From positions 248,001 through 312,000 of the forward strand of contig JAUIHI010000001.1 of the NCBI GenBank assembly GCA_030432295.1: a stretch of 64,000 bases of DNA, in the 5' to 3' direction. The position numbers and the translations under genes were made by a program. The notes under the pieces were generated by a model. The model saw only the letters and a program-made list of their open reading frames with translations, did no database searches and had not been told where the DNA came from. The stretch comes from Anaerolineae bacterium. GTDB lineage: Bacteria > Chloroflexota > Anaerolineae > Caldilineales > Caldilineaceae. This document shows positions 1-64,000 of the stretch, in pieces (position 1 is the stretch's first letter; each line of letters starts with the position of its first letter).

Positions 1-567
1 AGCCTATTGGTGGGCTGGCCTCTGCTCTTCTTTGGGGTCCTGAGTGTGCTGCTGGCTGTGGTTTCCCTGCTGCCTGTCATCCGCTATTCCCGCTGGCAGT
101 GGCTGTTAGGCGATGCGGCGATTCTGGTGGCAGTGGGTCTGTTGCCCGGCCTCAGCGCCTATTACGCCCACCGGGAAGTCATCGACCGCTGGGTGCTGCT
201 GGCGTCTGCTGCTCCTGCCGTGCTGGCCTGGCTTACTTTTATGGCCTACAATCTGCTCAGTTGGCGGCGGGATTGGCGTCTGCGCCGGGGCACGGCCATT
301 ACTGTCTTTGGGCCGGAGCGCGCCCTGGACGGCGCGGCGGTGATGGGTGTGGCCTCCTTTACATCAGTGCTGCTGTTGATGGCTCTGGATGCGCTGCCCC
401 TTTCCTCCCTGTTGGTGCTGGGTAGCCTGCCCATATTTCTGCGCGCCTTTACGCACATCAACCAAAAACCCCTGACCCACGCCGACGCTACGTATGTCAT
501 CGACCGTTCCACCCAGGCTGCGATTTTGGCGGGACTGCTCTGGATGCTGGCTCTGTGGAATGGATAA
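1..567 (+). CDS. C-terminal part of a UbiA-like polytopic membrane protein (5' truncated)
   Basis: The frame is open to the left edge, so the true start lies outside the window; the first start-like codon visible is TTG at 7. The visible 186 residues are almost wholly hydrophobic, with about five membrane segments and one charged loop (RRDWRLRRG) near residue 90. The final third, a helix ending LGSLPIFLRAF, a polar loop and a last helix, resembles the C-terminal end of UbiA/MenA-type prenyltransferases, which attach isoprenoid chains to quinone-ring precursors in the membrane. The aspartate-rich motifs that would prove this would lie upstream, so the call rests on general resemblance. Confidence 0.45.
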   Translation, partial: SLLVGWPLLFFGVLSVLLAVVSLLPVIRYSRWQWLLGDAAILVAVGLLPGLSAYYAHREVIDRWVLLASAAPAVLAWLTFMAYNLLSWRRDWRLRRGTAITVFGPERALDGAAVMGVASFTSVLLLMALDALPLSSLLVLGSLPIFLRAFTHINQKPLTHADATYVIDRSTQAAILAGLLWMLALWNG

Positions 568-570
568 GAG

Positions 571-647
571 GGGATTGGGGACTGGGGATCGGGGATCGGA
601 ATTGCCTCTTCCCAGTCCCCGATTCCCAATCCCCAGTTCCTAATCCC
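571..647. repeat. TGGGGA/TCCCCA palindromic repeat
   Basis: The gap between two genes is filled by a GGGGATTGGGGACTGGGGAT-type run followed by its approximate reverse complement (CCCCGATTCCCAATCCCCAG). It can fold into a long imperfect hairpin. Related copies lie at 23461-23527, inside the HMG-CoA reductase gene, and at about 30167-30212. Confidence 0.8.
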
Positions 648-649
648 TT

Positions 650-1168
650 ATGTCCGAATTGACCCGCAAAGAATTCTATCAGTTGGCGATTGAGTGCCGG
701 GAACGGGCGCTGGATTTGGCGCGCCACGACCAGCACCGGGTAGTCCCGGCTCAATGCGCTCTTTTCAACAGTTGGCTGGCCGAACTGATGCGCTATGAGC
801 GGCTGGTTCTGAGCCTGGGGAAACTGGAGAGGGCAAGGCCCATCACCCGTTGGCATGTGATGGGGGCCACTTTTCTGCTCTGGCTGCTTTTTGTCTTTAT
901 CTTTGGAAGTCAGATACCAACTACAGGCCAGCGGGTTCTCAGCTTCGCTCTGGCTGGTCTGCTGATTCTGATCTATTTTGTGCCCGAACGGCTCTACGGC
1001 ACGACGGTGGAATTGCTGGAGGGGAAGATGCTGCGGGTGGTGGAGACGCTGGAAAAGATTCTGCTATCCCAGGAGATGGGGTTCAGCGAAGCTGCCTTTT
1101 TCCAGGTGAAAGAGAATCTCCAGATCGCCCACGAGGAGTTGCGCCAGCAGATTCATCTGGCCCATTGA
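650..1168 (+). CDS. Hypothetical two-helix membrane protein
   Basis: This 172-residue protein is of no family I recognise. Residues 1-60 are soluble and charged. Two adjacent membrane helices follow (about residues 68-86 and 96-112: ATFLLWLLFVFIF and LSFALAGLLILIYF). A C-terminal amphipathic, probably coiled-coil region runs from about 118 to the end (LLEGKMLRVVETLEKILL). The layout suggests a membrane-anchored protein with both ends in the cytosol. It follows the UbiA-like gene on the same strand after a repeat-filled gap and is followed by a bidirectional terminator. Function unknown. Confidence 0.7.
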   Translation: MSELTRKEFYQLAIECRERALDLARHDQHRVVPAQCALFNSWLAELMRYERLVLSLGKLERARPITRWHVMGATFLLWLLFVFIFGSQIPTTGQRVLSFALAGLLILIYFVPERLYGTTVELLEGKMLRVVETLEKILLSQEMGFSEAAFFQVKENLQIAHEELRQQIHLAH

Positions 1169-1178
1169 CGGGGGCCAC

Positions 1179-1246
1179 AACCACGAAGGCACAAAGACAC
1201 GAAGAACAGCCTTTCTCTTTGTCTCTTTGTGCCTTCGTGGTTTTTT
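1179..1246. terminator. Bidirectional hairpin terminator (CACGAAGGCACAAAG repeat)
   Basis: Arms AACCACGAAGGCACAAAGAC (1179-1198) and GTCTCTTTGTGCCTTCGTGG (1221-1240) form a long stem followed by a six-T run on the plus strand. It sits between convergent genes ending at 1168 and 1259. A related single-strand version (TTTGTGTCTTCGTG) lies near 53237, so this is also a dispersed repeat. Confidence 0.75.
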
Positions 1247-1258
1247 GATGCAGATAGA

Positions 1259-2038
1259 TCAGCCCATCTTCGAAAAATCCGGCTTCCGCTTCTCAAAGAA
1301 TGCCTGTAACGCCTCTGCTGCCTCTGGCCCTTGCAACTGTGCCCCAAAGACTGCCAACTCAGCGTCCATCGTCTTCGCCATCAATTCGGCCTGGGCCGCT
1401 TTCATCAGCCGCTTTGTCTCGCGCAGGGCTGTGGGCGCTTTGGCTGCCAGCAACAGCGCTTTGCTGCGCGCCACCTCCTCCACTTCCTCCGGCTCGAAGA
1501 CGCCATTGACAAAACCCATCGCCAGCGCCTGCTCTGGGCCGAAGGGTTCGGCCAGCATCAGTAGCTCCGCGGCCCGACGCTGACCCAGCATTTGGGGCAG
1601 CAGCAGACTCGACCCCGCCTCGGGAACCAGCCCCAAATCCACAAAGGGTAGATGAAAACGGGCATTCGTCCCGGCATAGGCCAGGTCGCAGTGGAGCAGG
1701 AGGGTTGTGCCAATGCCGATGGCAACCCCACAGACCGCGGCCACCAACGGCTTGGTAAAGGCGCGCAGTGTAGGCAAAAATTGCACTACTGGGCTGTCAG
1801 CGCTGGTGGGTGGCGCGTTGAGAAAATCCATCAGATCGTTGCCTGCGGTAAAGCAGGCCGGGCCGCCGGTGATCAACACGGCCCGCACTTCGTCGTCGGC
1901 GCCGGCCCGGTTCAGGGCTGCGGTCAAACCCTCGTACATCGCCAGGGTCAGCGCGTTCTTCTTGGCGGGCCGGTTGATGCGGATGGTCAGAACCCGATCC
2001 GACAGATCGGTCTGGATCAGTTCTTCTGGGGTGGTCAT
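1259..2038 (-). CDS. Enoyl-CoA hydratase/isomerase family protein
   Basis: A 259-residue crotonase-fold protein, the usual length. Such enzymes hydrate or isomerise the double bond of enoyl-CoA esters in fatty-acid or aromatic-acid breakdown. The oxyanion-hole segments are visible as TGGPACFTAGNDL (about residues 56-68) and CGVAIGIGTTLLLHCDL (about 102-118). One acidic catalytic residue is plausible in DLGLVPEAGSS (Glu about 138). AGNDL and the single PEAG glutamate are more typical of delta3,delta2-enoyl-CoA isomerases than of classical hydratases. It stands alone on the minus strand, so the substrate cannot be read from neighbours. Confidence 0.88.
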   Translation of the reverse strand: MTTPEELIQTDLSDRVLTIRINRPAKKNALTLAMYEGLTAALNRAGADDEVRAVLITGGPACFTAGNDLMDFLNAPPTSADSPVVQFLPTLRAFTKPLVAAVCGVAIGIGTTLLLHCDLAYAGTNARFHLPFVDLGLVPEAGSSLLLPQMLGQRRAAELLMLAEPFGPEQALAMGFVNGVFEPEEVEEVARSKALLLAAKAPTALRETKRLMKAAQAELMAKTMDAELAVFGAQLQGPEAAEALQAFFEKRKPDFSKMG

Positions 2039-2288
2039 ACGCTGCTCCTATTTGGAATCGTCTTCTTGGCACAGCTACAATCGTCCCTAGTGTACATCAA
2101 GCGAAGTTGTTTTGCATCCTTCCCGGTTGGCAGGTAGTATGGTGCGTGGTTGTTGACACAATCACGCAAGGTTTTTTGTAGAGACCGATGCAAAAGAACA
2201 GAGTGGATGCCATATCTTCATCTCTCTTCTTTTCTATCCGTGTTTACAAGCATTTTTCGTTCCAGATCGATCAGATGAGGAGATGTTT

Positions 2289-3158
2289 ATGCAATTCGGC
2301 GTTGTTTTCCCCCAGACAGAAATTGGTGACAATCCTACGGACATCCGCGACTACGCCCAGACAGTCGAAGGCTTGGGTTTCGACTATTTGTTGGCTTTCG
2401 AGCACGTGGTTGGGGCTAATCCCGACCGTCCGGGTGGCTGGGCAAATCGCCCCTACGATTTCAATTCGACATTTCACGAACCTTTCGTCCTCTTCGGCTA
2501 TCTGGCCGGGCTGACCGAGCGCATCCGTTTTATGACCGGGATTGTCATTCTACCCCAGCGGCAGACGGTGCTGCTGGCAAAACAGGCCGCAGCCGTGGAT
2601 GTGCTCTCTGGCGGACGGTTGACGCTGGGAGTCGGCGTGGGCTGGAATGAAGTAGAGTACATCGCGCTCAATGAGAATTTTCGCACCCGGGGGCGACGTC
2701 AGGCCGAGCAGGTGGAGGTCTTGCGCGCTCTGTGGACCCAGCGGCTTGTCACCTTCGAGGGCAAATACCACACCATCCCGGACGCGGGTCTTTATCCAAT
2801 GCCCGTGCAGCAGCCGATTCCCATCTGGTTTGGCGGCGGATCAGATGCAGTGCTGAAACGGATGGCACGCCTGGGCGATGGCTGGATGACCAACACCGCC
2901 AACCTGGACCAGCTCACCGATGAGCTTGTCACCCTGCGCGGCTATATCCGCGACGCAGGCCGCGACCCGTCCACATTCGGTTTGGAATATCGCATCAGTC
3001 TGCGCAGAGACCCCGCCCCGGAATGGCCGCGTATGATCGAGCGGCTGGCAGCCCTGGGTGTCACTCACCTCAGCATCAACACAATGGATTGTGGTCTGGA
3101 AGGCGCCAAGCCACATCTGGCCGCTGTGCAGAAATTTGCTGACGTTGTGAAGAGGTAA
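2289..3158 (+). CDS. LLM-class (luciferase-like) flavin/F420-dependent oxidoreductase
   Basis: A 289-residue bacterial-luciferase-fold protein. The family uses FMNH2 or coenzyme F420 to oxidise small substrates. Family features include GVVFPQTEIG at the N-terminus, GFDYLLAFEHVV, a segment reading RIRFMTGIVILPQRQTVLLA and the signature LSGGRLTLGVGVGWNEVEY. ATG at 2289 is preferred to ATG at 2283 because AGGAG at 2278-2282 is then six bases upstream instead of adjacent. The next gene follows by 47 bases on the same strand and may be co-transcribed. The choice between F420 and FMN cannot be made from sequence by eye. Confidence 0.88.
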   Translation: MQFGVVFPQTEIGDNPTDIRDYAQTVEGLGFDYLLAFEHVVGANPDRPGGWANRPYDFNSTFHEPFVLFGYLAGLTERIRFMTGIVILPQRQTVLLAKQAAAVDVLSGGRLTLGVGVGWNEVEYIALNENFRTRGRRQAEQVEVLRALWTQRLVTFEGKYHTIPDAGLYPMPVQQPIPIWFGGGSDAVLKRMARLGDGWMTNTANLDQLTDELVTLRGYIRDAGRDPSTFGLEYRISLRRDPAPEWPRMIERLAALGVTHLSINTMDCGLEGAKPHLAAVQKFADVVKR

Positions 3159-3205
3159 CTTCCCCGCATATCTGTTTGTCCAACCCTCCACACAGGAGAA
3201 CCAAA

Positions 3206-4087
3206 ATGCTCAAGAATGTACCCATTGGCTGTGGCCAGATCACCTGGCGCGGCATAGACGAAAAGACCGTCTTGGCCGACATCGCCGGGGCTGGCTATGC
3301 GGGCGCGCCAGCCGGTCCCAGCCGGGAGCGCACGGCCCAGCAGACCCTCACCCTCTACCAAAGCTATGGCCTGCGCCCCGCGCCCGGCTACTTTGCCGCT
3401 GACTTCTGGAAAGCCGAGCAGGAAGCCGAGATTCTGGAACGGGCGCGGGTCTTTGCCGCAACCAGCGCTGAATTGGGGTTGACCGAAATGTATGTGGCTA
3501 CCGGTGGCTTTGACCGGGATGTGATGGCCTCCGGGCGCACCCGGGCTGCGGCGTCCGGCCACGTCAAACCGGAAGACGGCCTGAGCAAAGCCGACTTCGG
3601 CCAGTTCTGCGCTGTGCTGAATCGGGTAGGGCAGAGTACGCTGGAGGAGGGAGTGAAGAGCTGCTTCCACAATCACGTGGGTAGCGTCATTGAAATGGGT
3701 GAGGAGATGGACCGGTTGCTGGCCGCCACCGACCCGGATGTGGTCTTCCTGGGACCGGACACGGGCCATCTGGCCTGGGCAGGTGCGGATGTGGTGGACT
3801 TCTTCCGCCGCTACGCCGACCGCATCAAAACCGCGCACGTCAAGGATATTGACGAGGCTGTGCGCAAAGAGGGGGTGGCGAAGGGTTGGGACTACCGCAC
3901 CTTCTCGGAGCACGGCATCTGGGCCGAAGTCGGCCACGGCGTCATCGACTTCCCCGCGATCTTCCAGATTCTGGCCGACGCAGGCTTTGATGGCTGGATT
4001 ATCGTGGAGACAGATGTGACCCAACTGGCATCGCCGCTCGAAAGCGCGCAGGTGAGTCGGGCCTATCTGCGAGGTTTGGGGCTTTAG
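3206..4087 (+). CDS. Sugar phosphate isomerase/epimerase (IolE-like TIM barrel)
   Basis: A 293-residue AP-endonuclease-2-superfamily TIM barrel, the fold of inosose dehydratase (IolE) and related epimerases. Visible marks are IGCGQITWRG at the N-terminus, the strand end CFHNHVGSVIE (a metal-ligand type histidine and glutamate), a segment reading FLGPDTGHLAWAG, TAHVKDID and GWIIVETDV. ATG at 3206 has AGGAG seven bases upstream, so the earlier start at 3176 is rejected. It follows the LLM oxidoreductase closely and converges with the C39-like gene, overlapping its end by four bases. Probably a sugar or cyclitol catabolic enzyme; exact substrate unknown. Confidence 0.85.
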   Translation: MLKNVPIGCGQITWRGIDEKTVLADIAGAGYAGAPAGPSRERTAQQTLTLYQSYGLRPAPGYFAADFWKAEQEAEILERARVFAATSAELGLTEMYVATGGFDRDVMASGRTRAAASGHVKPEDGLSKADFGQFCAVLNRVGQSTLEEGVKSCFHNHVGSVIEMGEEMDRLLAATDPDVVFLGPDTGHLAWAGADVVDFFRRYADRIKTAHVKDIDEAVRKEGVAKGWDYRTFSEHGIWAEVGHGVIDFPAIFQILADAGFDGWIIVETDVTQLASPLESAQVSRAYLRGLGL

Positions 4088-4539
4088 GGTCTGACAAGAA
4101 TAGTCTGACCGCGTGCCATAAGCCAGCCCTGTTCAAACAATGCGCTGGGCCAAATGCGCTGTCCTGCTGGTGGGAATGCCGGGTCCATCACCTGAATTGT
4201 TCCACCGGGCGTGTCAATCGCTTCAATGACAACGGCGTGGAGAACATTAATTCCCAGCAATGGCGCGAGATGGATGAAGACGATTGGATGGGAATGACCT
4301 TCATCCATCTGCCGCAATAGTAATGGAATTCCCGCTAATCTGGCTGCTGAGGCTGTAAAACCAAAACTCCCGGCGCACTGAACAGCAATGCTGGGGAGAG
4401 TGCCGTCAATGTCCGTCTGACAACACTCGTAGAGTTCTGATTCTGTCCGAAATAGACCAAAACTTGCGAGTACCATCCGCAGGCATGCCGGAACGCATGA
4501 TTCTGGACGTTCCTGGGGAAAGAAAGAGAGCGGATTCAT
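4084..4539 (-). CDS. C39-like papain-fold cysteine peptidase
   Basis: A 151-residue stand-alone protein resembling the peptidase domain of C39 bacteriocin-processing transporters. A likely catalytic set is visible: Gln9 (oxyanion) and Cys15 in FFPQERPESCVPAC, His101 in NVLHAVVIE, and Asp119 in VMDPAFP. Typical C39 domains cleave leader peptides after a double glycine. There is no ABC transporter fused or adjacent. Its start overlaps the stop of the upstream small gene (ATGA), so the two are translationally coupled. It could also be a cysteine-protease-like maturation factor for the partner protein. Confidence 0.75.
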   Translation of the reverse strand: MNPLSFFPQERPESCVPACLRMVLASFGLFRTESELYECCQTDIDGTLPSIAVQCAGSFGFTASAARLAGIPLLLRQMDEGHSHPIVFIHLAPLLGINVLHAVVIEAIDTPGGTIQVMDPAFPPAGQRIWPSALFEQGWLMARGQTILVRP

Positions 4540-4907
4540 GCCCCTGTGCTTGAGTTTGTGGCAGATATCATTGTCTGGAACTGTTCGGATATCTGGGGTT
4601 CACGTTTTGTACGTAATTTCTGACTGGCCGTTTTCATCTGCTCGATGGGTGTCCAAGCGACCACCTCGCCTGTCTCTTCATCCACGGCAATGACACCAAT
4701 TTCGCCCAAAACGCCGGTGTGAATGTAACTGAGCGACACTGGCACAATCCAAACCGAACGAAGCGCGGAAGCCATCGAGACCGGATTGCCAACTACCAAC
4801 TGACTGCCAACGAAATCCAATAAGAATTCGGTAGCAGCAGCTTTGGCATCTTCGGGTGAAGTCTGGCGAATCATTTGGGGCTGCTTTTCGATAACTGTCT
4901 TCAGCAT
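4536..4907 (-). CDS. Hypothetical 123-residue protein coupled to the C39-like peptidase
   Basis: No family recognised. The protein has an N-terminal helical region (QTSPEDAKAAATEFLLDFVG), a central beta-rich part (SVWIVPVSLSYI, GEIGVIAVDEETGEVVAWT) and a polar tail. The ending GEIGVIAVDEETGEVV is reminiscent of PepSY-type domains or of small partners encoded next to papain-like proteases, but this is only a resemblance. GGAGCAGGAA lies just before ATG 4907. It overlaps the downstream peptidase by four bases, so it may be a substrate, inhibitor or chaperone of that enzyme. Confidence 0.6.
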   Translation of the reverse strand: MLKTVIEKQPQMIRQTSPEDAKAAATEFLLDFVGSQLVVGNPVSMASALRSVWIVPVSLSYIHTGVLGEIGVIAVDEETGEVVAWTPIEQMKTASQKLRTKREPQISEQFQTMISATNSSTGA

Positions 4908-4992
4908 TTCCTGCTCCTCGGTTTGAACCCATCGTGGCTGATTCTCTAATCGAGTCTATCATATCTGCAAACCAACCACAAGGAGAAATAGT

Positions 4993-6045
4993 GTGACACC
5001 TTATCGCGTCGGATTTATTGGCTGTGGCCGCCCTTGGAAGAGCGAGGGCGCGTCGGGTTTCGGTATGTCCAACGCCCACGCCGACGGTTACAATGCGTCG
5101 CCGGACGCCAAAATCGTGGCCCTGGCCGACATTGTGGAGGAGAACACACGGGCCTTTCAGGAGCGCAATGGCGGCGACGAAATCTACACCGACTATCACG
5201 AAATGCTGGCAGAAGCCAACCTGGACATTGTGAGCATCAGCACCTGGCCCCACCTCCACGCGCCGATGGTGCTGGACTGCGCCAGAGCCGGGGTGAAGGC
5301 GATCCATTGCGAGAAGCCGATGGGCGTTGCCTATGGCGAGTGCGTGGAGATGGTGCGGGTCTGCCGGGAAAACGGCGTGCAACTCACATTCAACCACCAG
5401 CGGCGCTTCGGCACGCCTTTCCAGAAGGCCCGCCAGTTGCTGCGGGAAGGGGCCGTCGGCGAGTTGCAGCAGATACAGAGCTACTGCCCCAACCTCTACG
5501 ACTGGGGAACCCACTGGTTCGATATGATGTTTTTCTACAACGACGAGACGCCCGCCGAATGGGTCATCGGTCAGTTCGACATCCGGGGCAGCCACCGGGT
5601 CTTTGGCGCGCTGATCGAGGGCCACGGCCTCAGCCACATCCACTTTGCCAACGGCGTGCAGGGAATGCTCATCACCGGCCAGGGCGCGGGCAAGCAGATG
5701 GTCAACCGGCTGCTGGGCAGCGACGGGATGATTGAAGTGGGCTACAGTCAGGAGGTTCCCCTGCGTATGTGGGGCAGAGGGCAGAGCGGCTGGACGACGA
5801 TTGAGACGGGCGGCGAAGGCATCCACGGCGACCAGAATGTGAAGCGGGGCGTGCTGGACCTGATCGACGCGCTCAAAACCGGCCGCGAGCCGGAATTGGC
5901 CGGTCGCCGCGCCCTGCAAGCCACGGAAGTTATCTTTGCCAGCTACGAGTCCAGCCGCCGCCGGGGACGGGTTGACCTGCCGATGTCGATTACGGATCAC
6001 CCGATGGTGGCGATGGTAGCGGACGGGGTGATGGTGGAAGAATAG
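4993..6045 (+). CDS. Gfo/Idh/MocA-family NAD(P)-dependent oxidoreductase
   Basis: A 350-residue protein with the family two-domain layout: an N-terminal Rossmann domain (GFIGCGRPW at about residues 6-14, then ALADI) and the sugar-binding domain after the signature HCEKPMGV (about 102-109). The family oxidises or reduces cyclitols, sugars or pseudo-oligosaccharides with NAD(P). Start is GTG 4993, with AGGAG at 4981-4985. It lies alone on the plus strand and ends at a bidirectional terminator. With the IolE-like gene upstream and mannonate dehydratase at 33.2 kb it supports a carbohydrate-degrading lifestyle. Confidence 0.9.
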   Translation: MTPYRVGFIGCGRPWKSEGASGFGMSNAHADGYNASPDAKIVALADIVEENTRAFQERNGGDEIYTDYHEMLAEANLDIVSISTWPHLHAPMVLDCARAGVKAIHCEKPMGVAYGECVEMVRVCRENGVQLTFNHQRRFGTPFQKARQLLREGAVGELQQIQSYCPNLYDWGTHWFDMMFFYNDETPAEWVIGQFDIRGSHRVFGALIEGHGLSHIHFANGVQGMLITGQGAGKQMVNRLLGSDGMIEVGYSQEVPLRMWGRGQSGWTTIETGGEGIHGDQNVKRGVLDLIDALKTGREPELAGRRALQATEVIFASYESSRRRGRVDLPMSITDHPMVAMVADGVMVEE

Positions 6046-6054
6046 GGACCGTAG

Positions 6055-6095
6055 AACGTTGAAGCGTTCAAACGTTTGAACGCTTCAACGTTTTT
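6055..6095. terminator. Perfect 38-bp palindrome, bidirectional terminator
   Basis: A perfect palindrome runs from 6055 to 6092 (AACGTTGAAGCGTTCAAAC and its reverse complement), with TTTTT at 6091-6095. It lies between convergent genes ending at 6045 and 6099. Confidence 0.85.
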
Positions 6096-6098
6096 GTT

Positions 6099-6860
6099 TC
6101 ACTCCCCCAGCCGGCTGATTGCGCCGAGGAAAATCTTTGTCCGTTCGTCCTCGGGGTTGTCGAACAACTGGTCCGGCGGGCCGTTTTCAATGATGCGCCC
6201 CTCGTTCATAAAGAGGATGCGGTGGGCAAAGCGTCGGGTAAAGCCCATCTCGTGGGTGACGGTGAGCATCGTCATCCCCTCCTCCACCAACTGCTGCATC
6301 ACCCCCAACACCTCACCGATCAGCTCCGGGTCCAGGGCCGACGTCGGCTCGTCGAAGAGCATTACCTTTGGCTGCATAGCCAGGGCACGGGCGATGGCCA
6401 CCCGCTGCTGCTGCCCACCGGATAACCGGGAGGGGTAGCTGTCCTGCTTGTGGCCCAGCCCCACCTTCTCCAGAAAGTGGGCGCCAATCTCTGTGGCTTC
6501 TTGAATGGGCATCCCCTTCACAGTCACCGGCCCTTCGATGACATTGCCCAGGGCGGTCATGTGGGGGAAGAGATTGAAGGATTGAAAGACCATCCCGGTT
6601 TGCAGGCGCAAGTCGTGAATCTTCTGCTTGTACTCCCGTCCAGAACCGCCTGCCTCCACTTTGACACCGTTGACCGCAATCGAGCCAAAGTCGGGCTGTT
6701 CCAAGAAGTTGATGCAGCGCAGGAGCGTACTCTTGCCCGAACCGCTGGGGCCGATGACGCAGATCACCTCTGCCGGGGCGACTTCGAAGGAGATGTCTTT
6801 GAGCACGTGGAGGCTGTCGAAGTATTTGTTGAGTCCGTTGACTTCTACGATAGCTGTCAT
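6099..6860 (-). CDS. Polar amino acid ABC transporter, ATP-binding subunit
   Basis: A 253-residue GlnQ/HisP-type ATPase, the usual size, energising amino acid import at the inner face of the membrane. Visible motifs: Walker A GPSGSGKST (about residue 38), signature LSGGQQQRVAIARAL, Walker B with D-loop VMLFDEPTSALDPE, and switch histidine VTHEMGF. The start ATG at 6860 overlaps the end of the permease gene by four bases, which excludes longer upstream starts. Last gene of the minus-strand amino acid uptake operon, with a terminator just beyond. Confidence 0.95.
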   Translation of the reverse strand: MTAIVEVNGLNKYFDSLHVLKDISFEVAPAEVICVIGPSGSGKSTLLRCINFLEQPDFGSIAVNGVKVEAGGSGREYKQKIHDLRLQTGMVFQSFNLFPHMTALGNVIEGPVTVKGMPIQEATEIGAHFLEKVGLGHKQDSYPSRLSGGQQQRVAIARALAMQPKVMLFDEPTSALDPELIGEVLGVMQQLVEEGMTMLTVTHEMGFTRRFAHRILFMNEGRIIENGPPDQLFDNPEDERTKIFLGAISRLGE

Positions 6861-7702
6861 GTGGTGCGCACCCCCCGGGCGAGACGTTCTTCGATATTGG
6901 CCTGCACAATCGAAAATAGTATCGTAATGATCCAATAAAAAACCGCGGCAATCAGCAGGGCTTCCAGGCTGCGGAAGTTGGCCCGCCCCACCTTCTGCGA
7001 ACGCCAGAGCAGTTCCCAGACAAAGCCGGTCACCGAAATCAAGGAAGTATCCTTGAGCATCGCAATAAACTGGTTGCCGATGGGGGGGATAACCAGCCGC
7101 AGGGCCTGGGGGAGCACCACCCGGCGCATAATCTGGCCCTGGTTCATACCGATGGCCAGGGCAGCCTCCCTTTGGCCAATGTCCACAGCCTGAATACCGG
7201 CGCGCATGATTTCGGTCATATATGCGCCGTAGTTCAGCCCCAGCGCCAGCACACCCGCCCACAGCCCGGTCAAGCGGATGCCCAGTTGGGGCAAGGCCAG
7301 GAAGAAGAAGATAATCTGCAGGAGCAACGGCGTGCCCCGGATCAGGGAAATGTAGAAGGTTGCCAGCGCATAGGCCGGGGGATATTTGGAGAGCCGTCCC
7401 AGCCCGCCGAGCAGTGAGAGAACTGTGGCCAGCGCGATCGACAGCACAGAGAGCAGAATCGTCAGCCAGACGCCGTTGAAAATGAAATACCAGTTCTCGG
7501 CGATGAAAGCTGTGTCCAGGCTGATGGTGGAAAATTGCAGCCCAAAGAGATTGAACTTAATCCCGCTGAAGGCGTAGATGAGCAGAAGAAAGAGCACCGC
7601 ATAGGAGAGGTTTACGCCCAGCCTGAAGCGCTGTTGCTTCCTCCGTTTCAGCGACTGTATCTGGTCCGCCTGGGATTGAAGTTCGGTTGTGGTTTGTGTC
7701 AT
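6857..7702 (-). CDS. Polar amino acid ABC transporter, permease subunit
   Basis: A 281-residue HisM/GlnP-type permease. A polar N-terminus precedes about five or six membrane helices. The EAA-loop motif that docks on the ATPase is visible as EAALAIGMNQGQIMRRVVLPQ (cytoplasmic loop, about residue 195). ATG 7702 has GGAAAGGAAG upstream, preferred to a start at 7744 inside the previous gene. It lies 34 bases after the dimethylargininase-like gene and overlaps the ATPase gene. Only one permease gene is present, so it probably forms a homodimer. Confidence 0.94.
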   Translation of the reverse strand: MTQTTTELQSQADQIQSLKRRKQQRFRLGVNLSYAVLFLLLIYAFSGIKFNLFGLQFSTISLDTAFIAENWYFIFNGVWLTILLSVLSIALATVLSLLGGLGRLSKYPPAYALATFYISLIRGTPLLLQIIFFFLALPQLGIRLTGLWAGVLALGLNYGAYMTEIMRAGIQAVDIGQREAALAIGMNQGQIMRRVVLPQALRLVIPPIGNQFIAMLKDTSLISVTGFVWELLWRSQKVGRANFRSLEALLIAAVFYWIITILFSIVQANIEERLARGVRTT

Positions 7703-7736
7703 CGGCTGCGCTTCCTTTCCAGTTGGCCAATATCGA

Positions 7737-8624
7737 CTACCCAATACCTCTCAAAATTGGTCGGGTCAAGCAGGTCGGCCCGCCACCCCCCGCGATGCAG
7801 AGATGCTGGCCGGGGAAGGTGCGCACCCGCACCCCCGCCTCTTCCAGACGACGCTGAGTCACGGGATTCCCCTCAATCATCACACAATCCCCCGGCGACA
7901 AAGCCAGCACATTGCAGGCGAAGGAGTCGTACTCCTCATCCGGCACTTCGATCAGCCGCCAGCCCCGTTCCAGCAACAACTGACGAAAGGGCACTGGCAT
8001 CATCCGCGAATAGACGACCGCCATCTTTTCATCCACCGGGCTGATAAATGAGAGCAGATGCAGACAATCCACCGGGCCGGTCCAGTGGGGCAGAGGGACG
8101 GGAATCACCTCGTCCACGTCGTCGCCCAGGAGTGCTGTCAACTGGCGGATACCCTCGGCATTTGTCCGGTAGCCCTGGCCGACGGCCACGGTTCGTTCGT
8201 CCAGCCAGCAGACATCGCCGCCCTCGACTGTCCCCGGCGGTTCGATACGCCCGACAATCGGCACGCCCACGGCCTGCAAATAATCGGCGAAAGCCTCCGG
8301 CTCGCCTGTGCGCGCCGCCTTGCCCATCGTACACAGAATCGCGCCCCGGTTGCTCACCACCAGCGGGTCGTGGGTGTAGATAGAATCCAGCCCGGTGGCG
8401 GAATGGGCGGGCAGAAAGCCGATCTCCGCGCCCGAATCTTCTACCAGGGCTAGAAAAGCGTCGAACTCCCGGCAGACCTGCGCAAAGTCCTGGCGGTGCA
8501 GATAGGCCAACCCCTGCCACTGGCCGTCAATTGTTGCCTGATCCCCGTGGGAATCCTGGGGACGTTTCATTACCATAAATTTCAATTCGTCGATCATCGA
8601 CTGGGAGCCGACAGAGCGCATCAT
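7737..8624 (-). CDS. Dimethylargininase (DDAH)-like guanidino-modifying enzyme
   Basis: A 295-residue member of the amidinotransferase/DDAH superfamily, which cleaves arginine-type guanidines through a covalent Cys adduct. The catalytic residues can be assigned: Asp86 (YTHDPLVV), the EGGD turn at 134-137, His189 (CLHLLSF) and nucleophile Cys285 (GGPTCLTRP). Length fits DDAH better than arginine deiminase (about 400). It lies between the ArgE/DapE-like peptidase and the amino acid permease, suggesting an imported arginine derivative, perhaps a methylarginine giving citrulline. The start is uncertain: ATG 8624 or the next in-frame ATG, with GGAGG just upstream. Confidence 0.85.
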   Translation of the reverse strand: MMRSVGSQSMIDELKFMVMKRPQDSHGDQATIDGQWQGLAYLHRQDFAQVCREFDAFLALVEDSGAEIGFLPAHSATGLDSIYTHDPLVVSNRGAILCTMGKAARTGEPEAFADYLQAVGVPIVGRIEPPGTVEGGDVCWLDERTVAVGQGYRTNAEGIRQLTALLGDDVDEVIPVPLPHWTGPVDCLHLLSFISPVDEKMAVVYSRMMPVPFRQLLLERGWRLIEVPDEEYDSFACNVLALSPGDCVMIEGNPVTQRRLEEAGVRVRTFPGQHLCIAGGGGPTCLTRPILRGIG

Positions 8625-8638
8625 TCCTCCAGAAGACT

Positions 8639-8765
8639 AGCGCCGGTTGAGTAGGCGGGTGCTTTTTCCCGTCGTATCGAAACCTAGCGGGTAGTCACGA
8701 AATCAATGGATAATCCGTTCGCTTGATTTCGATACGCCTCGAAGACTCGGCTACTCAATCAGCGC
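8639..8765. repeat. GCGCCGGTTGAGTAG element, copy A
   Basis: About 127 bp with imperfect terminal inverted repeats (GCGCCGGTTGAGTAG and CTACTCAATCAGCGCT) and an inner pair (GTATCGAAACC and GATTTCGATAC). It lies between the DDAH-like and M20 peptidase genes and supplies the last codons and TGA stop of the peptidase gene (8755). Copies B and C are at 37758 and 60334. Confidence 0.9.
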
Positions 8766-10050
8766 TCACTGATCCCACCCACCCGACAATCATCCCCGCA
8801 ATCGTCTTCACCGCGTCCACCACTTCCTCAACCCCCACCGATTCGTTGGCCGCGTGGGCCAGACGCACATCGCCGGGGCCGTAGAGAACGCCGGGCATCC
8901 CCGCGTGGTTGACGAAAAGGCGCAGGTCCGCGCCGTAGGGGACGCCTTCGATGGCCGGTTCGACGCCGTGGACCTGGCGATGGGCCGAGGCCAGGGCCGT
9001 AACCAGCGGATGATCCACCGGCGTGGCGCAGGACTCGAACTGCCCCTCGAACCATTCCAGCCGGGGCGGATGTTCGGCCAGCCAGGGGTCGGCCCCGGCT
9101 GCCTCTGCGATTGTGGCGGCCAGCAACGCCCGCACTTCCGCAGGCGTCTCGCCGGGGAAGACGCCGCAGCGTCCCTCCACGACAACCGCTTCGGGCACAG
9201 TCGAATGCCATTCGCCGCCCCGCACAGTGCCGATGCTGATAGGCGCAATGTTGGCCGGATCGGGATAGATGGCATTCGTGTAGTCACGATGGCGGCGCAA
9301 ATCCAATTCTTCGATGGCCTGGAAGAGGGGCAGGAATGCGGCGATGGCGCTCACCCCTTCCGACTTCATTGCGCCGTGGGCGGCTCGGCCCTGTACTGTC
9401 AGACGGAAGGTCAGCGCGCCCGCCTGCACAGGACAGATGGCCCCGTTCGTCGGCTCCAGCACCACCACTCCATCGGCCCGCACGCCGTGGACAATCGTCG
9501 TCAGTGCGCCCACGCCGCCCGACTCTTCGCCGATCACGCTGGAGAGGAGCAGATCGCGGGCGGGACGGTAGCCCAGCCGTTGCAGCGCCTGGATAGCAAA
9601 GATGCCCGCGGTGATTCCCGCCTTCATATCGCAGGAACCCCGGCCAAAGACCCGCCCGTCCTTCAGCAGCCCGCTCCACGGGTCGTCGTCCCACAGGGCC
9701 GGATCGCCGGGGGAGACCACATCCACATGGCCGTTGAGGAGCAGCGATCCCCGCCCGTTTTCTGCTCCTGTGCCCGGCCAGCGCCCCACCACATTCACCC
9801 GGCTGTCGGGCGAGAAGCCGTCGTCGTCAAAGGCCGGATGATCTGCCAGTTCATCAAAGCGGGTGGTGATTGTCTCCACCTCCAGCCCCAAACTGCCCAG
9901 TTTTTCAGCGATCCGTGCCTGCACCGGCCCTTCCCGATTGGGCAGGCTGGGTGAACGGACCAATTCCTGCAAAAAGGCTGTCAATTCCGGGCGCAGATCG
10001 TCCACAGCGCGGGCAATGGATTCGGGGGATAGAGAGAGGTTTGGTGTCAT
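8755..10050 (-). CDS. M20-family metallopeptidase, ArgE/DapE type
   Basis: A 431-residue di-zinc amidohydrolase that cleaves N-acyl groups or short peptides. Metal and catalytic residues visible: His108 and Asp110 (LLLNGHVDVVSPGD), Asp141 (GRGSCDMKAG), and Glu175/Glu176 (VIGEESGG). A dimerisation domain follows in the middle (AHGAMKSEGVSAIAA). The position next to an amino acid importer and a guanidine hydrolase suggests a role in releasing amino acids from N-acylated or peptide substrates; ArgE-like acetylornithine deacetylase is possible but not proven. Its stop codon lies inside a repeat element. Confidence 0.88.
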   Translation of the reverse strand: MTPNLSLSPESIARAVDDLRPELTAFLQELVRSPSLPNREGPVQARIAEKLGSLGLEVETITTRFDELADHPAFDDDGFSPDSRVNVVGRWPGTGAENGRGSLLLNGHVDVVSPGDPALWDDDPWSGLLKDGRVFGRGSCDMKAGITAGIFAIQALQRLGYRPARDLLLSSVIGEESGGVGALTTIVHGVRADGVVVLEPTNGAICPVQAGALTFRLTVQGRAAHGAMKSEGVSAIAAFLPLFQAIEELDLRRHRDYTNAIYPDPANIAPISIGTVRGGEWHSTVPEAVVVEGRCGVFPGETPAEVRALLAATIAEAAGADPWLAEHPPRLEWFEGQFESCATPVDHPLVTALASAHRQVHGVEPAIEGVPYGADLRLFVNHAGMPGVLYGPGDVRLAHAANESVGVEEVVDAVKTIAGMIVGWVGSVSAD

Positions 10051-10077
10051 TTCCGTCTGATTTTGGGCTGGAAATGT

Positions 10078-10130
10078 GAAACGTGAAGCGTGAAAACGTC
10101 GGTACGCTCACGTTTCACGCTTCACGTTTC
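10078..10130. repeat. Palindrome with 18-bp perfect arms
   Basis: GAAACGTGAAGCGTGAAA (10078-10095) and its exact reverse complement (10113-10130) flank a 17-base loop. It lies upstream of the M20 peptidase start on the minus strand, with no T-run. Role unknown; possibly a mobile palindrome or an mRNA hairpin. Confidence 0.75.
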
Positions 10131-10143
10131 GCTGGGGAAGACA

Positions 10144-10207
10144 AAAAGCCGAGTTTCTGTCGTACGGTAAGTACGCATTTTCGAACTTCAGAAACTCAGT
10201 TTTTGTT
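10144..10207 (-). terminator. Intrinsic terminator of the substrate-binding-protein gene
   Basis: Read on the minus strand, CTGAGTTTCTG and CAGAAACTCGG form a stem followed by CTTTTTG, just after the stop of the binding-protein gene at 10219. The loop is long (about 30 bases). It probably uncouples the highly expressed binding protein from the downstream peptidase and transporter genes. Confidence 0.6.
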
Positions 10208-10218
10208 CTCGTACCGCA

Positions 10219-11112
10219 TTATTTCGTTGGGTCTTGGGTCAGGTCTGTGCCAAACCATTCGTTCGAGAAGCCGGAGAGGGTTCCATCCGCGTGCATTTCC
10301 GCGATGATTTCGCCCACTTTGGCAACCAGACTGGTCGGGTCTTTCTCGCTGGCCCGATCAAAGGCCACGCTCAAATTCTCGGAAAAGACCGGCGAGCCAA
10401 CTTTCACCACAGCCACACCTTCGCGGATGGCCGCTTCTACAACTGTATTGCTGGTCAGGAAAGCCTGGAATTCGTTGCGGCCCGCCTGAATCTGCTGGGC
10501 GCATTCGTTGTCTGTCTGCAAAGGGATAATCGTCACATCCGTGGGCGGGTCTGCATAGTAGCTGGCTTCGGGCAGGCCCAGAGCCTCCAAATCACCGGAA
10601 AGCCAGGTTTCGTAGGTGGTGGCGACGCCCACGCAGATGGACTTGCCGTTGAGATCGGCCAGGGATGTCACCCCCGAATCGGCCGCGGCCGCAAATTGGG
10701 CCGGGGTATAGTAGTAGGCAGGCTCGGCAAAGCGTAGTGCCTCTGACCGGGCGGTTGTGACGGTCATAGAGCCGACGCTCATATCCCACTGGCCGCCCCA
10801 GTTACCGGCGGTGATCAGGTCCCAGTCCGGGGTGACGAACTCGATTTCCACGCCCAGCCGCTTGGCGATCTCTTTGGCCACATCCACATCAAAGCCGATG
10901 AACTCGCCCTGGGGATTGAGGAAGGATTGGGGTTCGTAGTTGGCGTCGGTGGAAACCCGGATGGTGCCGTTGTTGACAATTGCTGCCAGCAGGTCTTCGG
11001 CGGCCGCAGGGGCAGCACTTTCGCCGCTGGAACCAGCCTGGGGCGGTGCAGGGGCAACGCAGCCACTAACGAGCAGTGCGAACAGTAGAAAAATCGGTAG
11101 TAAACGTTTCAT
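10219..11112 (-). CDS. Polar amino acid ABC transporter substrate-binding lipoprotein
   Basis: A 297-residue periplasmic/extracellular binding protein of family 3. It has a lipoprotein signal peptide (MKRLLPIFLLFALLVSGC, lipobox LVSGC, lipidated Cys18), a short Pro/Ala/Ser linker, then the two-lobed domain beginning GTIRVSTDANYEPQSF with FIGFDVDVAKEIAKRLG and MSVGSMTVTTARSE. ATG 11112 has AGGAG upstream; the longer frame to 11223 lacks a signal sequence at its start. It is the first gene of the transporter unit read leftward and would capture polar, probably cationic, amino acids for the permease and ATPase at 6.1-7.7 kb. Confidence 0.93.
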   Translation of the reverse strand: MKRLLPIFLLFALLVSGCVAPAPPQAGSSGESAAPAAAEDLLAAIVNNGTIRVSTDANYEPQSFLNPQGEFIGFDVDVAKEIAKRLGVEIEFVTPDWDLITAGNWGGQWDMSVGSMTVTTARSEALRFAEPAYYYTPAQFAAAADSGVTSLADLNGKSICVGVATTYETWLSGDLEALGLPEASYYADPPTDVTIIPLQTDNECAQQIQAGRNEFQAFLTSNTVVEAAIREGVAVVKVGSPVFSENLSVAFDRASEKDPTSLVAKVGEIIAEMHADGTLSGFSNEWFGTDLTQDPTK

Positions 11113-11204
11113 ACAATACTCTCCTGTAATCGGGGAAAAAAGATGTGCGGGGAACTTCTGGTACGATACTTCACCCTGAGAAGATGTGCAAATTTGTGAT
11201 CGGC

Positions 11205-12479
11205 TTACATCTCGCCGTTCCACTCAATGTCCAGAGTCGAGGCTTCCAAAGCCGTTATGCCGCGCCGCCAGCCCAGGCTGATAAAATGCAGAATGCTCTG
11301 CCACTGGGCAAAGGTTGGCCGCATATCATTCCAACGAAAGATCACATCCCGGCCCGAATGAAATGCCTGCCACCAGTGGCCCAATGTTGGTTTCTTCAGG
11401 CCAGTTCCCCCCGCCCTCTCGTGCGCCAAGGTGGATGAAGATTTTGTATACACGGATCGAAAAGAAGACGGATTCGTCTGAAAATCTGTGTTCTTTTCGA
11501 TCCGTGTATACAAATTATTTTTCAGCGCGGCGGGCAAGCCATAGAGCAGCATCGCCGCCGAGAGCATCGGCGCTGGCTGGGCGGGCGGAAAGAGACACTC
11601 CATCTCCCCATCGAAAAAGGTATCGGGAAAGTGGGCCGCGGCGGCCAATAGATGGATGCCGCTGGTGGCCCGGGGGTTGCATTCGATGGCGCGGACTGTC
11701 CCGTCTGTTTCGACAAAGTCAAAGGCGATCTGGCCGGTGAAGCCAAATGTTTCCACAAAGCGTCGAACCCAGGCCAGGCTGGCCCGATGATCCACGTGCT
11801 GGAAATGGATGGTTGCGCCCTGCCCCGCGGTGAAAATCGAACGATAGGTCGTGTGTGCGGTCAGTCGCCCGGCGTGGGCGATGCTGTAAGTACAAAGCGG
11901 CTGTCCGGTCAGATATTCCTGGGCCACCCAAGGCGAAGCCGAGCTGGCGCACAGACTGGCAAAAGTTGTGGAAGCCGGAGGCAGAATCAGCGTGCGACTG
12001 GCAAAGCGGGAGTAGACTGGCTTCAGCACCAGCCGGGGCCAGTGTTCAAAGGCAGCACGCAGATCGGCTTCTGTCTCGATGGGCACTGTCCCCGGCACAG
12101 GCAATCCCATCGCCTCCGCCGTCTGGATGAATCTGCATTTGTTGTGCAGCGTGCGCAGCCGTTCGATGGGTTCTGCGAAAACCGTACACAGTCCAGCCAG
12201 CTTTTCCCGCCCCATCGCCACGTAAAAAATTTCCTCGCAAGTCGGAATGAGCAGGTCAATCTGTTGCTGCCGAATGATGTCGGCCAGTGCTTCCACAAAA
12301 GCGGCTGGCTGCTGGCGAGGAGGGGGAAGCACAAAACTGGCGTGGGTCGCGTTCGAGGCTGCGGTCAAACTGTTGGGCAGGCTTTCGGCCACAGTGACCC
12401 GATGGCCCTGGGCGTGAAAGCTGCGGGCCAGGTCCAGGGTTGCGGGGGCGCGTCCGCCGGTGAGCAGGATATTCGCCAT
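11205..12479 (-). CDS. ATP-grasp ligase with an in-frame palindromic insertion
   Basis: A 424-residue protein. An N-terminal preATP-grasp Rossmann-like domain (ILLTGGRAPATLDLARSFHAQGH) is followed by an ATP-grasp domain with RLVLKPVYSRFASR (ATP-binding lysine), WVAQEYLTGQPLC and the metal-binding end TVRAIECNPRATSGIHLL. Such enzymes join a carboxylate to an amine or thiol through an acyl phosphate. It starts one base after the stop of the FabH-like gene, so the two are one transcript. Codons near residue 322-345 derive from a 72-bp perfect-arm palindrome (11443-11514) that keeps the frame; the segment begins LYTRIEKNTDF. Substrate unknown; the context suggests tailoring of a fatty-acid-derived product. 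Confidence 0.85.
   Translation of the reverse strand: MANILLTGGRAPATLDLARSFHAQGHRVTVAESLPNSLTAASNATHASFVLPPPRQQPAAFVEALADIIRQQQIDLLIPTCEEIFYVAMGREKLAGLCTVFAEPIERLRTLHNKCRFIQTAEAMGLPVPGTVPIETEADLRAAFEHWPRLVLKPVYSRFASRTLILPPASTTFASLCASSASPWVAQEYLTGQPLCTYSIAHAGRLTAHTTYRSIFTAGQGATIHFQHVDHRASLAWVRRFVETFGFTGQIAFDFVETDGTVRAIECNPRATSGIHLLAAAAHFPDTFFDGEMECLFPPAQPAPMLSAAMLLYGLPAALKNNLYTRIEKNTDFQTNPSSFRSVYTKSSSTLAHERAGGTGLKKPTLGHWWQAFHSGRDVIFRWNDMRPTFAQWQSILHFISLGWRRGITALEASTLDIEWNGEM
11443..11514. repeat. 72-bp palindromic element inside a coding gene
   Basis: Perfect 24-bp arms at 11443-11466 and 11491-11514, beginning TTTGTATACACGGATCG, flank a 24-base centre that itself contains GACGGATTCGTC. Length is a multiple of three and no stop occurs in the host frame. 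A half-copy with the same TTTGTATACACGGATCG lies at 59459-59475. Confidence 0.9.
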
Positions 12480-12480
12480 C

Positions 12481-13476
12481 TCAGTAGGTCAGCACCAGCC
12501 CGCCCATAGACAGCCCAGCCCCGGTCCCCACCAGCAGCACTTTGTCCCCCCGGTGGATACGCCCGCTGCGCACGCCCTCGTAGAGCGTGGCGGGGACGGA
12601 CGCTGCCACACAGTTGCCCAGCCAGTCGAGGGTGCGTATGACTTTGTCATCGGCCCATCCAAAGCGGTCGAGCATCCGCAGGCCGACTTTGCTGGCCTGG
12701 TGGGGAACCACCGCGTCGATGTCAGCCAGACCTGTGGAGAGGCCCGGATACAGCTCTTCCAGAAAGTCGTCCACGTGGGCGCGCACCAGGCGCAGCACAG
12801 ACGCCCCGTTCATATGGAAGTAGTTGTCTTCGGCGCTGGTGATGGACGAATTGGGGTGGCGACGCGTCCCACCGCCACGCACTGCCGTGTGATCTGCCCC
12901 CTCGCTATAGGTGCGAAAAAGTGCGCTGTGCAGCCGGGAGGTTTCTCTTGGACCCGCGGGTGTAATCACCGCGGCCGCGGCCGCGTCGCCGATCAGCGTG
13001 GCCGATTCCGGCTCGTTGGGGTTGAGACCGACCGATGAAATTTCCGAACTCACCACCAGAATGTGGCGGTAGCGGCCTGCTGTCAAGAAGCTGGCGCAGA
13101 CATCCAACGCGGCCAGAAAGCTGAGACAGGTAGTGTGGACACTCATACAGGGGATGCCAGAATCGCCCACGCCCAGGGCGCGCTGGATCAGCGCGCCGGT
13201 GTCAGGGATGGCCTGCTCGGCTGTGCCCGATGCGTTCAAAATCAGGTCGATGTCTCTGATTTCTAGACCCGCTTCGTCCAGGGCTTCGGCTGCTGCGGCC
13301 GCTCCCATACTGGAATTGGTTTCGGTCGTCGCCCGCCGCCGTTCCCGCACCCCGTTGTGGTGTTCGATCCAACCAGGACGCAGGCCATAGAGCGTCTCCA
13401 ATTCGGGGTTTCGGACGATGCGCTCTGGCAGATAGCGGCCCAAACCGGCAATTTTGAGAGGGACATTCAGTTTCAT
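12481..13476 (-). CDS. FabH/OleA-type 3-ketoacyl synthase III
   Basis: A 331-residue thiolase-fold condensing enzyme. The Cys-His-Asn triad is Cys117 (VHTTCLSFLAALD), His259 (VVPHQAS) and Asn288 (WLGNCVAASVP). The N-terminus reads KIAGLGRYLPERIV, and a segment reads GDAAAAAVI. FabH condenses acyl-CoA with malonyl-ACP; OleA and relatives join two acyl chains. The neighbouring OleC- and OleD-like genes favour a secondary-metabolite or hydrocarbon role over housekeeping fatty acid synthesis. Start ATG 13476 has GGAAG upstream. It is followed after one base by the ATP-grasp gene and preceded by a repeat-rich 238-base gap. Confidence 0.85.
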   Translation of the reverse strand: MKLNVPLKIAGLGRYLPERIVRNPELETLYGLRPGWIEHHNGVRERRRATTETNSSMGAAAAAEALDEAGLEIRDIDLILNASGTAEQAIPDTGALIQRALGVGDSGIPCMSVHTTCLSFLAALDVCASFLTAGRYRHILVVSSEISSVGLNPNEPESATLIGDAAAAAVITPAGPRETSRLHSALFRTYSEGADHTAVRGGGTRRHPNSSITSAEDNYFHMNGASVLRLVRAHVDDFLEELYPGLSTGLADIDAVVPHQASKVGLRMLDRFGWADDKVIRTLDWLGNCVAASVPATLYEGVRSGRIHRGDKVLLVGTGAGLSMGGLVLTY

Positions 13477-13714
13477 ACGCACTTCCAAGCTTACAAAGGA
13501 CACGGATAAACACGGATAGAACGGATTTTCACGGATAAAAGAATCTGCGAAAATCTGTGCTGGTCAGGAGAATGGAAAAATGGTTGGACGCAGATAAACG
13601 CTGAAAACGCAGATTTTTTCTCTGGATCAGCGTCCCATTTTCTTTTCAACATCCTCCTGGCCAATACAGAATCTGCGAAAATCTGCGGTTTCTGCGCAAT
13701 CCGCGTCACTGCAT
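13477..13714. repeat. Repeat-rich gap with ATCTGCGAAAATCTG-type repeats
   Basis: No gene is seen. The stretch contains CACGGATAAACACGGAT, then AATCTGCGAAAATCTGTG and AATCTGCGAAAATCTGCG (about 13541 and 13670). The same words recur near 15775-15895, 21385-21430, 43195-43265 and 59460-59490, marking a dispersed repeat family. A promoter for the FabH-like/ATP-grasp pair may lie here, but I cannot place one. Confidence 0.7.
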
Positions 13715-14854
13715 TCAGAAATCGTTCTTCTGAAAGATCGGAATCGCGGCCGCGGAAATCTGTTGCAGGATGCGCCAGGGCATGCGGCGATGTATAGGCA
13801 AATGGCTGTCGTATACTGCATTGTACTCGATTACCGACTTTCCGCCACGCACTTTTTTGAACTTGCCCACACCGCCGCTGGCGTGGACCAGCAGATTGCG
13901 TGCCTCGCCCTCCTGCAAAGTGATGAGTGTGAGCAGGCGATACAATCCCTCGTCCATCGGCAGCCGGGTGTCGTAGCCAAAAAACGGCTGGGTCATCAGC
14001 CCGTTGCGCACAAAGAAGCCCATCACCCCGTTGATCTGCCCGTCCCGGCGCAGGGCACGCAGATGCAGAATCTCCCCATCTCTAGCCAAACGCAGAAAGG
14101 CCGGGGTGAATTGGGGGTTGTAGTAAGAATACTTTTCCAGATAGAGCCGATTGTAGAGTTCCAGACAGCGGGCGAGTTCGTCGTCGGTCAGCGCTCTGCC
14201 GTCCACTATCTCATAGGGGTGATGGCGCAGCACCCGCTTGTCTTCCTTGACCTGACGGGTGTGCCTGGCCTCCGCCGGCTGCATATACCAGACCTGGCGG
14301 CTGAGGACCATCCGGTAGCCCTCGTCGCGCAGGGTTTCCAGCAGCAGCGGGTTGGCCCGCTCATCCACCGAGCGGAAAACGATCGTTCGGTCCGGGAACT
14401 GTTCGGGCAAGGCCTGGGCCAGGGCGTGGACAGTGGCTTCGTCCAGCCGTGGGTAGAGGTTTGTGGAGAGCAGCCAATTGTTGACGTAGACCACCCGGTC
14501 CAGCCCCGCCCGGCGCAGATACCAGGCCACCGGATGCAGCACTGCCCGGATCAGCGCTTCTACGGGTGGATTCTTCAGCCGGTGAACTTCCTCGTAGCCG
14601 CCGTAGGAGATGTAATGGCTGTAGGGTGAGCAGGTGTAGCTATTGTCGGGGTGAAATGTGCTAACGGTCAATGGGAGGATCGTCTCGCCCACCTGGGCCA
14701 CCATCAGTTCGGTGTTGTGCACATTGCGGATATACGTCTGCGGCCCATCGGTCAAAAAGGGCAGCAGATAGCACCGGGCGTAATCGCCGTCCGCCGTTTC
14801 CGGCCAGACGATTTGAGCTACGGTTTCGCGAGAGTAGAACTGTACATCGGGCAT
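13715..14854 (-). CDS. GNAT-like acyltransferase (large hypothetical protein)
   Basis: A 379-residue soluble protein whose C-terminal half resembles a GNAT acyltransferase domain: a chain reading ELARCLELYNRLYLEKYS, then INGVMGFFVRNGLMTQPFFGYD and EGLYRLLTLITLQEGEARN. The N-terminal half (RCYLLPFLTDGPQTYIRNVHNTE) is not recognised; the whole may be a tandem, FemAB-like double GNAT. ATG 14854 is chosen because residues encoded between 14854 and 14887 come from a CACGGATAG-type repeat. It lies between the FabH-like and metallo-hydrolase genes on the same strand and is likely part of the same pathway, perhaps transferring an acyl group to an amine. Confidence 0.7.
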   Translation of the reverse strand: MPDVQFYSRETVAQIVWPETADGDYARCYLLPFLTDGPQTYIRNVHNTELMVAQVGETILPLTVSTFHPDNSYTCSPYSHYISYGGYEEVHRLKNPPVEALIRAVLHPVAWYLRRAGLDRVVYVNNWLLSTNLYPRLDEATVHALAQALPEQFPDRTIVFRSVDERANPLLLETLRDEGYRMVLSRQVWYMQPAEARHTRQVKEDKRVLRHHPYEIVDGRALTDDELARCLELYNRLYLEKYSYYNPQFTPAFLRLARDGEILHLRALRRDGQINGVMGFFVRNGLMTQPFFGYDTRLPMDEGLYRLLTLITLQEGEARNLLVHASGGVGKFKKVRGGKSVIEYNAVYDSHLPIHRRMPWRILQQISAAAIPIFQKNDF

Positions 14855-14913
14855 AGGCGTCACCAAGCTATCCGTGTTTCTTCCCATCTGTGTTTACAAA
14901 AAAAGGGCAACGG

Positions 14914-15750
14914 TCAACCCGCATACTGGGCCAACGTCTCTTCACAGTGGGAGGGAATGATACGTACTTCTGGGCGCTGGACGTGGAAGCGGTGCAGTTT
15001 TTCAATCGTCAGACGGTAGAGCCGGGGATTGGAGAATATCAGATTGGCCAGGGCGTGGGGCAGCCGGTTGCTAGCGATACTGCGCATGAGCCAGGCCGCG
15101 TCGGCCACAAAGAAAAAAGTGGTTCCGCTTTCCGTGCGCGCCAGCAGACCCATCTGTCCCGTGCAGTGTCCGGGCAGCTCCACCGCCAGCAGACTCTCGT
15201 CCCCCAGCAGATCGAAGCCGCTGGTAAAGGGCGCGTATTCCGGTGGCAGGGCGCGGGCAGCCGCCACATCTACCGGGTCGCCCCGCTCGGCGAAATCGGG
15301 CGGCAGCAACCCGGGCAGGTGGGCCCGGGCCAGTGCGCGCCAGCCGGCCAATGAACGCACAGCAGCGTAGCCCTGGGGCAGATGGACGTAGCGGGCGCGG
15401 GGAAAGTCGCCCAGTGCGGCGATGTGATCCGCGTGGAAGTGGGAGATGAAGACCCGTTCGATGTCCCCTGGCCGCACGCCCCGCGCGGCCAGTTGGGCCT
15501 GGGCCGTCTGGCTCTCGCCCAGCGTCACCGGCGTTGCCAGCCGATAGAGCCGGTTGGGGAAGCGTTCGGTTTCGCGGAAAAAGCGCTCGGAATAGCCCGT
15601 GTCGAAGAGCATCGGCCCAAAGCGGGGGTGTTCGATCAGCGCAAACATCGCAGGGAAGCGGATGTTGCGCCAGCGCCCGCCCTGGATGGCGATGTGTTCC
15701 GGGCAGGTGCAATGGCCTGCCTTCAAAATTGTGACACGCACGCTGCTCAT
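14914..15750 (-). CDS. Metallo-beta-lactamase-fold hydrolase
   Basis: A 278-residue MBL-fold enzyme. The metal-binding HxHxDH motif is visible as SHFHADHIAALG (about residues 101-112), the second histidine as LPGHCTGQMG, the bridging aspartate as FVADAAW, and the last histidine as IIPSHCEE. It resembles N-acyl homoserine lactonase-type hydrolases, which open lactone rings or cleave thioesters. ATG 15750 is preferred to the frame start at 15804 because the extra codons derive from a GAACACTGGTAAACACGG repeat. Lying in an ole-like cluster without OleB, it is a candidate lactone- or thioester-cleaving step. Confidence 0.86.
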   Translation of the reverse strand: MSSVRVTILKAGHCTCPEHIAIQGGRWRNIRFPAMFALIEHPRFGPMLFDTGYSERFFRETERFPNRLYRLATPVTLGESQTAQAQLAARGVRPGDIERVFISHFHADHIAALGDFPRARYVHLPQGYAAVRSLAGWRALARAHLPGLLPPDFAERGDPVDVAAARALPPEYAPFTSGFDLLGDESLLAVELPGHCTGQMGLLARTESGTTFFFVADAAWLMRSIASNRLPHALANLIFSNPRLYRLTIEKLHRFHVQRPEVRIIPSHCEETLAQYAG

Positions 15751-15769
15751 TGGATGGGGTGCTTTCTGC

Positions 15770-15902
15770 CCAAAATTGAGCCACTGATGAACACTGGTAA
15801 ACACGGATGGAATGGATTCACACGGCGGTGTCCTGAGCCTGTCGAAGGGATAAATCTGCGAAATCTGCGTCCTCTGCGAAATCTGCGTTCCGGTTTTTGT
15901 CT
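15770..15902. repeat. Dispersed repeats between cluster genes
   Basis: The gap holds TGAACACTGGTAAACACGG, a GTCCTGAGCCTGTCGAAGGG word (about 15829-15848) and two copies of TCTGCGAAATCTGCG. No gene is seen. The GTCCTGAGC...GTCGAAGGG word is a repeat I have seen in many unrelated bacterial genomes. Confidence 0.6.
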
Positions 15903-16895
15903 TCAGTGCTGACTAGACAGCCACCACTCCACAAAGCGCTGGAAGCCCTCTTCTACTGAAATTCGCGGCTGATAGCCCAACTCCCGGCGCGCCGCGGAAA
16001 TGTCGAGGGTCGTATTTTTCGCCAGCAGCGCCACAGAATAGCGGGTGAGGGGCGGCTCCGGTTGGCTGGGCAGCAGACGGTAGACAAGTTCCATCAGAGC
16101 CGCGGCCCCGTCCGCCACTCGATAGGGGACGCGGCGACTGGGATACGGATAGCCCAGGGCCGCACACAGCTTTTCGATCAGCGGCCAGAGTGCCGTCGGC
16201 TCGCCATTGGTGATGTTGTACTTCTGGCCCAGAGTAGCGTCGGGCGATGTGGCGCAGAGCAGCAGCGCATCCACCACATTTTCCACATACGTCAGGTCGG
16301 TCACATTGCGCCCGTCGCCGATGACCGGCAGGCGGCCTGTCTTCAGCCGGTCGATCAGCCGGGGTAGAATCGTCGTATCCCCAGGCCCAAAGATGGCCCG
16401 GGGGCGGATAGTAATCACCGGCAGTCCGCGGCCAAAGGCTTTGTCCACTTCCCCTTCGGCCAGCCGCTTTGTGCGGGCATATTCGTTGACCGGTCGGGCA
16501 GGCAAGGGCGCATCCTCCGCCACATTTTCCAGCGAATCCAGTCCAAAATAGATGCTGGGCGTGGAGACGTGGACCAGCCGTTGCACGCTGTGGGTTGCGC
16601 AGCCAGCGATGACATTCTGTGTGCCCAGTACATTCGCTCTGTAAAAATCCTCGGCCCGTCCCCAGGGCGCGGCCAGCGCGCCCACGTGGAAGACAAACGC
16701 CTGCCCCTGACAGGCGGCGCGTATGGCTTCCCCATCGGCCAGATCAGCCCGGATGGCGCGCATCCCTTCCCGCTCCAACTGGGCGAGAATGGCCGGGTTG
16801 CGTCCCAGCGCGGATACGTCGGCCCGCTGGCTGAGCAACCGCCGGGCCAGGGCCTGCCCCAGAAAACCGGTCGCGCCGGTCACAAGCGCTTTCAC
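15903..16895 (-). CDS. OleD-like NAD(P)-dependent 2-alkyl-3-oxoalkanoate reductase
   Basis: A 330-residue short-chain reductase of the 3-beta-HSD/epimerase type. It has a nucleotide-binding GATGFLG at residues 7-13, the active-site serine segment RLVHVSTPSIYFG, and Tyr/Lys in VNEYARTKRLAE. The S-T-P-S-x-x-F stretch is characteristic, as I remember it, of OleD, which reduces the beta-keto group of an OleA product. The GTG start at 16895 overlaps the stop of the OleC-like gene (GTGA), so the two are coupled. The C-terminal half is well kept (LTDLTYVENVVDALLL, YNITNGEP). Good support for an ole-type pathway. Confidence 0.86.
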   Translation of the reverse strand: MKALVTGATGFLGQALARRLLSQRADVSALGRNPAILAQLEREGMRAIRADLADGEAIRAACQGQAFVFHVGALAAPWGRAEDFYRANVLGTQNVIAGCATHSVQRLVHVSTPSIYFGLDSLENVAEDAPLPARPVNEYARTKRLAEGEVDKAFGRGLPVITIRPRAIFGPGDTTILPRLIDRLKTGRLPVIGDGRNVTDLTYVENVVDALLLCATSPDATLGQKYNITNGEPTALWPLIEKLCAALGYPYPSRRVPYRVADGAAALMELVYRLLPSQPEPPLTRYSVALLAKNTTLDISAARRELGYQPRISVEEGFQRFVEWWLSSQH

Positions 16896-18499
16896 GTCAA
16901 TTTTCTCTGGGCCTGGCGGGCCAATTTTTCCCGGATGATTTTTGAGTTGTGCCGAACATCTGTGGGAAAGTCGGGGTGAAAAAGGACGGTTCGGATGGGC
17001 TGGGCAGCCGGTTTGTCTGCGGCCAACTGCAACAGTTCTGCCCGCAGACGGGATTTGTCCGCGGTTTTGGCCGATGGCTCCAATTCCACCCACAGCGCTG
17101 GCTGTATCGCCCCGCTCTGTTTGACGCCGACCAGCGCGCTGCGGTAGACGAGCGGATGGGTGTTGAAGATGCCTTCCATCTGTTCGGTAAAGAGCGTCTG
17201 CCCATCGGCGAGGATGACCCGATGGGATTTGCGCCCGCAGTACCAGAGCCGCCCCTGCGCGTCGAAGTAGCCTACGTCGCCCATGCGATGGATGATCTGC
17301 CCATCCGTATCCCGGATTTTGGACAGACGGGTGTAGTCGGCTTTGCCCACATATTCGCTCGTCACCGCCTCGCCTTTGACGGCAATCTCCCCGATCTGGC
17401 CGTCGGGCAGGCGCAGGGATTCGTCCCAGGCCGGGATTGGCTCGTCGCTGATCTGGACGATGCGGACCTCTGCCCCCTCCACTGGGCGGCCAATGCAGAC
17501 CCCCGCGCCCTGCTCAGAGAGAAAGCGGGTCTCGGCCAGAATTTCCTTGCTGTTGACAAGTGTGACAGGCAGGGTTTCCGTCGAGCCGTAGACCCCCCAC
17601 AGATTGGCCCCATCGCTGAGCATTTGGCTGAACTGTTCCAGCACAGGGACCGGCGCGGGTGCGCCCGCGGTGATGATACGGCGCAGGCTAGGCAGTTTTT
17701 CCCGCTGCTCTGCGCCGTAGCGGGCAAGCCGGGCCAGCATCGCTGGCGACGCAAACATCGTATCCACCCGCTGGCTCTGGATGGCCCGGACAATCCGGCT
17801 GGGGTCCACTTTGGCCGGGCGGGGGAAGCGTATGTCGGGGATGACCGCGGTGACGCCCAGCAGACAGTCGATGAGGGCAAAAATCGGAAAGGCGGGCAGG
17901 TCCACTTCGTTGCCGGACAGGCGGAGGGTCTTTTCCAGCATTGCCACTTGCCCGGCGAAGTTGGCCCGGGTGTAGATCGCCCCTTTGGGCAGCCCTGTGC
18001 TGCCACTGGTGAAGATGACTGCCATCTCCCCGTCGGGTGTCAGGGCAGGCGACTGGAAATCGGACGGCTGCTGCTGGCTGGCCCGCTGGATGTCGGAGAG
18101 GCTGAGTTTCAGGCGCAGAGTGGGTTTTCCCCAGCCGAAAAGGATGCGCAGCCCGTGGGTGAGGAACGAGCCGAGGAAAATCTCCGGCTGGGCCTGGGCG
18201 AGACAGCGGGTCACATTGCGCAGGCCGATGGCCGGATCGACCAGCACCGCCACAATTCCCAGCCGCAGGAGGGCAAAGGCAAGGGCGAAAAAGTCTACGC
18301 TGGGGGGAATCATCAGCACGGCCCGGCTGCCCGGTGGAAGTTGGTAGGACGCCAGTCCGCGGGTCAACTGCTGGCTGCGTTCCCAAAGCTGATGGTAGGT
18401 GACGGTCTGCCAATGGCCCCCCGCGTCGGCAAAAACAAGCGCGGCTTTGTCCGGCTGCCGGGCCACGTTTTCGTCGAATCGGGAAAGCAGGGAGGTCAT
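16892..18499 (-). CDS. OleC-like AMP-dependent synthetase (beta-lactone synthetase family)
   Basis: A 535-residue acyl-adenylate enzyme with ATP-binding FTSGSTGLPKG (about residues 163-173), the YGSTETLPVT motif and the C-terminal GDVGYFDAQGRLWYCGRKSHR. Stretches around it (MIPPSVDFFALAFALLRLG, LVDPAIGLRNVTRCLAQAQPE, DLPAFPIFALIDCLLGVTAV) closely match OleC as I recall it, rather than ordinary fatty acyl-CoA ligases. OleC converts a beta-hydroxy acid to a beta-lactone. It overlaps the GNAT gene upstream and the OleD-like gene downstream by four bases each, forming a tightly coupled operon. Confidence 0.87.
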   Translation of the reverse strand: MTSLLSRFDENVARQPDKAALVFADAGGHWQTVTYHQLWERSQQLTRGLASYQLPPGSRAVLMIPPSVDFFALAFALLRLGIVAVLVDPAIGLRNVTRCLAQAQPEIFLGSFLTHGLRILFGWGKPTLRLKLSLSDIQRASQQQPSDFQSPALTPDGEMAVIFTSGSTGLPKGAIYTRANFAGQVAMLEKTLRLSGNEVDLPAFPIFALIDCLLGVTAVIPDIRFPRPAKVDPSRIVRAIQSQRVDTMFASPAMLARLARYGAEQREKLPSLRRIITAGAPAPVPVLEQFSQMLSDGANLWGVYGSTETLPVTLVNSKEILAETRFLSEQGAGVCIGRPVEGAEVRIVQISDEPIPAWDESLRLPDGQIGEIAVKGEAVTSEYVGKADYTRLSKIRDTDGQIIHRMGDVGYFDAQGRLWYCGRKSHRVILADGQTLFTEQMEGIFNTHPLVYRSALVGVKQSGAIQPALWVELEPSAKTADKSRLRAELLQLAADKPAAQPIRTVLFHPDFPTDVRHNSKIIREKLARQAQRKLT

Positions 18500-19083
18500 C
18501 GGGACGCCTGCGCGGGTTCGTCATAGACCCAAAGGAGACGCCCGTCGGCCAGGGCAATGGATGCCTGTTCGACGAGGCCAGCGCCGCGTAACAATTCAGC
18601 CTGGGCTGGATTCTGCTGGCTGATCGCAAAGATCACCCGGTCCAAGGGCCATTCTGCGGCGAACCAGCCGCGCAGAGTGGCGAGCAGATGACTTTCCAGG
18701 CCGCTGGCCAGCTCATCGCTGCGAATCCAAAAAGTGACTTTGGCGCTGTATCTGTCGTTTGGGTAGAGATGGGCGGCACTTTCCGGGATGGGTGTGATAT
18801 AGACGCAGCCCAGACAGCGGCTCTCTGTTGGGTCCAGAACCGTATAAGTGAAGGCCGCGCCTTCCAGATGCTCCCGCTGGTGACGGTCCAAATCCGTCCA
18901 GTTCTCGGCCAGGGTGAAGTCGGGGGTGGGCCAGGAGGTTTGGCTCCAACGGTTCAACTGTTCCCGGCTGGCCATCACCGCGTCGTAGTCCAGGGCCAGG
19001 TGATCGACGGTCAGCGGGCGTAGCCGCAGCCGTTCGGTGCGCGTGCCTGTGGGAGCGGTCATTTCTGGTGGGAAGAAATTCAT
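18496..19083 (-). CDS. GNAT-family N-acetyltransferase
   Basis: A 195-residue acetyltransferase. The N-terminal beta strand TERLRLRPLTVDHL is typical of RimJ/RimL-type proteins, followed by RCLGCVYITPI (central strand), the acetyl-CoA loop region near AKVTFWIRSDELASGLE and the C-terminal strand VIFAISQQNPAQAELLRGAG. ATG 19083 overlaps the preceding gene by four bases, and its stop overlaps the start of the OleC-like gene. This coupling is the best evidence that it belongs to the ole-like operon, although it could be a passenger. Substrate unknown. Confidence 0.85.
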   Translation of the reverse strand: MNFFPPEMTAPTGTRTERLRLRPLTVDHLALDYDAVMASREQLNRWSQTSWPTPDFTLAENWTDLDRHQREHLEGAAFTYTVLDPTESRCLGCVYITPIPESAAHLYPNDRYSAKVTFWIRSDELASGLESHLLATLRGWFAAEWPLDRVIFAISQQNPAQAELLRGAGLVEQASIALADGRLLWVYDEPAQASR

Positions 19084-19397
19084 TGGGCCAGCGCCTCCAA
19101 TAGGTGGACTTTGACAGATTTGCTCAAAATCTCTGATGTTTTGACGAGTTGGCGCAGGGCCGCGGCATTGCGTTCTGGGCTGTCGGGCAGTGTGCCGATA
19201 GCCCGTACTTGGCTCAGTTCCTGGGTGACGAGGGCGCGCTTTTCGATGAGGTAATTGAACTGGGCATCGCAGGCCGGGATGGGCGGCGGATAGGCGTGGA
19301 TTTCGGCGTAGATGCGCTCCCGTTCTTGCCGGAGACGGTTTTCGACCTGACTGTAAATATCTGTGTTGAGGGCGTTGGTTGTGGTCGCTGTTTTCAC
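19080..19397 (-). CDS. Small helical (coiled-coil) hypothetical protein
   Basis: A 105-residue protein predicted to be almost entirely helical: DIYSQVENRLRQERERIYAE, then NYLIEKRALVTQELSQVRAIG and ALRQLVKTSEILSKSVKVHLL. No family recognised. GTG 19397 is chosen because GGAGG lies about six bases upstream; the longer frame to 19502 overlaps the kinase gene deeply. It is coupled to the GNAT gene by a four-base overlap. Confidence 0.65.
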   Translation of the reverse strand: MKTATTTNALNTDIYSQVENRLRQERERIYAEIHAYPPPIPACDAQFNYLIEKRALVTQELSQVRAIGTLPDSPERNAAALRQLVKTSEILSKSVKVHLLEALAQ

Positions 19398-19419
19398 AGA
19401 ATTCCTCCATTCTGGTTGG

Positions 19420-20346
19420 TCAGGGCGCAATTCGTGTGGCGACAGAAGCCAAACTTTGGCTCCATTGGCTGCCACCAAAGGACTCCTGCACACAGCGGGC
19501 AAAAAGCCACGTCTGTACCCGTTCTTTTTCCAGTCCCATCAGGTCGGCCATGCGCTGGCAGAGTGCGTGGGGGGCAGCCTCCAACCGCTCCGGGCAATTG
19601 AGCATATGCTGGACCGCGTCGTAGGCCGGGTCGCCCACATAAGGCTTGGGGTCGATAACCAGCCAGGGTTCCCGCTGCGCGGCCAGCACATTTTCCCCGT
19701 GCAGGTCGGTGCAGAGCAGAACGTAGCGGTTGGCTGTTCCCGCGTAGGAGCGGAAAATTTCCAGCCCGGCCCGCACCAGCCCGGCGTCTACTTTGTCAGG
19801 ATAGCGCTCGGCGTTTTTCGCAAACTCAGCGCCCCATTCGTCGCACATGGACTGGAGGGGGCGAAAGGGGTGGCCCGGCGGTGGCTCTCTGTGCAGGCGA
19901 CGAAGCAGCCCGGCGATCACTTCGTCCTGGGCTTCTTCGGGCAGGCCCTGCTTCAGTGAATTCCCAGGCACGCAGCGCTCCAACAGCAGAACGCAGGTGT
20001 CGTCGGTGGTATACGAATTGTGCAGACGCACCGCGCCATCCCCGTCCCAGAAGCGCAGACCGTCGATTTCGTGCTCGGCTTCGTAGTGACGGATGCCCAT
20101 CTTCAGCACCAGTTCGTTCCCGCTGTTGTCGCGGGCAGGGGCCACCCACGAACACATCCCGCCCGGTTCGTAGGGTGCGCCCAGTGTCAGTGACCAGCGC
20201 TCAGTCAATTCCGCTACGAAGGCGGGCAGCCGGGTGATCCATCCCCGCCATTTGTCGTTGTCCGGTTCGGCCGCGCATTCGGCCAGGGTGCGGGGGATGG
20301 GAAATGGGTTTTCGCCAGGAAGATTATGCGTCTGGGGCGCTTGCAT
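19420..20346 (-). CDS. Aminoglycoside/streptomycin 6-kinase-like phosphotransferase
   Basis: A 308-residue protein kinase-like phosphotransferase related to APH(6). Catalytic loop LCTDLHGENVLAA (Asp and Asn) and metal-binding VIDPKPYVGDPAYD are clear. The N-lobe lysine is in ELVLKMGIRHYEAEHE, with the paired Glu in the same segment. Such kinases phosphorylate aminoglycosides or other small hydroxyl compounds in the cytosol. It overlaps the end of the DUF1801 gene by 23 bases, and GGAAG precedes its ATG. Resistance, or self-protection for the neighbouring cluster, is possible but cannot be shown from sequence. Confidence 0.85.
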   Translation of the reverse strand: MQAPQTHNLPGENPFPIPRTLAECAAEPDNDKWRGWITRLPAFVAELTERWSLTLGAPYEPGGMCSWVAPARDNSGNELVLKMGIRHYEAEHEIDGLRFWDGDGAVRLHNSYTTDDTCVLLLERCVPGNSLKQGLPEEAQDEVIAGLLRRLHREPPPGHPFRPLQSMCDEWGAEFAKNAERYPDKVDAGLVRAGLEIFRSYAGTANRYVLLCTDLHGENVLAAQREPWLVIDPKPYVGDPAYDAVQHMLNCPERLEAAPHALCQRMADLMGLEKERVQTWLFARCVQESFGGSQWSQSLASVATRIAP

Positions 20347-20728
20347 TCTTTTTCTTCCTTGGGGCCTTTTCTGGAATCTGTGTCACCCGAAAGCGCACAA
20401 TCTCCCGGATCAGATCGAAGGGCATTGGCTTGTCCAGGGGGAACTGGGCGGATCCTTTGCCGCTGGCGTAGACGGAGAGTTGTTCCGCAAAGGCATCCAG
20501 CCCAGCGGGAGTCGGGTAGAAGCCGATGTGGCTTTTGAAAGCGCCAAAATGGACCAGATTTTTGCCGCGCAGTTTGAAGGTGGGGATGGCGTAGGCGATG
20601 GCTTCGGTAGCCGCGGGGACTTCCTCCGCAATCACGCGGCGGATTTCCTGCAAAATGGCCTGCACCGGTTCGGGGTAGTCGGCGATATAACCATCGATTG
20701 TAGTCGGTTTAGTCTGCATCTGCGACAT
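20324..20728 (-). CDS. DUF1801 (YdhG-like) domain protein
   Basis: A 134-residue protein with the hallmark features of the DUF1801 family: TTIDGYIADYPEPVQAILQEI at the N-terminus, then AIPTFKLRGKNLVHFGAFKSHIGFYP and the YASGKGSAQFPLDKPMP motif. The fold is shared with frataxin-like iron chaperones, but the role is not settled. The lysine-rich tail (APRKKKNASAPDA) overlaps the start of the kinase gene. It may be the first gene of the leftward operon that runs into the ole-like cluster. Confidence 0.88.
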   Translation of the reverse strand: MSQMQTKPTTIDGYIADYPEPVQAILQEIRRVIAEEVPAATEAIAYAIPTFKLRGKNLVHFGAFKSHIGFYPTPAGLDAFAEQLSVYASGKGSAQFPLDKPMPFDLIREIVRFRVTQIPEKAPRKKKNASAPDA

Positions 20729-20751
20729 CCTCCTGTCATTCGAATCTGTGA

Positions 20752-21177
20752 TTATGCCCGTTTGCTGCGCATAGCCAAAAGCTGGGTAAGCGCGCCATCG
20801 CCCGCCAATCGCTGGTATTCGTCGCTCTCCATCGGGTAGAGCGCAATCTTCCCTTCGCTGTCAAAATGGACGCCCCAGCCGTATCGCTTGGGCAGGGAGG
20901 AAGCGCGCAAACAGGCGCGGGATTTGGAGAAAAACTCCGCCCACAGTTCGCCCCGGCGTGAGGCCAACTCGTCCGCGGACAACCCCAGCCGTTCTGCGTA
21001 GACAGTAAACAGCACTTCTTCCTGGGTATAGCCATAGGGATTGCTGGTCAGAAGTTCGTACTCCAGCACAGGCACAGTTTTGTTGGCCCCTCTTTGGGCA
21101 GGCACAACCGCAGCGCTGACCGGGCAATCCGGTGCGACTTGGATGAAGGTTTCGTAGTAGTTGTGGTCAGAGTTCAT
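20752..21177 (-). CDS. DUF6157-family protein
   Basis: A 141-residue protein that matches my memory of DUF6157: an N-terminal NYYETFIQVAPDCPVSAAVVP, then ELLTSNPYGYTQEEVLFTVY, ACLRASSLPKRYGWGVHFD and the invariant C-terminal LLAMRSKRA. No function is established for the family. ATG 21177 is chosen over the frame start at 21258, whose extra residues are not family-like. It sits 23 bases upstream of the DUF1801 gene on the same strand. Confidence 0.85.
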   Translation of the reverse strand: MNSDHNYYETFIQVAPDCPVSAAVVPAQRGANKTVPVLEYELLTSNPYGYTQEEVLFTVYAERLGLSADELASRRGELWAEFFSKSRACLRASSLPKRYGWGVHFDSEGKIALYPMESDEYQRLAGDGALTQLLAMRSKRA

Positions 21178-21475
21178 ATAGCTGAAATACTCCCATATTT
21201 TTCTGTTTCGCGTTGTGTTGGATGCTGAAATAATAGCACAAACGTTCCCCAGATGCAACAGCGCGGGAGCCTATTTTGTAGAGGGAGAATTACTGGGGAA
21301 GCTACACGAACACTCTAGAAGTTCTCGATGCGGAGTTTTGACGTGGCGTTGGATATGGCGTGATTTTCGGAAAGTCTTTGTCCACAGATGACACAGATTT
21401 CACAGATTGAATCCTGAAAATCTGTGGATAAAAACTTCATTGGTCTTACTGGAACGGGCTGATTTTGACTGCCTC
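21178..21475. repeat. Gene-free gap with an ACAGATTTCACAGATTG repeat
   Basis: About 300 bases without a gene. GACACAGATTTCACAGATTG and GAAAATCTGTGG at roughly 21388-21427 form an imperfect inverted repeat of the same family as the copies near 13541 and 15860. The rest (21240-21380) shows no structure I can name. The leftward promoter for the DUF6157 gene should be here. Confidence 0.6.
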
Positions 21476-21847
21476 TTATCGCTCCGCGTCCGGCTGATGC
21501 ACCGCGCCCAGTTCCGCGGCCAGGGCATAGAAGTGTTCGGCCTCGGCCAGCTCGCCCAGCAGTTCGTGGGAGCGGCCCATATTCAGATAGAGCGATGGGT
21601 AGAAGGGCTGCACCCGCTCGTCGTCTACAGCCTCGGCCCGGTCCAGGGCAATCCGATTCCAGCGGAAGATTTCTGCCGGATCAGTGAAGCCCCGGGCCAC
21701 GTAGTGCGCGGCGATACAGGCTTCGTAATCGTCGCTGGCCGCGTCCCAGGCCTGGGCATAGAGCGCGTAGGCATCGGCCTTCCGCCCTTCAAACTCGGCT
21801 CGACTGCCAGCCATACACAACGCAACGACGGGATTATTTGTGTCCAT
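21476..21847 (-). CDS. TPR-like helical hypothetical protein
   Basis: A 123-residue helical protein with tetratricopeptide-like pairs: ALCMAGSRAEFEGRKADAYALYAQAWDAA, EACIAAHYVARG and SLYLNMGRSHELLGELAEAEHFYALAAELG. Related short proteins, as I recall them, carry no established function. It stands alone between two repeat-rich gaps. Confidence 0.75.
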   Translation of the reverse strand: MDTNNPVVALCMAGSRAEFEGRKADAYALYAQAWDAASDDYEACIAAHYVARGFTDPAEIFRWNRIALDRAEAVDDERVQPFYPSLYLNMGRSHELLGELAEAEHFYALAAELGAVHQPDAER

Positions 21848-21864
21848 TTGTGGAAAATAGGTGG

Positions 21865-21982
21865 TGGATATTGGGTATCAGATATTGGGCAGTGATGACG
21901 CGGTTGGTCACCACCAAATATCTAATACCCAACACCTTCTGTGGGATATTGTGGGATATTTGTGGGATATGTGTGGGATAAA
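21865..21982. repeat. Inverted repeat and four tandem TGTGGGATAT units
   Basis: ATATTGGGTATCAGATATTGG and CCAAATATCTAATACCCAA (21867-21932) form an imperfect palindrome, followed at 21939-21981 by four near-copies of TGTGGGATAT. The block ends two bases before the stop of the HMG-CoA synthase gene. Related to the palindrome at 23070. Confidence 0.75.
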
Positions 21983-21983
21983 C

Positions 21984-23036
21984 TCAGTCGGTCGCCAATT
22001 TCCCACGCATTCGCACATACTGCGCGTAGTCAACGGGAACCCGGCGACGGATGTAGTCCCAAGTCTGGGGCGCGCGGCGCTGGGCCTCTACAATGCGGTC
22101 GGTGATGCGCAGGTGAAAGGCGTCGGAGCCTGCGCCGCTGCCATAGCTGACCACCAGCACACTTTCGCCCGGTTTGGCGATGTCCAGAATCGCGGTCAAG
22201 CCCACAATCGACGAACCCGCGTAGGTGTTGCCGATCTCCCCCACCAGCAGCCCCGCCTGCCACTGCTCCTTTTTGAAGCCCACAGAGGCCATCGCCCGCA
22301 CGGGAAATTTGATGTTGGGCTGGTGGAAAACCACGTGGTCGTAACATTCCGGCGTCGTGCCCATGGCCTCCAGCATCTCTTCGGCCGCGGGGATGACGTG
22401 GCCAAAGTAGCCGGGGTCGCCGCTGAAGCGCTCGGCGTGGCGGGGGAAGTGGCTGCCGGGCCGCCGCCAGAAGTCGTTGGTGTCGGTGACGTAGCTGGAC
22501 GTGCGCTCGAAGACGGCCAACGCTTCGTCCGCAGGGCCGAGCAGAAAGGCCGCACCGCCCGCGCCCGCGGTAAATTCCAGGGCATCGCCGGGGCGGCCCT
22601 GGGCCGTGTCCATCCCAATCGCCAGCGCGTATTGGGCCATTCCACTGCCCACAAAACCAATGCCAGCCTGCATCGCTTCGGTACCCGCTTTGCAGGCGAA
22701 CTGCCAATCCGCGGCCTGGGTGGCCGGCGTGGCGCCGATGGCCTCGGCCACAATTGTGCCGGTCGGCTTGACCGCGTAGGGGTGGCTTTCGCTCCCGACC
22801 CACACGGCGCGAATCTCTTGGGGATTGATTTGGGCGCGGGCCAGCGCGTTGCGCGCCGCCTCGATGCTCATTGTGGCCGTGTCCTCGTCCAGCCCCGGCA
22901 CAGACTTCTCCTTCACCGGACTTTCGTCGTTGCCTTCGCTCCAAATGCGGCTGATTTCTGTTCCCGGCAGCCGATAGCGGGGCACATACGCGCCATAGCC
23001 GACGATACCGACGGGTTTGATTGGTTGGTTTAGCAT
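21984..23036 (-). CDS. Hydroxymethylglutaryl-CoA synthase
   Basis: A 350-residue thiolase-fold enzyme of the archaeal-type HMGS group, which condenses acetoacetyl-CoA with acetyl-CoA to HMG-CoA. The acid/base and nucleophile are visible: Glu83 ([14 protein letters not shown]), Cys115 ([15 protein letters not shown]) and His238 ([11 protein letters not shown]). The N-terminus [15 protein letters not shown] is typical. ATG 23036 has GGGGAGAG upstream. It lies 82 bases downstream of HMG-CoA reductase on the same strand, so the two give a mevalonate-forming module for isoprenoids. Confidence 0.93.
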
Positions 23037-23069
23037 ACTCTCTCCCCAGAATAAAAAAACTGGCAATGA

Positions 23070-23133
23070 GGTATTAGGTATTGGATATTTCGTAGGGGTG
23101 ATCGCCCCTACGAAATATCTAATACCCAATACC
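23070..23133. repeat. Palindrome between HMG-CoA reductase and synthase genes
   Basis: ATATTTCGTAGGGG (23085-23098) and CCCCTACGAAATAT (23105-23118) are perfect arms, extended by TATTAGGTATT and AATACCCAATACC. It supplies the last five or so residues and the TAG stop (23119-23121) of the reductase gene. Confidence 0.85.
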
Positions 23134-24453
23134 CAATAACTGTCGCGCCCGCTCGACGCGAATCTCTCCCAATTCGATCAACTGCTGGGCTATTTCATCC
23201 ACCCGTTCGGTGGGTGTGCCCGCGGCCACTGCAATCTGCCGGGCGTGGAGACGCATGTGGCCCCGCTGGATGCCATCTGTCACCAGCGCCCGCAGCGCGG
23301 CCAGATTCTGGGCCAGCCCCACCGCCGCGGCCACTTCGCTCAGTTCCCGCGCACCGGCAATCCCCAGAATCTTCAACGCCACCTGCGCGGTCGGATGGGA
23401 ACGGGTAGCTCCTCCCACAACGCCGACGGACAAGGGAAGTTCCAAACGTCCGACAAGAACGGGGGATTGGGGACTGGGGACTGGAGACTGGACATTCCCA
23501 ATCCCTAATCTCTGATCCCCAGTCCCCGCTTCCCACTCTGTCAACGCCCGATATTGCCCATCCCGGGCCGCGTAGGCGTGACCGCCCGCTTCTACCGCGC
23601 GCCAGTCGTTGCCTGTGGCGATGAGTAAAGGGTCGATGCCGTTGAAGATGCCTTTGTTGTGGGTGGCGGCCCGGTAGGGGTCGGCCACAGCGAAGGCGTT
23701 GGCTTCGGCGATGGCGTGGATCACCTCTTCGCCGCTGAAATCGGCTGTGGCGAAGGCTTCGGCTGGGATGGCGACTTCGGCCCAGGCCCGGCGCTCGTCG
23801 CTCAGATTGCTGAGGATGCGCAGGAGCGCCCGCCCACCACTGAGGGCTTCCAGCCGGGGCGCAATCGTTTCCACGGCAGTGTTGATGGCGTTGGCCCCCA
23901 TCGCGTCCCGGCAGTCAAAGAGCAGATGCACAATTAGCATCGGGCCGGTGGGGGTGTCGGGCAGGTGGCGCACCCGGATTTCCAGGGGGCCGCCGCCCAG
24001 CCGGGCAATCGTCGGGCTGGTATTGGCCGCGGCCAGCAGCTCGTCCTGGGCGGCCAGAATCGCGTCTTCCGCCCGTTCCGGATCGGCCACATCCAGCAGT
24101 TGGACCTGGCCGATCATCACCGGCTCTGTGCTGCCTGTGACAAAGCCGCCGCCAGATCGGGCCAGCCGGGCCGCATAGCTGAGCGCTGCCACAATCGACG
24201 GCTCTTCCACCACCAGCGGGATCAGATAGTCCTTGCCGTTGATGAGGAAGTTTGTGCCGATGCCCAAAGGCAACCCATAGCGCCCCACCACATTTTCGAT
24301 GAGTTTATCGGCTTGGGCCAGCGAGAGTGCCTGATCCAACGCGGCGGTCTCGCCCGCGTCCAGCCCGGCCCAGTCGGAGAGCAGGGCCACCCGTTCGGTC
24401 ACACTCTTTTGATAGAAGCCGCTCAACCGGGAGGAGGGGCGGGTTTCAGCCAT
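23119..24453 (-). CDS. mvaA: Class II hydroxymethylglutaryl-CoA reductase with a repeat-encoded insertion
   Basis: A 444-residue enzyme; class II reductases are usually about 425-430. It interconverts HMG-CoA and mevalonate. Catalytic segments: Glu in [15 protein letters not shown], Lys in [20 protein letters not shown], and His in [13 protein letters not shown]. Compared with the class II enzyme I remember, a loop before [20 protein letters not shown] carries about 18 extra residues ([20 protein letters not shown]) encoded by a TGGGGA palindromic repeat. ATG 24453 is chosen; a TTG lies six bases upstream. Its 3' end falls in another palindrome, and an AAGTTCGACTTTT hairpin precedes the start. 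Confidence 0.92.
23461..23527. repeat. TGGGGA palindromic repeat inside the HMG-CoA reductase gene
   Basis: GGGGATTGGGGACTGGGGAC is followed, after a short centre, by the complementary TCCCAATCCCTAATC and GATCCCCAGTCCCC. It keeps the reading frame of the host gene on the minus strand and falls in a surface-loop position. Relatives lie at 571 and 30167. Confidence 0.9.
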
Positions 24454-24477
24454 TGCCAAAGTCCATTCGATGAAAGG

Positions 24478-24515
24478 TCAGAAGTTCGACTTTTCGGAAA
24501 AAGTCGAACTTCTGA
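24478..24515. repeat. AAGTTCGACTTTT hairpin, copy 1
   Basis: TCAGAAGTTCGACTTTTC and its reverse complement meet over a few bases. It lies 25 bases upstream of the HMG-CoA reductase start and would be in the mRNA leader. Other copies: 34365, 44262, 54481. Confidence 0.9.
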
Positions 24516-24525
24516 TTTATACCAG

Positions 24526-24566
24526 ACCTGGGCTATCAATAGCTATCGTCTCTGTCTATAGCCCAG
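24526..24566. promoter_or_regulatory. CCTGGGCTAT inverted repeat upstream of the reductase
   Basis: CCTGGGCTAT and ATAGCCCAGG are 10-bp arms separated by about 20 bases, upstream of the HMG-CoA reductase gene. It could be an operator or a terminator hairpin for the upstream membrane operon; there is no strong T-run. Confidence 0.4.
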
Positions 24567-24667
24567 GCTGATAGATTTTGACAGATGCCGACCCGGCACG
24601 GAGAGAATTTTCGGTTCGTTGTTGGGGGTCGGCGATCGGCTTGTTCATCAGCCGTGAAAAGCCATTC

Positions 24668-26083
24668 TCATCCAAAGGCCATCATCATCCAGGAGACGAA
24701 GCCGCTGAATGTCTGGGGCGAGAGGGCCGCACCGCTGACGACCAGAATCGCGGCCAGGGCAACCAGTGTGTTGGGGAGCGGTTCTGGATTGTAGGTGGGC
24801 AGGCTGCGGGGGTCATACAGAATGCGGATCAGGCGCACAAAGCCGACAACGATGCCGCCAGAAGCGATCAGCACAATGGCTGCCACCCGCCAGTCGGTCT
24901 GGGCAACTGTCTGGAGCGCGGCCCAATGGCCTGTAAAACCCGCGCTCAGCGGAAAGCCAGCCAATCCCAGACCGCCCAGCAGGTAGGCCGAGGTGCTCCA
25001 GGGCAGGGCGCGGCCAATTCCCCGCATGGGTGATGGCTCCAGCGAGCCAGCCGCCTGGCGCAAGTTCGCCAAACCCACCGCACTGGCCAGTGTGCTCAGA
25101 ATTCGCAGGCCAAACAAGAAAATGACCAGGGCTGCACCGCTGTTGCCCGGCGCGGCCAGCATCAGCAGAATCAGCCCCCAATCGTGGAGCAGCGCATAGC
25201 CCCACAGCCGTCCCGGATGGCTGGACCCCGCCGCGGCCACCCCGCCCCACACCGCGGTCAGCAGACCGGCCCCGGTTAGCCAGAGACTCAAAGCGAAGTT
25301 TTCCCCAATAAATGGGAAGAGTGCTGTCAACCGCAGCAAAAGGGTCAAGCAGGCCAATTGGTAGAGGAGCAGAAGGAATGCCACGGCAATGGGTGGACTG
25401 TTTTCTGCCAGGGCTGGCCCTGCGCTGTGCAGAGGCACGGGCGCAAGCAACAGTAGCAACCCTACGCCCAGAAAGCGGGCCGCGGCGACCCCAGCCAGTG
25501 TATCCTGGGGATTGATGGAGAGGGAGTCGATATGCCAGGAAGCGAGAATAAAGAGCGGAAATGCGATCAGCGGTGGCAAAAGGGAACGCAGGGGGCCGAG
25601 CGTGCCGCCCAGCCGTCCGGCCTGAAGTGCATAGACGCCCAATGCGGTCAGCACAGCCAGAAGCGCGGGCGTCAACAGCAGCGGATTGATGGGCGCGTCG
25701 GTCAGCAGCAGGAGCAGGCAATAGCCGCAGGCCAGGGCCAGGGCAAAGGGCGGGAAGCTGCGTCCCTGGCCTGCCAAGCCATTGAGCAGAAGGGCCGCGG
25801 CAGTCAAAAGCAGGGTCAGGCCCAGAAAAGGCACCGCGGTTGGCGTCAGATGGAAGGTCAGATCGAAGCGCACAATCGTTGCCTGCATATCCACCTGCAC
25901 CAGCCTGCCCAGGATTTGGACTACACCCTCTGTCGATGCGTCGCCCAGCAGCCAAAGGGCAAGCACACCTGTGATCAGCCCGGCCAGCCCGGATACGATG
26001 CGTTCCATACGCCGGAAAAGGTAGGCGATCAGCGCCAGCAGCAGCAGGCCAAAGGGCAGAACGAGCGGGAAAGGGAGTATCAT
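24668..26083 (-). CDS. Divergent NuoN/NuoM-like antiporter-type membrane subunit
   Basis: A 471-residue protein with about 13-14 membrane helices, resembling the proton-antiporter subunits of complex I. The region LLAPVPLHSAGPALAENSPPIAVAFL matches the family segment that normally reads K-x-A-x-x-P-x-H-x-W-L-P with a preceding key lysine, but that lysine is missing. GFPLSAGFTGHW matches G-x-P-x-x-x-G-F-x-G-K with Lys changed to His. The loss of both charged residues makes conventional proton pumping doubtful. Its start overlaps the upstream membrane gene by four bases. It is the last gene of a four-gene membrane operon. Confidence 0.7.
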   Translation of the reverse strand: MILPFPLVLPFGLLLLALIAYLFRRMERIVSGLAGLITGVLALWLLGDASTEGVVQILGRLVQVDMQATIVRFDLTFHLTPTAVPFLGLTLLLTAAALLLNGLAGQGRSFPPFALALACGYCLLLLLTDAPINPLLLTPALLAVLTALGVYALQAGRLGGTLGPLRSLLPPLIAFPLFILASWHIDSLSINPQDTLAGVAAARFLGVGLLLLLAPVPLHSAGPALAENSPPIAVAFLLLLYQLACLTLLLRLTALFPFIGENFALSLWLTGAGLLTAVWGGVAAAGSSHPGRLWGYALLHDWGLILLMLAAPGNSGAALVIFLFGLRILSTLASAVGLANLRQAAGSLEPSPMRGIGRALPWSTSAYLLGGLGLAGFPLSAGFTGHWAALQTVAQTDWRVAAIVLIASGGIVVGFVRLIRILYDPRSLPTYNPEPLPNTLVALAAILVVSGAALSPQTFSGFVSWMMMAFG

Positions 26084-26820
26084 CGGGGATTATCGCCTTG
26101 CTGGGCGCGCAGCACCAGATCCGTCAACCGAAGGCGCCACTCTACCAGTTTTTCGTTTAGTGGCGGCTGGGGCGGTGTGTCGGCTGGGAAGACAACATCG
26201 GTGATGGGCGGGCTGTTTTCGGCCAGGGCGAGATTTTCGGCCAGCAGGAGATAGGCGCAGGCCAGGGCCACCAGCAGGAAGACAGCGCCGAGCACAACAA
26301 CGACAACCGCGGCAGGTGTCACCGCCAACAGCGCGATCTCCGCGCCAATCAACCAGAGGAGGAGCGCCAGACCGTTTTGCAGCGCGCCTTCGCCTGTGGA
26401 AATTCCAAAAATGGCACAGAGGGCCAGCCAGAGAACCGTCCGGGTCATCTGTGAGTCCAGCAATGGCAGCAGGTTGGTGAGATCCACAGAATTGAGGAGA
26501 AAGCCGCCAAGGCCGAGGAGGAGGCCACGGAACATAATGGTTCCCACCCGTCCATTTGTGGTGACCGGGGCTGACTGTTGGGCAGAGAGGAAGAGGATCA
26601 GCAAGCAGCCGACCACCACCCAGGCAAAGACCCGGCCCCATTCATCGGGGATCAGACCCCGCTGGACTGCGACCTGGCCTATCAACAATTGGACAAAAAG
26701 GGTGGCGGGCAGACTGATGCGCCAGTCCCAGACCAGCACGGCCAGACCGGCCAAAAGGCCGATTAGAAGCAACGGTGTGGACGACGACCAGAAATCCGTC
26801 CCAAAGAGAAAAGAGATCAT
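26080..26820 (-). CDS. Hypothetical polytopic membrane protein of the antiporter-like operon
   Basis: A 246-residue protein with about seven hydrophobic helices and a soluble C-terminal tail (LNEKLVEWRLRLTDLVLRAQQGDNPR). It fits no family I know, but its position between NuoL-like and NuoN-like genes and its size suggest a role comparable to the small membrane subunits (NuoJ/NuoK or MnhC/E) of complex I or Mrp systems. It overlaps the downstream gene by four bases (ATGA) and lies four bases after the upstream gene. Confidence 0.65.
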   Translation of the reverse strand: MISFLFGTDFWSSSTPLLLIGLLAGLAVLVWDWRISLPATLFVQLLIGQVAVQRGLIPDEWGRVFAWVVVGCLLILFLSAQQSAPVTTNGRVGTIMFRGLLLGLGGFLLNSVDLTNLLPLLDSQMTRTVLWLALCAIFGISTGEGALQNGLALLLWLIGAEIALLAVTPAAVVVVVLGAVFLLVALACAYLLLAENLALAENSPPITDVVFPADTPPQPPLNEKLVEWRLRLTDLVLRAQQGDNPR

Positions 26821-26824
26821 ACGA

Positions 26825-28621
26825 TTAACTCAGCATAAAGATACTGATCAGGGCAAAGGCGATGAGCCAGCCGACCGCACCCCGCCCTTCCATAACGCCC
26901 ATTGCCGCATCCCAGATCGATGCACTGCGTTCTCCCCCCCAATTCGTAAGCTGGGCGAACCATTCCAGTCCGGCCACATAGGCCAGGCGGTCAGGCCAGG
27001 CTCCCAGAATTTTCCAGAAGAAGGGGCGCACAACTGCCAGCCCCATACCCAGAAAGAGGGGCAATCCAAGGGTCAGCCAGACCGGCACATCCGCCACCGC
27101 GCTGGGCGGGTTGCCTACATTGGCCGGAATCGTATTGGTGATGCCCGCCAGCGCAGCTACAAATTCCGGGAAGATGCCCGCCACCACCAGCGGAATCGAA
27201 AGGATAACCGAAGAGAGCAGCAGCCGCCAGGCCAGGGGCGAGGAACGGCCCGTCGGGTCCTGGGGCTGCGCGCCCCAACTGCGCAACATGGCCGAAACGT
27301 AGATTGTTTGGGCCAGGATATAGGCGACAAAAAAGGGCATGACCAGATTGCCGGAGAATTCGCCGGAGAGCAGCCGGGCAATCGCTGATTGGGTCAGAAA
27401 ACCGGGGGTAAAGGGCACGCCGACCAGTGCCAGCGCCCCCACACTGACCGGAATCTGCCAACCCCACTCCCGCCAGATGCGCTCACCCACCAGCCAAAGA
27501 CCGCCGCCCAGGGCAAAGGTGGTGGTGGGCCAGATCAGCGCAGCCGGTCCCCGCGCGCCGGACAGAATGCTGGTCAGGCCAGCGATGCCGACGGATGTGA
27601 TGAGCACAAAAGTCGTATGGCCCGGTTTTTCGCTGACTGTATAGGCGGCGAACGCGCTGCTGAGGAGTGTCAGCAGGACGACGCCCACAAAGACCGGCTG
27701 CAACAGTAGCTCTTTGCCGCCCAGCCCAATGGCCCAGCCCAGCAGCCAGAGACCACACAGGCCAGGGACCAGATGGTCCAGAAAACGGTCGGGGAGACGC
27801 AGGCGCAGACTGTTGGCCGGGAGCAGCCAGAGGTGGAAAGGATAGGAACCGGCCCGAATGGCCGCGGCTACCAGCAGCATAGCGACTGTTTCTGTGGGCA
27901 GGGAGCCGCCCAGCAGGGGCTGGCCTGGCCCGGATGTGCCGGCAGGCAGCAGGCCAATCAGCAGGAGCAGCGCGCCAAAGAGACTGAAGCCCTGGGCCTG
28001 GTTGACAAAGAGAAAGCGGCCTGGGCTGTCGTTGTTGTCGGTGAGTTCCAGAGAAGGGGGGGCCAGCGCGTTGCGCGCCAGAATCAGCAGGTCCATCACC
28101 ACCCACGTCATAATGACTGTGAGCAGATTGCCGCTGCCCACAAAGAGCAGCGCCGTGGCCAGTACGGCCAGATTGGCAGTCAGGGTAGATGTGATCTGAT
28201 GGACAGTATCGGCTGTGCTTGCGGCCTCTGGTCTCCCCCCGACAAAGACACTGAGGAGAATCGCCACACCGCCCAGCAGCAGAATCAGCACAGAGACGTA
28301 CCAGTTCCAGCCGTCGCCCACCCAGAGCAGATTGAAGCCGGGGAGGATGACAGGCTGCCAGGGACGGCTGTAGATGGGGACGACCGGCTGCATACGCAGT
28401 CCGATTGTCTGGATCACCGCAATCAGCCAGAATACGAAGGCCGCGGTCCCGGTCAGGTCAATATTGGCCGTGCGTTGGCCGATTTGCCATACGAGAAACG
28501 CGCCAAAGGCCAGGACCAATGGCGGGCCGACGGGCGATGTGAGGAGATCGAGAAAAGCGTTGAGAATTGTCACAACTGGAAATTGTATCACAGGCCAGGA
28601 GGAAGTTTCTATTTGGCCCAC
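26825..28621 (-). CDS. Divergent NuoL/NuoM-like antiporter-type membrane subunit
   Basis: A 598-residue protein with about 14-16 membrane helices. The family landmark is readable as AAAIRAGSYPFHLWLLPA, corresponding to the motif with a key lysine before A-x-x-P-x-H-x-W-L-P, here Arg. The helix that normally carries a conserved glutamate reads TWVVMDLLIL, with Asp. The later G-F-x-x-K segment reads TPGFLTQSAIA, without lysine. Starts are ambiguous: GTG 28621, or GTG 28573 giving VTILNAFLDLL; neither has a strong ribosome site. No peripheral-arm complex I genes are nearby. An ion-translocating or structural membrane complex is likely. Confidence 0.7.
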   Translation of the reverse strand: MGQIETSSWPVIQFPVVTILNAFLDLLTSPVGPPLVLAFGAFLVWQIGQRTANIDLTGTAAFVFWLIAVIQTIGLRMQPVVPIYSRPWQPVILPGFNLLWVGDGWNWYVSVLILLLGGVAILLSVFVGGRPEAASTADTVHQITSTLTANLAVLATALLFVGSGNLLTVIMTWVVMDLLILARNALAPPSLELTDNNDSPGRFLFVNQAQGFSLFGALLLLIGLLPAGTSGPGQPLLGGSLPTETVAMLLVAAAIRAGSYPFHLWLLPANSLRLRLPDRFLDHLVPGLCGLWLLGWAIGLGGKELLLQPVFVGVVLLTLLSSAFAAYTVSEKPGHTTFVLITSVGIAGLTSILSGARGPAALIWPTTTFALGGGLWLVGERIWREWGWQIPVSVGALALVGVPFTPGFLTQSAIARLLSGEFSGNLVMPFFVAYILAQTIYVSAMLRSWGAQPQDPTGRSSPLAWRLLLSSVILSIPLVVAGIFPEFVAALAGITNTIPANVGNPPSAVADVPVWLTLGLPLFLGMGLAVVRPFFWKILGAWPDRLAYVAGLEWFAQLTNWGGERSASIWDAAMGVMEGRGAVGWLIAFALISIFMLS

Positions 28622-28677
28622 TGCTGCTGTTTGGCCTGTCGGATTATTTACTGCCCCGCGTTATTTACTACGCCGCA

Positions 28678-29019
28678 TTACTTACTGCGCCGCTGGCGAA
28701 ACTCGCCCACTATGCCGCCCAGGGCACAAAAGGCCGCGGCCAGAATGGCATAGCTCCAATTGTTGCCGGGTAGGACAAAGAGCGCCATGACGGGCATACT
28801 GAGCAGCCCGCCCAGCATGGCGTGGATCGCGGCACGCTGGCCCACATAGAATGCCGTGGCCAGCCCGGCCAGGAGACTCCCGACCAGGGGCAGCCCGGCC
28901 AGCAGCTCGTTCCCCGCGGCTAGCCCGCTGGCAATGAGCAGGCCCAAGGTCACCAGCAGCAGATTGGCGGCTAAGGCGAAGATGATTCCGGCAGGGCGCA
29001 GGGGTGGACGAGCGGGCAT
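28678..29019 (-). CDS. Small four-helix membrane protein
   Basis: A 113-residue protein with about four hydrophobic helices (FALAANLLLVTLGLLIASGL, LPLVGSLLAGLATAFYVG, MLGGLLSMPVMALFVL, YAILAAAFCALGGIVGEF) and a basic C-terminus. Not a recognised family. It is the first gene of the leftward membrane operon and precedes the NuoL-like gene by about 60-100 bases. Confidence 0.65.
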   Translation of the reverse strand: MPARPPLRPAGIIFALAANLLLVTLGLLIASGLAAGNELLAGLPLVGSLLAGLATAFYVGQRAAIHAMLGGLLSMPVMALFVLPGNNWSYAILAAAFCALGGIVGEFRQRRSK

Positions 29020-29154
29020 GTGAGACTCCAGTGCGGAAGTTGGAATACGGAATGCGGAATGCGGAGGTAGGGACAGAATCGGATTGTTCCGTCATCTCCG
29101 GTTGGGAAAGTTGCAGGTGGTACGCCGAGCGTCTCATTAAAAATTCACTATTCG

Positions 29155-30009
29155 CTATTCACCGTTCACTATTTCTAATTCCCCCCACACCGGCTCTGAA
29201 TATTCCTGCCGCCGCCAGCGGTAGCCCGGCTCGGCGATGACACCCGGCTCTGTGGCGGTCAGGAGCAGACGCAGGCTTTCGAATAGGATTGTGCGCTGTT
29301 GGGCCGGGGCATTTGCTTCGCCCAGGGGGTGGCCCAGGGGCCATTTGACAAAAAGGGCGCGGGGCACGCCCACATTCTGGGTAATTTCCAGCGCCAGCGA
29401 AATGGCGACTGTGGGAATACCCGCCGCCTCAATCTCCCGTGTGACCAGCCCCACGGACCGGTTGCAGAGTCCTCAGGCAGGGGTGAGGAAGGCGAAGTCC
29501 ACACCGTCGGCCCGCAGTTTGGCCGCAATCTCCGGGGCTGTCTTCTCTTGCAGACGGCGCAAATGCTCCCCTTCGATGTGGCCCATCAGCCCGAAATGGC
29601 GGCGGGCTACGCCGCCAATGACTCCCCGTTGGGCCAATTCCCGGAACTGTTCCAGGGGGAAGATCACATTCAAGTCCCGGTCCGCGCTGCTGTGATTGTA
29701 GTAGTCGTGGGTGATAGTTAAGTCGGCCAGGGCCACATCGCCGGGAATCTCGCGCAGGGTGGCGTCGCCGTCCGGGTCGGCCATATCGAAGGCTGGCTGG
29801 CTGGTCAAGTGGACGCCGCCGGTGGTGATCAGCGCAACTGTACATTCGGCCAGGGGTTTGGTCAGATGGGCAAAGGGGGTGGGGCCGTCGGCGCTGCTGC
29901 GGACGCGGCGTACAAAACGGCCAGCCCACCACTCCGCCACCGCGGGAATGGCGAAGAAGCGGTTTTGCAGGCGCTGTATGAAAGAGGCAGAAGGCTTGGG
30001 ATTGCTCAT
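29155..30009 (-). CDS. GrdB/PrdB-family selenoprotein with in-frame TGA (Sec179)
   Basis: Read through a TGA at 29473-29475, one frame gives 284 residues. The N-terminal part has family segments TVALITTGGVHLTSQPAFD, HDYYNHSSADRDLNVIFPLE and RGVIGGVARRHFGLMGHI, typical of glycine/betaine/D-proline reductase component B proteins. The TGA falls in FLTPA-U-GLCNRSVGLVTREIEAAGIPTV, exactly where these families carry the redox Sec or Cys (UxxC), and homology continues without a frame change. A hairpin with a bulged U and GUGG loop follows the UGA (29444-29462), as in bacterial SECIS elements. Treating this as two genes or a pseudogene would be wrong if the host makes Sec. No glycine-reductase partners are nearby; function open. 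Confidence 0.87.
29444..29462 (-). promoter_or_regulatory. Putative bacterial SECIS hairpin
   Basis: On the minus strand, counting U of UGA as 1, bases 14-18 (ACCGG) pair with 28-32 (CUGGU), U19 is bulged, CC20-21 pair with GG26-27, and GUGG forms the loop. The E. coli fdhF element likewise has a bulged U and a GU-containing loop at about the same distance (loop starting near base 21). Confidence 0.7.
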
Positions 30010-30166
30010 TTTGGCTGGATTCCGCTATGATAAAAAGAGGGGCACGGATTTGCACAGGTGTTGATAGTGTAGCTTTGCCCGGCCCCGCACAGGACTACGG
30101 ATTGCTAATTGTACGGTGTATACGGACCGATGGCAAACTATCACCGGGTGAAACTGGCCTGGTGGG

Positions 30167-30212
30167 GAAATTTCCAGTCCCCAATCACCGATCCCTACTT
30201 CCCAATCTTCTA
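30167..30212. repeat. TCCCCA-type repeat upstream of the ABC exporter
   Basis: CCAGTCCCCAATCACCGATC and CTACTTCCCAATCTTC belong to the TGGGGA/TCCCCA family seen at 571 and 23461. It lies 12 bases upstream of the exporter start; the upstream half (GGTGGGGAAATT) gives weak pairing. Confidence 0.6.
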
Positions 30213-30223
30213 AAGGAATTGCT

Positions 30224-32110
30224 ATGGCGCATCGCGGCAATTGGTGGGGCTATATCGCCCACGACCCCGAAAAAGATCGTCCCCGCGTCACCCGAAAACT
30301 GTTGGGCCGGGTTTTTGGCTATGCCCGATCCTATTGGCGGGCTGTAACAATCGGTCTGCTGATTATCGCTATCATCTCGCTGATTGAGCTGATCCCGCCT
30401 CTGCTCTACCGGGAACTAATCGACAATGTGCTGCCCAATCAGGAGTGGGGACGGCTCAATCTGCTGGCCCTGGGGATGATCTCCATCCCTATTGTCAGCG
30501 GTCTGTTGGGGGTGGCCCAGCGCTATTTCAACTCGCAGGTGGGCGAAGGGATCATCTACGATCTGCGACAGGAGTTGTATACCCACTTGCAGCGGATGTC
30601 TCTGCGCTTCTTCACCCACACCAAATCCGGCGATATTATCTCCCGGCTGAACAACGATGTGGTGGGCGCCCAGGGCGCAATTGCCAATACAATCCCCAAT
30701 CTGCTCACAAATATCTTCACCCTTACCTCCACCCTGGCCGTGATGCTGACAATCGAATGGCGGCTGACGCTGCTGGCGATTGCGGTGCTGCCTCTCTTTG
30801 TGCTGCCTGCCCGCCGGGTGGGGCGGATTTTGCGGGATATCCGACGCCGGTCTATGGAGTTGAACGCGGATATGTCCAGCGCTATCAGCGAGACACTGAG
30901 CGTGAACGGCGCGCTGCTGGTCAAAACCTTTGGCCGGGGCAATTACGAGGTGGAACATTTCGGCGAAACCAATCGGGAGGTGCGGGATATTGGCATCCGT
31001 CAGGCGATGGTGGGGCGCTGGTTCTTTCTGGGGCTGAGCATCTCTGGCGCGATAGGCACAGCGCTGATCTATTGGGTGGGTGGCCGATTTGTGTTGCAGG
31101 ATGTGATTTCGGTCGGCACAATCGTGGCCTTTGCCGCCTATCTGGGCCGACTCTATGGGCCGATCTCTTCCCTGGCCAATGTGCCGGTGGAGTTTGCCCG
31201 TGCGCTGGTCAGCTTCGAGCGGGTCTTTGAATATCTGGATATGCCTGTGGAGATTGCCGACAAAGCCGATGCCATCGAACTGGACGAAGTGCAGGGCGAC
31301 ATCCGTTTTGAAGATGTCTCCTTCCGCTACGCCGCGCCGATGCTCGAAGACGATGCGTCTGAACCGTCTGTTCCCAACATCCAATATCGCTCATCTCGCG
31401 CCCAGGCCCTGGAGTCCCTCAACTTCCACATCGCGTCGGGCGAACTGGTGGCGCTGGTCGGTCCCAGCGGCGCGGGCAAGACGACGATCACTTATCTGCT
31501 CCCCCGGCTCTATGACCCGACGGAAGGCCGGGTGCTACTGGACGGCCACGACCTGCGGGATGTGACGCTGGAGTCCCTGGCCCGGCAGATTGGGATGGTG
31601 ACCCAGGAGACGTACCTGCTCCACGACACCTTTGCCGCCAATCTGCGCTACGCCAGACAGGACGCCACCGAGGCCGAGATGGAAGCTGCCTGCCGGGCCG
31701 CCAACATCCACGACTTTATCGCGGGGCTGCCCGACGGCTACAGTACGCTGGTGGGGGAGCGGGGCTATCGGCTCAGCGGCGGGGAGAAGCAGCGGCTGGC
31801 GATTGCCCGTGTGATTCTCAAGGACCCCCGCATTCTGATTCTGGACGAAGCCACCGCGCATCTGGACTCCCAGAGCGAGGCGCTGATCCAGGCCGCGCTG
31901 GAACCCCTTTTTGCCGGGCGTACCAGCTTTGTGATCGCGCATCGGCTCTCGACGATTCTGGCCGCGGACAAAATTCTGGTCATGGACGAGGGGCGTCTGG
32001 TGGAGCAGGGCAGCCACGCCGAACTCTTCGCGCTGAATGGGCTGTACGCCGACCTCTACCGCACCCAATTTCGGGCCAGCCAGTCCGGCCTGGAGGCGAT
32101 GTTGGATTGA
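30224..32110 (+). CDS. ABC transporter, fused permease/ATP-binding exporter
   Basis: A 628-residue half-transporter of the MsbA/multidrug type. Residues about 40-330 form six membrane helices. The nucleotide-binding domain has Walker A GPSGAGKTT (about 414), signature RLSGGEKQRLAIARV (about 515), Walker B RILILDEATAHLD and H-loop VIAHRLST. Between the A-loop tyrosine (FRYAA) and ALESLNFHI there is an unusual polar insert of about 20 residues (MLEDDASEPSVPNIQYR). Such proteins export lipids or drugs as dimers. ATG 30224 has AAAGGA upstream. Substrate unknown; the methyltransferase gene follows on the same strand. Confidence 0.94.
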   Translation: MAHRGNWWGYIAHDPEKDRPRVTRKLLGRVFGYARSYWRAVTIGLLIIAIISLIELIPPLLYRELIDNVLPNQEWGRLNLLALGMISIPIVSGLLGVAQRYFNSQVGEGIIYDLRQELYTHLQRMSLRFFTHTKSGDIISRLNNDVVGAQGAIANTIPNLLTNIFTLTSTLAVMLTIEWRLTLLAIAVLPLFVLPARRVGRILRDIRRRSMELNADMSSAISETLSVNGALLVKTFGRGNYEVEHFGETNREVRDIGIRQAMVGRWFFLGLSISGAIGTALIYWVGGRFVLQDVISVGTIVAFAAYLGRLYGPISSLANVPVEFARALVSFERVFEYLDMPVEIADKADAIELDEVQGDIRFEDVSFRYAAPMLEDDASEPSVPNIQYRSSRAQALESLNFHIASGELVALVGPSGAGKTTITYLLPRLYDPTEGRVLLDGHDLRDVTLESLARQIGMVTQETYLLHDTFAANLRYARQDATEAEMEAACRAANIHDFIAGLPDGYSTLVGERGYRLSGGEKQRLAIARVILKDPRILILDEATAHLDSQSEALIQAALEPLFAGRTSFVIAHRLSTILAADKILVMDEGRLVEQGSHAELFALNGLYADLYRTQFRASQSGLEAMLD

Positions 32111-32166
32111 GTGAAATCCACATCACCGGTCCCAGCGGTGCTGTTCGTTCAGGAGTTAGCAGATCA

Positions 32167-33075
32167 ATGACCCAATCCCCCAAACCCACCGGAACCAGCA
32201 CCAGCGCCTTCGGCTCGCCGGGCCGAGAAAGCCACGATGCCAGCGCTTTCTATGCCAGCCGTCTCTACGCGGGGCTGCCCCAGGAGGAGAAAGTCCCCCT
32301 GGATGAAACGCCCCTGCCCCCGGAGAATCTGGATCGCATCTTCCTGCGCTCTGCCGAGGCGATGACCGATCTGCCCGACAATTCTGTGCATCTGATGGTC
32401 ACGTCGCCGCCCTACAATGTGGGCAAAGAGTACGACGAGGACTTCACTCTGGACGAATACCTGGCCTTTCTGGAACGGGTCTGGCGGGAGGTCTGGCGGG
32501 TACTGGTGCCTGGCGGGCGGGCCTGTATCAACATCGCCAACCTGGGCCGCAAACCCTATCTGCCTCTCAACGCCTTCATCGCCCGCCAGATGTTCGAGAT
32601 CGGCTTTCTCATGCGCGGGGAGATCATCTGGAACAAAGCGGGCCACGCCAGCCCATCCACTGCCTGGGGCAGTTGGAAGTCGCCCTCCAACCCGACCCTG
32701 CGCGATGTCCACGAGTATATTCTCGTTTTTTCCAAACAGCGCTTTGGCCGCAGCAAAAAACGCCCCGACGATCAGCCGGATCGGGAAGCCACTATCAGCC
32801 GGGATGATTTTCTGGAACACACGAAAAGCGTCTGGACCTTTCCGCCCGAACCGGCCCGCCGCGTCGGCCACCCCGCACCCTTCCCGGTGGAACTGCCCCG
32901 CCGCCTGATCGAACTCTACACCTTTGGCGGGGAAGTGGTGTTGGACCCCTTTATGGGCAGCGGACAGACAGCGATTGCCGCGCTGAAGACCGGGCGGCGC
33001 TATGTGGGATACGAAGTGTCGGAAGAATACGCGGCATTGGCGGGTAAACGGATTGATGATGCGATGCTGGGATGA
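32167..33075 (+). CDS. Orphan site-specific DNA methyltransferase, beta class (TSPPY)
   Basis: A 302-residue enzyme. Catalytic motif IV is TSPPY (residues 79-83) and the AdoMet-binding motif comes last, [24 protein letters not shown] (FMGSG about 262-266), the order of beta-class methyltransferases. SPPY is usual for N4-cytosine enzymes, although some N6-adenine enzymes carry it. The region between holds a target-recognition segment ([17 protein letters not shown]). ATG 32167 has AGGAG 11 bases upstream; an earlier TTG at 32107 overlaps the exporter gene. There is no restriction gene next to it, so it is a solitary modification or regulatory methyltransferase. Confidence 0.88.
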
Positions 33076-33123
33076 CAGATCACCCGATCCCAGCATCCCA
33101 GTATCGCATCATCTGTTCTCTAC

Positions 33124-33153
33124 TTGCCCAATCATCCCCTCCTTGCCTATAAT
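33124..33153 (+). promoter_or_regulatory. Sigma70-type promoter of mannonate dehydratase
   Basis: TTGCCC (33124-33129), an 18-base spacer and TATAAT (33148-33153) stand 47 bases upstream of the ATG at 33200. Confidence 0.6.
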
Positions 33154-33199
33154 ACTCCCATCGCTTTTCATCCCCCTTCACCCCAAAATGGAAAGAGCT

Positions 33200-34183
33200 A
33201 TGATTAAAATTGCAGAAGTGCTTCCTCCCAAGCCCTCCCCCCTGTGGCGGATGGTCAAACAGTGTGGCGTGGATTACGTCGTCGGTGGTATGGACTGGAC
33301 CGGTGGCATCGACAACCCCGACCCGGACCTGCGTCCCTGGGGCTTTATGTCCCTGGCCCGGGTCAAGAGCAACTACGAAAATGCGGGCTTCACCCTGGAC
33401 ACGATTGAGAATCGTCCCAACCTGACCAAAGCCAAACTGGGCTTGCCGGGCCGGGACGAGGAGATCGAACACGCCTGCGAACTGGTGCGCAATATGGGCC
33501 GGCTGGGGATTCCCGTCTGGTGCTACGAGTGGATGCCCGTCTTCAACTGGATGCGCACCTCCACGACGATCCCCACCAGGGGCGGCGCGCTAGTCACGGG
33601 CTATGACAATCTGGTGATGGCGGACGCACCCCTGACCGAATACGGCGTCGTCACCGAAGAGCAGTTGTGGGACAATCTGAAGTATTTCCTGGAGCGGGTC
33701 GTGCCTGTGGCCGAGGAATACAACGTCAAGCTGGCTATGCACCCGGACGATCCGCCCCTTTCGCCCATCCGCGGCCTGGGCCGGATTATGCGCAGTGTGG
33801 AAAACTACCAGCGGCTGATCGATCTGATCCCCAGCCCGGCCAACGGCATCTGCCTCTGCCAGGGCAACTTTACGATGATGACCGACGACCTGCCCGGTGT
33901 CATTCGCCACTTCGGCGAGCAGGAGAAGATCTTCTTCGTCCACTTCCGGGATGTGGCGGGCACGCCGGACAACTTCCACGAGACCTTCCACGACGACGGC
34001 AAGACCGATATGCTGGCCTGTATGAAAGCCTACAAGGACATCGGCTTCGAGGGCGTCCTGCGCCCGGATCACGTGCCCACAATGGAAGGCGACAGCAACG
34101 ACCACGCTGGATACTCCTCCATCGGTCGGCTCTTCGCCATCGGCTACATCAAAGGGCTGCGCCAGGCGGTTTATGCGGAATAG
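33200..34183 (+). CDS. uxuA: Mannonate dehydratase
   Basis: A 327-residue TIM-barrel dehydratase that converts D-mannonate to 2-keto-3-deoxygluconate in hexuronate breakdown. Family marks: [51 protein letters not shown] (metal-ligand His/Asp), [20 protein letters not shown] and [13 protein letters not shown]. This is shorter than the E. coli enzyme (394) but fits shorter bacterial forms. ATG 33200 is preferred to upstream frame starts. It has its own promoter and is followed by an inverted repeat. With the IolE-like and Gfo/Idh genes it points to plant-polysaccharide sugars. Confidence 0.92.
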
Positions 34184-34266
34184 TTGATTGGTTTATTAGT
34201 TGACTGGTTGATTCATTGGGGGCAACTACCCGATCATCCAATCAACTAATGAACCAATCAACCAAT
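34184..34266. repeat. TTGATTGGTT inverted repeat
   Basis: TTGATTGGTTTATTAGTTGA (34184-34203) is complementary in segments to ATCAACTAATGAACCAATCA (34241-34260). It forms a long imperfect hairpin after mannonate dehydratase, with no terminal T-run. Confidence 0.65.
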
Positions 34267-34291
34267 CGCCCGAAAGTATTGCTCGTCACTA

Positions 34292-34340
34292 GGCAAAGGC
34301 CAACGTTTTCTGCTATACTGCGGTGACGTTGGCCTTTGGC
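34292..34340 (+). promoter_or_regulatory. Dyad CAAAGGCCAACGT around the ftsH promoter -10 box
   Basis: CAAAGGCCAACGT (34294-34306) and ACGTTGGCCTTTG (34326-34338) are perfect 13-bp arms. TATACT (34314-34319), a good -10 box, lies in the loop; no strong -35 is present. The layout suggests an operator covering the promoter, or a hairpin at the 5' end of the mRNA. Confidence 0.55.
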
Positions 34341-34364
34341 CTTTATACCCGGCACGCTATTTCG

Positions 34365-34397
34365 AGAAGTTCGACTTTTCCAAAAAGTCGAACTTCT
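34365..34397. repeat. AAGTTCGACTTTT hairpin, copy 2
   Basis: AGAAGTTCGACTTTTC and AAAAGTCGAACTTCT pair almost perfectly, 40 bases before the ftsH start, inside the predicted leader. Confidence 0.9.
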
Positions 34398-34436
34398 GTT
34401 CCCAAACGAGATGCGTGTCCAGTAGGGGAGGTTTTT

Positions 34437-36302
<1,866 letters not shown>

Positions 36303-36322
36303 TCAAGTGTTTTTATATTCAC

Positions 36323-36360
36323 AAAAGAGCCGGTCGCCTCTGAGGTGACCGGCTCTTTTT
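36323..36360 (+). terminator. Intrinsic terminator of ftsH
   Basis: AAAAGAGCCGGTC and GACCGGCTCTTTTT form a 10-plus bp GC-rich stem with a U-run, 20 bases after the ftsH stop. Confidence 0.92.
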
Positions 36361-36385
36361 GATCCAACGAAAGCAGATAAAAACC

Positions 36386-36403
36386 TGTGCAATATTTTGC
36401 ACA
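36386..36403. promoter_or_regulatory. Palindromic operator candidate TGTGCAA-N4-TTGCACA
   Basis: A perfect 18-bp palindrome with a TATT centre in an AT-rich stretch, 25 bases upstream of the -35 box of the Rieske oxygenase gene. The symmetry and place suit a dimeric transcription factor. No regulator gene is adjacent, so the binder is unknown. Confidence 0.6.
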
Positions 36404-36428
36404 TTCATTTCAAAATATTTTCAATATA

Positions 36429-36457
36429 TTGACAATTGTGATGATTTCTGTTATTCT
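36429..36457 (+). promoter_or_regulatory. Strong sigma70-type promoter of the Rieske oxygenase
   Basis: Consensus TTGACA (36429-36434), a 17-base spacer and TATTCT (36452-36457), about 45 bases before the ATG at 36503. Confidence 0.75.
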
Positions 36458-36502
36458 TTTTCCATAGAATGTGTTTCGGTGAGAATAGTACAGGAACAAG
36501 CG

Positions 36503-37645
36503 ATGATTCCCAATCAGTGGTATGCGATTGCAGAGGCAAAAGAGATCAAACCGGGCAAGCTGACACCCCTGCGTCGGGTTGGCGAAAATCTGGTGTTGTG
36601 GCGGGACGATGCGGGCAAACTTTCGTGTATGCTCGACCTCTGCCCCCACCGGGGCGCGGCTTTGAGCGGCGGCAAAATTGTGGACGGCTGCATCGAATGC
36701 CCCTTTCACGGCTTCCAGTACGACCGGGAGGGCCAGGGCAAGTTTATCCCGGCCAACGGTATCAACGCACCGGTTCCCCAAGTCTTTCGGGTCCAGACCT
36801 ACACTGTGCGCGAGGAACACGGCTTTGTCTGGCTCTGGTATGGCGAGAAGCGGGAGAGCTATCCGCCCGTACCCTTTTTCGACGATCTGGACGACTCTTT
36901 CGTCTATGGCTCCGTCGCTGTCCACTGGCGTTCCCACTATACCCGCTCCATCGAAAACCAACTGGACGTCTCCCACCTGCCTTTTGTCCACAAGAAGACA
37001 ATCGGACGGGGCAACCGCACACTGGTCAACGGGCCTTATGTGACCCTGGAAAATGACACAATGTCGGTCTGGGTGGACAACCGGGTGGACGACGGCACGC
37101 CGCCCACCAAACCGACGAAGATGCCTATGCCTATGCGCCCACCCCTGCTCATCTTCAAATTTCCCAACATCTGGCAGAACCGGCTGGGCGACGACTTCCG
37201 CATTGTGGCCGCCTTTGCCCCCATCGACGACGAAAATTCGATGGTCTATGCGCGCACCTACCAGCGGGTCAAGCGCCCGACCCGTCTGCGCTGGTGGATG
37301 GCCCAAGCCCTGGCCCAGTCCAACCGGCTGGTGCTGCGGGAAGACCAGCGGGTGGTGGAGACCCAGCGGCCCAAAATCGCCGGGCTGGACATCGGCGAGC
37401 GCTTCATTCCCGGCGACCGACCCATCGCCCTCTTCCTCATCCACCGCCGGGAGCTGATCGAAGCGGCTACTCAGGGAGGCATCTTGCGCCAGGGGGCTGA
37501 AGTGGTTGCTCTGGCCGACGCCGAAATCGACTGGAGTGTGGCCGAGGAGGGCGACATCCGCCCCAATCTGCCCTACGATCTGTTACCGAGAGAGGGAAAC
37601 CGGTCTGTCTCACGCGCCCGCGTGGAGGAGCCGGTTGTGGGGTGA
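36503..37645 (+). CDS. Rieske [2Fe-2S] aromatic-ring-type oxygenase
   Basis: A 380-residue oxygenase alpha-like subunit. The Rieske cluster ligands are Cys47 and His49 (LCPHRGAALSGG) and Cys66 and His69 (ECPFHGFQYD). The mononuclear iron site is Asp155, His158 and His163 in ENQLDVSHLPFVH (Asn152 upstream). The protein resembles phenylpropionate/vanillate-type or pheophorbide-a-type oxygenases, which insert oxygen or demethylate aromatics and need a separate reductase; none is adjacent. ATG 36503 has AGGA upstream. Its promoter is strong and preceded by a palindrome, so it is probably inducible. Confidence 0.93.
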   Translation: MIPNQWYAIAEAKEIKPGKLTPLRRVGENLVLWRDDAGKLSCMLDLCPHRGAALSGGKIVDGCIECPFHGFQYDREGQGKFIPANGINAPVPQVFRVQTYTVREEHGFVWLWYGEKRESYPPVPFFDDLDDSFVYGSVAVHWRSHYTRSIENQLDVSHLPFVHKKTIGRGNRTLVNGPYVTLENDTMSVWVDNRVDDGTPPTKPTKMPMPMRPPLLIFKFPNIWQNRLGDDFRIVAAFAPIDDENSMVYARTYQRVKRPTRLRWWMAQALAQSNRLVLREDQRVVETQRPKIAGLDIGERFIPGDRPIALFLIHRRELIEAATQGGILRQGAEVVALADAEIDWSVAEEGDIRPNLPYDLLPREGNRSVSRARVEEPVVG

Positions 37646-37757
37646 ACAGAAGAACTGCGTAGTGGATGGTGCGTCTACTGGTACACGTACCACGCATTAC
37701 TCCGTACGGGCGCAAGATCTAACGGACAAGCGTTAGTTGTTGGTGGACGACGCAAGA

Positions 37758-37893
37758 CCAGCGCCGGTTGAGTAGGCGGGTGCTTTTTCCCGCCGTATCG
37801 AAACCAAGCGGGTGGACGAAGAATCGACTCATTACCCGTTCGTTGGTTTCGATACGCCTCGAAGACTCGGCTACTCAACCGGCGCTCACTGGT
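37758..37893. repeat. GCGCCGGTTGAGTAG element, copy B
   Basis: The cleanest copy: GCGCCGGTTGAGTAG and CTACTCAACCGGCGC are perfect terminal inverted repeats, with inner GTATCGAAACCAAGCGGGT and GTTGGTTTCGATAC. About 136 bp, no coding capacity, so MITE-like. Shares the central 'GCCTCGAAGACTCGG' with copy A. Confidence 0.92.
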
Positions 37894-37956
37894 CCGATCT
37901 GCGCGCAACTTTGTGGCTACGCCACCCTATGCATTACGTAGCAGCTCCGTCGTGAT

Positions 37957-37985
37957 TTGTATATTCAGCCGACACAGGCTATACT
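37957..37985 (+). promoter_or_regulatory. Promoter of the DEAD-box helicase gene
   Basis: TTGTAT (37957-37962), a 17-base spacer and TATACT (37980-37985). Predicted start of transcription is near 37992, giving a leader of about 200 bases. Confidence 0.7.
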
Positions 37986-38044
37986 ATCTCGTCCCCAGTC
38001 GGACTTCGATTGGGTTTTCATTGTTTTGCGTTTTCCAGATGGTT

Positions 38045-38075
38045 GCCCGACCATAAATCGGTCGGGCTTTTTGTT
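38045..38075 (+). terminator. Terminator-like hairpin in the helicase leader (attenuator candidate)
   Basis: GCCCGACC (38045-38052) and GGTCGGGC (38060-38067) form an 8-bp stem with a 7-base loop followed by TTTTTGTT. It lies downstream of the promoter and about 115 bases before the start codon, so it would end transcription early unless opened. Confidence 0.7.
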
Positions 38076-38190
38076 GCAACAGAATGGCTCTTGTGGAGTT
38101 AGGGAGGGCTGGCTGTGGCGCAACAAAGGGATGGCCTGAAAAGGCCAGGCGACACAGCGGAACCTTCAAGACACAAGCAGGAGATATTCT

Positions 38191-39828
38191 ATGTCCAACG
38201 ATTTTGATCGATTGAATTTGCGCGCCGAATTGGTGCAGGCGGTAACCGGCGAAGGCTACACCGAACCGACACCGATCCAGAGCGCAGTCATCCCCGTCCT
38301 CCTCTCTGGTAAGGATGTGATCGGCCAGGCCCAGACCGGCACTGGCAAGACCGCCGCCTTCAGCCTCCCTATGCTCCAGACAATTGAAATGGGTCTCGGC
38401 CCGGTGCAGGGACTGATTCTGGCCCCGACGCGGGAACTTGCCATGCAGGTCTCCGAGGCCATCTACACCTATGGCAAACACTTGGGCGTGCGTGTCCTGG
38501 CTGTCTACGGCGGCCAGCCCTACGCCCGTCAGATTTCCCGCCTGCGCAAAGGTGTGGATATTGTGGTTGGCACACCGGGCCGTCTGCTCGACCTGATCCA
38601 GCGCAAGTCCCTGGACCTGAGCCAGGTGCGGATGCTGGTGTTGGACGAGGCCGACGAGATGCTCAGTATGGGTTTCATCGAAGACATTGAGACGATTCTG
38701 GCCGAAACCCCGGCGGACCGCCAGACCGCTCTCTTCTCGGCCACTGTGCCGCCGGAGATTCGTCGCTTGGCCGATGGCTATATGCAGAAGCCCCAGTCGG
38801 TGAGCATCGAGCGTTCCCAGATGACTGTGGCCGCGGTGGATCAGCGCCACTATCTGGTCAACGAATCGGACAAGGTGGCCGCGTTGACCCGGCTGCTGGA
38901 GGTCGAGGATATTACCCGCGCCCTGATCTTTGCCCGCACCCGTGTGGGAACCAGCCAACTGGCCAGCGAACTGAGCACTTTGGGCTATCCTGCCGAACCC
39001 CTGCACGGGGACATGGGGCAGGACGAGCGGGAGCAGGTCCTGGCCCGTTTTCGGGGCCAGCGGGTGAATGTGCTGGTGGCAACGGATGTGGCCGCGCGGG
39101 GTCTGGACATCGACGACATCTCCCACGTCTTCAACTTTGACCTGCCGCCAAACCCGGAAATCTACGTCCATCGGGTCGGGCGCACGGGCCGGGCCGGCAA
39201 GACCGGTGTGGCTGTTACTCTGCTCGCCCCAGCCGAAATCTGGCGTCTGCGCCGCATCGAAGGATACACCAAACAATCGATCCGCAAAGATGCGCTGCCC
39301 ACAGTGGCGGAGATCGAAACCCGACGGGAAGCTCTCCTGCTGGAAAAGGTGGGGGTCTGGCTCAACCGGGACCGTGCCCGCCGGGAGCGGGAACTGGTGG
39401 AGAGTCTGGTGGCTGCCGGTCACGATCCACTGGATGTGGCCGCGGCTGCGCTGAAGCTGGCAAACGCCAGCGAGAATGGGAAACCGATTGCGCCTATCCA
39501 GGAAGTGCGGGAAGGCCGGTCCCAGGGCCGCAGCCGGGATCGCAAACCGGTGAGCCGGGGGCGGTCACAACATTTTTCCACCGATTCCCACGAGAAGGGA
39601 ATGGTGCGCCTGAGCCTGAGCGCCGGGCGTGTCCAGGGCCTGCGCCCCAACGATGTAGTCAGCGCCATTGCCCGCCACGCCCAGATTCCGGGCCGGGCGA
39701 TTGGGGCCATCCACATCCGCCAGGAGCACACCCTTGTGGATGTGCCGGAACATCTGGTTTCCCAGGTGCTCGAAGGCCCGTCCAGCTACCGCATCCACCG
39801 CAGCGAAGTGACGGTGGAGCGGGCGTAG
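38191..39828 (+). CDS. DEAD-box ATP-dependent RNA helicase with DbpA-like C-terminal domain
   Basis: A 545-residue helicase of the DeaD/CshA type, which unwinds structured RNA in ribosome assembly or mRNA decay, often in the cold. Motifs: Q motif YTEPTPIQ, Walker A AQTGTGKT (about 46), PTRELA, DEAD in LVLDEADEM (about 152), SAT in LFSATVP, and HRVGRTGRAG. After a basic linker (GRSQGRSRDRKPVSRGRSQ) comes a DbpA-type RNA-binding domain (MVRLSLSAGRVQGLRPNDVVSA). ATG 38191 has AGGAG upstream. The long leader with a terminator-like hairpin suggests attenuation. The gene ends at a 34-bp-arm palindrome. Confidence 0.95.
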   Translation: MSNDFDRLNLRAELVQAVTGEGYTEPTPIQSAVIPVLLSGKDVIGQAQTGTGKTAAFSLPMLQTIEMGLGPVQGLILAPTRELAMQVSEAIYTYGKHLGVRVLAVYGGQPYARQISRLRKGVDIVVGTPGRLLDLIQRKSLDLSQVRMLVLDEADEMLSMGFIEDIETILAETPADRQTALFSATVPPEIRRLADGYMQKPQSVSIERSQMTVAAVDQRHYLVNESDKVAALTRLLEVEDITRALIFARTRVGTSQLASELSTLGYPAEPLHGDMGQDEREQVLARFRGQRVNVLVATDVAARGLDIDDISHVFNFDLPPNPEIYVHRVGRTGRAGKTGVAVTLLAPAEIWRLRRIEGYTKQSIRKDALPTVAEIETRREALLLEKVGVWLNRDRARRERELVESLVAAGHDPLDVAAAALKLANASENGKPIAPIQEVREGRSQGRSRDRKPVSRGRSQHFSTDSHEKGMVRLSLSAGRVQGLRPNDVVSAIARHAQIPGRAIGAIHIRQEHTLVDVPEHLVSQVLEGPSSYRIHRSEVTVERA

Positions 39829-39831
39829 CTT

Positions 39832-39908
39832 TTTTGTAGGTTGGGTAAAATGAAAAGAGGGCGGTGGGCTGAATGCCCACCGCCCTCTTTTCATTTTACC
39901 CAACCTAC
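39832..39908. terminator. Perfect 34-bp-arm palindrome between convergent genes
   Basis: Arms 39836-39869 (starting GTAGGTTGGGTAAAATG) and 39875-39908 are exact reverse complements around a 5-base loop. It separates the helicase gene from the DUF3830 gene and contains the latter's TAG stop (39905-39907). An A/T-rich lower part could act as a terminator in either direction. Confidence 0.85.
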
Positions 39909-40318
39909 GCAGTCTCAAAGACAATTTCCTGCGCGCCCTGCCACAGCACCAACTCCCCCACGGCCTGCAGCTTCTCATTCCCTTCCACAATCGTCAGAAA
40001 GTGATTGCCCGCCAGTTGCCCCATTTTGCTGGCAAAGAGCGTCGCGCCGTAGGCAAAGAGAATTTCTGTCTCGCTGTAGCCGCCGGGATAGAAGAGAATC
40101 TGCCCCGGCGCGGGGTGACTGGTGTGGTTCTCGAAACCCACATCCAGCCGAAACTCCCCCAGAGGAATCCAGCAGGACTCACCGCTCCAGCGGGCGTGGA
40201 TCAGCTTTTGGCGGTAGGGCAAAAGCTGGCGAAAGGCCGCGCACGTTTGGGGCGCGGCGGCCTCTTCCAGCCGGGCAGTGAAGGTGTAGGACGCTACGCT
40301 GACGCGCAGATGGGTCAT
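39905..40318 (-). CDS. DUF3830 (cyclophilin-like) family protein
   Basis: A 137-residue protein matching DUF3830 as I recall it: FTARLEEAAAPQTCAAFRQLLP at the start, a middle with ARWSGESCWIPLG, then SHPAPGQILFYPGGYSETEILFAYG and GNHFLTIVEGNEKLQAVGE. The fold is like cyclophilin without peptidyl-prolyl isomerase residues; members occur near amidohydrolase and ring-opening genes. ATG 40318 overlaps the desaturase stop by four bases, so the two are coupled. The link to the desaturase is unexplained. Confidence 0.82.
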   Translation of the reverse strand: MTHLRVSVASYTFTARLEEAAAPQTCAAFRQLLPYRQKLIHARWSGESCWIPLGEFRLDVGFENHTSHPAPGQILFYPGGYSETEILFAYGATLFASKMGQLAGNHFLTIVEGNEKLQAVGELVLWQGAQEIVFETA

Positions 40319-41334
40319 CGCCGAGCTTCCGCAAATGTGACCAGACGCCGCTGCTTCTCCTCCCACAATACCAGAAAAATGGTCCTCAGGCTCTGGGCCA
40401 GCGTCAGGTGTGTCACCTGCTGCAGAGCCGGATTCTCGTCGTGGCAGGCTTGCAACCGGTAGTTGGGGATGCGGGGGCTGAGGTGGTGGATGTGGTGGAA
40501 GCCGATGTTGCCGGTGAACCACTGGAGAACCTTGGGCAATTTATAGTAGGAACTGCCGTGCATGGCGGCCAGGGTATAGTCCCACTCGCCTGTGTGTTCC
40601 CAATAGGTGCGCTCGAACTGGTGCTGGACATAGAACATAAATGTCCCGGCGCTGGAAGAGATGATTGTGATCGGCAACTGAATCAGCAGCACAGCCTGCC
40701 AGCCAAGCAGCCAGCTCAACCCGCCGTACAGCACCAGCAGCGCAACATTCGTCCACCAGACCGAAGCCCGTTCGTGGCGTTTCCACTTGTTCTCCTGCCC
40801 TGGCAGGACAAAACGTTGCAGAATGATGAAGTTGACCGCGGGCGCAATGGCAAAGAGAAAGAATGGGTTGCGAAAGACCCGATAGACGATCCGTTTCATC
40901 CGGCTGGCCGCGCGATATTCGTCCACAGTCAGCGTCCAGATATCGCCGATGCCCCGTTCTTCCAGCTCCGCGTGGTGGGCGTGGTGGATGGCGTGGCTCT
41001 TGCGCCAGTAGAGATAGGGGGTAAAGGTGAAGAGGCTGCACACTGTGCCCACGCTGTGGTTGGACTTCTTGGACTTGAAGAAGGAGCCGTGGCCGCAGTC
41101 GTGCTGGATAATAAAGATGCGCACAGTAAAGCCCGCCGCGGGCAGGGACAGGAGGAGTGTGAGCCAGTAGCCAACCGACAGGCTCAGGTACATCAACACC
41201 CACATCAGCAGCAATCCTCCGAAGGAGTTGATAATCTGCCAGACCGCTTTTTTTACATCGGGCTGGTGATAGTGGGCCACCAATTTCCGCCAGTTGGCAT
41301 AGGGTGTCTCAGGCGTCTGCGTTTCTACCGTCAT
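40315..41334 (-). CDS. Fatty acid desaturase (membrane di-iron)
   Basis: A 339-residue integral membrane desaturase. The three His boxes are present: HDCGHGSFF, HAIHHAHHAE and HHIHHLSPRIPNYRL. They hold two irons that remove hydrogens from acyl chains, adjusting membrane fluidity. Four or so hydrophobic helices surround them (LLMWVLMYLSLSVGYWLTLLL). ATG 41334 with GGAAG upstream is preferred to ATG 41346 or earlier frame starts. It is transcribed leftward with the DUF3830 gene. Position specificity cannot be told from the sequence. Confidence 0.93.
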   Translation of the reverse strand: MTVETQTPETPYANWRKLVAHYHQPDVKKAVWQIINSFGGLLLMWVLMYLSLSVGYWLTLLLSLPAAGFTVRIFIIQHDCGHGSFFKSKKSNHSVGTVCSLFTFTPYLYWRKSHAIHHAHHAELEERGIGDIWTLTVDEYRAASRMKRIVYRVFRNPFFLFAIAPAVNFIILQRFVLPGQENKWKRHERASVWWTNVALLVLYGGLSWLLGWQAVLLIQLPITIISSSAGTFMFYVQHQFERTYWEHTGEWDYTLAAMHGSSYYKLPKVLQWFTGNIGFHHIHHLSPRIPNYRLQACHDENPALQQVTHLTLAQSLRTIFLVLWEEKQRRLVTFAEARR

Positions 41335-41475
41335 TGAGTCTTCCATTTCTTTGTTTGTTAGGGTGAATCGATGTGACAACCGTCAACCGGTGTCATCTTT
41401 CGCCGCGGGGAACATCTATAGAGAAACCGTATCACATTGGGCGTGAGGATGCAAAAGCAGGGCATGCTACGTATG

Positions 41476-42204
41476 TCACGACTCCTCGTTCAGGATCAGC
41501 GCTCGCTGATCATCCGGCAGCTTCTCCGAACCTTCGCGCAGGATGGAGCGTTCTGCCTCGGCCCGCTTCTCGTAGAGAAAGCCAAATACGGCCCGCGGCT
41601 CTTTCTGGCTGGCCTCGCGCAGCGCCCAGCCCACTGCTTTGCGCACAATCGGCGTCTCCTCCTGAAGCAGGTGGGAGCAGATTTGCAGCGTTTCTGCCAC
41701 ATTCGAGCGCCCCTTCTGGTTGAGCGCGGCGGCAGTGGCAACCGTAAACCGTCGCCGCCAGGGATTGGGAGAACCGGTCCAGTCGATCAGATCAGCCACC
41801 CGTTGGGGATTTTCCATCACCAGCGGCGCGGCCACACCCGTTGCCAACTGGTCACAGACCTCCCAATCGGCAATCAGTTTGACCCAGCCGTCGATGGCCG
41901 CCCATAGGGGCGCGGCAGGCGCTTTCTTGATGGAAGCGGTCAACCAAAAAAGTGCACACAGCACCTCTTCCCGGCACTTGCCCGCAAACGCGAGATCGAC
42001 CAGAAAAATCAAATCTTCTGTCAACACCCGGGGATGGCGCTTCTTTAGATCGGCGGCCAATGCCCGCAGTTTTGGCACACGCACACCCAGGGCAGTCCAC
42101 GTGCTGGGGACCAACTGGTGGATTTTCTCGGCGTATTTTGGCTCCACCAGCGGGAGCAATTCTTCGTGAAGCTCCGCCTGCAATCGTTCGGCTTGACTGC
42201 TCAT
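41476..42204 (-). CDS. DNA alkylation repair protein (AlkD-like HEAT-repeat)
   Basis: A 242-residue protein built of HEAT-like helical pairs, as in AlkC/AlkD glycosylases, which remove N3- and N7-alkylated bases without base flipping. Visible family segments: YLVPSTWTALGVRVPKLRALA-like start (TWTALGVRVPKLRALAADL), REEVLCALFWLTAS, WVKLIADWEVCDQLATGV, NPWRRRFTVATAAALNQKG and ETPIVRKAVGWALREASQ. These carry the Trp, Asp and Arg positions used for DNA contact. It overlaps the start of the upstream aldo/keto reductase end by four bases, so the two genes are coupled. Confidence 0.88.
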   Translation of the reverse strand: MSSQAERLQAELHEELLPLVEPKYAEKIHQLVPSTWTALGVRVPKLRALAADLKKRHPRVLTEDLIFLVDLAFAGKCREEVLCALFWLTASIKKAPAAPLWAAIDGWVKLIADWEVCDQLATGVAAPLVMENPQRVADLIDWTGSPNPWRRRFTVATAAALNQKGRSNVAETLQICSHLLQEETPIVRKAVGWALREASQKEPRAVFGFLYEKRAEAERSILREGSEKLPDDQRALILNEES

Positions 42205-43175
42205 TCGCTCTGCCCGTCTCCCTTGGCCAACCAGGCCATTTGCTCGCTTGTCAGTCGTACATCTCCCGCCCGCATACTATCCTCCACTTGGGCCACTGTG
42301 CGGCAACCGACAATTGGAATCGTCGCAAAGGGCTGATTTGTCAAATAAGCCAGCACAATTTCGCTCACCGAGTAGCCTGTCTCCCCGGCCAACGTTTGCA
42401 GTCGCGCGGCCCGACTGCGGTTTGCGGCTGTGCCATACGTCTTCTGCTGGCCGGGACGAATCTCGCTGCCCTCGGCCAGCTTTTGAAAGTAGCCGCCAGC
42501 CTGGGATGAGTAGGGGATCGCGGCCAGCCCCGTGCCCTGGTGATAGGCGAGGGTTTCGTCGTCCATCGCTACTGTTGTCGGGTCGCCCACCGCAGCCGGG
42601 TCGATCTCGGCCAGAGACCAGCGCATCTGATTGCCGACGAAGCCGGTGATACCCCGCTCTGCCGCGTAGGCTTGCGCGGCCGCAATGCGATCCACTCGCC
42701 AGTTGGAACAGCCGAAATAGCGGATTTTCCCCGCCACCACTTGGCTGTGCAGGGTGTCGATGATCTCTGCCACGGGCCGCGCTGTGTCGTCCCGGTGCAG
42801 CCAGTAGAGGTCGATCCACTCGGTCTGCAAATTGCGCAGACTGGTGTTGAGATCGTCCACAATCTCCGCCGGGGACATCCGTGAGATGTGCATCGTTGCC
42901 AGTTCAGGATGAGCGCCTTTGGTTGCCAGGACGATTCGGGAGCGTTGTCCGCTCTTTGCCAGCCAGCGCCCGATTGTCTTTTCGCTGCTGTTCTTCTCGC
43001 CGGGTAGCCAATTCGCATAGACAGCGGCAGTGTCGATAAAATTGCCGCCGCAGGTCACATACGCATCCAGCAACGCGTAAGCGTCTGCCGGGGCGATTCC
43101 GTTCCCAAAGTTGGACGATCCCATGCAAATGGCCGAGGGCGCCAGATCGGTGCGAGGGATTTGGGTAGTACGCAT
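42201..43175 (-). CDS. Aldo/keto reductase
   Basis: A 324-residue TIM-barrel NADPH-dependent reductase. The catalytic tetrad is visible: Asp and Tyr in NFIDTAAVYANW, Lys in IVLATKGAH and His in LYWLHRDDT. The C-terminal cofactor motif IPIVGCRTVAQVEDSM is typical. Long loops and the segment GYFQKLAEGSEIRP resemble YajO/IolS-type members that act on sugars or aldehydes. It is followed directly, with a four-base overlap, by the AlkD-like gene, suggesting a stress or detoxification unit. Confidence 0.92.
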   Translation of the reverse strand: MRTTQIPRTDLAPSAICMGSSNFGNGIAPADAYALLDAYVTCGGNFIDTAAVYANWLPGEKNSSEKTIGRWLAKSGQRSRIVLATKGAHPELATMHISRMSPAEIVDDLNTSLRNLQTEWIDLYWLHRDDTARPVAEIIDTLHSQVVAGKIRYFGCSNWRVDRIAAAQAYAAERGITGFVGNQMRWSLAEIDPAAVGDPTTVAMDDETLAYHQGTGLAAIPYSSQAGGYFQKLAEGSEIRPGQQKTYGTAANRSRAARLQTLAGETGYSVSEIVLAYLTNQPFATIPIVGCRTVAQVEDSMRAGDVRLTSEQMAWLAKGDGQSE

Positions 43176-43279
43176 TCAGTTCTCCGAGAGACTGATCAAA
43201 AGCGGAAGCAGATTAAAAGAATGAAACAAAGATCAGCGCAGATCAATTCAAATCATGAAAATCTGCGTCCTCCCTTGCT
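43176..43279. repeat. Short gap with CAGATCAATTC / AAAATCTGCG repeats
   Basis: AGATCAGCGCAGATCAATTC and GAAAATCTGCGTCCTC belong to the same dispersed family as 13541 and 15860. No gene is seen. Confidence 0.5.
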
Positions 43280-44239
43280 TTAAGTCGCCATCTCCAACAC
43301 AAAATAATGTCCCGGATTCCACGCCTGGCAGACGAGAAAGAGCCGCCCGTTGTGGATATGGAAGATAACGTTGTGCAGGTGATCCGCCAGTTCGACGCCC
43401 AATTCCTCTTTGGGGCGGATCGTCGAAATCACTTCGTAGCTCTCGCCGTCCAGAATGTAGATGGGCGCGGGGCGCTTCTCCTTCTCCGGGTCGTCCAGGC
43501 TGCCGACGACCGCGTAGGACTGGCCCTGCCACTCCACAAAATTGATGCCACAGGGCCGGGACGCCGCTGGCAACGGGTGGCTGGCGTGAAAGTGGCCGTC
43601 GTGGCTGTGAATTTGGATGCGGGAGTTGAGCCGGTCTGCAATCGCCAGCCGCTGGCCGTCCGGTGTCAGATTGAAGCCGTGGGCCGTGCCGAATTTGCCG
43701 TTTTCTGTGGGGTCTGTCGTCTTGCCGCCGAAGATGTGCTGCCAACTGCGGCTGGGCTGGTCCGCGGTGGAAATGTAATTGGAGCCGTAGCCGTCCGCCA
43801 CCAGCAAGCTTTCGCCCAGGGGGACCGTATCCGTCGGTTTGTAGGGCACTTCTGCGTCCGCATATTCGGCGAATTCGGGCCGGGAAAGAGTGTACTCCAC
43901 ATCGCCGTCCAGGGTCATCACCGCCACAAAGCCGTCGTTGTTGGCGGGCAGAAAGAGGAGGGGCGCTGCATCCGTGCCGCCGAGTTTCGTGCTGTGGAAG
44001 TTGACTTCCTGCAAATGGGGCGGCAACTCAATCAGTTCCTGGCTGGTCAGGTCCGCGGCGATGCGCAGGATGCCACTGCCGGGCATTCCGTAATAAATCT
44101 GGCCGCAGCCGGGCCGCTCGTCCACAGCAAAACCGCCGTGCAGACGCACCTCAGACGGCAGCACTTTCTCCGGCAGGGTGTAGAGGTCTTCGCATAGAGA
44201 AAAGGCGAAGGGTTTGCTTCCACTGGTCTTGCGTGGCAT
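43280..44239 (-). CDS. Six-bladed beta-propeller protein (SMP-30/NHL-like)
   Basis: A 319-residue soluble protein with repeated blades: GKFGTAHGFNLTPDGQRLAIADR, SRIQIHSHDGHFHASHPLPA, YAVVGSLDD and GRLFLVCQAWNPGHYFVLEM. The spacing and the GFNLTPDGQRLAIADRLNSRIQ pattern suit NHL or gluconolactonase-type propellers. There is no signal peptide, so it is cytosolic. Substrate is unknown; a lactonase or ligand-binding role is possible. A hairpin of the AAGTTCGACTTTT family lies 23 bases before ATG 44239, and the aspartoacylase-like gene precedes it on the same strand. Confidence 0.7.
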   Translation of the reverse strand: MPRKTSGSKPFAFSLCEDLYTLPEKVLPSEVRLHGGFAVDERPGCGQIYYGMPGSGILRIAADLTSQELIELPPHLQEVNFHSTKLGGTDAAPLLFLPANNDGFVAVMTLDGDVEYTLSRPEFAEYADAEVPYKPTDTVPLGESLLVADGYGSNYISTADQPSRSWQHIFGGKTTDPTENGKFGTAHGFNLTPDGQRLAIADRLNSRIQIHSHDGHFHASHPLPAASRPCGINFVEWQGQSYAVVGSLDDPEKEKRPAPIYILDGESYEVISTIRPKEELGVELADHLHNVIFHIHNGRLFLVCQAWNPGHYFVLEMAT

Positions 44240-44261
44240 AGGAAGTTCCTTTCAGCGTTGG

Positions 44262-44294
44262 AGAAGTTCGACTTTTGTCAAAAGTCGAACTTCT
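44262..44294. repeat. AAGTTCGACTTTT hairpin, copy 3
   Basis: AGAAGTTCGACTTTTG and AAAAGTCGAACTTCT pair over a two-base loop. It lies just upstream of the propeller gene and just past the stop of the aspartoacylase-like gene (44296). Confidence 0.9.
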
Positions 44295-44295
44295 G

Positions 44296-45306
44296 TCAGG
44301 TCAAAGTATACGGTCGCACAATCGTTGCCACACACGCGCCCTGCTGGGTGAGAGGAAAACCGCAGCGTCCAAAAAGAATGCCGCCGGTCTGGGCGTGTAC
44401 AGGCACGGGGTCCGCAAAGGGCAGTTCGGTCGAATGGATCTGGCCCAGCTTCTGGCCGGCTTCCACCGGATCGCCCATTTCCAGAAAGGGTTCAAAGATG
44501 CCGCTGACCGGGGCCATCACATAATCGGCGCTCTCCGGTGCCGCGACCAGTTGGGGCGCGGGTGACGGCGGGGCGTAGGGCGTATCTGTGAGAACGCCGT
44601 ACATCCGCAGCATATTTTTCAGCCCCCGGTCCGCGATGCCGAGCATATCCACGCCGAACTGGGGCGCGCTGCCCAGTTCCGTGCCCAGGGTGATTTTGCC
44701 CAGGCTCTCCGCGTAGGAAGGGAGCAATCCCCCGCCTGCCACATCCGCATAGATAAAGACGTAGGGCGCGCCCCAGGCCGTAGCCGCCCGCACCATCTCA
44801 CTCATCTGCGTCTGGTTCGCCAGTTCGTGCATATTGACCGACGGCAGAAATTGCAGCGTGCGCCCGCCGGAGTGGATGTCCACCACAATATCGGCCTGGG
44901 GCAGCAGTGTGTAGCTGACGTAGTGGGCGATCATTCCGGTGATGGTGTCGTTGTGCTGGCCGGGAAAGGCCCGGTTCATATTGCGCCCATCCAGCGGGGA
45001 GAGGCGTGTGCCCGCCACACAGGCCGGTCGGTTGAGCATCGGCAGCACAATCAGCCGCCCCTGCACCTGCTCCGGCTGGATGTCCCGCACCAGATTGAGG
45101 AGCGTCACCTGGCCCTCGTACTCGTCGCCGTGATTGCCGCCGGAGAGGAGTACAGTCGGCCCGCTGCCATTTTGGATGACCGCAATCGGGATAAAATAGT
45201 TGGCCCAGCCCGCTGTATTGAAGGATTGGGGGACCCGCAGGACGCCGATCTGCTTGCCGTCTTGCGTGTAGTCAATATCAGTGGATACGAGCGAGTCAGT
45301 TGCCAT
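44296..45306 (-). CDS. Succinylglutamate desuccinylase/aspartoacylase-family zinc hydrolase
   Basis: A 336-residue M14-like deacylase. Zinc ligands: His59 and Glu62 (GGNHGDEYEG) and His145 (VDIHSGG). Arg/Asn substrate residues occur in SPLDGRNMNRAFPG. The C-terminal third (APVSGIFEPFLEMGDPVEAGQKLG) is a biotinyl-lipoyl-like beta domain, as seen in DoeB-type enzymes that deacetylate N-acetyl-diaminobutyrate in ectoine breakdown, as well as in other members. No other ectoine genes are present. It removes an acyl group from an N-acylated amino acid; the exact substrate is unknown. Confidence 0.88.
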   Translation of the reverse strand: MATDSLVSTDIDYTQDGKQIGVLRVPQSFNTAGWANYFIPIAVIQNGSGPTVLLSGGNHGDEYEGQVTLLNLVRDIQPEQVQGRLIVLPMLNRPACVAGTRLSPLDGRNMNRAFPGQHNDTITGMIAHYVSYTLLPQADIVVDIHSGGRTLQFLPSVNMHELANQTQMSEMVRAATAWGAPYVFIYADVAGGGLLPSYAESLGKITLGTELGSAPQFGVDMLGIADRGLKNMLRMYGVLTDTPYAPPSPAPQLVAAPESADYVMAPVSGIFEPFLEMGDPVEAGQKLGQIHSTELPFADPVPVHAQTGGILFGRCGFPLTQQGACVATIVRPYTLT

Positions 45307-45519
45307 CTCTTCTCCGATCGGATTGGAAAATCAGCGCGTTGGTGGTTTCCCGCGGCTAACCGCTTGCCCGCCCACGGCGCAAGCGCTTCTGGTCCCGGTT
45401 TGTGTAAGCGCTGGGATTGCTGCTACCATTCAGTTCTCATTGTATGTTCACCAAAACTGTGGGGCGTCCTTCTGTAGTATAGTTGATGCGCCCTTGCTTG
45501 GCAACGTAGGAGAACCCCT

Positions 45520-48189
45520 ATGCAATTCACACTCCCCCTTTCCAGCCCCGATCTGACCCTGGCCAACGCTGGCGGCAAAGGGGCCAACCTCTCCGCCCTG
45601 ATTCGGGGTGGTTTTGCTGTGCCTGCTGGTTTTGTAGTGACAACCGCTGGCTACGACTCTTTTGTGGAAGCCAATGGATTGGCCGCACCCATCACCGCGC
45701 GGGTAGAGGCTATCGACCCGACTGACCCCACGGCCTATGACCGGGCATCCGATGAACTCCGCGGTCTCTTTGCCCAGGCGACTCTGCCCGATGACCTGCG
45801 AGCAGCGGTGTTGGCTGCCTACGGGGATGCCGTCCCCGACGCCAGCCCGGTGGCCGTGCGTTCCTCCGCCACCGCCGAAGACCTGCCCGAAGCCTCCTTT
45901 GCCGGTCAGCAGGACACGTATCTGAATGTAATCGGCCCGGATGGGCTGCTGGACGCGATGGTGAAGTGCTGGTCCAGCCTGTGGACCGGGCGGGCCATCG
46001 CCTATCGCCAGCGCCAGTCGATTGCACCGGATGATGTGAGTCTGGCCGTCGTCGTGCAGCGGATGGTCCCGGCGGAGGTGGCCGGGGTGATGTTTACGGT
46101 CAATCCGGTGACAGGCGACGACGATCAGGTGATGATCAACGCCACTTGGGGGCTGGGCGAGGCGCTGGTTTCCGGCCAGGTCAACCCGGACACATACCTG
46201 GCGGCCAAAGAGAGCGGCGGTCTGCTGGAAGTGACGATTGGGGACAAAGCGGTGATGACCGCAGTCCAGGCCGCTGGGACCGCGGAAGTGGCGGTGGAGG
46301 CGACCCGCCAGGGCCAGCGGGCTTTGACCGACAGGCAGGTGGGGGACCTGGCGGAGATCGGGCGCAGAATTGAGCAGCATTTCAGCGCTCCCCAGGATGT
46401 GGAGTGGGCCTACGCCGAGGACAAGCTTTACGTCCTTCAGTCCCGCCCGGTGACGACCGCAGCCCAGCCCAATCGGGTCCCCGGCGACGATGCCTGGCCC
46501 CCCCTTCTTTCCAAAAAAGCGCGGGAATTTGACCTGTGGAGCCAGTCGGACCTGGGCGAGCGCTGGCCCGACCCGGTGACGCCCCTGACGTGGAGCGAGT
46601 GGAAGCCCATCACCGAAGCCAATATGCGGGACAGTTTTGGCGGTATCAATGAGCCGTGGCTGGACCAAATCGAGTGGGTGCGCCGGGAGCAGGGCCACGC
46701 CTATTTGAACGAGGGTGCGATGGCCTATGCCCTGCACCGGGGCTATGGGATGCCCGCCAGCTCCTTTGCCGATGGGATGGGCAGCGCGGCTGATCTGACC
46801 GCACTCTACCCCAAGTGGCACATTCCCACGGCCCTGCGCCGCGCCCCGCTGATGCTGGGGATGATGCGCCGCTGGGGGCAGTTGATGGAGGGCTATGAGA
46901 AAGAATTTGCCCAGATTGATCGGGATGTGGACGGCTGGATGGCCCGGGATTTAAGCGGACTGAGCGACGCTGAACTCTGGCACGAGGCCCAGAATGTCTG
47001 GCTGAGCCGGGTCATCCGCACAATCGACGCGCATTCGGCCAGCACCTCCCAGTCGATGAATTCCTATTCCCAGATGGAGGGGACGCTGCAACGCTTTCTG
47101 GGCGACGGCTCGGCGATTCAGGCCCTGGTGACGGGGATTGATGGGGTAATTCAGGCTGAACTGGTCCCCGCGCTGTGGGAGATCGCGCAGACTATCCGGG
47201 CCGCGGGGCTGGCTGATCTGTTGACGGAGAACGACCCCCGGACAGCCTTGGCGCAGTTGCAGGCAGAACCAGCCGCGGCTCCGGTGCTGGCCCAATTGCA
47301 GCGCTTTCTCAATCGTCACGGCCACCGCTGCACCACCGAAGCCGAGTATCTGAATCCCCGCTGGATCGAAGCGCCCTGGCTGGTCATCGAACAGATCACA
47401 GGCTATCTGGCCGCGGGCGAGGGCTTTGATCCCAGTGGGGCTGAGGAACGGCAACGGGCGCAGCACGCCGAAGCCATCCGCGAGGTGGAGGCTCAGCTCA
47501 ACTTTGTGCAGCGGGCCTTCTTCCAGAGGGGGCTGAAGCGGCTGCACTGGTTGGTGCGGATGCGGGACAACGGCCAGCACTATCTGGTCAAACTGCTGCT
47601 GCCGGTGCGCCACTGCTACGGGCTGCTGGCCGGGCGCTGGGCAGAGCGGGGCTGGCTGGCGTGCGCGGACGATTTCTTCTTTCTGGTGAAGGAGGAGATA
47701 GCGGCGGTCATTGCCGGGGGCGATTCGGCTGGGCTGGCGGAAAAGGCCGAGGCCCGCCGCGCGGCCTGGGCGCACTGGACGGCCCAACCCACCTTCCCGG
47801 ACGCGCTGGACGCCGCGGGCAAACCGGTTGTATCCGCGATTGTGGATGAAAACGCGCTGACCGGCATCGCGGCCAGCGGCGGACGGGTGACGGGTCGGGC
47901 GCGGGTCATCCTTTCGCCCCAGGAAGCCAGGAGCCTGCAACCGGGGGACATTCTGGTCACCCGTTCCACCGACCCTGGCTGGACGCCCGTCTTTGCCCTG
48001 ATCAGCGGTGTGGTGCTGGAGATCGGCGGGCAACTCTCCCACGGCGCGATTGTCGCCCGGGAGTATGGCCTGCCTGCGGTGGTCAATGTGGCCGGCGCAA
48101 CCCGGCGCATTGTGGATGGGGAGACGATTACTGTGGATGGGCGCGCTGGCACAGTAACACAAGCTGACCGCTTAGAGGGCGCAAACTAA
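45520..48189 (+). CDS. PEP-synthase-family phosphotransferase with rifampicin-phosphotransferase-like layout
   Basis: An 889-residue protein. The N-terminal ATP-binding half has GGKGANLSALIRGGFAVPAGF, SPVAVRSSATAEDLPEASFAGQ, and VMFTVNPVTGDDDQVMINATWGLGE. A long middle domain (about 330-770) is unlike PEP synthase. The swivelling phosphohistidine domain is at the C-terminus: GGQLSHGAIVAREYGLPAVV with His841, only 48 residues from the end. PEP synthase and PPDK have a C-terminal PEP-binding barrel after this domain; here it is missing, the order found in rifampicin phosphotransferases (ATP domain, drug domain, His domain). It may phosphorylate a natural product. A palindrome follows the stop. 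Confidence 0.85.
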   Translation: MQFTLPLSSPDLTLANAGGKGANLSALIRGGFAVPAGFVVTTAGYDSFVEANGLAAPITARVEAIDPTDPTAYDRASDELRGLFAQATLPDDLRAAVLAAYGDAVPDASPVAVRSSATAEDLPEASFAGQQDTYLNVIGPDGLLDAMVKCWSSLWTGRAIAYRQRQSIAPDDVSLAVVVQRMVPAEVAGVMFTVNPVTGDDDQVMINATWGLGEALVSGQVNPDTYLAAKESGGLLEVTIGDKAVMTAVQAAGTAEVAVEATRQGQRALTDRQVGDLAEIGRRIEQHFSAPQDVEWAYAEDKLYVLQSRPVTTAAQPNRVPGDDAWPPLLSKKAREFDLWSQSDLGERWPDPVTPLTWSEWKPITEANMRDSFGGINEPWLDQIEWVRREQGHAYLNEGAMAYALHRGYGMPASSFADGMGSAADLTALYPKWHIPTALRRAPLMLGMMRRWGQLMEGYEKEFAQIDRDVDGWMARDLSGLSDAELWHEAQNVWLSRVIRTIDAHSASTSQSMNSYSQMEGTLQRFLGDGSAIQALVTGIDGVIQAELVPALWEIAQTIRAAGLADLLTENDPRTALAQLQAEPAAAPVLAQLQRFLNRHGHRCTTEAEYLNPRWIEAPWLVIEQITGYLAAGEGFDPSGAEERQRAQHAEAIREVEAQLNFVQRAFFQRGLKRLHWLVRMRDNGQHYLVKLLLPVRHCYGLLAGRWAERGWLACADDFFFLVKEEIAAVIAGGDSAGLAEKAEARRAAWAHWTAQPTFPDALDAAGKPVVSAIVDENALTGIAASGGRVTGRARVILSPQEARSLQPGDILVTRSTDPGWTPVFALISGVVLEIGGQLSHGAIVAREYGLPAVVNVAGATRRIVDGETITVDGRAGTVTQADRLEGAN

Positions 48190-48219
48190 TTGGACATTAA
48201 GAAATTAATCCGGTAATGG

Positions 48220-48265
48220 CCTTCCGGGAAGCGGCCACAACATCTCGTGGCCGCTTCCCGGAAGG
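48220..48265. terminator. Palindrome with 19-bp perfect arms after the phosphotransferase gene
   Basis: CCTTCCGGGAAGCGGCCAC (48220-48238) and its exact reverse complement (48247-48265) close over eight bases. A T-run (48284-48289) comes only 19 bases later, so termination strength is unclear. Confidence 0.65.
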
Positions 48266-48365
48266 TTCGACGTTACCCGATCTATTTTTTAAGTTACAAA
48301 CAGTTTGCGGTGCAGGTGGGGAGACGATTGCTGTGGATGGTAGTTCTGGTTGGTCGTGAAGGGGG

Positions 48366-48395
48366 TAAACAAGCGGCTTGTGGTTGTAGTATAAT
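48366..48395 (+). promoter_or_regulatory. Promoter of the toxin-antitoxin pair
   Basis: TAAACA (48366-48371), an 18-base spacer and a perfect TATAAT (48390-48395), 48 bases before the ATG at 48443. Confidence 0.55.
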
Positions 48396-48442
48396 GGGCG
48401 CAGGTGATTCGTAGCTGATAGAACCAAAAGGTAGGTTTTCAT

Positions 48443-48817
48443 ATGTCCACACTCATTGCTGTCCCCGATGAATTGGTCGATCAGGTGAAATCTGTCGCGC
48501 ACGCGGACGGACTGGAAGCATTTTTTATTGATGCCGCGCGCAGGCAAGTTCGGCAGATACGCGCGCGCCAGATGCGCCAGGAGTACGCGGCCACCCACAC
48601 CCCTCTTTCCCCCCGCCAGGTCTATCAGAATTTGTTGGAAGGCGTTGTGGCTTTTGAATCCAAATACGGCTTTTCCAGCGAGCAATTCTTGAACGATTTT
48701 GAGACGGGTCTGCTAGATGAAGACAGCGACGATTGGAACGCTCTTTATCGTTGGCGAACTTTGGCGCATGGGTTAAGGCGTCTCGAAAGCGAGTACGGAT
48801 TCACCCGCGAGACATAG
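48443..48817 (+). CDS. Antitoxin-like protein paired with a TumE-type toxin
   Basis: A 124-residue protein. The N-terminal half is helical and basic (FFIDAARRQVRQIRARQMRQEY), a possible DNA-binding part. The C-terminal half has VAFESKYGFSSEQFLNDFETGLL followed by DEDSDDWNALYRWRTLAHG, a pattern I associate with antitoxin tails of the form 'KYG-x-SSEEF...F-x-G-L-D-x-x-W-x-L'. A gap of four bases separates it from the TumE-like gene, and it has its own promoter, as in toxin-antitoxin operons. The C-terminal part would neutralise the toxin. Confidence 0.6.
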   Translation: MSTLIAVPDELVDQVKSVAHADGLEAFFIDAARRQVRQIRARQMRQEYAATHTPLSPRQVYQNLLEGVVAFESKYGFSSEQFLNDFETGLLDEDSDDWNALYRWRTLAHGLRRLESEYGFTRET

Positions 48818-48821
48818 CCCG

Positions 48822-49250
48822 ATGGCAACCGATCTGTTAGAAAATTACTATTGGGAAGTCTACGCCCTCATTTTCGAGAGCGCAGATATTTTGGATCTTG
48901 AAGATTCAACTTTTTCGCTTTCAGACCCAGACACAGCCCGTATCGCCCAGGCAATTCACGCGGTTCTGCCTTTTCTGGATGGCTCCCGTCTATACGTCGA
49001 AGTTTCATTGACAGACGAAGGCGAGGCTGTCGAAGATCGTTATGCCTATATCTACTACGATGCAGGGGGCAGGCGAATTTTCCAATACGACAACCGTCGT
49101 CATCACCCCGAAATCTCCACTCATCCTCATCATATGCACAAAGGACCGATCCCCGCTGCTGGTGAGCGAGACCGGGCCTGGCCGACCGACATTGACTTTG
49201 TCGCCTTCGAGACAGTTCTGAATCGAATACGCGAGCGATTTTTTGGATAG
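48822..49250 (+). CDS. TumE-family (DUF6516-like) toxin candidate
   Basis: A 142-residue protein. The family core is visible: YAYIYYDAGGRRIFQYDNRRHHPEISTHPHHMHKG, with its cluster of histidines, and the C-terminal helix FETVLNRIRERFFG. As I recall, DUF6516 members act as RNases or growth inhibitors paired with a small antitoxin. It follows the antitoxin-like gene by four bases and overlaps the start of the HEAT-like gene by eight bases. Confidence 0.65.
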   Translation: MATDLLENYYWEVYALIFESADILDLEDSTFSLSDPDTARIAQAIHAVLPFLDGSRLYVEVSLTDEGEAVEDRYAYIYYDAGGRRIFQYDNRRHHPEISTHPHHMHKGPIPAAGERDRAWPTDIDFVAFETVLNRIRERFFG

Positions 49251-49782
49251 CCATTCTGAACTGATCAACAGACTCCGCGGGGGTGACCTGCGCTCGATCG
49301 GGCGGGTGGCCGAAGTCGTTGCACTGGTTGGCGACGACCCGGCGGCCTTTGACGCGCTCTTTGCCGCGATGTTCAGCGACGAGCCGCTGGTGAAGATGCG
49401 GGCCGCGGACGCGGCGGAGAAGATCAGCCAGCAGCACCCCCATCTGCTGCGGCCCCACAAAGCCGCGCTGCTGGGCGAGTTGCCGCCCGGTCTGCGCCAG
49501 GAGGTGTACTGGCACATTCCGCTGATGTTGACCCGCGTGCCGCTGACTGACGCGGAACTGGAGCGGGCCTGGGCGCAGACAGTGGACATTCTCCACAGCG
49601 GGAGCAAAAGCCGCATTCTGGTGGTCAACTGTCTGCAAGGGCTGGCTGACATCTCTCTGCAAAGCGGTTGGCGGCGGGAGGAAGCGGCAGTGCTTATCCG
49701 CGCTCAGATGGAGGTTGGCAGTCCGGCCATTCGTGCCAGAGGGCGCAAACTGTTGGCCGCATTGGAAAAGGAAACCGGATGA
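49243..49782 (+). CDS. HEAT-like helical repeat protein
   Basis: A 179-residue all-helical protein starting at TTG 49243, which overlaps the toxin-like gene by eight bases. Repeated helix pairs read VAEVVALVGDDPAAFDALFAAM, VKMRAADAAEKISQQHP and ILVVNCLQGLADISLQSG, followed by AIRARGRKLLAALEK. This resembles HEAT/armadillo scaffolds. No family name is assigned. Its stop overlaps the start of the MscS gene (ATGA), so it could modulate that channel, although chance neighbours are equally possible. Confidence 0.65.
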   Translation: MDSHSELINRLRGGDLRSIGRVAEVVALVGDDPAAFDALFAAMFSDEPLVKMRAADAAEKISQQHPHLLRPHKAALLGELPPGLRQEVYWHIPLMLTRVPLTDAELERAWAQTVDILHSGSKSRILVVNCLQGLADISLQSGWRREEAAVLIRAQMEVGSPAIRARGRKLLAALEKETG

Positions 49783-51398
49783 TTTTGACACCTGAAGTGT
49801 GGCGCACAGTAGGGATTGTGGCCGGGCAAATTGTGGCTCTGCTGGTGGTGACAGGGCTGCTGAGTTGGCTGCTGCGCATTCTGTTCAAGACTATTGAGTC
49901 GCGCACGGAGAACGCCAGCGCGGCCAAAGGATTGTCTACTGCCCGGCGTCTGACCCGCAATCTGCTGCGGTTGGTCGGCGGCGCGCTCTTTCTGCTGATT
50001 CTGGGTGGGAATGGCTATTTGATCGTCCAGGGCGAGGACCTGTTGGCTTTCTACCGGGTGCAGCTTTCCCAGATTGGCCCGGACTTCTGGACGGGCCTGG
50101 GATTAGGTGTCCTCTATTCGGTCGTAGCGGTGGTTGCTGCTCGCTGGCTCATCCGTCTCATTTTCCGGCTGCTTGGCGTGTTGGAAAGCCGGGCCAAAGC
50201 CTATGAGCAGGTTCAGACCAATGACGAGAGCCTCGAAGTCTTCTTTGCCGGGCTGAATCGCATCCAACGCAATGGACTCTGGCTGGCTGTCGCCGGGCTG
50301 ATTGCCGGTTTCCTCAGCCTGCCAGAGGTGGTCGGGGATCTGATTTTTGTCGCCCTACGCATCTATCTGATTGTCAGCCTGGGAATGCTGGTGGTCAGCG
50401 CGGTGGCTGTGATTGTGACGACCCTCGACACTCTCAGCCAGCGTTACTACCGCACGGACACGCTACTGCACTATTACAATGAATTGAAGGGATTGATTCC
50501 TCTTCTGCGTCGTTCGTTGGAATATATCGTCTACATTTTTGTGGCGACGCTTGTGCTGCTACAGGTGGATTCTGTGGCCCAGTTTGCCGAGTGGGGACCC
50601 CGGCTGGTTCAGATCGTCGGTATCTTCTTCCTCGCCCGGGTTGCCATTGAGGTGGTCAATCTTCTCGTCGATCGGGCGCTGGGCCAGCCCGCCCCGGATG
50701 CCCCGCCGGAAGAGAATCAGCGTCGACTGACTCTCAGCCCGCTGATCAAAAGCCTGCTCAAATATCTGGTCTTCTCTGGCGCGTTTGTACTGGTTTTGCA
50801 GATTATTGAACTGGATGTGACGCCGATTCTGGCCGGGGCTGGCCTGCTCACACTGATCGTCGGTCTGGGCGCGCAGCCGATCATCAACGACGTCGTCTCC
50901 GGCTTTTTTATCCTCTTCGAAAACCTTTTTCTGGTGGGGGATTATATCGAAATTGGCACAGCCAGGGGTGTTGTCGAGGCCATCGACATCCGCACTACCC
51001 GCATCCGGGACCCGGACGGCCAGCAGCACATTTTGCGCAACGGCCAGATGGGCGAAGTGATCAACTTTTCCAAGGGCTACACCTATGCGGTGGTCACAGT
51101 GGGTGTGGCCTATGATTCGGATTTGGAGAAGGTCTACGATGTCCTGCGTCAGGTGGGACGGGCCTTTGCGGCGGGAAACCCGGATGTGCTGGCTCCTACC
51201 CAAGTGGCTGGCCTGGACGACTTTGGCGCGTCGGAACTGGTGGTGCGCACGACTACCCGTGTCAAACCGGGCCGTCATCTTCAGATCAGCCGGGACCTGC
51301 GCGCCCAGTTCAAAATCGCCTTTGACCAGAACGGCATCGAAATTCCCTTCCCCCAACGGGTGCTGCACTTTCCCGATGGGCTGGGGACGCGGGAGTAA
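49779..51398 (+). CDS. MscS-family mechanosensitive ion channel
   Basis: A 539-residue channel with about nine N-terminal membrane helices, larger than E. coli MscS (286). The pore helix and beta domain are recognisable as VTPILAGAGLLTLIVGLGAQPIINDVVSGFFI (about 350-380), then VGDYIEIGTARGVVEAIDIRTTRIRDPDGQQHILRNGQ and HLQISRDLRAQFKIAFDQNG. It opens under membrane tension to release solutes during osmotic downshock. The extra N-terminal helices suggest the larger YbdG/YnaI-like group. Its stop codon lies in an inverted repeat (GTAACGCAA ... TTGCGTTAC). Confidence 0.92.
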   Translation: MILTPEVWRTVGIVAGQIVALLVVTGLLSWLLRILFKTIESRTENASAAKGLSTARRLTRNLLRLVGGALFLLILGGNGYLIVQGEDLLAFYRVQLSQIGPDFWTGLGLGVLYSVVAVVAARWLIRLIFRLLGVLESRAKAYEQVQTNDESLEVFFAGLNRIQRNGLWLAVAGLIAGFLSLPEVVGDLIFVALRIYLIVSLGMLVVSAVAVIVTTLDTLSQRYYRTDTLLHYYNELKGLIPLLRRSLEYIVYIFVATLVLLQVDSVAQFAEWGPRLVQIVGIFFLARVAIEVVNLLVDRALGQPAPDAPPEENQRRLTLSPLIKSLLKYLVFSGAFVLVLQIIELDVTPILAGAGLLTLIVGLGAQPIINDVVSGFFILFENLFLVGDYIEIGTARGVVEAIDIRTTRIRDPDGQQHILRNGQMGEVINFSKGYTYAVVTVGVAYDSDLEKVYDVLRQVGRAFAAGNPDVLAPTQVAGLDDFGASELVVRTTTRVKPGRHLQISRDLRAQFKIAFDQNGIEIPFPQRVLHFPDGLGTRE

Positions 51399-51448
51399 CG
51401 CAAACTGTCAGTTTGTCTATTGTAGCGCAGGCTAACAGCTTGCGTTAC
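51395..51448. repeat. GTAACGCAA inverted repeat overlapping the MscS stop
   Basis: GTAACGCAA (51395-51403) and TTGCGTTAC (51440-51448) flank CAAACTGTCAGTTTG and a GCGCAGGCTAACAGCTTGCG stretch. The TAA stop of the channel gene is inside the left arm. Confidence 0.6.
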
Positions 51449-51460
51449 ACAGGGGGAGAA

Positions 51461-51955
51461 ATGAGCGAAGATACACCGATGCAGGCTCTGTTGAACAGCC
51501 TGCCCCAGACCGGCGAAGTCCTCTGGATTGGGCTGCGGCCCGGCCACCGGCAATCCGTCGAATCTGTGGAAGGCGCAGAAGCTGTGCCCGGCGACGGGCT
51601 GGTGGGAGATCGTTTTCGGGGCCGGGACGCGGAGAGCAAACGGCAGGTGACGCTGATCCAGGCCGAGCATCTGGCCGCGGTCGGCTCCTTCCTGGGCAGC
51701 GGACCCATCGACCCGGCACTCCTGCGCCGCAATATCGTCGTCTCCGGGCTGAATCTGCTCGCCCTGAAGGACAAGCGCTTCCGCATCGGCGACGCTGTGC
51801 TGGAATATACGGGCCAGTGTCACCCCTGCTCCCGGATGGAAGAAGCGCTGGGTCCCGGCGGCTACAACGCGATGCGGGGCCACGGGGGCATCACCGCGCG
51901 GGTAATCGAAGGCGGGCTGATCCGGGTGGGGGATGGGGTGGGGGTCGCGGGGTGA
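51461..51955 (+). CDS. MOSC-domain protein
   Basis: A 164-residue stand-alone MOSC domain. Family segments: VPGDGLVGDRFRGRD (about 43-57), RQVTLIQAEHLAAV, LRRNIVVSGLNLLALKDKRFRIGDAVLEYTG and the conserved Cys motif QCHPCSRMEEALGPGGY. MOSC domains handle Moco-bound sulfur, or in YiiM-like forms catalyse N-hydroxylated substrate reduction. ATG 51461 has GGGGGAGAA immediately upstream. It follows the MscS gene and ends five bases before the convergent enolase-like gene. Confidence 0.88.
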   Translation: MSEDTPMQALLNSLPQTGEVLWIGLRPGHRQSVESVEGAEAVPGDGLVGDRFRGRDAESKRQVTLIQAEHLAAVGSFLGSGPIDPALLRRNIVVSGLNLLALKDKRFRIGDAVLEYTGQCHPCSRMEEALGPGGYNAMRGHGGITARVIEGGLIRVGDGVGVAG

Positions 51956-51959
51956 CAGA

Positions 51960-53225
51960 TCAGCCTGCCATTTTCCATCCCGTCTCCGCTTCGATTGCCA
52001 ACAGCCGGTTGTACTTGGCCAGCCGTTCTGATTGGGTGATGGAGCCGACTTTCAGATGGCCACCCGACCAGCCCACGGCCAGATCGGCCAGCCAGTCGTC
52101 CTCAGTTTCGCCGCTGCGCGCGCTGACAGTCACGTGCCAGCCCGCGGCCTGGGCCATCCGGCTGGACTCGGCAGCTTCGGACAGCGTGCCGATCTGATTG
52201 ACTTTGAGCAGGAGTGCGTCGGCCGCGCCGGCATCGATGGCCCGGCGGATGCGGGCCGGATTGGTGCAAAGGAAGTCGTCCCCCAGCACCAGCGCGTGTC
52301 CGTCGATGGCTTGGCGCAACTTCGGCCAGTTGGCCCAATCCTCCTCGGCCAGCCCATCTTCCAGACTAACAATTGGGTAACGTTCCAGCCAGCCGAGCAG
52401 GTGGCGAATCATCCCCGCACTGTCGAGCGGTTCGCCGCCCAGATGATAGCGCCCGTCTGCGTAAAAATGGCTGGAGGCCACGTCCAGCGCCAGGGCCACT
52501 TCCTGGCCCGGCACATAGCCCGCCCGCTCAATCGCCGCCACTGCATCGCCCAGCATCGCCTCCGCGTCGGCGAAAGGGGGAGCCAGCCCGCCCTCGTCCG
52601 CGGTCAGCGCGCGCATCCCATACTTTTCCAGCGTGAGGTCCGCCGCGGCCTGATAGACCGCGTAGGTGGTCGCCATCGCTTCATCCGCGGTCTGCGCTGC
52701 CACAGGAACCACCAGCACATCCTGAATAGGAACCTGCCCGCCTGCGTGCTTGCCCCCGCTGAAGAGATTGATGGTGGGCCGGGGCAGGCTGTCTGCTTTC
52801 CTGCCCGGTGTGTGGATGGCTGCAAAGTGCTGGTAGAGGGGAATGCCCTGTTCCGCAGCCTGGGCGCGGGCAAAGGCCACCGAGACAGCCAACAGTGCGT
52901 TGGCCCCCAGCCGGGATTTGTTGGGTGTGCCGTCCAGCGCGATCAGTGCCCGGTCCAGTGTGGACTGGTTGTTCATCTCCACGCCGACCAGCGCGTGGGC
53001 AATCTCCCCCCGGATGTGGCCGACGGCTTTGCGGCAGCCCAGCCCCCGGTAGCGGGAAGGGTCGCCATCCCGCAGTTCCAGGGCTTCGGCCGCGCCGGTG
53101 GACGCGCCGGATGGCACGGAGGCAATCCCCACTGCGCCGCTCGTCAGGGCGCAGGTGGTCCGCACAGTGGGCCGTCCCCGGCTGTCCAGAATTTCTAAAG
53201 CATCCAAGCTGTGAATCATCGACAT
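51960..53225 (-). CDS. Divergent enolase paralogue (catalytic residues substituted)
   Basis: A 421-residue enolase-fold protein. Metal ligands Asp248, Glu289 and Asp316, the substrate lysines Lys341 and Lys404, Glu211 (ADEGG) and His160 (SGGKHAGG) are present. However the residue equivalent to yeast Glu168, normally in Q-E-F, is Asp169 (IQDVLVVP), and the HRSGETED histidine is Ala369 (SARSGETED). Loss of this pair of conserved active-site residues would impair ordinary 2-phosphoglycerate dehydration. The protein may act on another phospho-acid or 2-hydroxy acid. It is transcribed after a D-2-hydroxyacid dehydrogenase, which supports a different reaction. A glycolytic enolase is probably encoded elsewhere. 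Confidence 0.85.
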   Translation of the reverse strand: MSMIHSLDALEILDSRGRPTVRTTCALTSGAVGIASVPSGASTGAAEALELRDGDPSRYRGLGCRKAVGHIRGEIAHALVGVEMNNQSTLDRALIALDGTPNKSRLGANALLAVSVAFARAQAAEQGIPLYQHFAAIHTPGRKADSLPRPTINLFSGGKHAGGQVPIQDVLVVPVAAQTADEAMATTYAVYQAAADLTLEKYGMRALTADEGGLAPPFADAEAMLGDAVAAIERAGYVPGQEVALALDVASSHFYADGRYHLGGEPLDSAGMIRHLLGWLERYPIVSLEDGLAEEDWANWPKLRQAIDGHALVLGDDFLCTNPARIRRAIDAGAADALLLKVNQIGTLSEAAESSRMAQAAGWHVTVSARSGETEDDWLADLAVGWSGGHLKVGSITQSERLAKYNRLLAIEAETGWKMAG

Positions 53226-53260
53226 TTTCGTTTCCCTTTGTGTCTTCGTGTCTTAGTGGT

Positions 53261-54268
53261 TTAGTTCCCAGTCACGAATTGAATCCGGCAATTGTCCCGC
53301 GCCAGAACTTCCCGGTTGACAATATGCGTTGGCAGCTTTCCTAGCAACACATCCACTACATTTTGCGCGGCCTTCTGCTGTAATTCAGCGATGGACGCTT
53401 CCGAATAGAACGCGGCGTGGGGTGTAACAATTACATTGGGCAGGGCCAGCAGGGGGTGATCCGCGGGGGGTGGCTCCTGCACCAGCACATCCAGCCCGGC
53501 CCCGGCGATCCAGCCTTCTGCCAGCGCCCGCACCAGCGCGGTCTCGTCGACGATTGCGCCCCGGCTGGTGTTGATCAGTACGGCGTTCGGTTTCATTTTG
53601 CGCAGGGTAGATTCGTCGAACAGTCCACGGGTCGCGTCGGTCAGCGGTGTGTGGATGGAAATGTAATCGGACTGTTGCAACAGATCGCCCAGGCTCTCCA
53701 CCGCTTCCACCCCATTCGCCAGTAGGCCAGGCACTAGTCGGGGCGTGTAGGCCAGCACTTTCAGGCCGAATCCCTGGGCTTTGGGGACCAGCGCCCGCGC
53801 GCTGTTGCCGTAGCCAATCAGCCCCAGTGTCTGGCCCCGCAGCCGGGGAATCGTCTGGCCGGTCTCCCGTTGCCAGTGTCCGGCTCGACTGGCTGCGGCC
53901 TGGGGTACAATCTGCCGGGCCAGCGTCAGGAGCAGGGCCATCGCGTGGTCCGACACTTCCTCGGAACAGAAGTCGGGCACATTTGTGACCAAAATGCCCA
54001 GTTCCGTGGCCCGCTGAATGGGGATATTGTCCAGGCCGATGCCGTAGCGGCTGACCAGACGACAGCGGGGCGCAGCTTCCAGCGCGGCCGGGGGAACCTG
54101 CGCCCAGCAGGTGAGAATGGCATCGGCCTGGGGTGCAAGACGGGTGATCTCTTCGGCGCTGCCTGTCTCAGCCACCAGCAATTCTCCACCGACCCCGGCC
54201 AGCAGTTGGCCTTCTATCTCCAGATTGGGCCAGGCGTAGTCTGTGACGAGAATTGTGTAGACGGACAT
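53261..54268 (-). CDS. D-isomer-specific 2-hydroxyacid dehydrogenase (CtBP/SerA-like)
   Basis: A 335-residue NAD-dependent dehydrogenase of the C-terminal-binding-protein type. NAD-binding GLIGYGNSARALVPKAQGFGLKVLAY (about residues 152-176), the Arg/Glu/His catalytic set in ILINTSRGAIVDE-like, LDVLVQEPPPADHPLL and IVTPHAAFYS, plus VSRYGIGLDNIPIQRATELGI, are visible. It oxidises or reduces 2-hydroxy acids. The 35-base gap to the enolase-like gene downstream suggests one transcript, so the two may act on related phospho- or hydroxy-acids. The gap contains a GTGTCTTCGTGTCTTAGTGG repeat. Confidence 0.9.
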   Translation of the reverse strand: MSVYTILVTDYAWPNLEIEGQLLAGVGGELLVAETGSAEEITRLAPQADAILTCWAQVPPAALEAAPRCRLVSRYGIGLDNIPIQRATELGILVTNVPDFCSEEVSDHAMALLLTLARQIVPQAAASRAGHWQRETGQTIPRLRGQTLGLIGYGNSARALVPKAQGFGLKVLAYTPRLVPGLLANGVEAVESLGDLLQQSDYISIHTPLTDATRGLFDESTLRKMKPNAVLINTSRGAIVDETALVRALAEGWIAGAGLDVLVQEPPPADHPLLALPNVIVTPHAAFYSEASIAELQQKAAQNVVDVLLGKLPTHIVNREVLARDNCRIQFVTGN

Positions 54269-54428
54269 TGACCTCTCCTATGGGACAAGCAACCAGTCAG
54301 GACGTTCCGAGAATTGGCGACAATCTATCCTACACGGCTTCGGAATCGTTGGCAAAGCAGGGCTATGGCACAGGTCACGACGGGGCGCATAGGGAACATT
54401 CACGCCCAACCCATTGTCCCTGCCGCAA

Positions 54429-54458
54429 TTGCTCCTCCTTCTCTGCCTGGGCTATAAT
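54429..54458 (+). promoter_or_regulatory. Promoter of the CapA-like gene
   Basis: TTGCTC (54429-54434), an 18-base spacer and consensus TATAAT (54453-54458). The predicted transcript start, near 54465, is only about 17 bases from the ATG at 54482 and about 70 from the ATG at 54536. Confidence 0.65.
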
Positions 54459-54480
54459 GGGTCAATTGCGCCGAACCGCA

Positions 54481-54512
54481 GATGTTCGACTTTTTCACAA
54501 AAGTCGAACGTC
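54481..54512. repeat. AAGTTCGACTTTT hairpin, copy 4
   Basis: GATGTTCGACTTTTT and AAAAGTCGAACGTC form an imperfect hairpin. The first ATG of the CapA-like gene lies inside its left arm. Confidence 0.85.
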
Positions 54513-56332
54513 TCCCTGTGAAAGTCTATTGCCAAATGCTTGAAAGAATTCCCCGCCGATTGGTCGCACCTCTCGGTTTTGCTATGGTGTTGGCTGGCAT
54601 TATCCTGCTTGTCTGGCTGCTCAATCGCTCGCCCCTGTCGGGGCAGTCGACCACTTCGTCACAAATGTCAGAAGGCGATGAACCACAAGTCCAGGTTCTC
54701 TTCACGGCGACCCCTGCCGCGGTGGTTGCCCTGGCCCAGGATGCGTCCTCTTCTCCAGCCGGGCCTACAGAGACACCCACCCCACAACCGCCGACTGTCG
54801 TCGCGCTGGGCGACGGCCTGCCCGCTGCATTGGCCCAGGCAATGAACCAGCTGGCCGAGGACAACGAGCGTGTGCTGCTGGCCCCTGGGGATGGGGCGAC
54901 CGCTGGGCTGAGTCTGAACTGGCAGCCGCCGGGTGCAGAGCAGCCGGGTGGTGTGGCCGTCTATAGCCAGGTATACGCGTTGGCTGCGCGCTTCGACACA
55001 ACTTTCCCCCAGACCGAGAGTAGTCTGATAGTTGATCTGTGGAGGGACGCGGCCAACGAAGACGCTGTCTACAATCGGATGGTTGTGTTGAGCGACACCC
55101 TGTCGGCGCTGGTCTCTGTGCTGGGGAATGCGGGTCCCGCTGTGCAGGCTGTGGCAGAAGTGGATGAACTGATCGACGCGGCCTGGGCCGACGAGTCGAC
55201 GCTTGTCCTGTTGCCATTCGACACATTGACGCCAGAGTTGGTCATCTTTGCGGTGGATGGGCAGAATCCGGTGGACAATCGTTTTGATGCGGAAGCCTAC
55301 CCTCTGGTGGCGACGGTCTACGCCTATTCATCAGCGCCGGCAAGCGCGGGGAGTGTGCTGGCAGAACTGGTATCCGCGAGCGGAGGCACCAATCGGTACC
55401 CGGACCGGCTGACTGTGCTGGCCATGACGGGCGTGACCGCAATGGTGCGCGAGACAGCCTATCAGATGGACCAGTTTGGCCCGGAATGGGTGGCCGAAGT
55501 GGTGGGGCCGGAACTGGCCGCGGCAGACATCACAGCGGTCAGCAACGAAGTGCCTTTTGTGCCCGGCTGTGTGACCAACACCTCCGCCGACAACCTGACC
55601 TTTTGTAGTTCGCCCGACTATATGGCTGCTCTGGAAGCCGTGGGCGCAGACATTATCGGGCTGACGGGCAACCACCAGAACGACTACGGACGCACGGATG
55701 CCCTGACTTCTCTGGACATCTATGCCGAAGCCGGCCTGCCCGTCTACGGCGGTGGGCGCACCAAAGCTGACGCGTTTGCTCCGCTCTACATCGAGCACAA
55801 CGGCAACCGGCTGGCCTTTCTGGGGGCCAATAGCTATGGCCCGGATTTTGCCTGGGCCACGGACGACGGGCCGGGCAGCGCCGAATTTGACATCAACATT
55901 CTCTCCGCTACTATCCGGGCTGTAAAGGAGCAGGACAAAGCGGAAATTGTGCTGGTGGAACTGCAATATCAGGAGAGCTACGGCGTGGACCCGCTCTGGG
56001 ATCAGCGCCAGAATTTCCGCCTGCTCAGCCAGACAGGCGCGGATATTGTCACCGGTGTGCAGAGCCACGTGCCCCAGGCAATGGAGTTTGAGGGTGGGCG
56101 GCTGATTCTCTATGGACTGGGCAATCTCTTCTTCGATCAGATGTGGCGGCAGGATACCCGGGAAGGGCTGATTGTGAAACACACCTTCTACGCCGGGCGT
56201 CATATCAGCACACAGGTCCTGACGACTCTGCTCTACGACTACGGCCAGCCCCGCTGGACCAGCGATGCCGAGCGGGAGAGTCTGCTGGACCGGGTCTTCG
56301 CTGCCAGCTATTGGCCCCGGCTGGTCCCGTGA
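54482..56332 (+). CDS. CapA-like (poly-gamma-glutamate synthesis) metallophosphatase-fold protein
   Basis: A 616-residue protein with one N-terminal membrane anchor (LVAPLGFAMVLAGIILLVWLL), a low-complexity Pro/Ser/Thr-rich stretch, and a C-terminal CapA domain: VLAMTGVTAMVRETAYQ, ALEAVGADIIGLTGNHQNDYGR, LAFLGANSYG, and GVQSHVPQAMEFEGGRLILYGLGNLFFDQ. CapA proteins belong to the calcineurin-like phosphatase fold and help make poly-gamma-glutamate, although many bacterial members have no capsule genes, as here. The start is uncertain: ATG 54482 lies in a repeat hairpin, or ATG 54536 (MLERIPRR). The active part would be outside the membrane. Confidence 0.85.
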   Translation: MFDFFTKVERLPVKVYCQMLERIPRRLVAPLGFAMVLAGIILLVWLLNRSPLSGQSTTSSQMSEGDEPQVQVLFTATPAAVVALAQDASSSPAGPTETPTPQPPTVVALGDGLPAALAQAMNQLAEDNERVLLAPGDGATAGLSLNWQPPGAEQPGGVAVYSQVYALAARFDTTFPQTESSLIVDLWRDAANEDAVYNRMVVLSDTLSALVSVLGNAGPAVQAVAEVDELIDAAWADESTLVLLPFDTLTPELVIFAVDGQNPVDNRFDAEAYPLVATVYAYSSAPASAGSVLAELVSASGGTNRYPDRLTVLAMTGVTAMVRETAYQMDQFGPEWVAEVVGPELAAADITAVSNEVPFVPGCVTNTSADNLTFCSSPDYMAALEAVGADIIGLTGNHQNDYGRTDALTSLDIYAEAGLPVYGGGRTKADAFAPLYIEHNGNRLAFLGANSYGPDFAWATDDGPGSAEFDINILSATIRAVKEQDKAEIVLVELQYQESYGVDPLWDQRQNFRLLSQTGADIVTGVQSHVPQAMEFEGGRLILYGLGNLFFDQMWRQDTREGLIVKHTFYAGRHISTQVLTTLLYDYGQPRWTSDAERESLLDRVFAASYWPRLVP

Positions 56333-56529
56333 TAGGCTGGATTACCGAAGATTACAAAGACATGAGGGTGCCAGTAAAATCAGAAAAATGAGGTCTGATT
56401 TCGTTGTGTCTTCGTACTTTTGTGGTATACCTTCCCTGCAAATCGGCAAAATTGCCCGTCTGCGATGGCGTATTTGTGATAAACTGTGGGGAGATGATGC
56501 GCCAGTATTCTTGATTGGAGTCTAAAACA

Positions 56530-59385
56530 ATGACAGCTCGGACACGACCCATTCTGCTGCTGCTCTGCGCGGTTCTGCTTTCCCTCGGCTTTTTCGGCAG
56601 CGGCAGACCACCCGCACTGGCGGCCTTACCCGCGGCAGATTCAGCCCCGGAGCAGACACCCCAGGCCGATACACCCCAGGTCGACACACCAGAGATTGTG
56701 GGCGGCCAGGAAGCTGTGCCCGGCGCATGGCCCTGGATGGCGGCGATTGTCTCGGCTAGCCAACCCAACGATTATTACGGCCAATTCTGCGGCGGCGCGC
56801 TGATTGCCCCCCAGTGGGTGTTGACCGCTGTCCATTGTGTGGAGGGCGAGACACCATCCAGTATTGATGTGACCCTCGGCAAGCACAAACTTTCCGATTC
56901 GGGGGGGGAGCGCATCAATGTTATTGAAATTATCAGACACCCCAATTTCAACACAAACACACTGGATTCGGATGTGGCCCTGCTGCGTCTGGAGACAGCC
57001 AGTATCCAGCAGCCTGTTGGGCTGGTTCCCCAGGGCGATACGACTTTGTCCGCAGTCGGGGTGCAGGCAACCATCACCGGTTGGGGTGATATGCGCACCA
57101 ATGGCCAGCAGGGAACCTACGCCGACGCATTGATGCAGGTCTCTGTGCCGATTGTCAGCAATGCCACCTGTAACGCGCCCAGCTCCTACGGCGGACAGGT
57201 TTCGGCCAATATGATGTGCGCCGGCTACGCTCAGGGCGGCAAGGATTCCTGCCAGGGCGATAGCGGCGGCCCGATGGTTGTGCCAAATGGCACAGGCGAT
57301 GGCTGGTTGCAGGCGGGTGTGGTTAGCTGGGGCATCGACTGTGCCTCGCCCAATTACTACGGCGTCTATGCCCGGCTCTCGAATTTCACCGATTGGATTT
57401 ACAGCCAGACGGGCGGGGCTGCTACATCCACAGCGACCGCGACGCCGATAGCGACACGCACCGCTACCGCCACACCCACGGCCACAACGACCAATACGCC
57501 AACCCCGACCGGCACTGCGACCGCCACAACTACTGCTACACCCACAGCTACATCCACAGCCACAGCTACGCCTACGACCCCGACTGCGCCTGCCATCACG
57601 GATGTGCGTGTCAGCAATGTGACTGATACCGGTTTCAGCGTCTCCTGGCTCACCGAGACCGAGACAACCGGCGAAGTGGTGTTGGCACCGACTCCGGCAC
57701 GCCTGCGGGCAGGCCAGGGCCAGCGGCTGACGGCCACAGGCACGGCCCATCACGTCACGCTGACTGATCTGGCGGCTGAGACGACCTACTATTTCTACGT
57801 TCAGACTGGTGAATTGATAGATAACAACCGGGGCGCTTTCTACTCTGTGACGACCGGGCCATTGCTGGTACTGCCCGATTCGGACAATATCTACGGGGAT
57901 ATTGCCGAGCCAGCCCGCAGCGGCGTGGACGCCTGTCTGGTTTATGTGCGGCTTCTGCTGGCCGGCGCAGGGGGAAGCGAGGGCGAATCTGCCCTGCTTT
58001 CCACCCAGACCGACAGCAGCGGACAATGGCAGGTGAATCTGGGCAATGCCCGCACCGTCGATTTCGACGCCTATTACCGCTACTCGTCCACCCAGGCCAC
58101 ATTAGGCGTGGAAGTCCAGTGTTCTTCTCTTCGTCAGGGCTACAGCGAAATTCTCACGGCTGACGACAGTCCTGCGGCTCCAATTGGGGTGCGCAGCCTC
58201 TCCCGTTCGCTCCTGTCTCTGGGCGCAGGCTGGAACTTTGTGGCCCTGCCCTATCAGCCGTTGACAGCCTATCCGGCCAGCCGCCTGTGCGACGATTTGG
58301 TGCGCTCCAATGCGGGTGCGCCCCAGGAAGTTTTGCGCTGGGCGAACGGCGGCTGGGATGGCTATGTCTGCGGTGTGGATGCCAACGACTTTGCCCTGAA
58401 CGCGGCAGGAGGATACTTCGTGCGCAACCAGGCCTCCAACAGTTGGGCGCTGGCCGGTGATCCCATCCCCGATGCAGCCCCGACAGTTGCCGATGGCTGG
58501 AATGCCATCAGCAGCCGAGGTAGCGCCTCCGCCTCTGCGCTCTGCGCCGGGATCGCATCGCCCTGGCTGGGCCAGGAAGTGAACCGCTGGTTTGCGGGTG
58601 GCTGGGATGGCCACATCTGCGGGCGCACCTTCAATGACTTCGCCACCCAGAGCAGCAGCGGCTACTTTGTGAAGGCTGGGAGCGGGCCGTCGGTTGGGGT
58701 GCGGGCGCTGCCTGTGTTGGCTCAGCGGGCGGGCGCAAGCCTCGATGTGCAGGATATTCGGGTCACAAATCTGCGGGATACGAGCGTGACTATCATCTGG
58801 CAGACCAGCCAGCCAGCCAACGGTCTGGTGGAGATTCTGCAGGATGGCGCTTCGGTTGGTCTGGCTGAGGATGTGCGGGGCGCCGGGACAATCGACCGGC
58901 TGCATTATGTGGTGATCTCTAATCTGACCCCCGGCACCCCCTACGACTTTACTGTCCAATCGGTTGGCCAGGATGCCAGCATAAGCAGCGGCCAGGGCAG
59001 TTTTGAGACATCAACCACCCCTGGCTCTGTGCCCCGTTCCCACAGCGCCTATGGCCAGGTGATGGCCCTGAACGGTGTGACACCGGTTGCCAATGCGCTG
59101 GTGGAAATGCACTTGGTGGATGGTGACGATCGGGGTACAGCCGGTTCTTCCCTGGCCTTGTCTGCCCTGACTGACGCTAACGGCTACTGGTATGCCAATC
59201 TGGGCAACAGCCGCCAGAGCGACGGAACCGCCTTCAACTTCTCCACCGACGACAGTCTGGCATTGCAGGCCTCTCGGCCCGGTCTGCTCCCGGTCCAGGC
59301 CGAGCAGTCGGTTGCCGATACCTTCCCCGCTGCGAATGTGCTGCTGGGGTTGCAGACGGTCTATCTGCCTGCTGTGCAGCGGTAG
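56530..59385 (+). CDS. Secreted modular trypsin-like (S1) serine protease
   Basis: A 951-residue exported protein. A signal peptide (cut near ALA-ALP, residue 31) and a short propeptide precede IVGGQ at 56-60. The S1 triad is His102 (LTAVHC), Asp148 (DSDVALL) and Ser245 (CQGDSGGP); Asp239 gives Lys/Arg preference. A Thr/Pro/Ala linker follows, then an FN3-plus-carboxypeptidase-regulatory-like pair, two about 70-residue repeats with GGWDGYVCG and GGWDGHICG, and a second FN3-plus-regulatory pair. The protein ends VYLPAVQR. ATG 56530 has GGAG upstream. It probably digests extracellular protein and may be surface-attached through its C-terminus. Confidence 0.93.
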   Translation: MTARTRPILLLLCAVLLSLGFFGSGRPPALAALPAADSAPEQTPQADTPQVDTPEIVGGQEAVPGAWPWMAAIVSASQPNDYYGQFCGGALIAPQWVLTAVHCVEGETPSSIDVTLGKHKLSDSGGERINVIEIIRHPNFNTNTLDSDVALLRLETASIQQPVGLVPQGDTTLSAVGVQATITGWGDMRTNGQQGTYADALMQVSVPIVSNATCNAPSSYGGQVSANMMCAGYAQGGKDSCQGDSGGPMVVPNGTGDGWLQAGVVSWGIDCASPNYYGVYARLSNFTDWIYSQTGGAATSTATATPIATRTATATPTATTTNTPTPTGTATATTTATPTATSTATATPTTPTAPAITDVRVSNVTDTGFSVSWLTETETTGEVVLAPTPARLRAGQGQRLTATGTAHHVTLTDLAAETTYYFYVQTGELIDNNRGAFYSVTTGPLLVLPDSDNIYGDIAEPARSGVDACLVYVRLLLAGAGGSEGESALLSTQTDSSGQWQVNLGNARTVDFDAYYRYSSTQATLGVEVQCSSLRQGYSEILTADDSPAAPIGVRSLSRSLLSLGAGWNFVALPYQPLTAYPASRLCDDLVRSNAGAPQEVLRWANGGWDGYVCGVDANDFALNAAGGYFVRNQASNSWALAGDPIPDAAPTVADGWNAISSRGSASASALCAGIASPWLGQEVNRWFAGGWDGHICGRTFNDFATQSSSGYFVKAGSGPSVGVRALPVLAQRAGASLDVQDIRVTNLRDTSVTIIWQTSQPANGLVEILQDGASVGLAEDVRGAGTIDRLHYVVISNLTPGTPYDFTVQSVGQDASISSGQGSFETSTTPGSVPRSHSAYGQVMALNGVTPVANALVEMHLVDGDDRGTAGSSLALSALTDANGYWYANLGNSRQSDGTAFNFSTDDSLALQASRPGLLPVQAEQSVADTFPAANVLLGLQTVYLPAVQR

Positions 59386-59398
59386 TTCAATCTGGATC

Positions 59399-59437
59399 AA
59401 AAAGCCCCGCTGGTCTGAAACCAGCGGGGCTTTTTTC
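59399..59437 (+). terminator. Intrinsic terminator of the protease gene
   Basis: AAAAAGCCCCGCTGGT and ACCAGCGGGGCTTTTTT form an 11-plus bp GC-rich stem with a U-run, 14 bases after the stop. Confidence 0.93.
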
Positions 59438-59516
59438 TTGGGTCTGCCTGAAAGAATTTTGTATACACGGATCGGACGGAACACGGATTTTTGGCAGTCT
59501 GAAGGGGCCTTCTATA

Positions 59517-60296
59517 CTAACCCCGCTGGCGCACGACTTCGTATAGTAAAATGGTGGTGGAAGTCGCCAGGTTCAGACTGTCGGCCACTCCGTGCATGGG
59601 AATCGTCACCCTGGCATCGGCCCCGTCCAGCCATTCCTCGCTCAGCCCTTCGGCCTCGCTGCCGGTCACAATTGCCACGGGACCGGTCAGATCCGTCTCT
59701 GTGTAGAGCTTTGCCCCATCCGGTGTGGCTGCGACCGCGGCGATTCCCCGTTGGTGCAGCCACACCAGCACTTCGGCGGTGGGAGCCTCGGCGCAGGGTA
59801 CTGTGAAGCGGGTTCCCAGGCTGGCCCGGATCACATTCGGGTTGTGAAGGTCTGTGCCCCCCGCGCATAAAATCAATCCATCCACGCCCGCCGCGTCCGC
59901 GCTGCGCAGAATCGCGCCCACATTGCCCGGCTTCTCCGCGCCCTCTACCACCACCAGAAAGGGTGCGGTGGAAAGGGGCAGATCGTCCAGGGCCGTCTCG
60001 GTGTAGGGGATGACGAGGAGCAGTCCGCCGCTGTCCCCGCGCACGGCGATTTTGGCGAAGATTTCCGGGGGGACGGTAAAGAGTTGCGAAAGGCGATCAG
60101 CGATGTCCTGATCGTCCGGGGCAATCAGTTCCGGGCAGAGGTAGGCTTCGCTGGGGATGACGCCTGCATCCAGGCAACGGCGTACCTCCCGGCTGCCCTC
60201 CACGACGGTCAGCCGCTCCCGGTCTCGGTGGCGGCGGTTGGTGGTCAGGCGCACCACATTTTTGATGCGGGGATTGCTGGGGCTGGTGATGTGCAT
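59517..60296 (-). CDS. TrmH/SpoU-family RNA 2'-O-methyltransferase
   Basis: A 259-residue SPOUT methyltransferase with an N-terminal L30e-like substrate-binding part (RLTVVEGSREVRRCLDAGV). The knotted domain has motif 1 EKPGNVGAILRSADAAGVD (about 118-136), motif 2 VTGSEAEGLSEEWL (about 206-219) and motif 3 PMHGVADSLNLATSTTILLYE (about 229-249). It methylates a ribose in rRNA or tRNA. The gene stands alone on the minus strand next to repeat copy C, so no operon clue. Confidence 0.93.
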   Translation of the reverse strand: MHITSPSNPRIKNVVRLTTNRRHRDRERLTVVEGSREVRRCLDAGVIPSEAYLCPELIAPDDQDIADRLSQLFTVPPEIFAKIAVRGDSGGLLLVIPYTETALDDLPLSTAPFLVVVEGAEKPGNVGAILRSADAAGVDGLILCAGGTDLHNPNVIRASLGTRFTVPCAEAPTAEVLVWLHQRGIAAVAATPDGAKLYTETDLTGPVAIVTGSEAEGLSEEWLDGADARVTIPMHGVADSLNLATSTTILLYEVVRQRG

Positions 60297-60333
60297 TGTT
60301 CGATACTGTTACATTACATGAACGAAAAGTGAT

Positions 60334-60499
60334 CAGCGCCGGTTGAGTAGGCTGGTGCTTTTTCCAGCCGTATCGAAACCAAGCGGGTGAGGTAGAGACA
60401 AGAAACTTGCACCGTCGAGTCGCCGTCTGGGTTTCGATACGCCACCTGAATCTGAGTGCAAAATATAAAAGTGTCGGCGGCGGCTACTCAACCGGCGAC
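60334..60499. repeat. GCGCCGGTTGAGTAG element, copy C
   Basis: Left end GCGCCGGTTGAGTAGGCTGG, inner GTATCGAAACCAAGCGGGTG and GGGTTTCGATACG, and right end GGCTACTCAACCGGCG. It is about 30 bases longer than copy B because of an AT-rich stretch near 60461-60470 (AAAATATAAA). Confidence 0.88.
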
Positions 60500-60529
60500 G
60501 GCTAATCCGTATAATTCCTGTCCCTTGAG

Positions 60530-61276
60530 TCACTCTCTAGCTGCTTCTGCCAGCGCCCGCTCGCGTACAATCTCCGCCATTGCCAGCCGATATTCGGCGC
60601 TGCCCTTCCAGTTGTCCGGGGGATTGAGGGGGCTGCCAGCCAGCAGTGGGCGATTCCCCAGACCGCAGAGCGCAACCCTCTCGACGCCATCGCCAACGAC
60701 TGCCACCGCGGCCACAATGCAGCGGTCCGACGGGGTGCGGGCGATGCGGGCGTGGCCGGCGCGCAGAGCGCGAACGGGGAGGGTGACGGCGGTGATGAGG
60801 TGGTGGGCTGAGGGGATGACGAAATCAGCCAGGGCCGTGACTGTTTCCCCTTCGCCGTCGCTGGCGATCACCGACGCGTCCAGGGCCAGGAGCGCGGCGT
60901 AAAATTCGCTGTCGGTTTCGGCGGAAGCAACGACGCCACCGACTGTGGCCGCGTTGCGCAGATTGACCGGCCCCTCGTATTGGGCCGCGCGGCGCAGGAT
61001 GCCACCGGCCAACTCCCCAGCCAGGGGATGGCTGCCCACGTCGCTGAGTGTGGCGGTCGCGCCGATGTGCAGGCGATCACCGGTCTCGACAATCTGATGC
61101 AGCCCCAGGGCCGCCAAATCCACAACGCCGTCCACATCGGTGACGGTCCGGGTTTCCATATCGCCCACCAGTTGAGATCCGCCAGCCAGGGGACGCAGCC
61201 GCACATCTGTGCGCCGCAACAACGCGACTGCCTCCGCCAATGAATCGGGTTTGTGATATTCGTTCAGAAGTGCCAT
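60530..61276 (-). CDS. CoxM-like FAD-binding subunit (orphan)
   Basis: A 248-residue protein of the molybdopterin-dehydrogenase FAD-binding family (CoxM/XdhB). Family motifs: LRPLAGGSQLVGDME (AGGT-x-L type) and the NLRNAATVGGVVASAETDSEFYAALLALDASV segment that binds FAD, then LITAVTLPVRALRAGHARI. Normally it joins a large molybdenum subunit and a 2Fe-2S subunit; neither is in the window, so it is either an orphan or a partner of distant genes. It is co-directional with the epimerase gene upstream, separated by a palindrome. Confidence 0.85.
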   Translation of the reverse strand: MALLNEYHKPDSLAEAVALLRRTDVRLRPLAGGSQLVGDMETRTVTDVDGVVDLAALGLHQIVETGDRLHIGATATLSDVGSHPLAGELAGGILRRAAQYEGPVNLRNAATVGGVVASAETDSEFYAALLALDASVIASDGEGETVTALADFVIPSAHHLITAVTLPVRALRAGHARIARTPSDRCIVAAVAVVGDGVERVALCGLGNRPLLAGSPLNPPDNWKGSAEYRLAMAEIVRERALAEAARE

Positions 61277-61308
61277 TTCTCTTCATTCGCTCCCGTTTTG
61301 GAACAAAA

Positions 61309-61370
61309 GACGGCAGACGGAAGACGAACGTACTGTCCCACCGTTCGTCTTCCGTCTATCGTCCGCCGTC
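61309..61370. repeat. GACGGCAGACGGAAGACGAACG palindrome family
   Basis: CAGACGGAAGACGAACG (61314-61330) and CGTTCGTCTTCCGTC (61342-61356) are complementary, extended by GACGGC and GCCGTC. It lies between the epimerase and CoxM-like genes and overlaps the epimerase stop at 61369-61371. Confidence 0.75.
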
Positions 61371-62364
61371 AGCCATCACCTGTCAATTTTACCAATAACT
61401 CCGCTTCCCGCTCCGCCGACAACCCCGCCCGCCAGGTGTGATCCGCGGGTCGGCTCTGCGCCCATCCGAGGGTAGCCGCCACTGTCTCGGCCACGGGCCG
61501 AAAGGTCAACCCGGCCCCGATGGCCCGGCTGCAATCGTAGCGGGAGAAGCCGTCGTATTCTGGCCCATTGCCGATCCAAAGGGGAAGCTGGCTCCAGGGC
61601 TGGACTTCGTTTTCGCGCAGAAACTCTTCCCCCGCCCAGACGAAACTGGCGTTGCTGTGGCTGATCTCCTGGCAGGTCTCCAGCAGACCGCCGAGGGTTG
61701 CCGGTGTGCCCGGTCCGCTGGCGTTGAAGACGCCGGGAATGCGCTGCTCCGCCACCCGCACCATCCATTCGGCCAAATCCCGCACATCCGTAAATTCCAC
61801 CGGATAGTCGGCGGGCGCAGGCGCAAGCAGATCGCCCCCCTTTGCCACCCGCACGGGCCAATAGGTGAAGCGGTCCGTGGGATCGTGGGGGCCGACAATC
61901 AACCCTGGGCGGATAACCGCTACCCGTCCAGGCATGGCGGCTTGGGCGGCCTGTTCGCTCAGCACTTTGAGCGGGCCGTAGGTGTCGCCGGTGATCTCCT
62001 CGATTGTCGGGTCATCCATTGTGGCCAGGGGTGCGTCTTCGTTCTGGTTCGGCTTGGCAAAGCTGGCGTAGGCCGAGAGGGAGGAGACAAATGTGTAATG
62101 TTCCACAGCGCCGGCCAGGAGCCGGGCCGAGTCTGTCACCAGCCGGGGCACATAGCCGCTGGGATCGATGACCGCATCCCAGCGCCGTCCTTCCAGCGCA
62201 GAGAGATCGCCGTCCCGGTTCCCCCGGAGTTTTTCCACGTCCGGGAAGAGTTCTGGGCCGTGCTGGCCCCGGTTGAAGAGGGTGACTTCGTGGCCCCGGG
62301 CCAGCGCAGCTTCGACTGTATGGCGGCCTAGAAAGACGGTCCCGCCGAGGATGAGGAGGTTCAC
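61369..62364 (-). CDS. NAD-dependent epimerase/dehydratase-like (isoflavone-reductase-type) protein
   Basis: A 331-residue Rossmann reductase. Cofactor-binding LLILGGTVFLGRHTVEAAL (about residues 3-21) and RGHEVTLFNRGQHGPE are clear; VIDPSGYVPRLVTDSARLL and FVSSLSAYASF follow. The usual YxxxK is replaced by TYGPLKVLSEQA, where Tyr and Lys are present as Y-G-P-L-K, consistent with the extended SDR group. GTG 62364 is chosen with GAGAGGAAA upstream; a longer frame starts at ATG 62418, inside the DUF624-like gene. Substrate unknown. Confidence 0.85.
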   Translation of the reverse strand: MNLLILGGTVFLGRHTVEAALARGHEVTLFNRGQHGPELFPDVEKLRGNRDGDLSALEGRRWDAVIDPSGYVPRLVTDSARLLAGAVEHYTFVSSLSAYASFAKPNQNEDAPLATMDDPTIEEITGDTYGPLKVLSEQAAQAAMPGRVAVIRPGLIVGPHDPTDRFTYWPVRVAKGGDLLAPAPADYPVEFTDVRDLAEWMVRVAEQRIPGVFNASGPGTPATLGGLLETCQEISHSNASFVWAGEEFLRENEVQPWSQLPLWIGNGPEYDGFSRYDCSRAIGAGLTFRPVAETVAATLGWAQSRPADHTWRAGLSAEREAELLVKLTGDG

Positions 62365-62414
62365 GCGGTTGGGTTTCCTCTCTGCAAAAGTGAAAGCGGT
62401 TGGCAGAATCCCAT

Positions 62415-63041
62415 TCAAACTCCCGGTGGCGGTGGCGGAGCCAGACCCTTATCTTCCAGCAACTTCACCAGCCCCACATTGGCCGCCACAGCCACGGACG
62501 CGGGCATGAGCAGGAAGATGGGCAGGACAGTGGCAAAGCTGATGATAATCAATGCGATTTGGAAGATCAGCATCAGAAATGTGTAGAGCGGGTGTTGCAG
62601 CGCCAAAATAAAAGCGTTGCGCATGAGCAGACGCAGGCTGGGGTCTTCTTGCTGCCAGAAGAGGGGCAGAAAATATTGGCTGCCCATCATCAACAGGACA
62701 ATCACCCACAGCCATAGAATTGTTACAAGACGGGACCAGGTGGCAGCGCTGTTGGCATAGAAGACAATATTCAGAATTACCGCCACGTGCAGCAGCAGGC
62801 TTGTCCCCACCAGCAGCCAACTGCGCTTGATCTGGCCTTTGGCTGCATCCCAGAAGAAACCGGAATCGACCCGTTTGTAGTTGGCCGAGCGATTGGCGGC
62901 TGCGTTCAGCCCCGCGGCCACCGGCGCGGCGGGCAGGATCAGCAGTGTGCCTGCCCACCAGAGCACGCTGAGCCAGACCCAGAGGAAGAGTTCGTCGTAC
63001 AATACTTTGATGGTACGCCACATGGACGGGAATGCTTTCAT
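62415..63041 (-). CDS. DUF624 (YesL-like) membrane protein
   Basis: A 208-residue protein with about five membrane helices: LFLWVWLSVLWWAGTLLILPAAPVAAGL, SWLLVGTSLLLHVAVILNIVFY, VTILWLWVIVLLMMGSQYF and YTFLMLIFQIALIIISFATVLPIFLLMPAS. The spacing of the first hairpin with APVAAGLNAAANRSANYKRVDS is like DUF624/YesL proteins, which often sit near sugar transporters. It ends with PPPPPG. It overlaps the epimerase frame region and is just downstream of the PAP2 gene on the same strand. Confidence 0.7.
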   Translation of the reverse strand: MKAFPSMWRTIKVLYDELFLWVWLSVLWWAGTLLILPAAPVAAGLNAAANRSANYKRVDSGFFWDAAKGQIKRSWLLVGTSLLLHVAVILNIVFYANSAATWSRLVTILWLWVIVLLMMGSQYFLPLFWQQEDPSLRLLMRNAFILALQHPLYTFLMLIFQIALIIISFATVLPIFLLMPASVAVAANVGLVKLLEDKGLAPPPPPGV

Positions 63042-63081
63042 GGGAAGTCCGATTCTGAGATGAAAAGATGATGAGAAAAGA

Positions 63082-64000
63082 TTATTCCGTGGAGGCCAGC
63101 CCCAGCCGCACAAAGAGCGCCGGGAGCCACCAGCTAATGGTCAGGCCGATCAGCGCGTAGCGGACGACGCGCAGACTGCTTTCGATCAGATGGCCGCCGT
63201 CGATGGCGCCAAAGAGAGCCCGCAGCCCGGCCCAGACCAGAACGAGCAAAAACAGGCCGATCAGATAGCGCCCGATCTTCTGGGCTGGGCTGCCCGCGAC
63301 GGCAAAACCGACCTGCCGTTTCTCCCGGTCGAACCCGATCAGCGCGCCGAGAATCAGGCCGGCTTCGGTGGATGCGTTCTCCACGGGCCAGGCCCTGCCG
63401 CCGCTGGGCATCACCACCAGGGCCAACACGGACAGTATCACAGCCAGGGCAGTGACCTGTCGGGAAGAGAGACGGCTATACCAACCGGCCAGGCGGGGTT
63501 CAACCCAAAGGGACGCCCACAAAAAAATCAGACCAATCAGCAGCCCGGCCAGCACATCCGCTGGGTAGTGGACGGCCAAATAGAGGCGGCTGAACGAAAT
63601 CGATGCGATCAGCCAGAGGGCCAATGCAGGCAGCCAGCGTATGGCTCGACGCAGGCTCCACCCGGCGTAGCCCCACAGCATCACACTCAATTGGGCGTGA
63701 CCGCTGGGCAGTCCGTAGCCCACCTCTTCTACCAGCGCGATTTCTAACGGCGGGCGGGGCACACGGAAGATATTTTTGAGCGCCTCGTTTGTCCACGTGC
63801 CCAGCATCAGCAGATAGGCCAGCCGACGCCCGATCTGTTTGTTGTAGAGCCAATAGATGGCAGGTGGCGCGATGAGAAAAAACTCCTCTTGGCCCAGAAA
63901 GGCGATAGCGAGAAAGTAATAGTTGAGTAGGGGCGTGCGCCACTGGGCCAGATTCTCCAGAAAGCCCTGTCCGCCAATCACCCAGTCGTGTAGAAAGTCC
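63082..64000 (-). CDS. PAP2-family membrane phosphatase (5' end uncertain)
   Basis: A PAP2/lipid-phosphatase-fold membrane enzyme. The three signature motifs are visible: KNIFRVPRPP, GYGLPSGHAQLS and SRLYLAVHYPADVLAG, with catalytic His residues in the last two. About eight hydrophobic helices follow. Such enzymes dephosphorylate phosphatidic acid, undecaprenyl diphosphate or similar lipids on the outer face of the membrane. GTG 63981 is a possible start (299 residues), but the frame stays open to the right edge (reading DFLHDW), so the gene may begin beyond the window. It precedes the DUF624-like gene. Confidence 0.88.
   Translation of the reverse strand, partial: DFLHDWVIGGQGFLENLAQWRTPLLNYYFLAIAFLGQEEFFLIAPPAIYWLYNKQIGRRLAYLLMLGTWTNEALKNIFRVPRPPLEIALVEEVGYGLPSGHAQLSVMLWGYAGWSLRRAIRWLPALALWLIASISFSRLYLAVHYPADVLAGLLIGLIFLWASLWVEPRLAGWYSRLSSRQVTALAVILSVLALVVMPSGGRAWPVENASTEAGLILGALIGFDREKRQVGFAVAGSPAQKIGRYLIGLFLLVLVWAGLRALFGAIDGGHLIESSLRVVRYALIGLTISWWLPALFVRLGLASTE

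Follow-up and report, generated by a model that had tools for sequence, protein, structure and literature searches.

The question raised by this locus is whether a TGA in the middle of a long reading frame is a stop codon or encodes selenocysteine (Sec) and, if the latter, what kind of enzyme the frame encodes. The gene, which is PrdB-like, lies on the minus strand at 29155..30009 of the window, by which we mean the whole stretch of 64,000 nucleotides analysed here (C16:248001-312000 of the host genome G000, which is 6.7 Mb in size and 100% complete). It begins with an ATG at 30009 and ends with a TAG at 29155-29157, and read-through translation gives 284 codons plus the stop, in which the sole in-frame TGA is codon 179 (29473..29475, minus strand; context ...FLTPA-U-GLCNRSVGLVTREIEAAG...), as the sequence-only reading had described. 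TGA is a normal stop in the code of this host, which favours taking the locus at face value, i.e. as a pseudogene, as the product of a sequencing error or as a gene for a functional protein of 178 aa.

Several observations speak against a real stop, starting with the sequence downstream of it. The read-through protein matches TIGR04483 (PrdB) with 176.7 bits (5e-52) over residues 45-266, and the match is unbroken across the TGA. It also scores above the cut-off of PF07355 (33.2 bits, 4e-8, cut-off 22) and marginally passes that of TIGR01918 (67.2 bits, cut-off 65.45), while several members of the clade fall just under the latter. Comparison with the orthologue from a Litorilinea aerophila MAG gave dN/dS values of 0.104/0.787 upstream of the TGA and 0.156/0.752 (about 0.2) downstream, so that purifying selection is similar on either side, and the earlier claim of family-like sequence flanking the TGA was borne out.

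The codon itself is also conserved. Scanning the genome collection with peptide patterns that leave out the TGA site returned 33 loci, 31 of them with TGA at the aligned codon; the remaining two were weak Roseivirga matches that did not look like members. After enlarging the set by a phylum search and a search for relatives, we found TGA at codon 179 in every homologue of the window type, defined by the motif U-G-x-C, from Chloroflexota, 'Deltaproteobacteria', Nitrospirota, Nitrospinota and SAR324. The Caldilineaceae orthologues (58-82% identity) all carry it, and the gene with its TGA is present in 13 of the 19 genomes of the window's own family, the window genome counted. A sister subfamily from other Chloroflexota has TGC or TGT at the site, with two close relatives retaining TGA, and Alphaproteobacterial forms have a Cys codon there. 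Counting every type together, 101 of 400 Chloroflexota have a PrdB-like gene. Hence true homologues all have a Sec or Cys codon at this position, where other residues would have pointed to a pseudogene, and the assignment of the TGA to the UxxC redox position of GrdB/PrdB proteins holds, with U179-G-x-C182 kept.

Ten nucleotides after the TGA there is a SECIS-like hairpin (29444..29462, minus strand), with an 8-bp stem formed by nt 14-21 and nt 25-32 and a GUG loop at nt 22-24, counting from the T of the TGA. It is kept in 72 distinct TGA homologues, of which 54 form all eight stem pairs, 17 form seven and one forms six, and it is absent in eight Cys homologues; the loop begins with GU in 71 of 73 sequences. 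The stem shows paired synonymous changes (CAG/CTG to CAA/TTG; in the paralogues, ACGTGTCC/GGACACGT). Against a null in which synonymous codons were re-drawn by local usage, the mean energy z was -2.73 for the TGA homologues, with p < 0.05 in 75% of sequences, and -0.14 for the eight Cys homologues. Thus, codon constraint alone does not explain why TGA homologues retain the hairpin. The sequence-only reading had also described a bulged U, and here it was right only in part: the stem and the GU loop after the TGA are conserved, but the bulge is not, as the window sequence allows U19 to be drawn bulged but only 14 of the 73 sequences overall do so, and U19 pairs with A27 in 53 and with G27 in 15 (68/73). 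The E. coli fdhF-type SECIS has a bulged U in its apical stem, whereas U19 is mostly paired in window-type hairpins; the difference affects how closely these hairpins resemble the E. coli element but has no bearing on Sec insertion as such. In authentic PrdBs the exact hairpin at the same spacing is not present.

The host genome encodes the complete machinery for Sec insertion, the absence of which had been named beforehand as an argument against a selenoprotein: selA at C16:235442 (577.9 bits), selB at C16:90188 (311 bits, or 333 with a neighbouring C-terminal piece), the tRNA-Sec at C47:11617 (66.9 bits against a gathering score of 47) and selD at C47:64444 (334.9 bits). The selD gene (C47:64444-65436; L019) has one in-frame TGA of its own and therefore probably represents a second selenoprotein of this genome, a Sec-containing SelD.

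TGA179 thus has every mark of a Sec codon, namely two-sided conservation, a SECIS-like hairpin and SelA, SelB, SelD and tRNA-Sec in the same genome. We rejected a pseudogene or sequencing error on the basis of the invariant TGA, the selection past it and the hairpin. Since dozens of homologues across several phyla have the TGA without exception and the full Sec machinery is present, a real stop of any kind, including one that yields a functional 178-aa protein, is hardly credible, and we are nearly certain that this is a real stand-alone selenoprotein gene.

What the selenoprotein does is a separate matter, and the closest known relative is PrdB. The window protein is homologous to PrdB (TIGR04483) over residues 43-268, i.e. 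over most of its length, with 35-42% identity to authentic plasmid-encoded PrdBs, and U-G-x-C is found in both, all of which would fit a true subunit of D-proline reductase if its PrdA were encoded elsewhere or had changed too much to be recognised. The authentic PrdBs were drawn from plasmid records, and in those from Terrisporobacter, Enterococcus and Ligilactobacillus prdA lies just upstream in the same cluster (on a Peptoclostridium acidaminophilum plasmid, L167:5926-6639, a gene annotated prdB does not have prdA among its immediate neighbours). However, five clade members including the window protein reach only 159-179 bits with TIGR04483, far under the equivalog cut-off of 300 bits that two authentic PrdBs clear with 420.5 and 406.7 bits. 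The window protein also differs by about 45 additional N-terminal residues. Core residues common to the superfamily, PrdB included, are H101, D112, U179-G-x-C182, E194 and R217, but Y103, H106, H144 and H227, which are invariant in the clade, are other residues in PrdB. In a quick IQ-TREE tree of 82 rows, with SH-aLRT support only, one branch (SH-aLRT 96) splits off the 37 window-type rows, separate from PrdB and GrdB.

The missing partner argues in the same direction. A search of the host genome with PF09338 (PrdA/GrdE) gave zero matches, in agreement with the sequence-only reading of a GrdB/PrdB-family member away from known reductase operons, and there were likewise none in 24 other clade genomes, which are MAGs and possibly incomplete. 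The search itself works, since the profile recognises authentic PrdA as a positive control and finds matches in nine of the same 400 Chloroflexota, none of the nine being in the families where the window-type gene was found (f1, f26 and f36). Because PrdA, which PrdB needs, is missing from these bacteria, the label 'proline reductase' does not fit the window protein. We therefore rejected membership in PrdB from the TIGR04483 score, the tree placement and the missing PrdA, and regard a true D-proline reductase subunit as improbable.

Nor does the protein belong to the glycine reductase type. GrdB, GrdF and GrdH (PF07355, TIGR01917/01918) have the superfamily and the Sec position in common with it but are about 435 aa long, against about 284 aa here, and the window genome is without their GrdE partner. 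The score with the GrdB model TIGR01917 was 57.6 bits for a cut-off of 602, so the protein lies far under the GrdB-specific models. Alphaproteobacterial Cys forms annotated as 'Glycine/sarcosine/betaine reductase selenoprotein B family protein' (WP_207415257.1, WP_035710215.1) also stand alone, outside Grd/Prd operons, but they have Cys for Sec and a C-P-x-C motif and are placed elsewhere in the tree. Structure gave little further guidance: no credible relative of solved structure was found by sequence (best E 0.025, an unrelated protein), and an AlphaFold model of the window protein (pLDDT 88.7), compared by Foldseek and VIA-align, returned generic Rossmann-like matches only, the best being a LacI-type regulator (Z 8.5), from which we neither deduced a function nor ruled out any fold.

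In the known GrdB/PrdB enzymes a pyruvoyl partner holds the substrate amine; that a whole clade retains Sec throughout yet has no such partner implies that it catalyses another reaction. Judging from sequence comparison, we put a probability of roughly 0.8 on the gene encoding a GrdB/PrdB-superfamily Sec enzyme that functions in the absence of a PrdA/GrdE pyruvoyl subunit, and we hold the mechanism that we propose for it with less confidence. In D-proline and glycine reductase, the substrate is anchored through a pyruvoyl group or another carbonyl and Sec is proposed to attack the carbon, after which the selenoether is cleaved and a selenenylsulfide formed (reviewed in PMC10298544); cleavage of the C-F bond in fluoroacetate is the proposed activity of a GrdB-like protein that has a GrdE partner (PMC10838667). 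U179 and C182 of the window protein may act analogously, on a substrate for which no pyruvoyl Schiff base is required. The Sec selenolate would attack an electrophilic substrate, or form a selenenylsulfide with an oxidised one, Cys182 would resolve the Se adduct as a Se-S bond, and thioredoxin or another dithiol system would recycle the enzyme. With the pyruvoyl group missing, an amino acid held as a Schiff base is an unlikely substrate. The role may be non-fermentative, as the sequence-only reading had inferred. A partner that is not related to PrdA could exist.

The neighbourhood offers one candidate for such a partner. Directly downstream of the PrdB-like gene lies a gene for a hydrophobic membrane protein of 113 aa (28678..29019, minus strand), which follows it in all Caldilineaceae loci with a long enough contig, even at loci where the ABC transporter and NuoN-like membrane cluster now lie elsewhere (L031/L143, L142). 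It has no Pfam or NCBIfam match. In Caldilineaceae this protein may be the partner, and the reaction may therefore occur at the membrane. The gene is part of a minus-strand cluster of membrane-protein genes at 24668-29019 (113, 598, 246 and 471 aa), in which the 598-aa protein likewise matches nothing in Pfam or NCBIfam and the 471-aa protein is weakly NuoN/MrpD-like; genes for HMG-CoA reductase and a putative HMG-CoA synthase come next, and the order is largely kept across Caldilineaceae. We rejected inferring the function from the gene neighbourhood, whose conservation is limited to Caldilineaceae; the RuvABC, HMG-CoA and ABC-transporter genes nearby look incidental, and elsewhere the context varies. 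In two genomes of one genus (L124:3778-8824 and L125), the PrdB-like gene ends a putative operon that contains a circularly permuted ATP-grasp protein, a Peripla_BP_2 protein and a DUF547 protein.

Other neighbours hint at thiol redox chemistry. In L128 and L129 the PrdB-like gene is immediately preceded by a thioredoxin gene, a weak FMN-reductase match stands beside it in L133, and peroxiredoxins are close to several Cys-type and other homologues. This redox context, which comes partly from sister subfamilies, is weak because the neighbourhood is not conserved outside Caldilineaceae. Combined with the UxxC motif, and with a 'proline reductase' label that is common in marine metagenomes (PMC2398784, PMC9402790), it would suit a thiol or peroxide redox enzyme, such as a thioredoxin-linked reductase or a peroxidase-like protein, rather than an enzyme that cleaves C-X bonds reductively. 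This account partly overlaps with ours, but superfamily members of studied chemistry break C-N bonds, with C-F proposed, beside a carboxylate (PMC10298544, PMC10838667), and the many invariant His and Tyr positions suggest a specific small-molecule substrate. We consider it possible but doubtful.

The wider family has been counted before. In marine surveys, genes named 'proline reductase PrdB' are among the commonest selenoproteins, with 42 in the Sargasso Sea (PMC1088965) and 235 in GOS (PMC2398784), and a later survey assigns 6.4% of its selenoprotein genes to 'proline reductase' (PMC9402790); these proteins share UxxC with the window clade but are labelled proline reductase. The PrdB label is also found on Anaeromyxobacter and Geobacter entries (PMC1794560). 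The surveyed marine proteins plausibly include window-clade members from SAR324 and Nitrospinaceae. The family as such is therefore not new; the new part is a distinct clade without PrdA, and no paper came up in the openly available literature that sets this clade apart or remarks on the missing PrdA. We would give about even odds to the wider proposition of a multi-phylum selenoenzyme clade, filed as 'proline reductase', that applies the Sec chemistry of GrdB/PrdB to a substrate yet to be discovered, has no pyruvoyl subunit, may act at the membrane and accounts for part of the marine 'proline reductase' signal. Should many of the marine genes fall into this clade, then a widely used functional annotation is mistaken, and it becomes possible to test for a Sec-dependent reaction that is not part of amino-acid fermentation.

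The host genome also has two PrdB-like paralogues, C39:66211-66921 (L099) and C45:181013-181723 (L100), which are of the U-P-x-C type with the TGA at the same position. Their hairpins are similar and their contexts unrelated, with a PAS histidine kinase in one case and a polysaccharide deacetylase and an S9 peptidase in the other.
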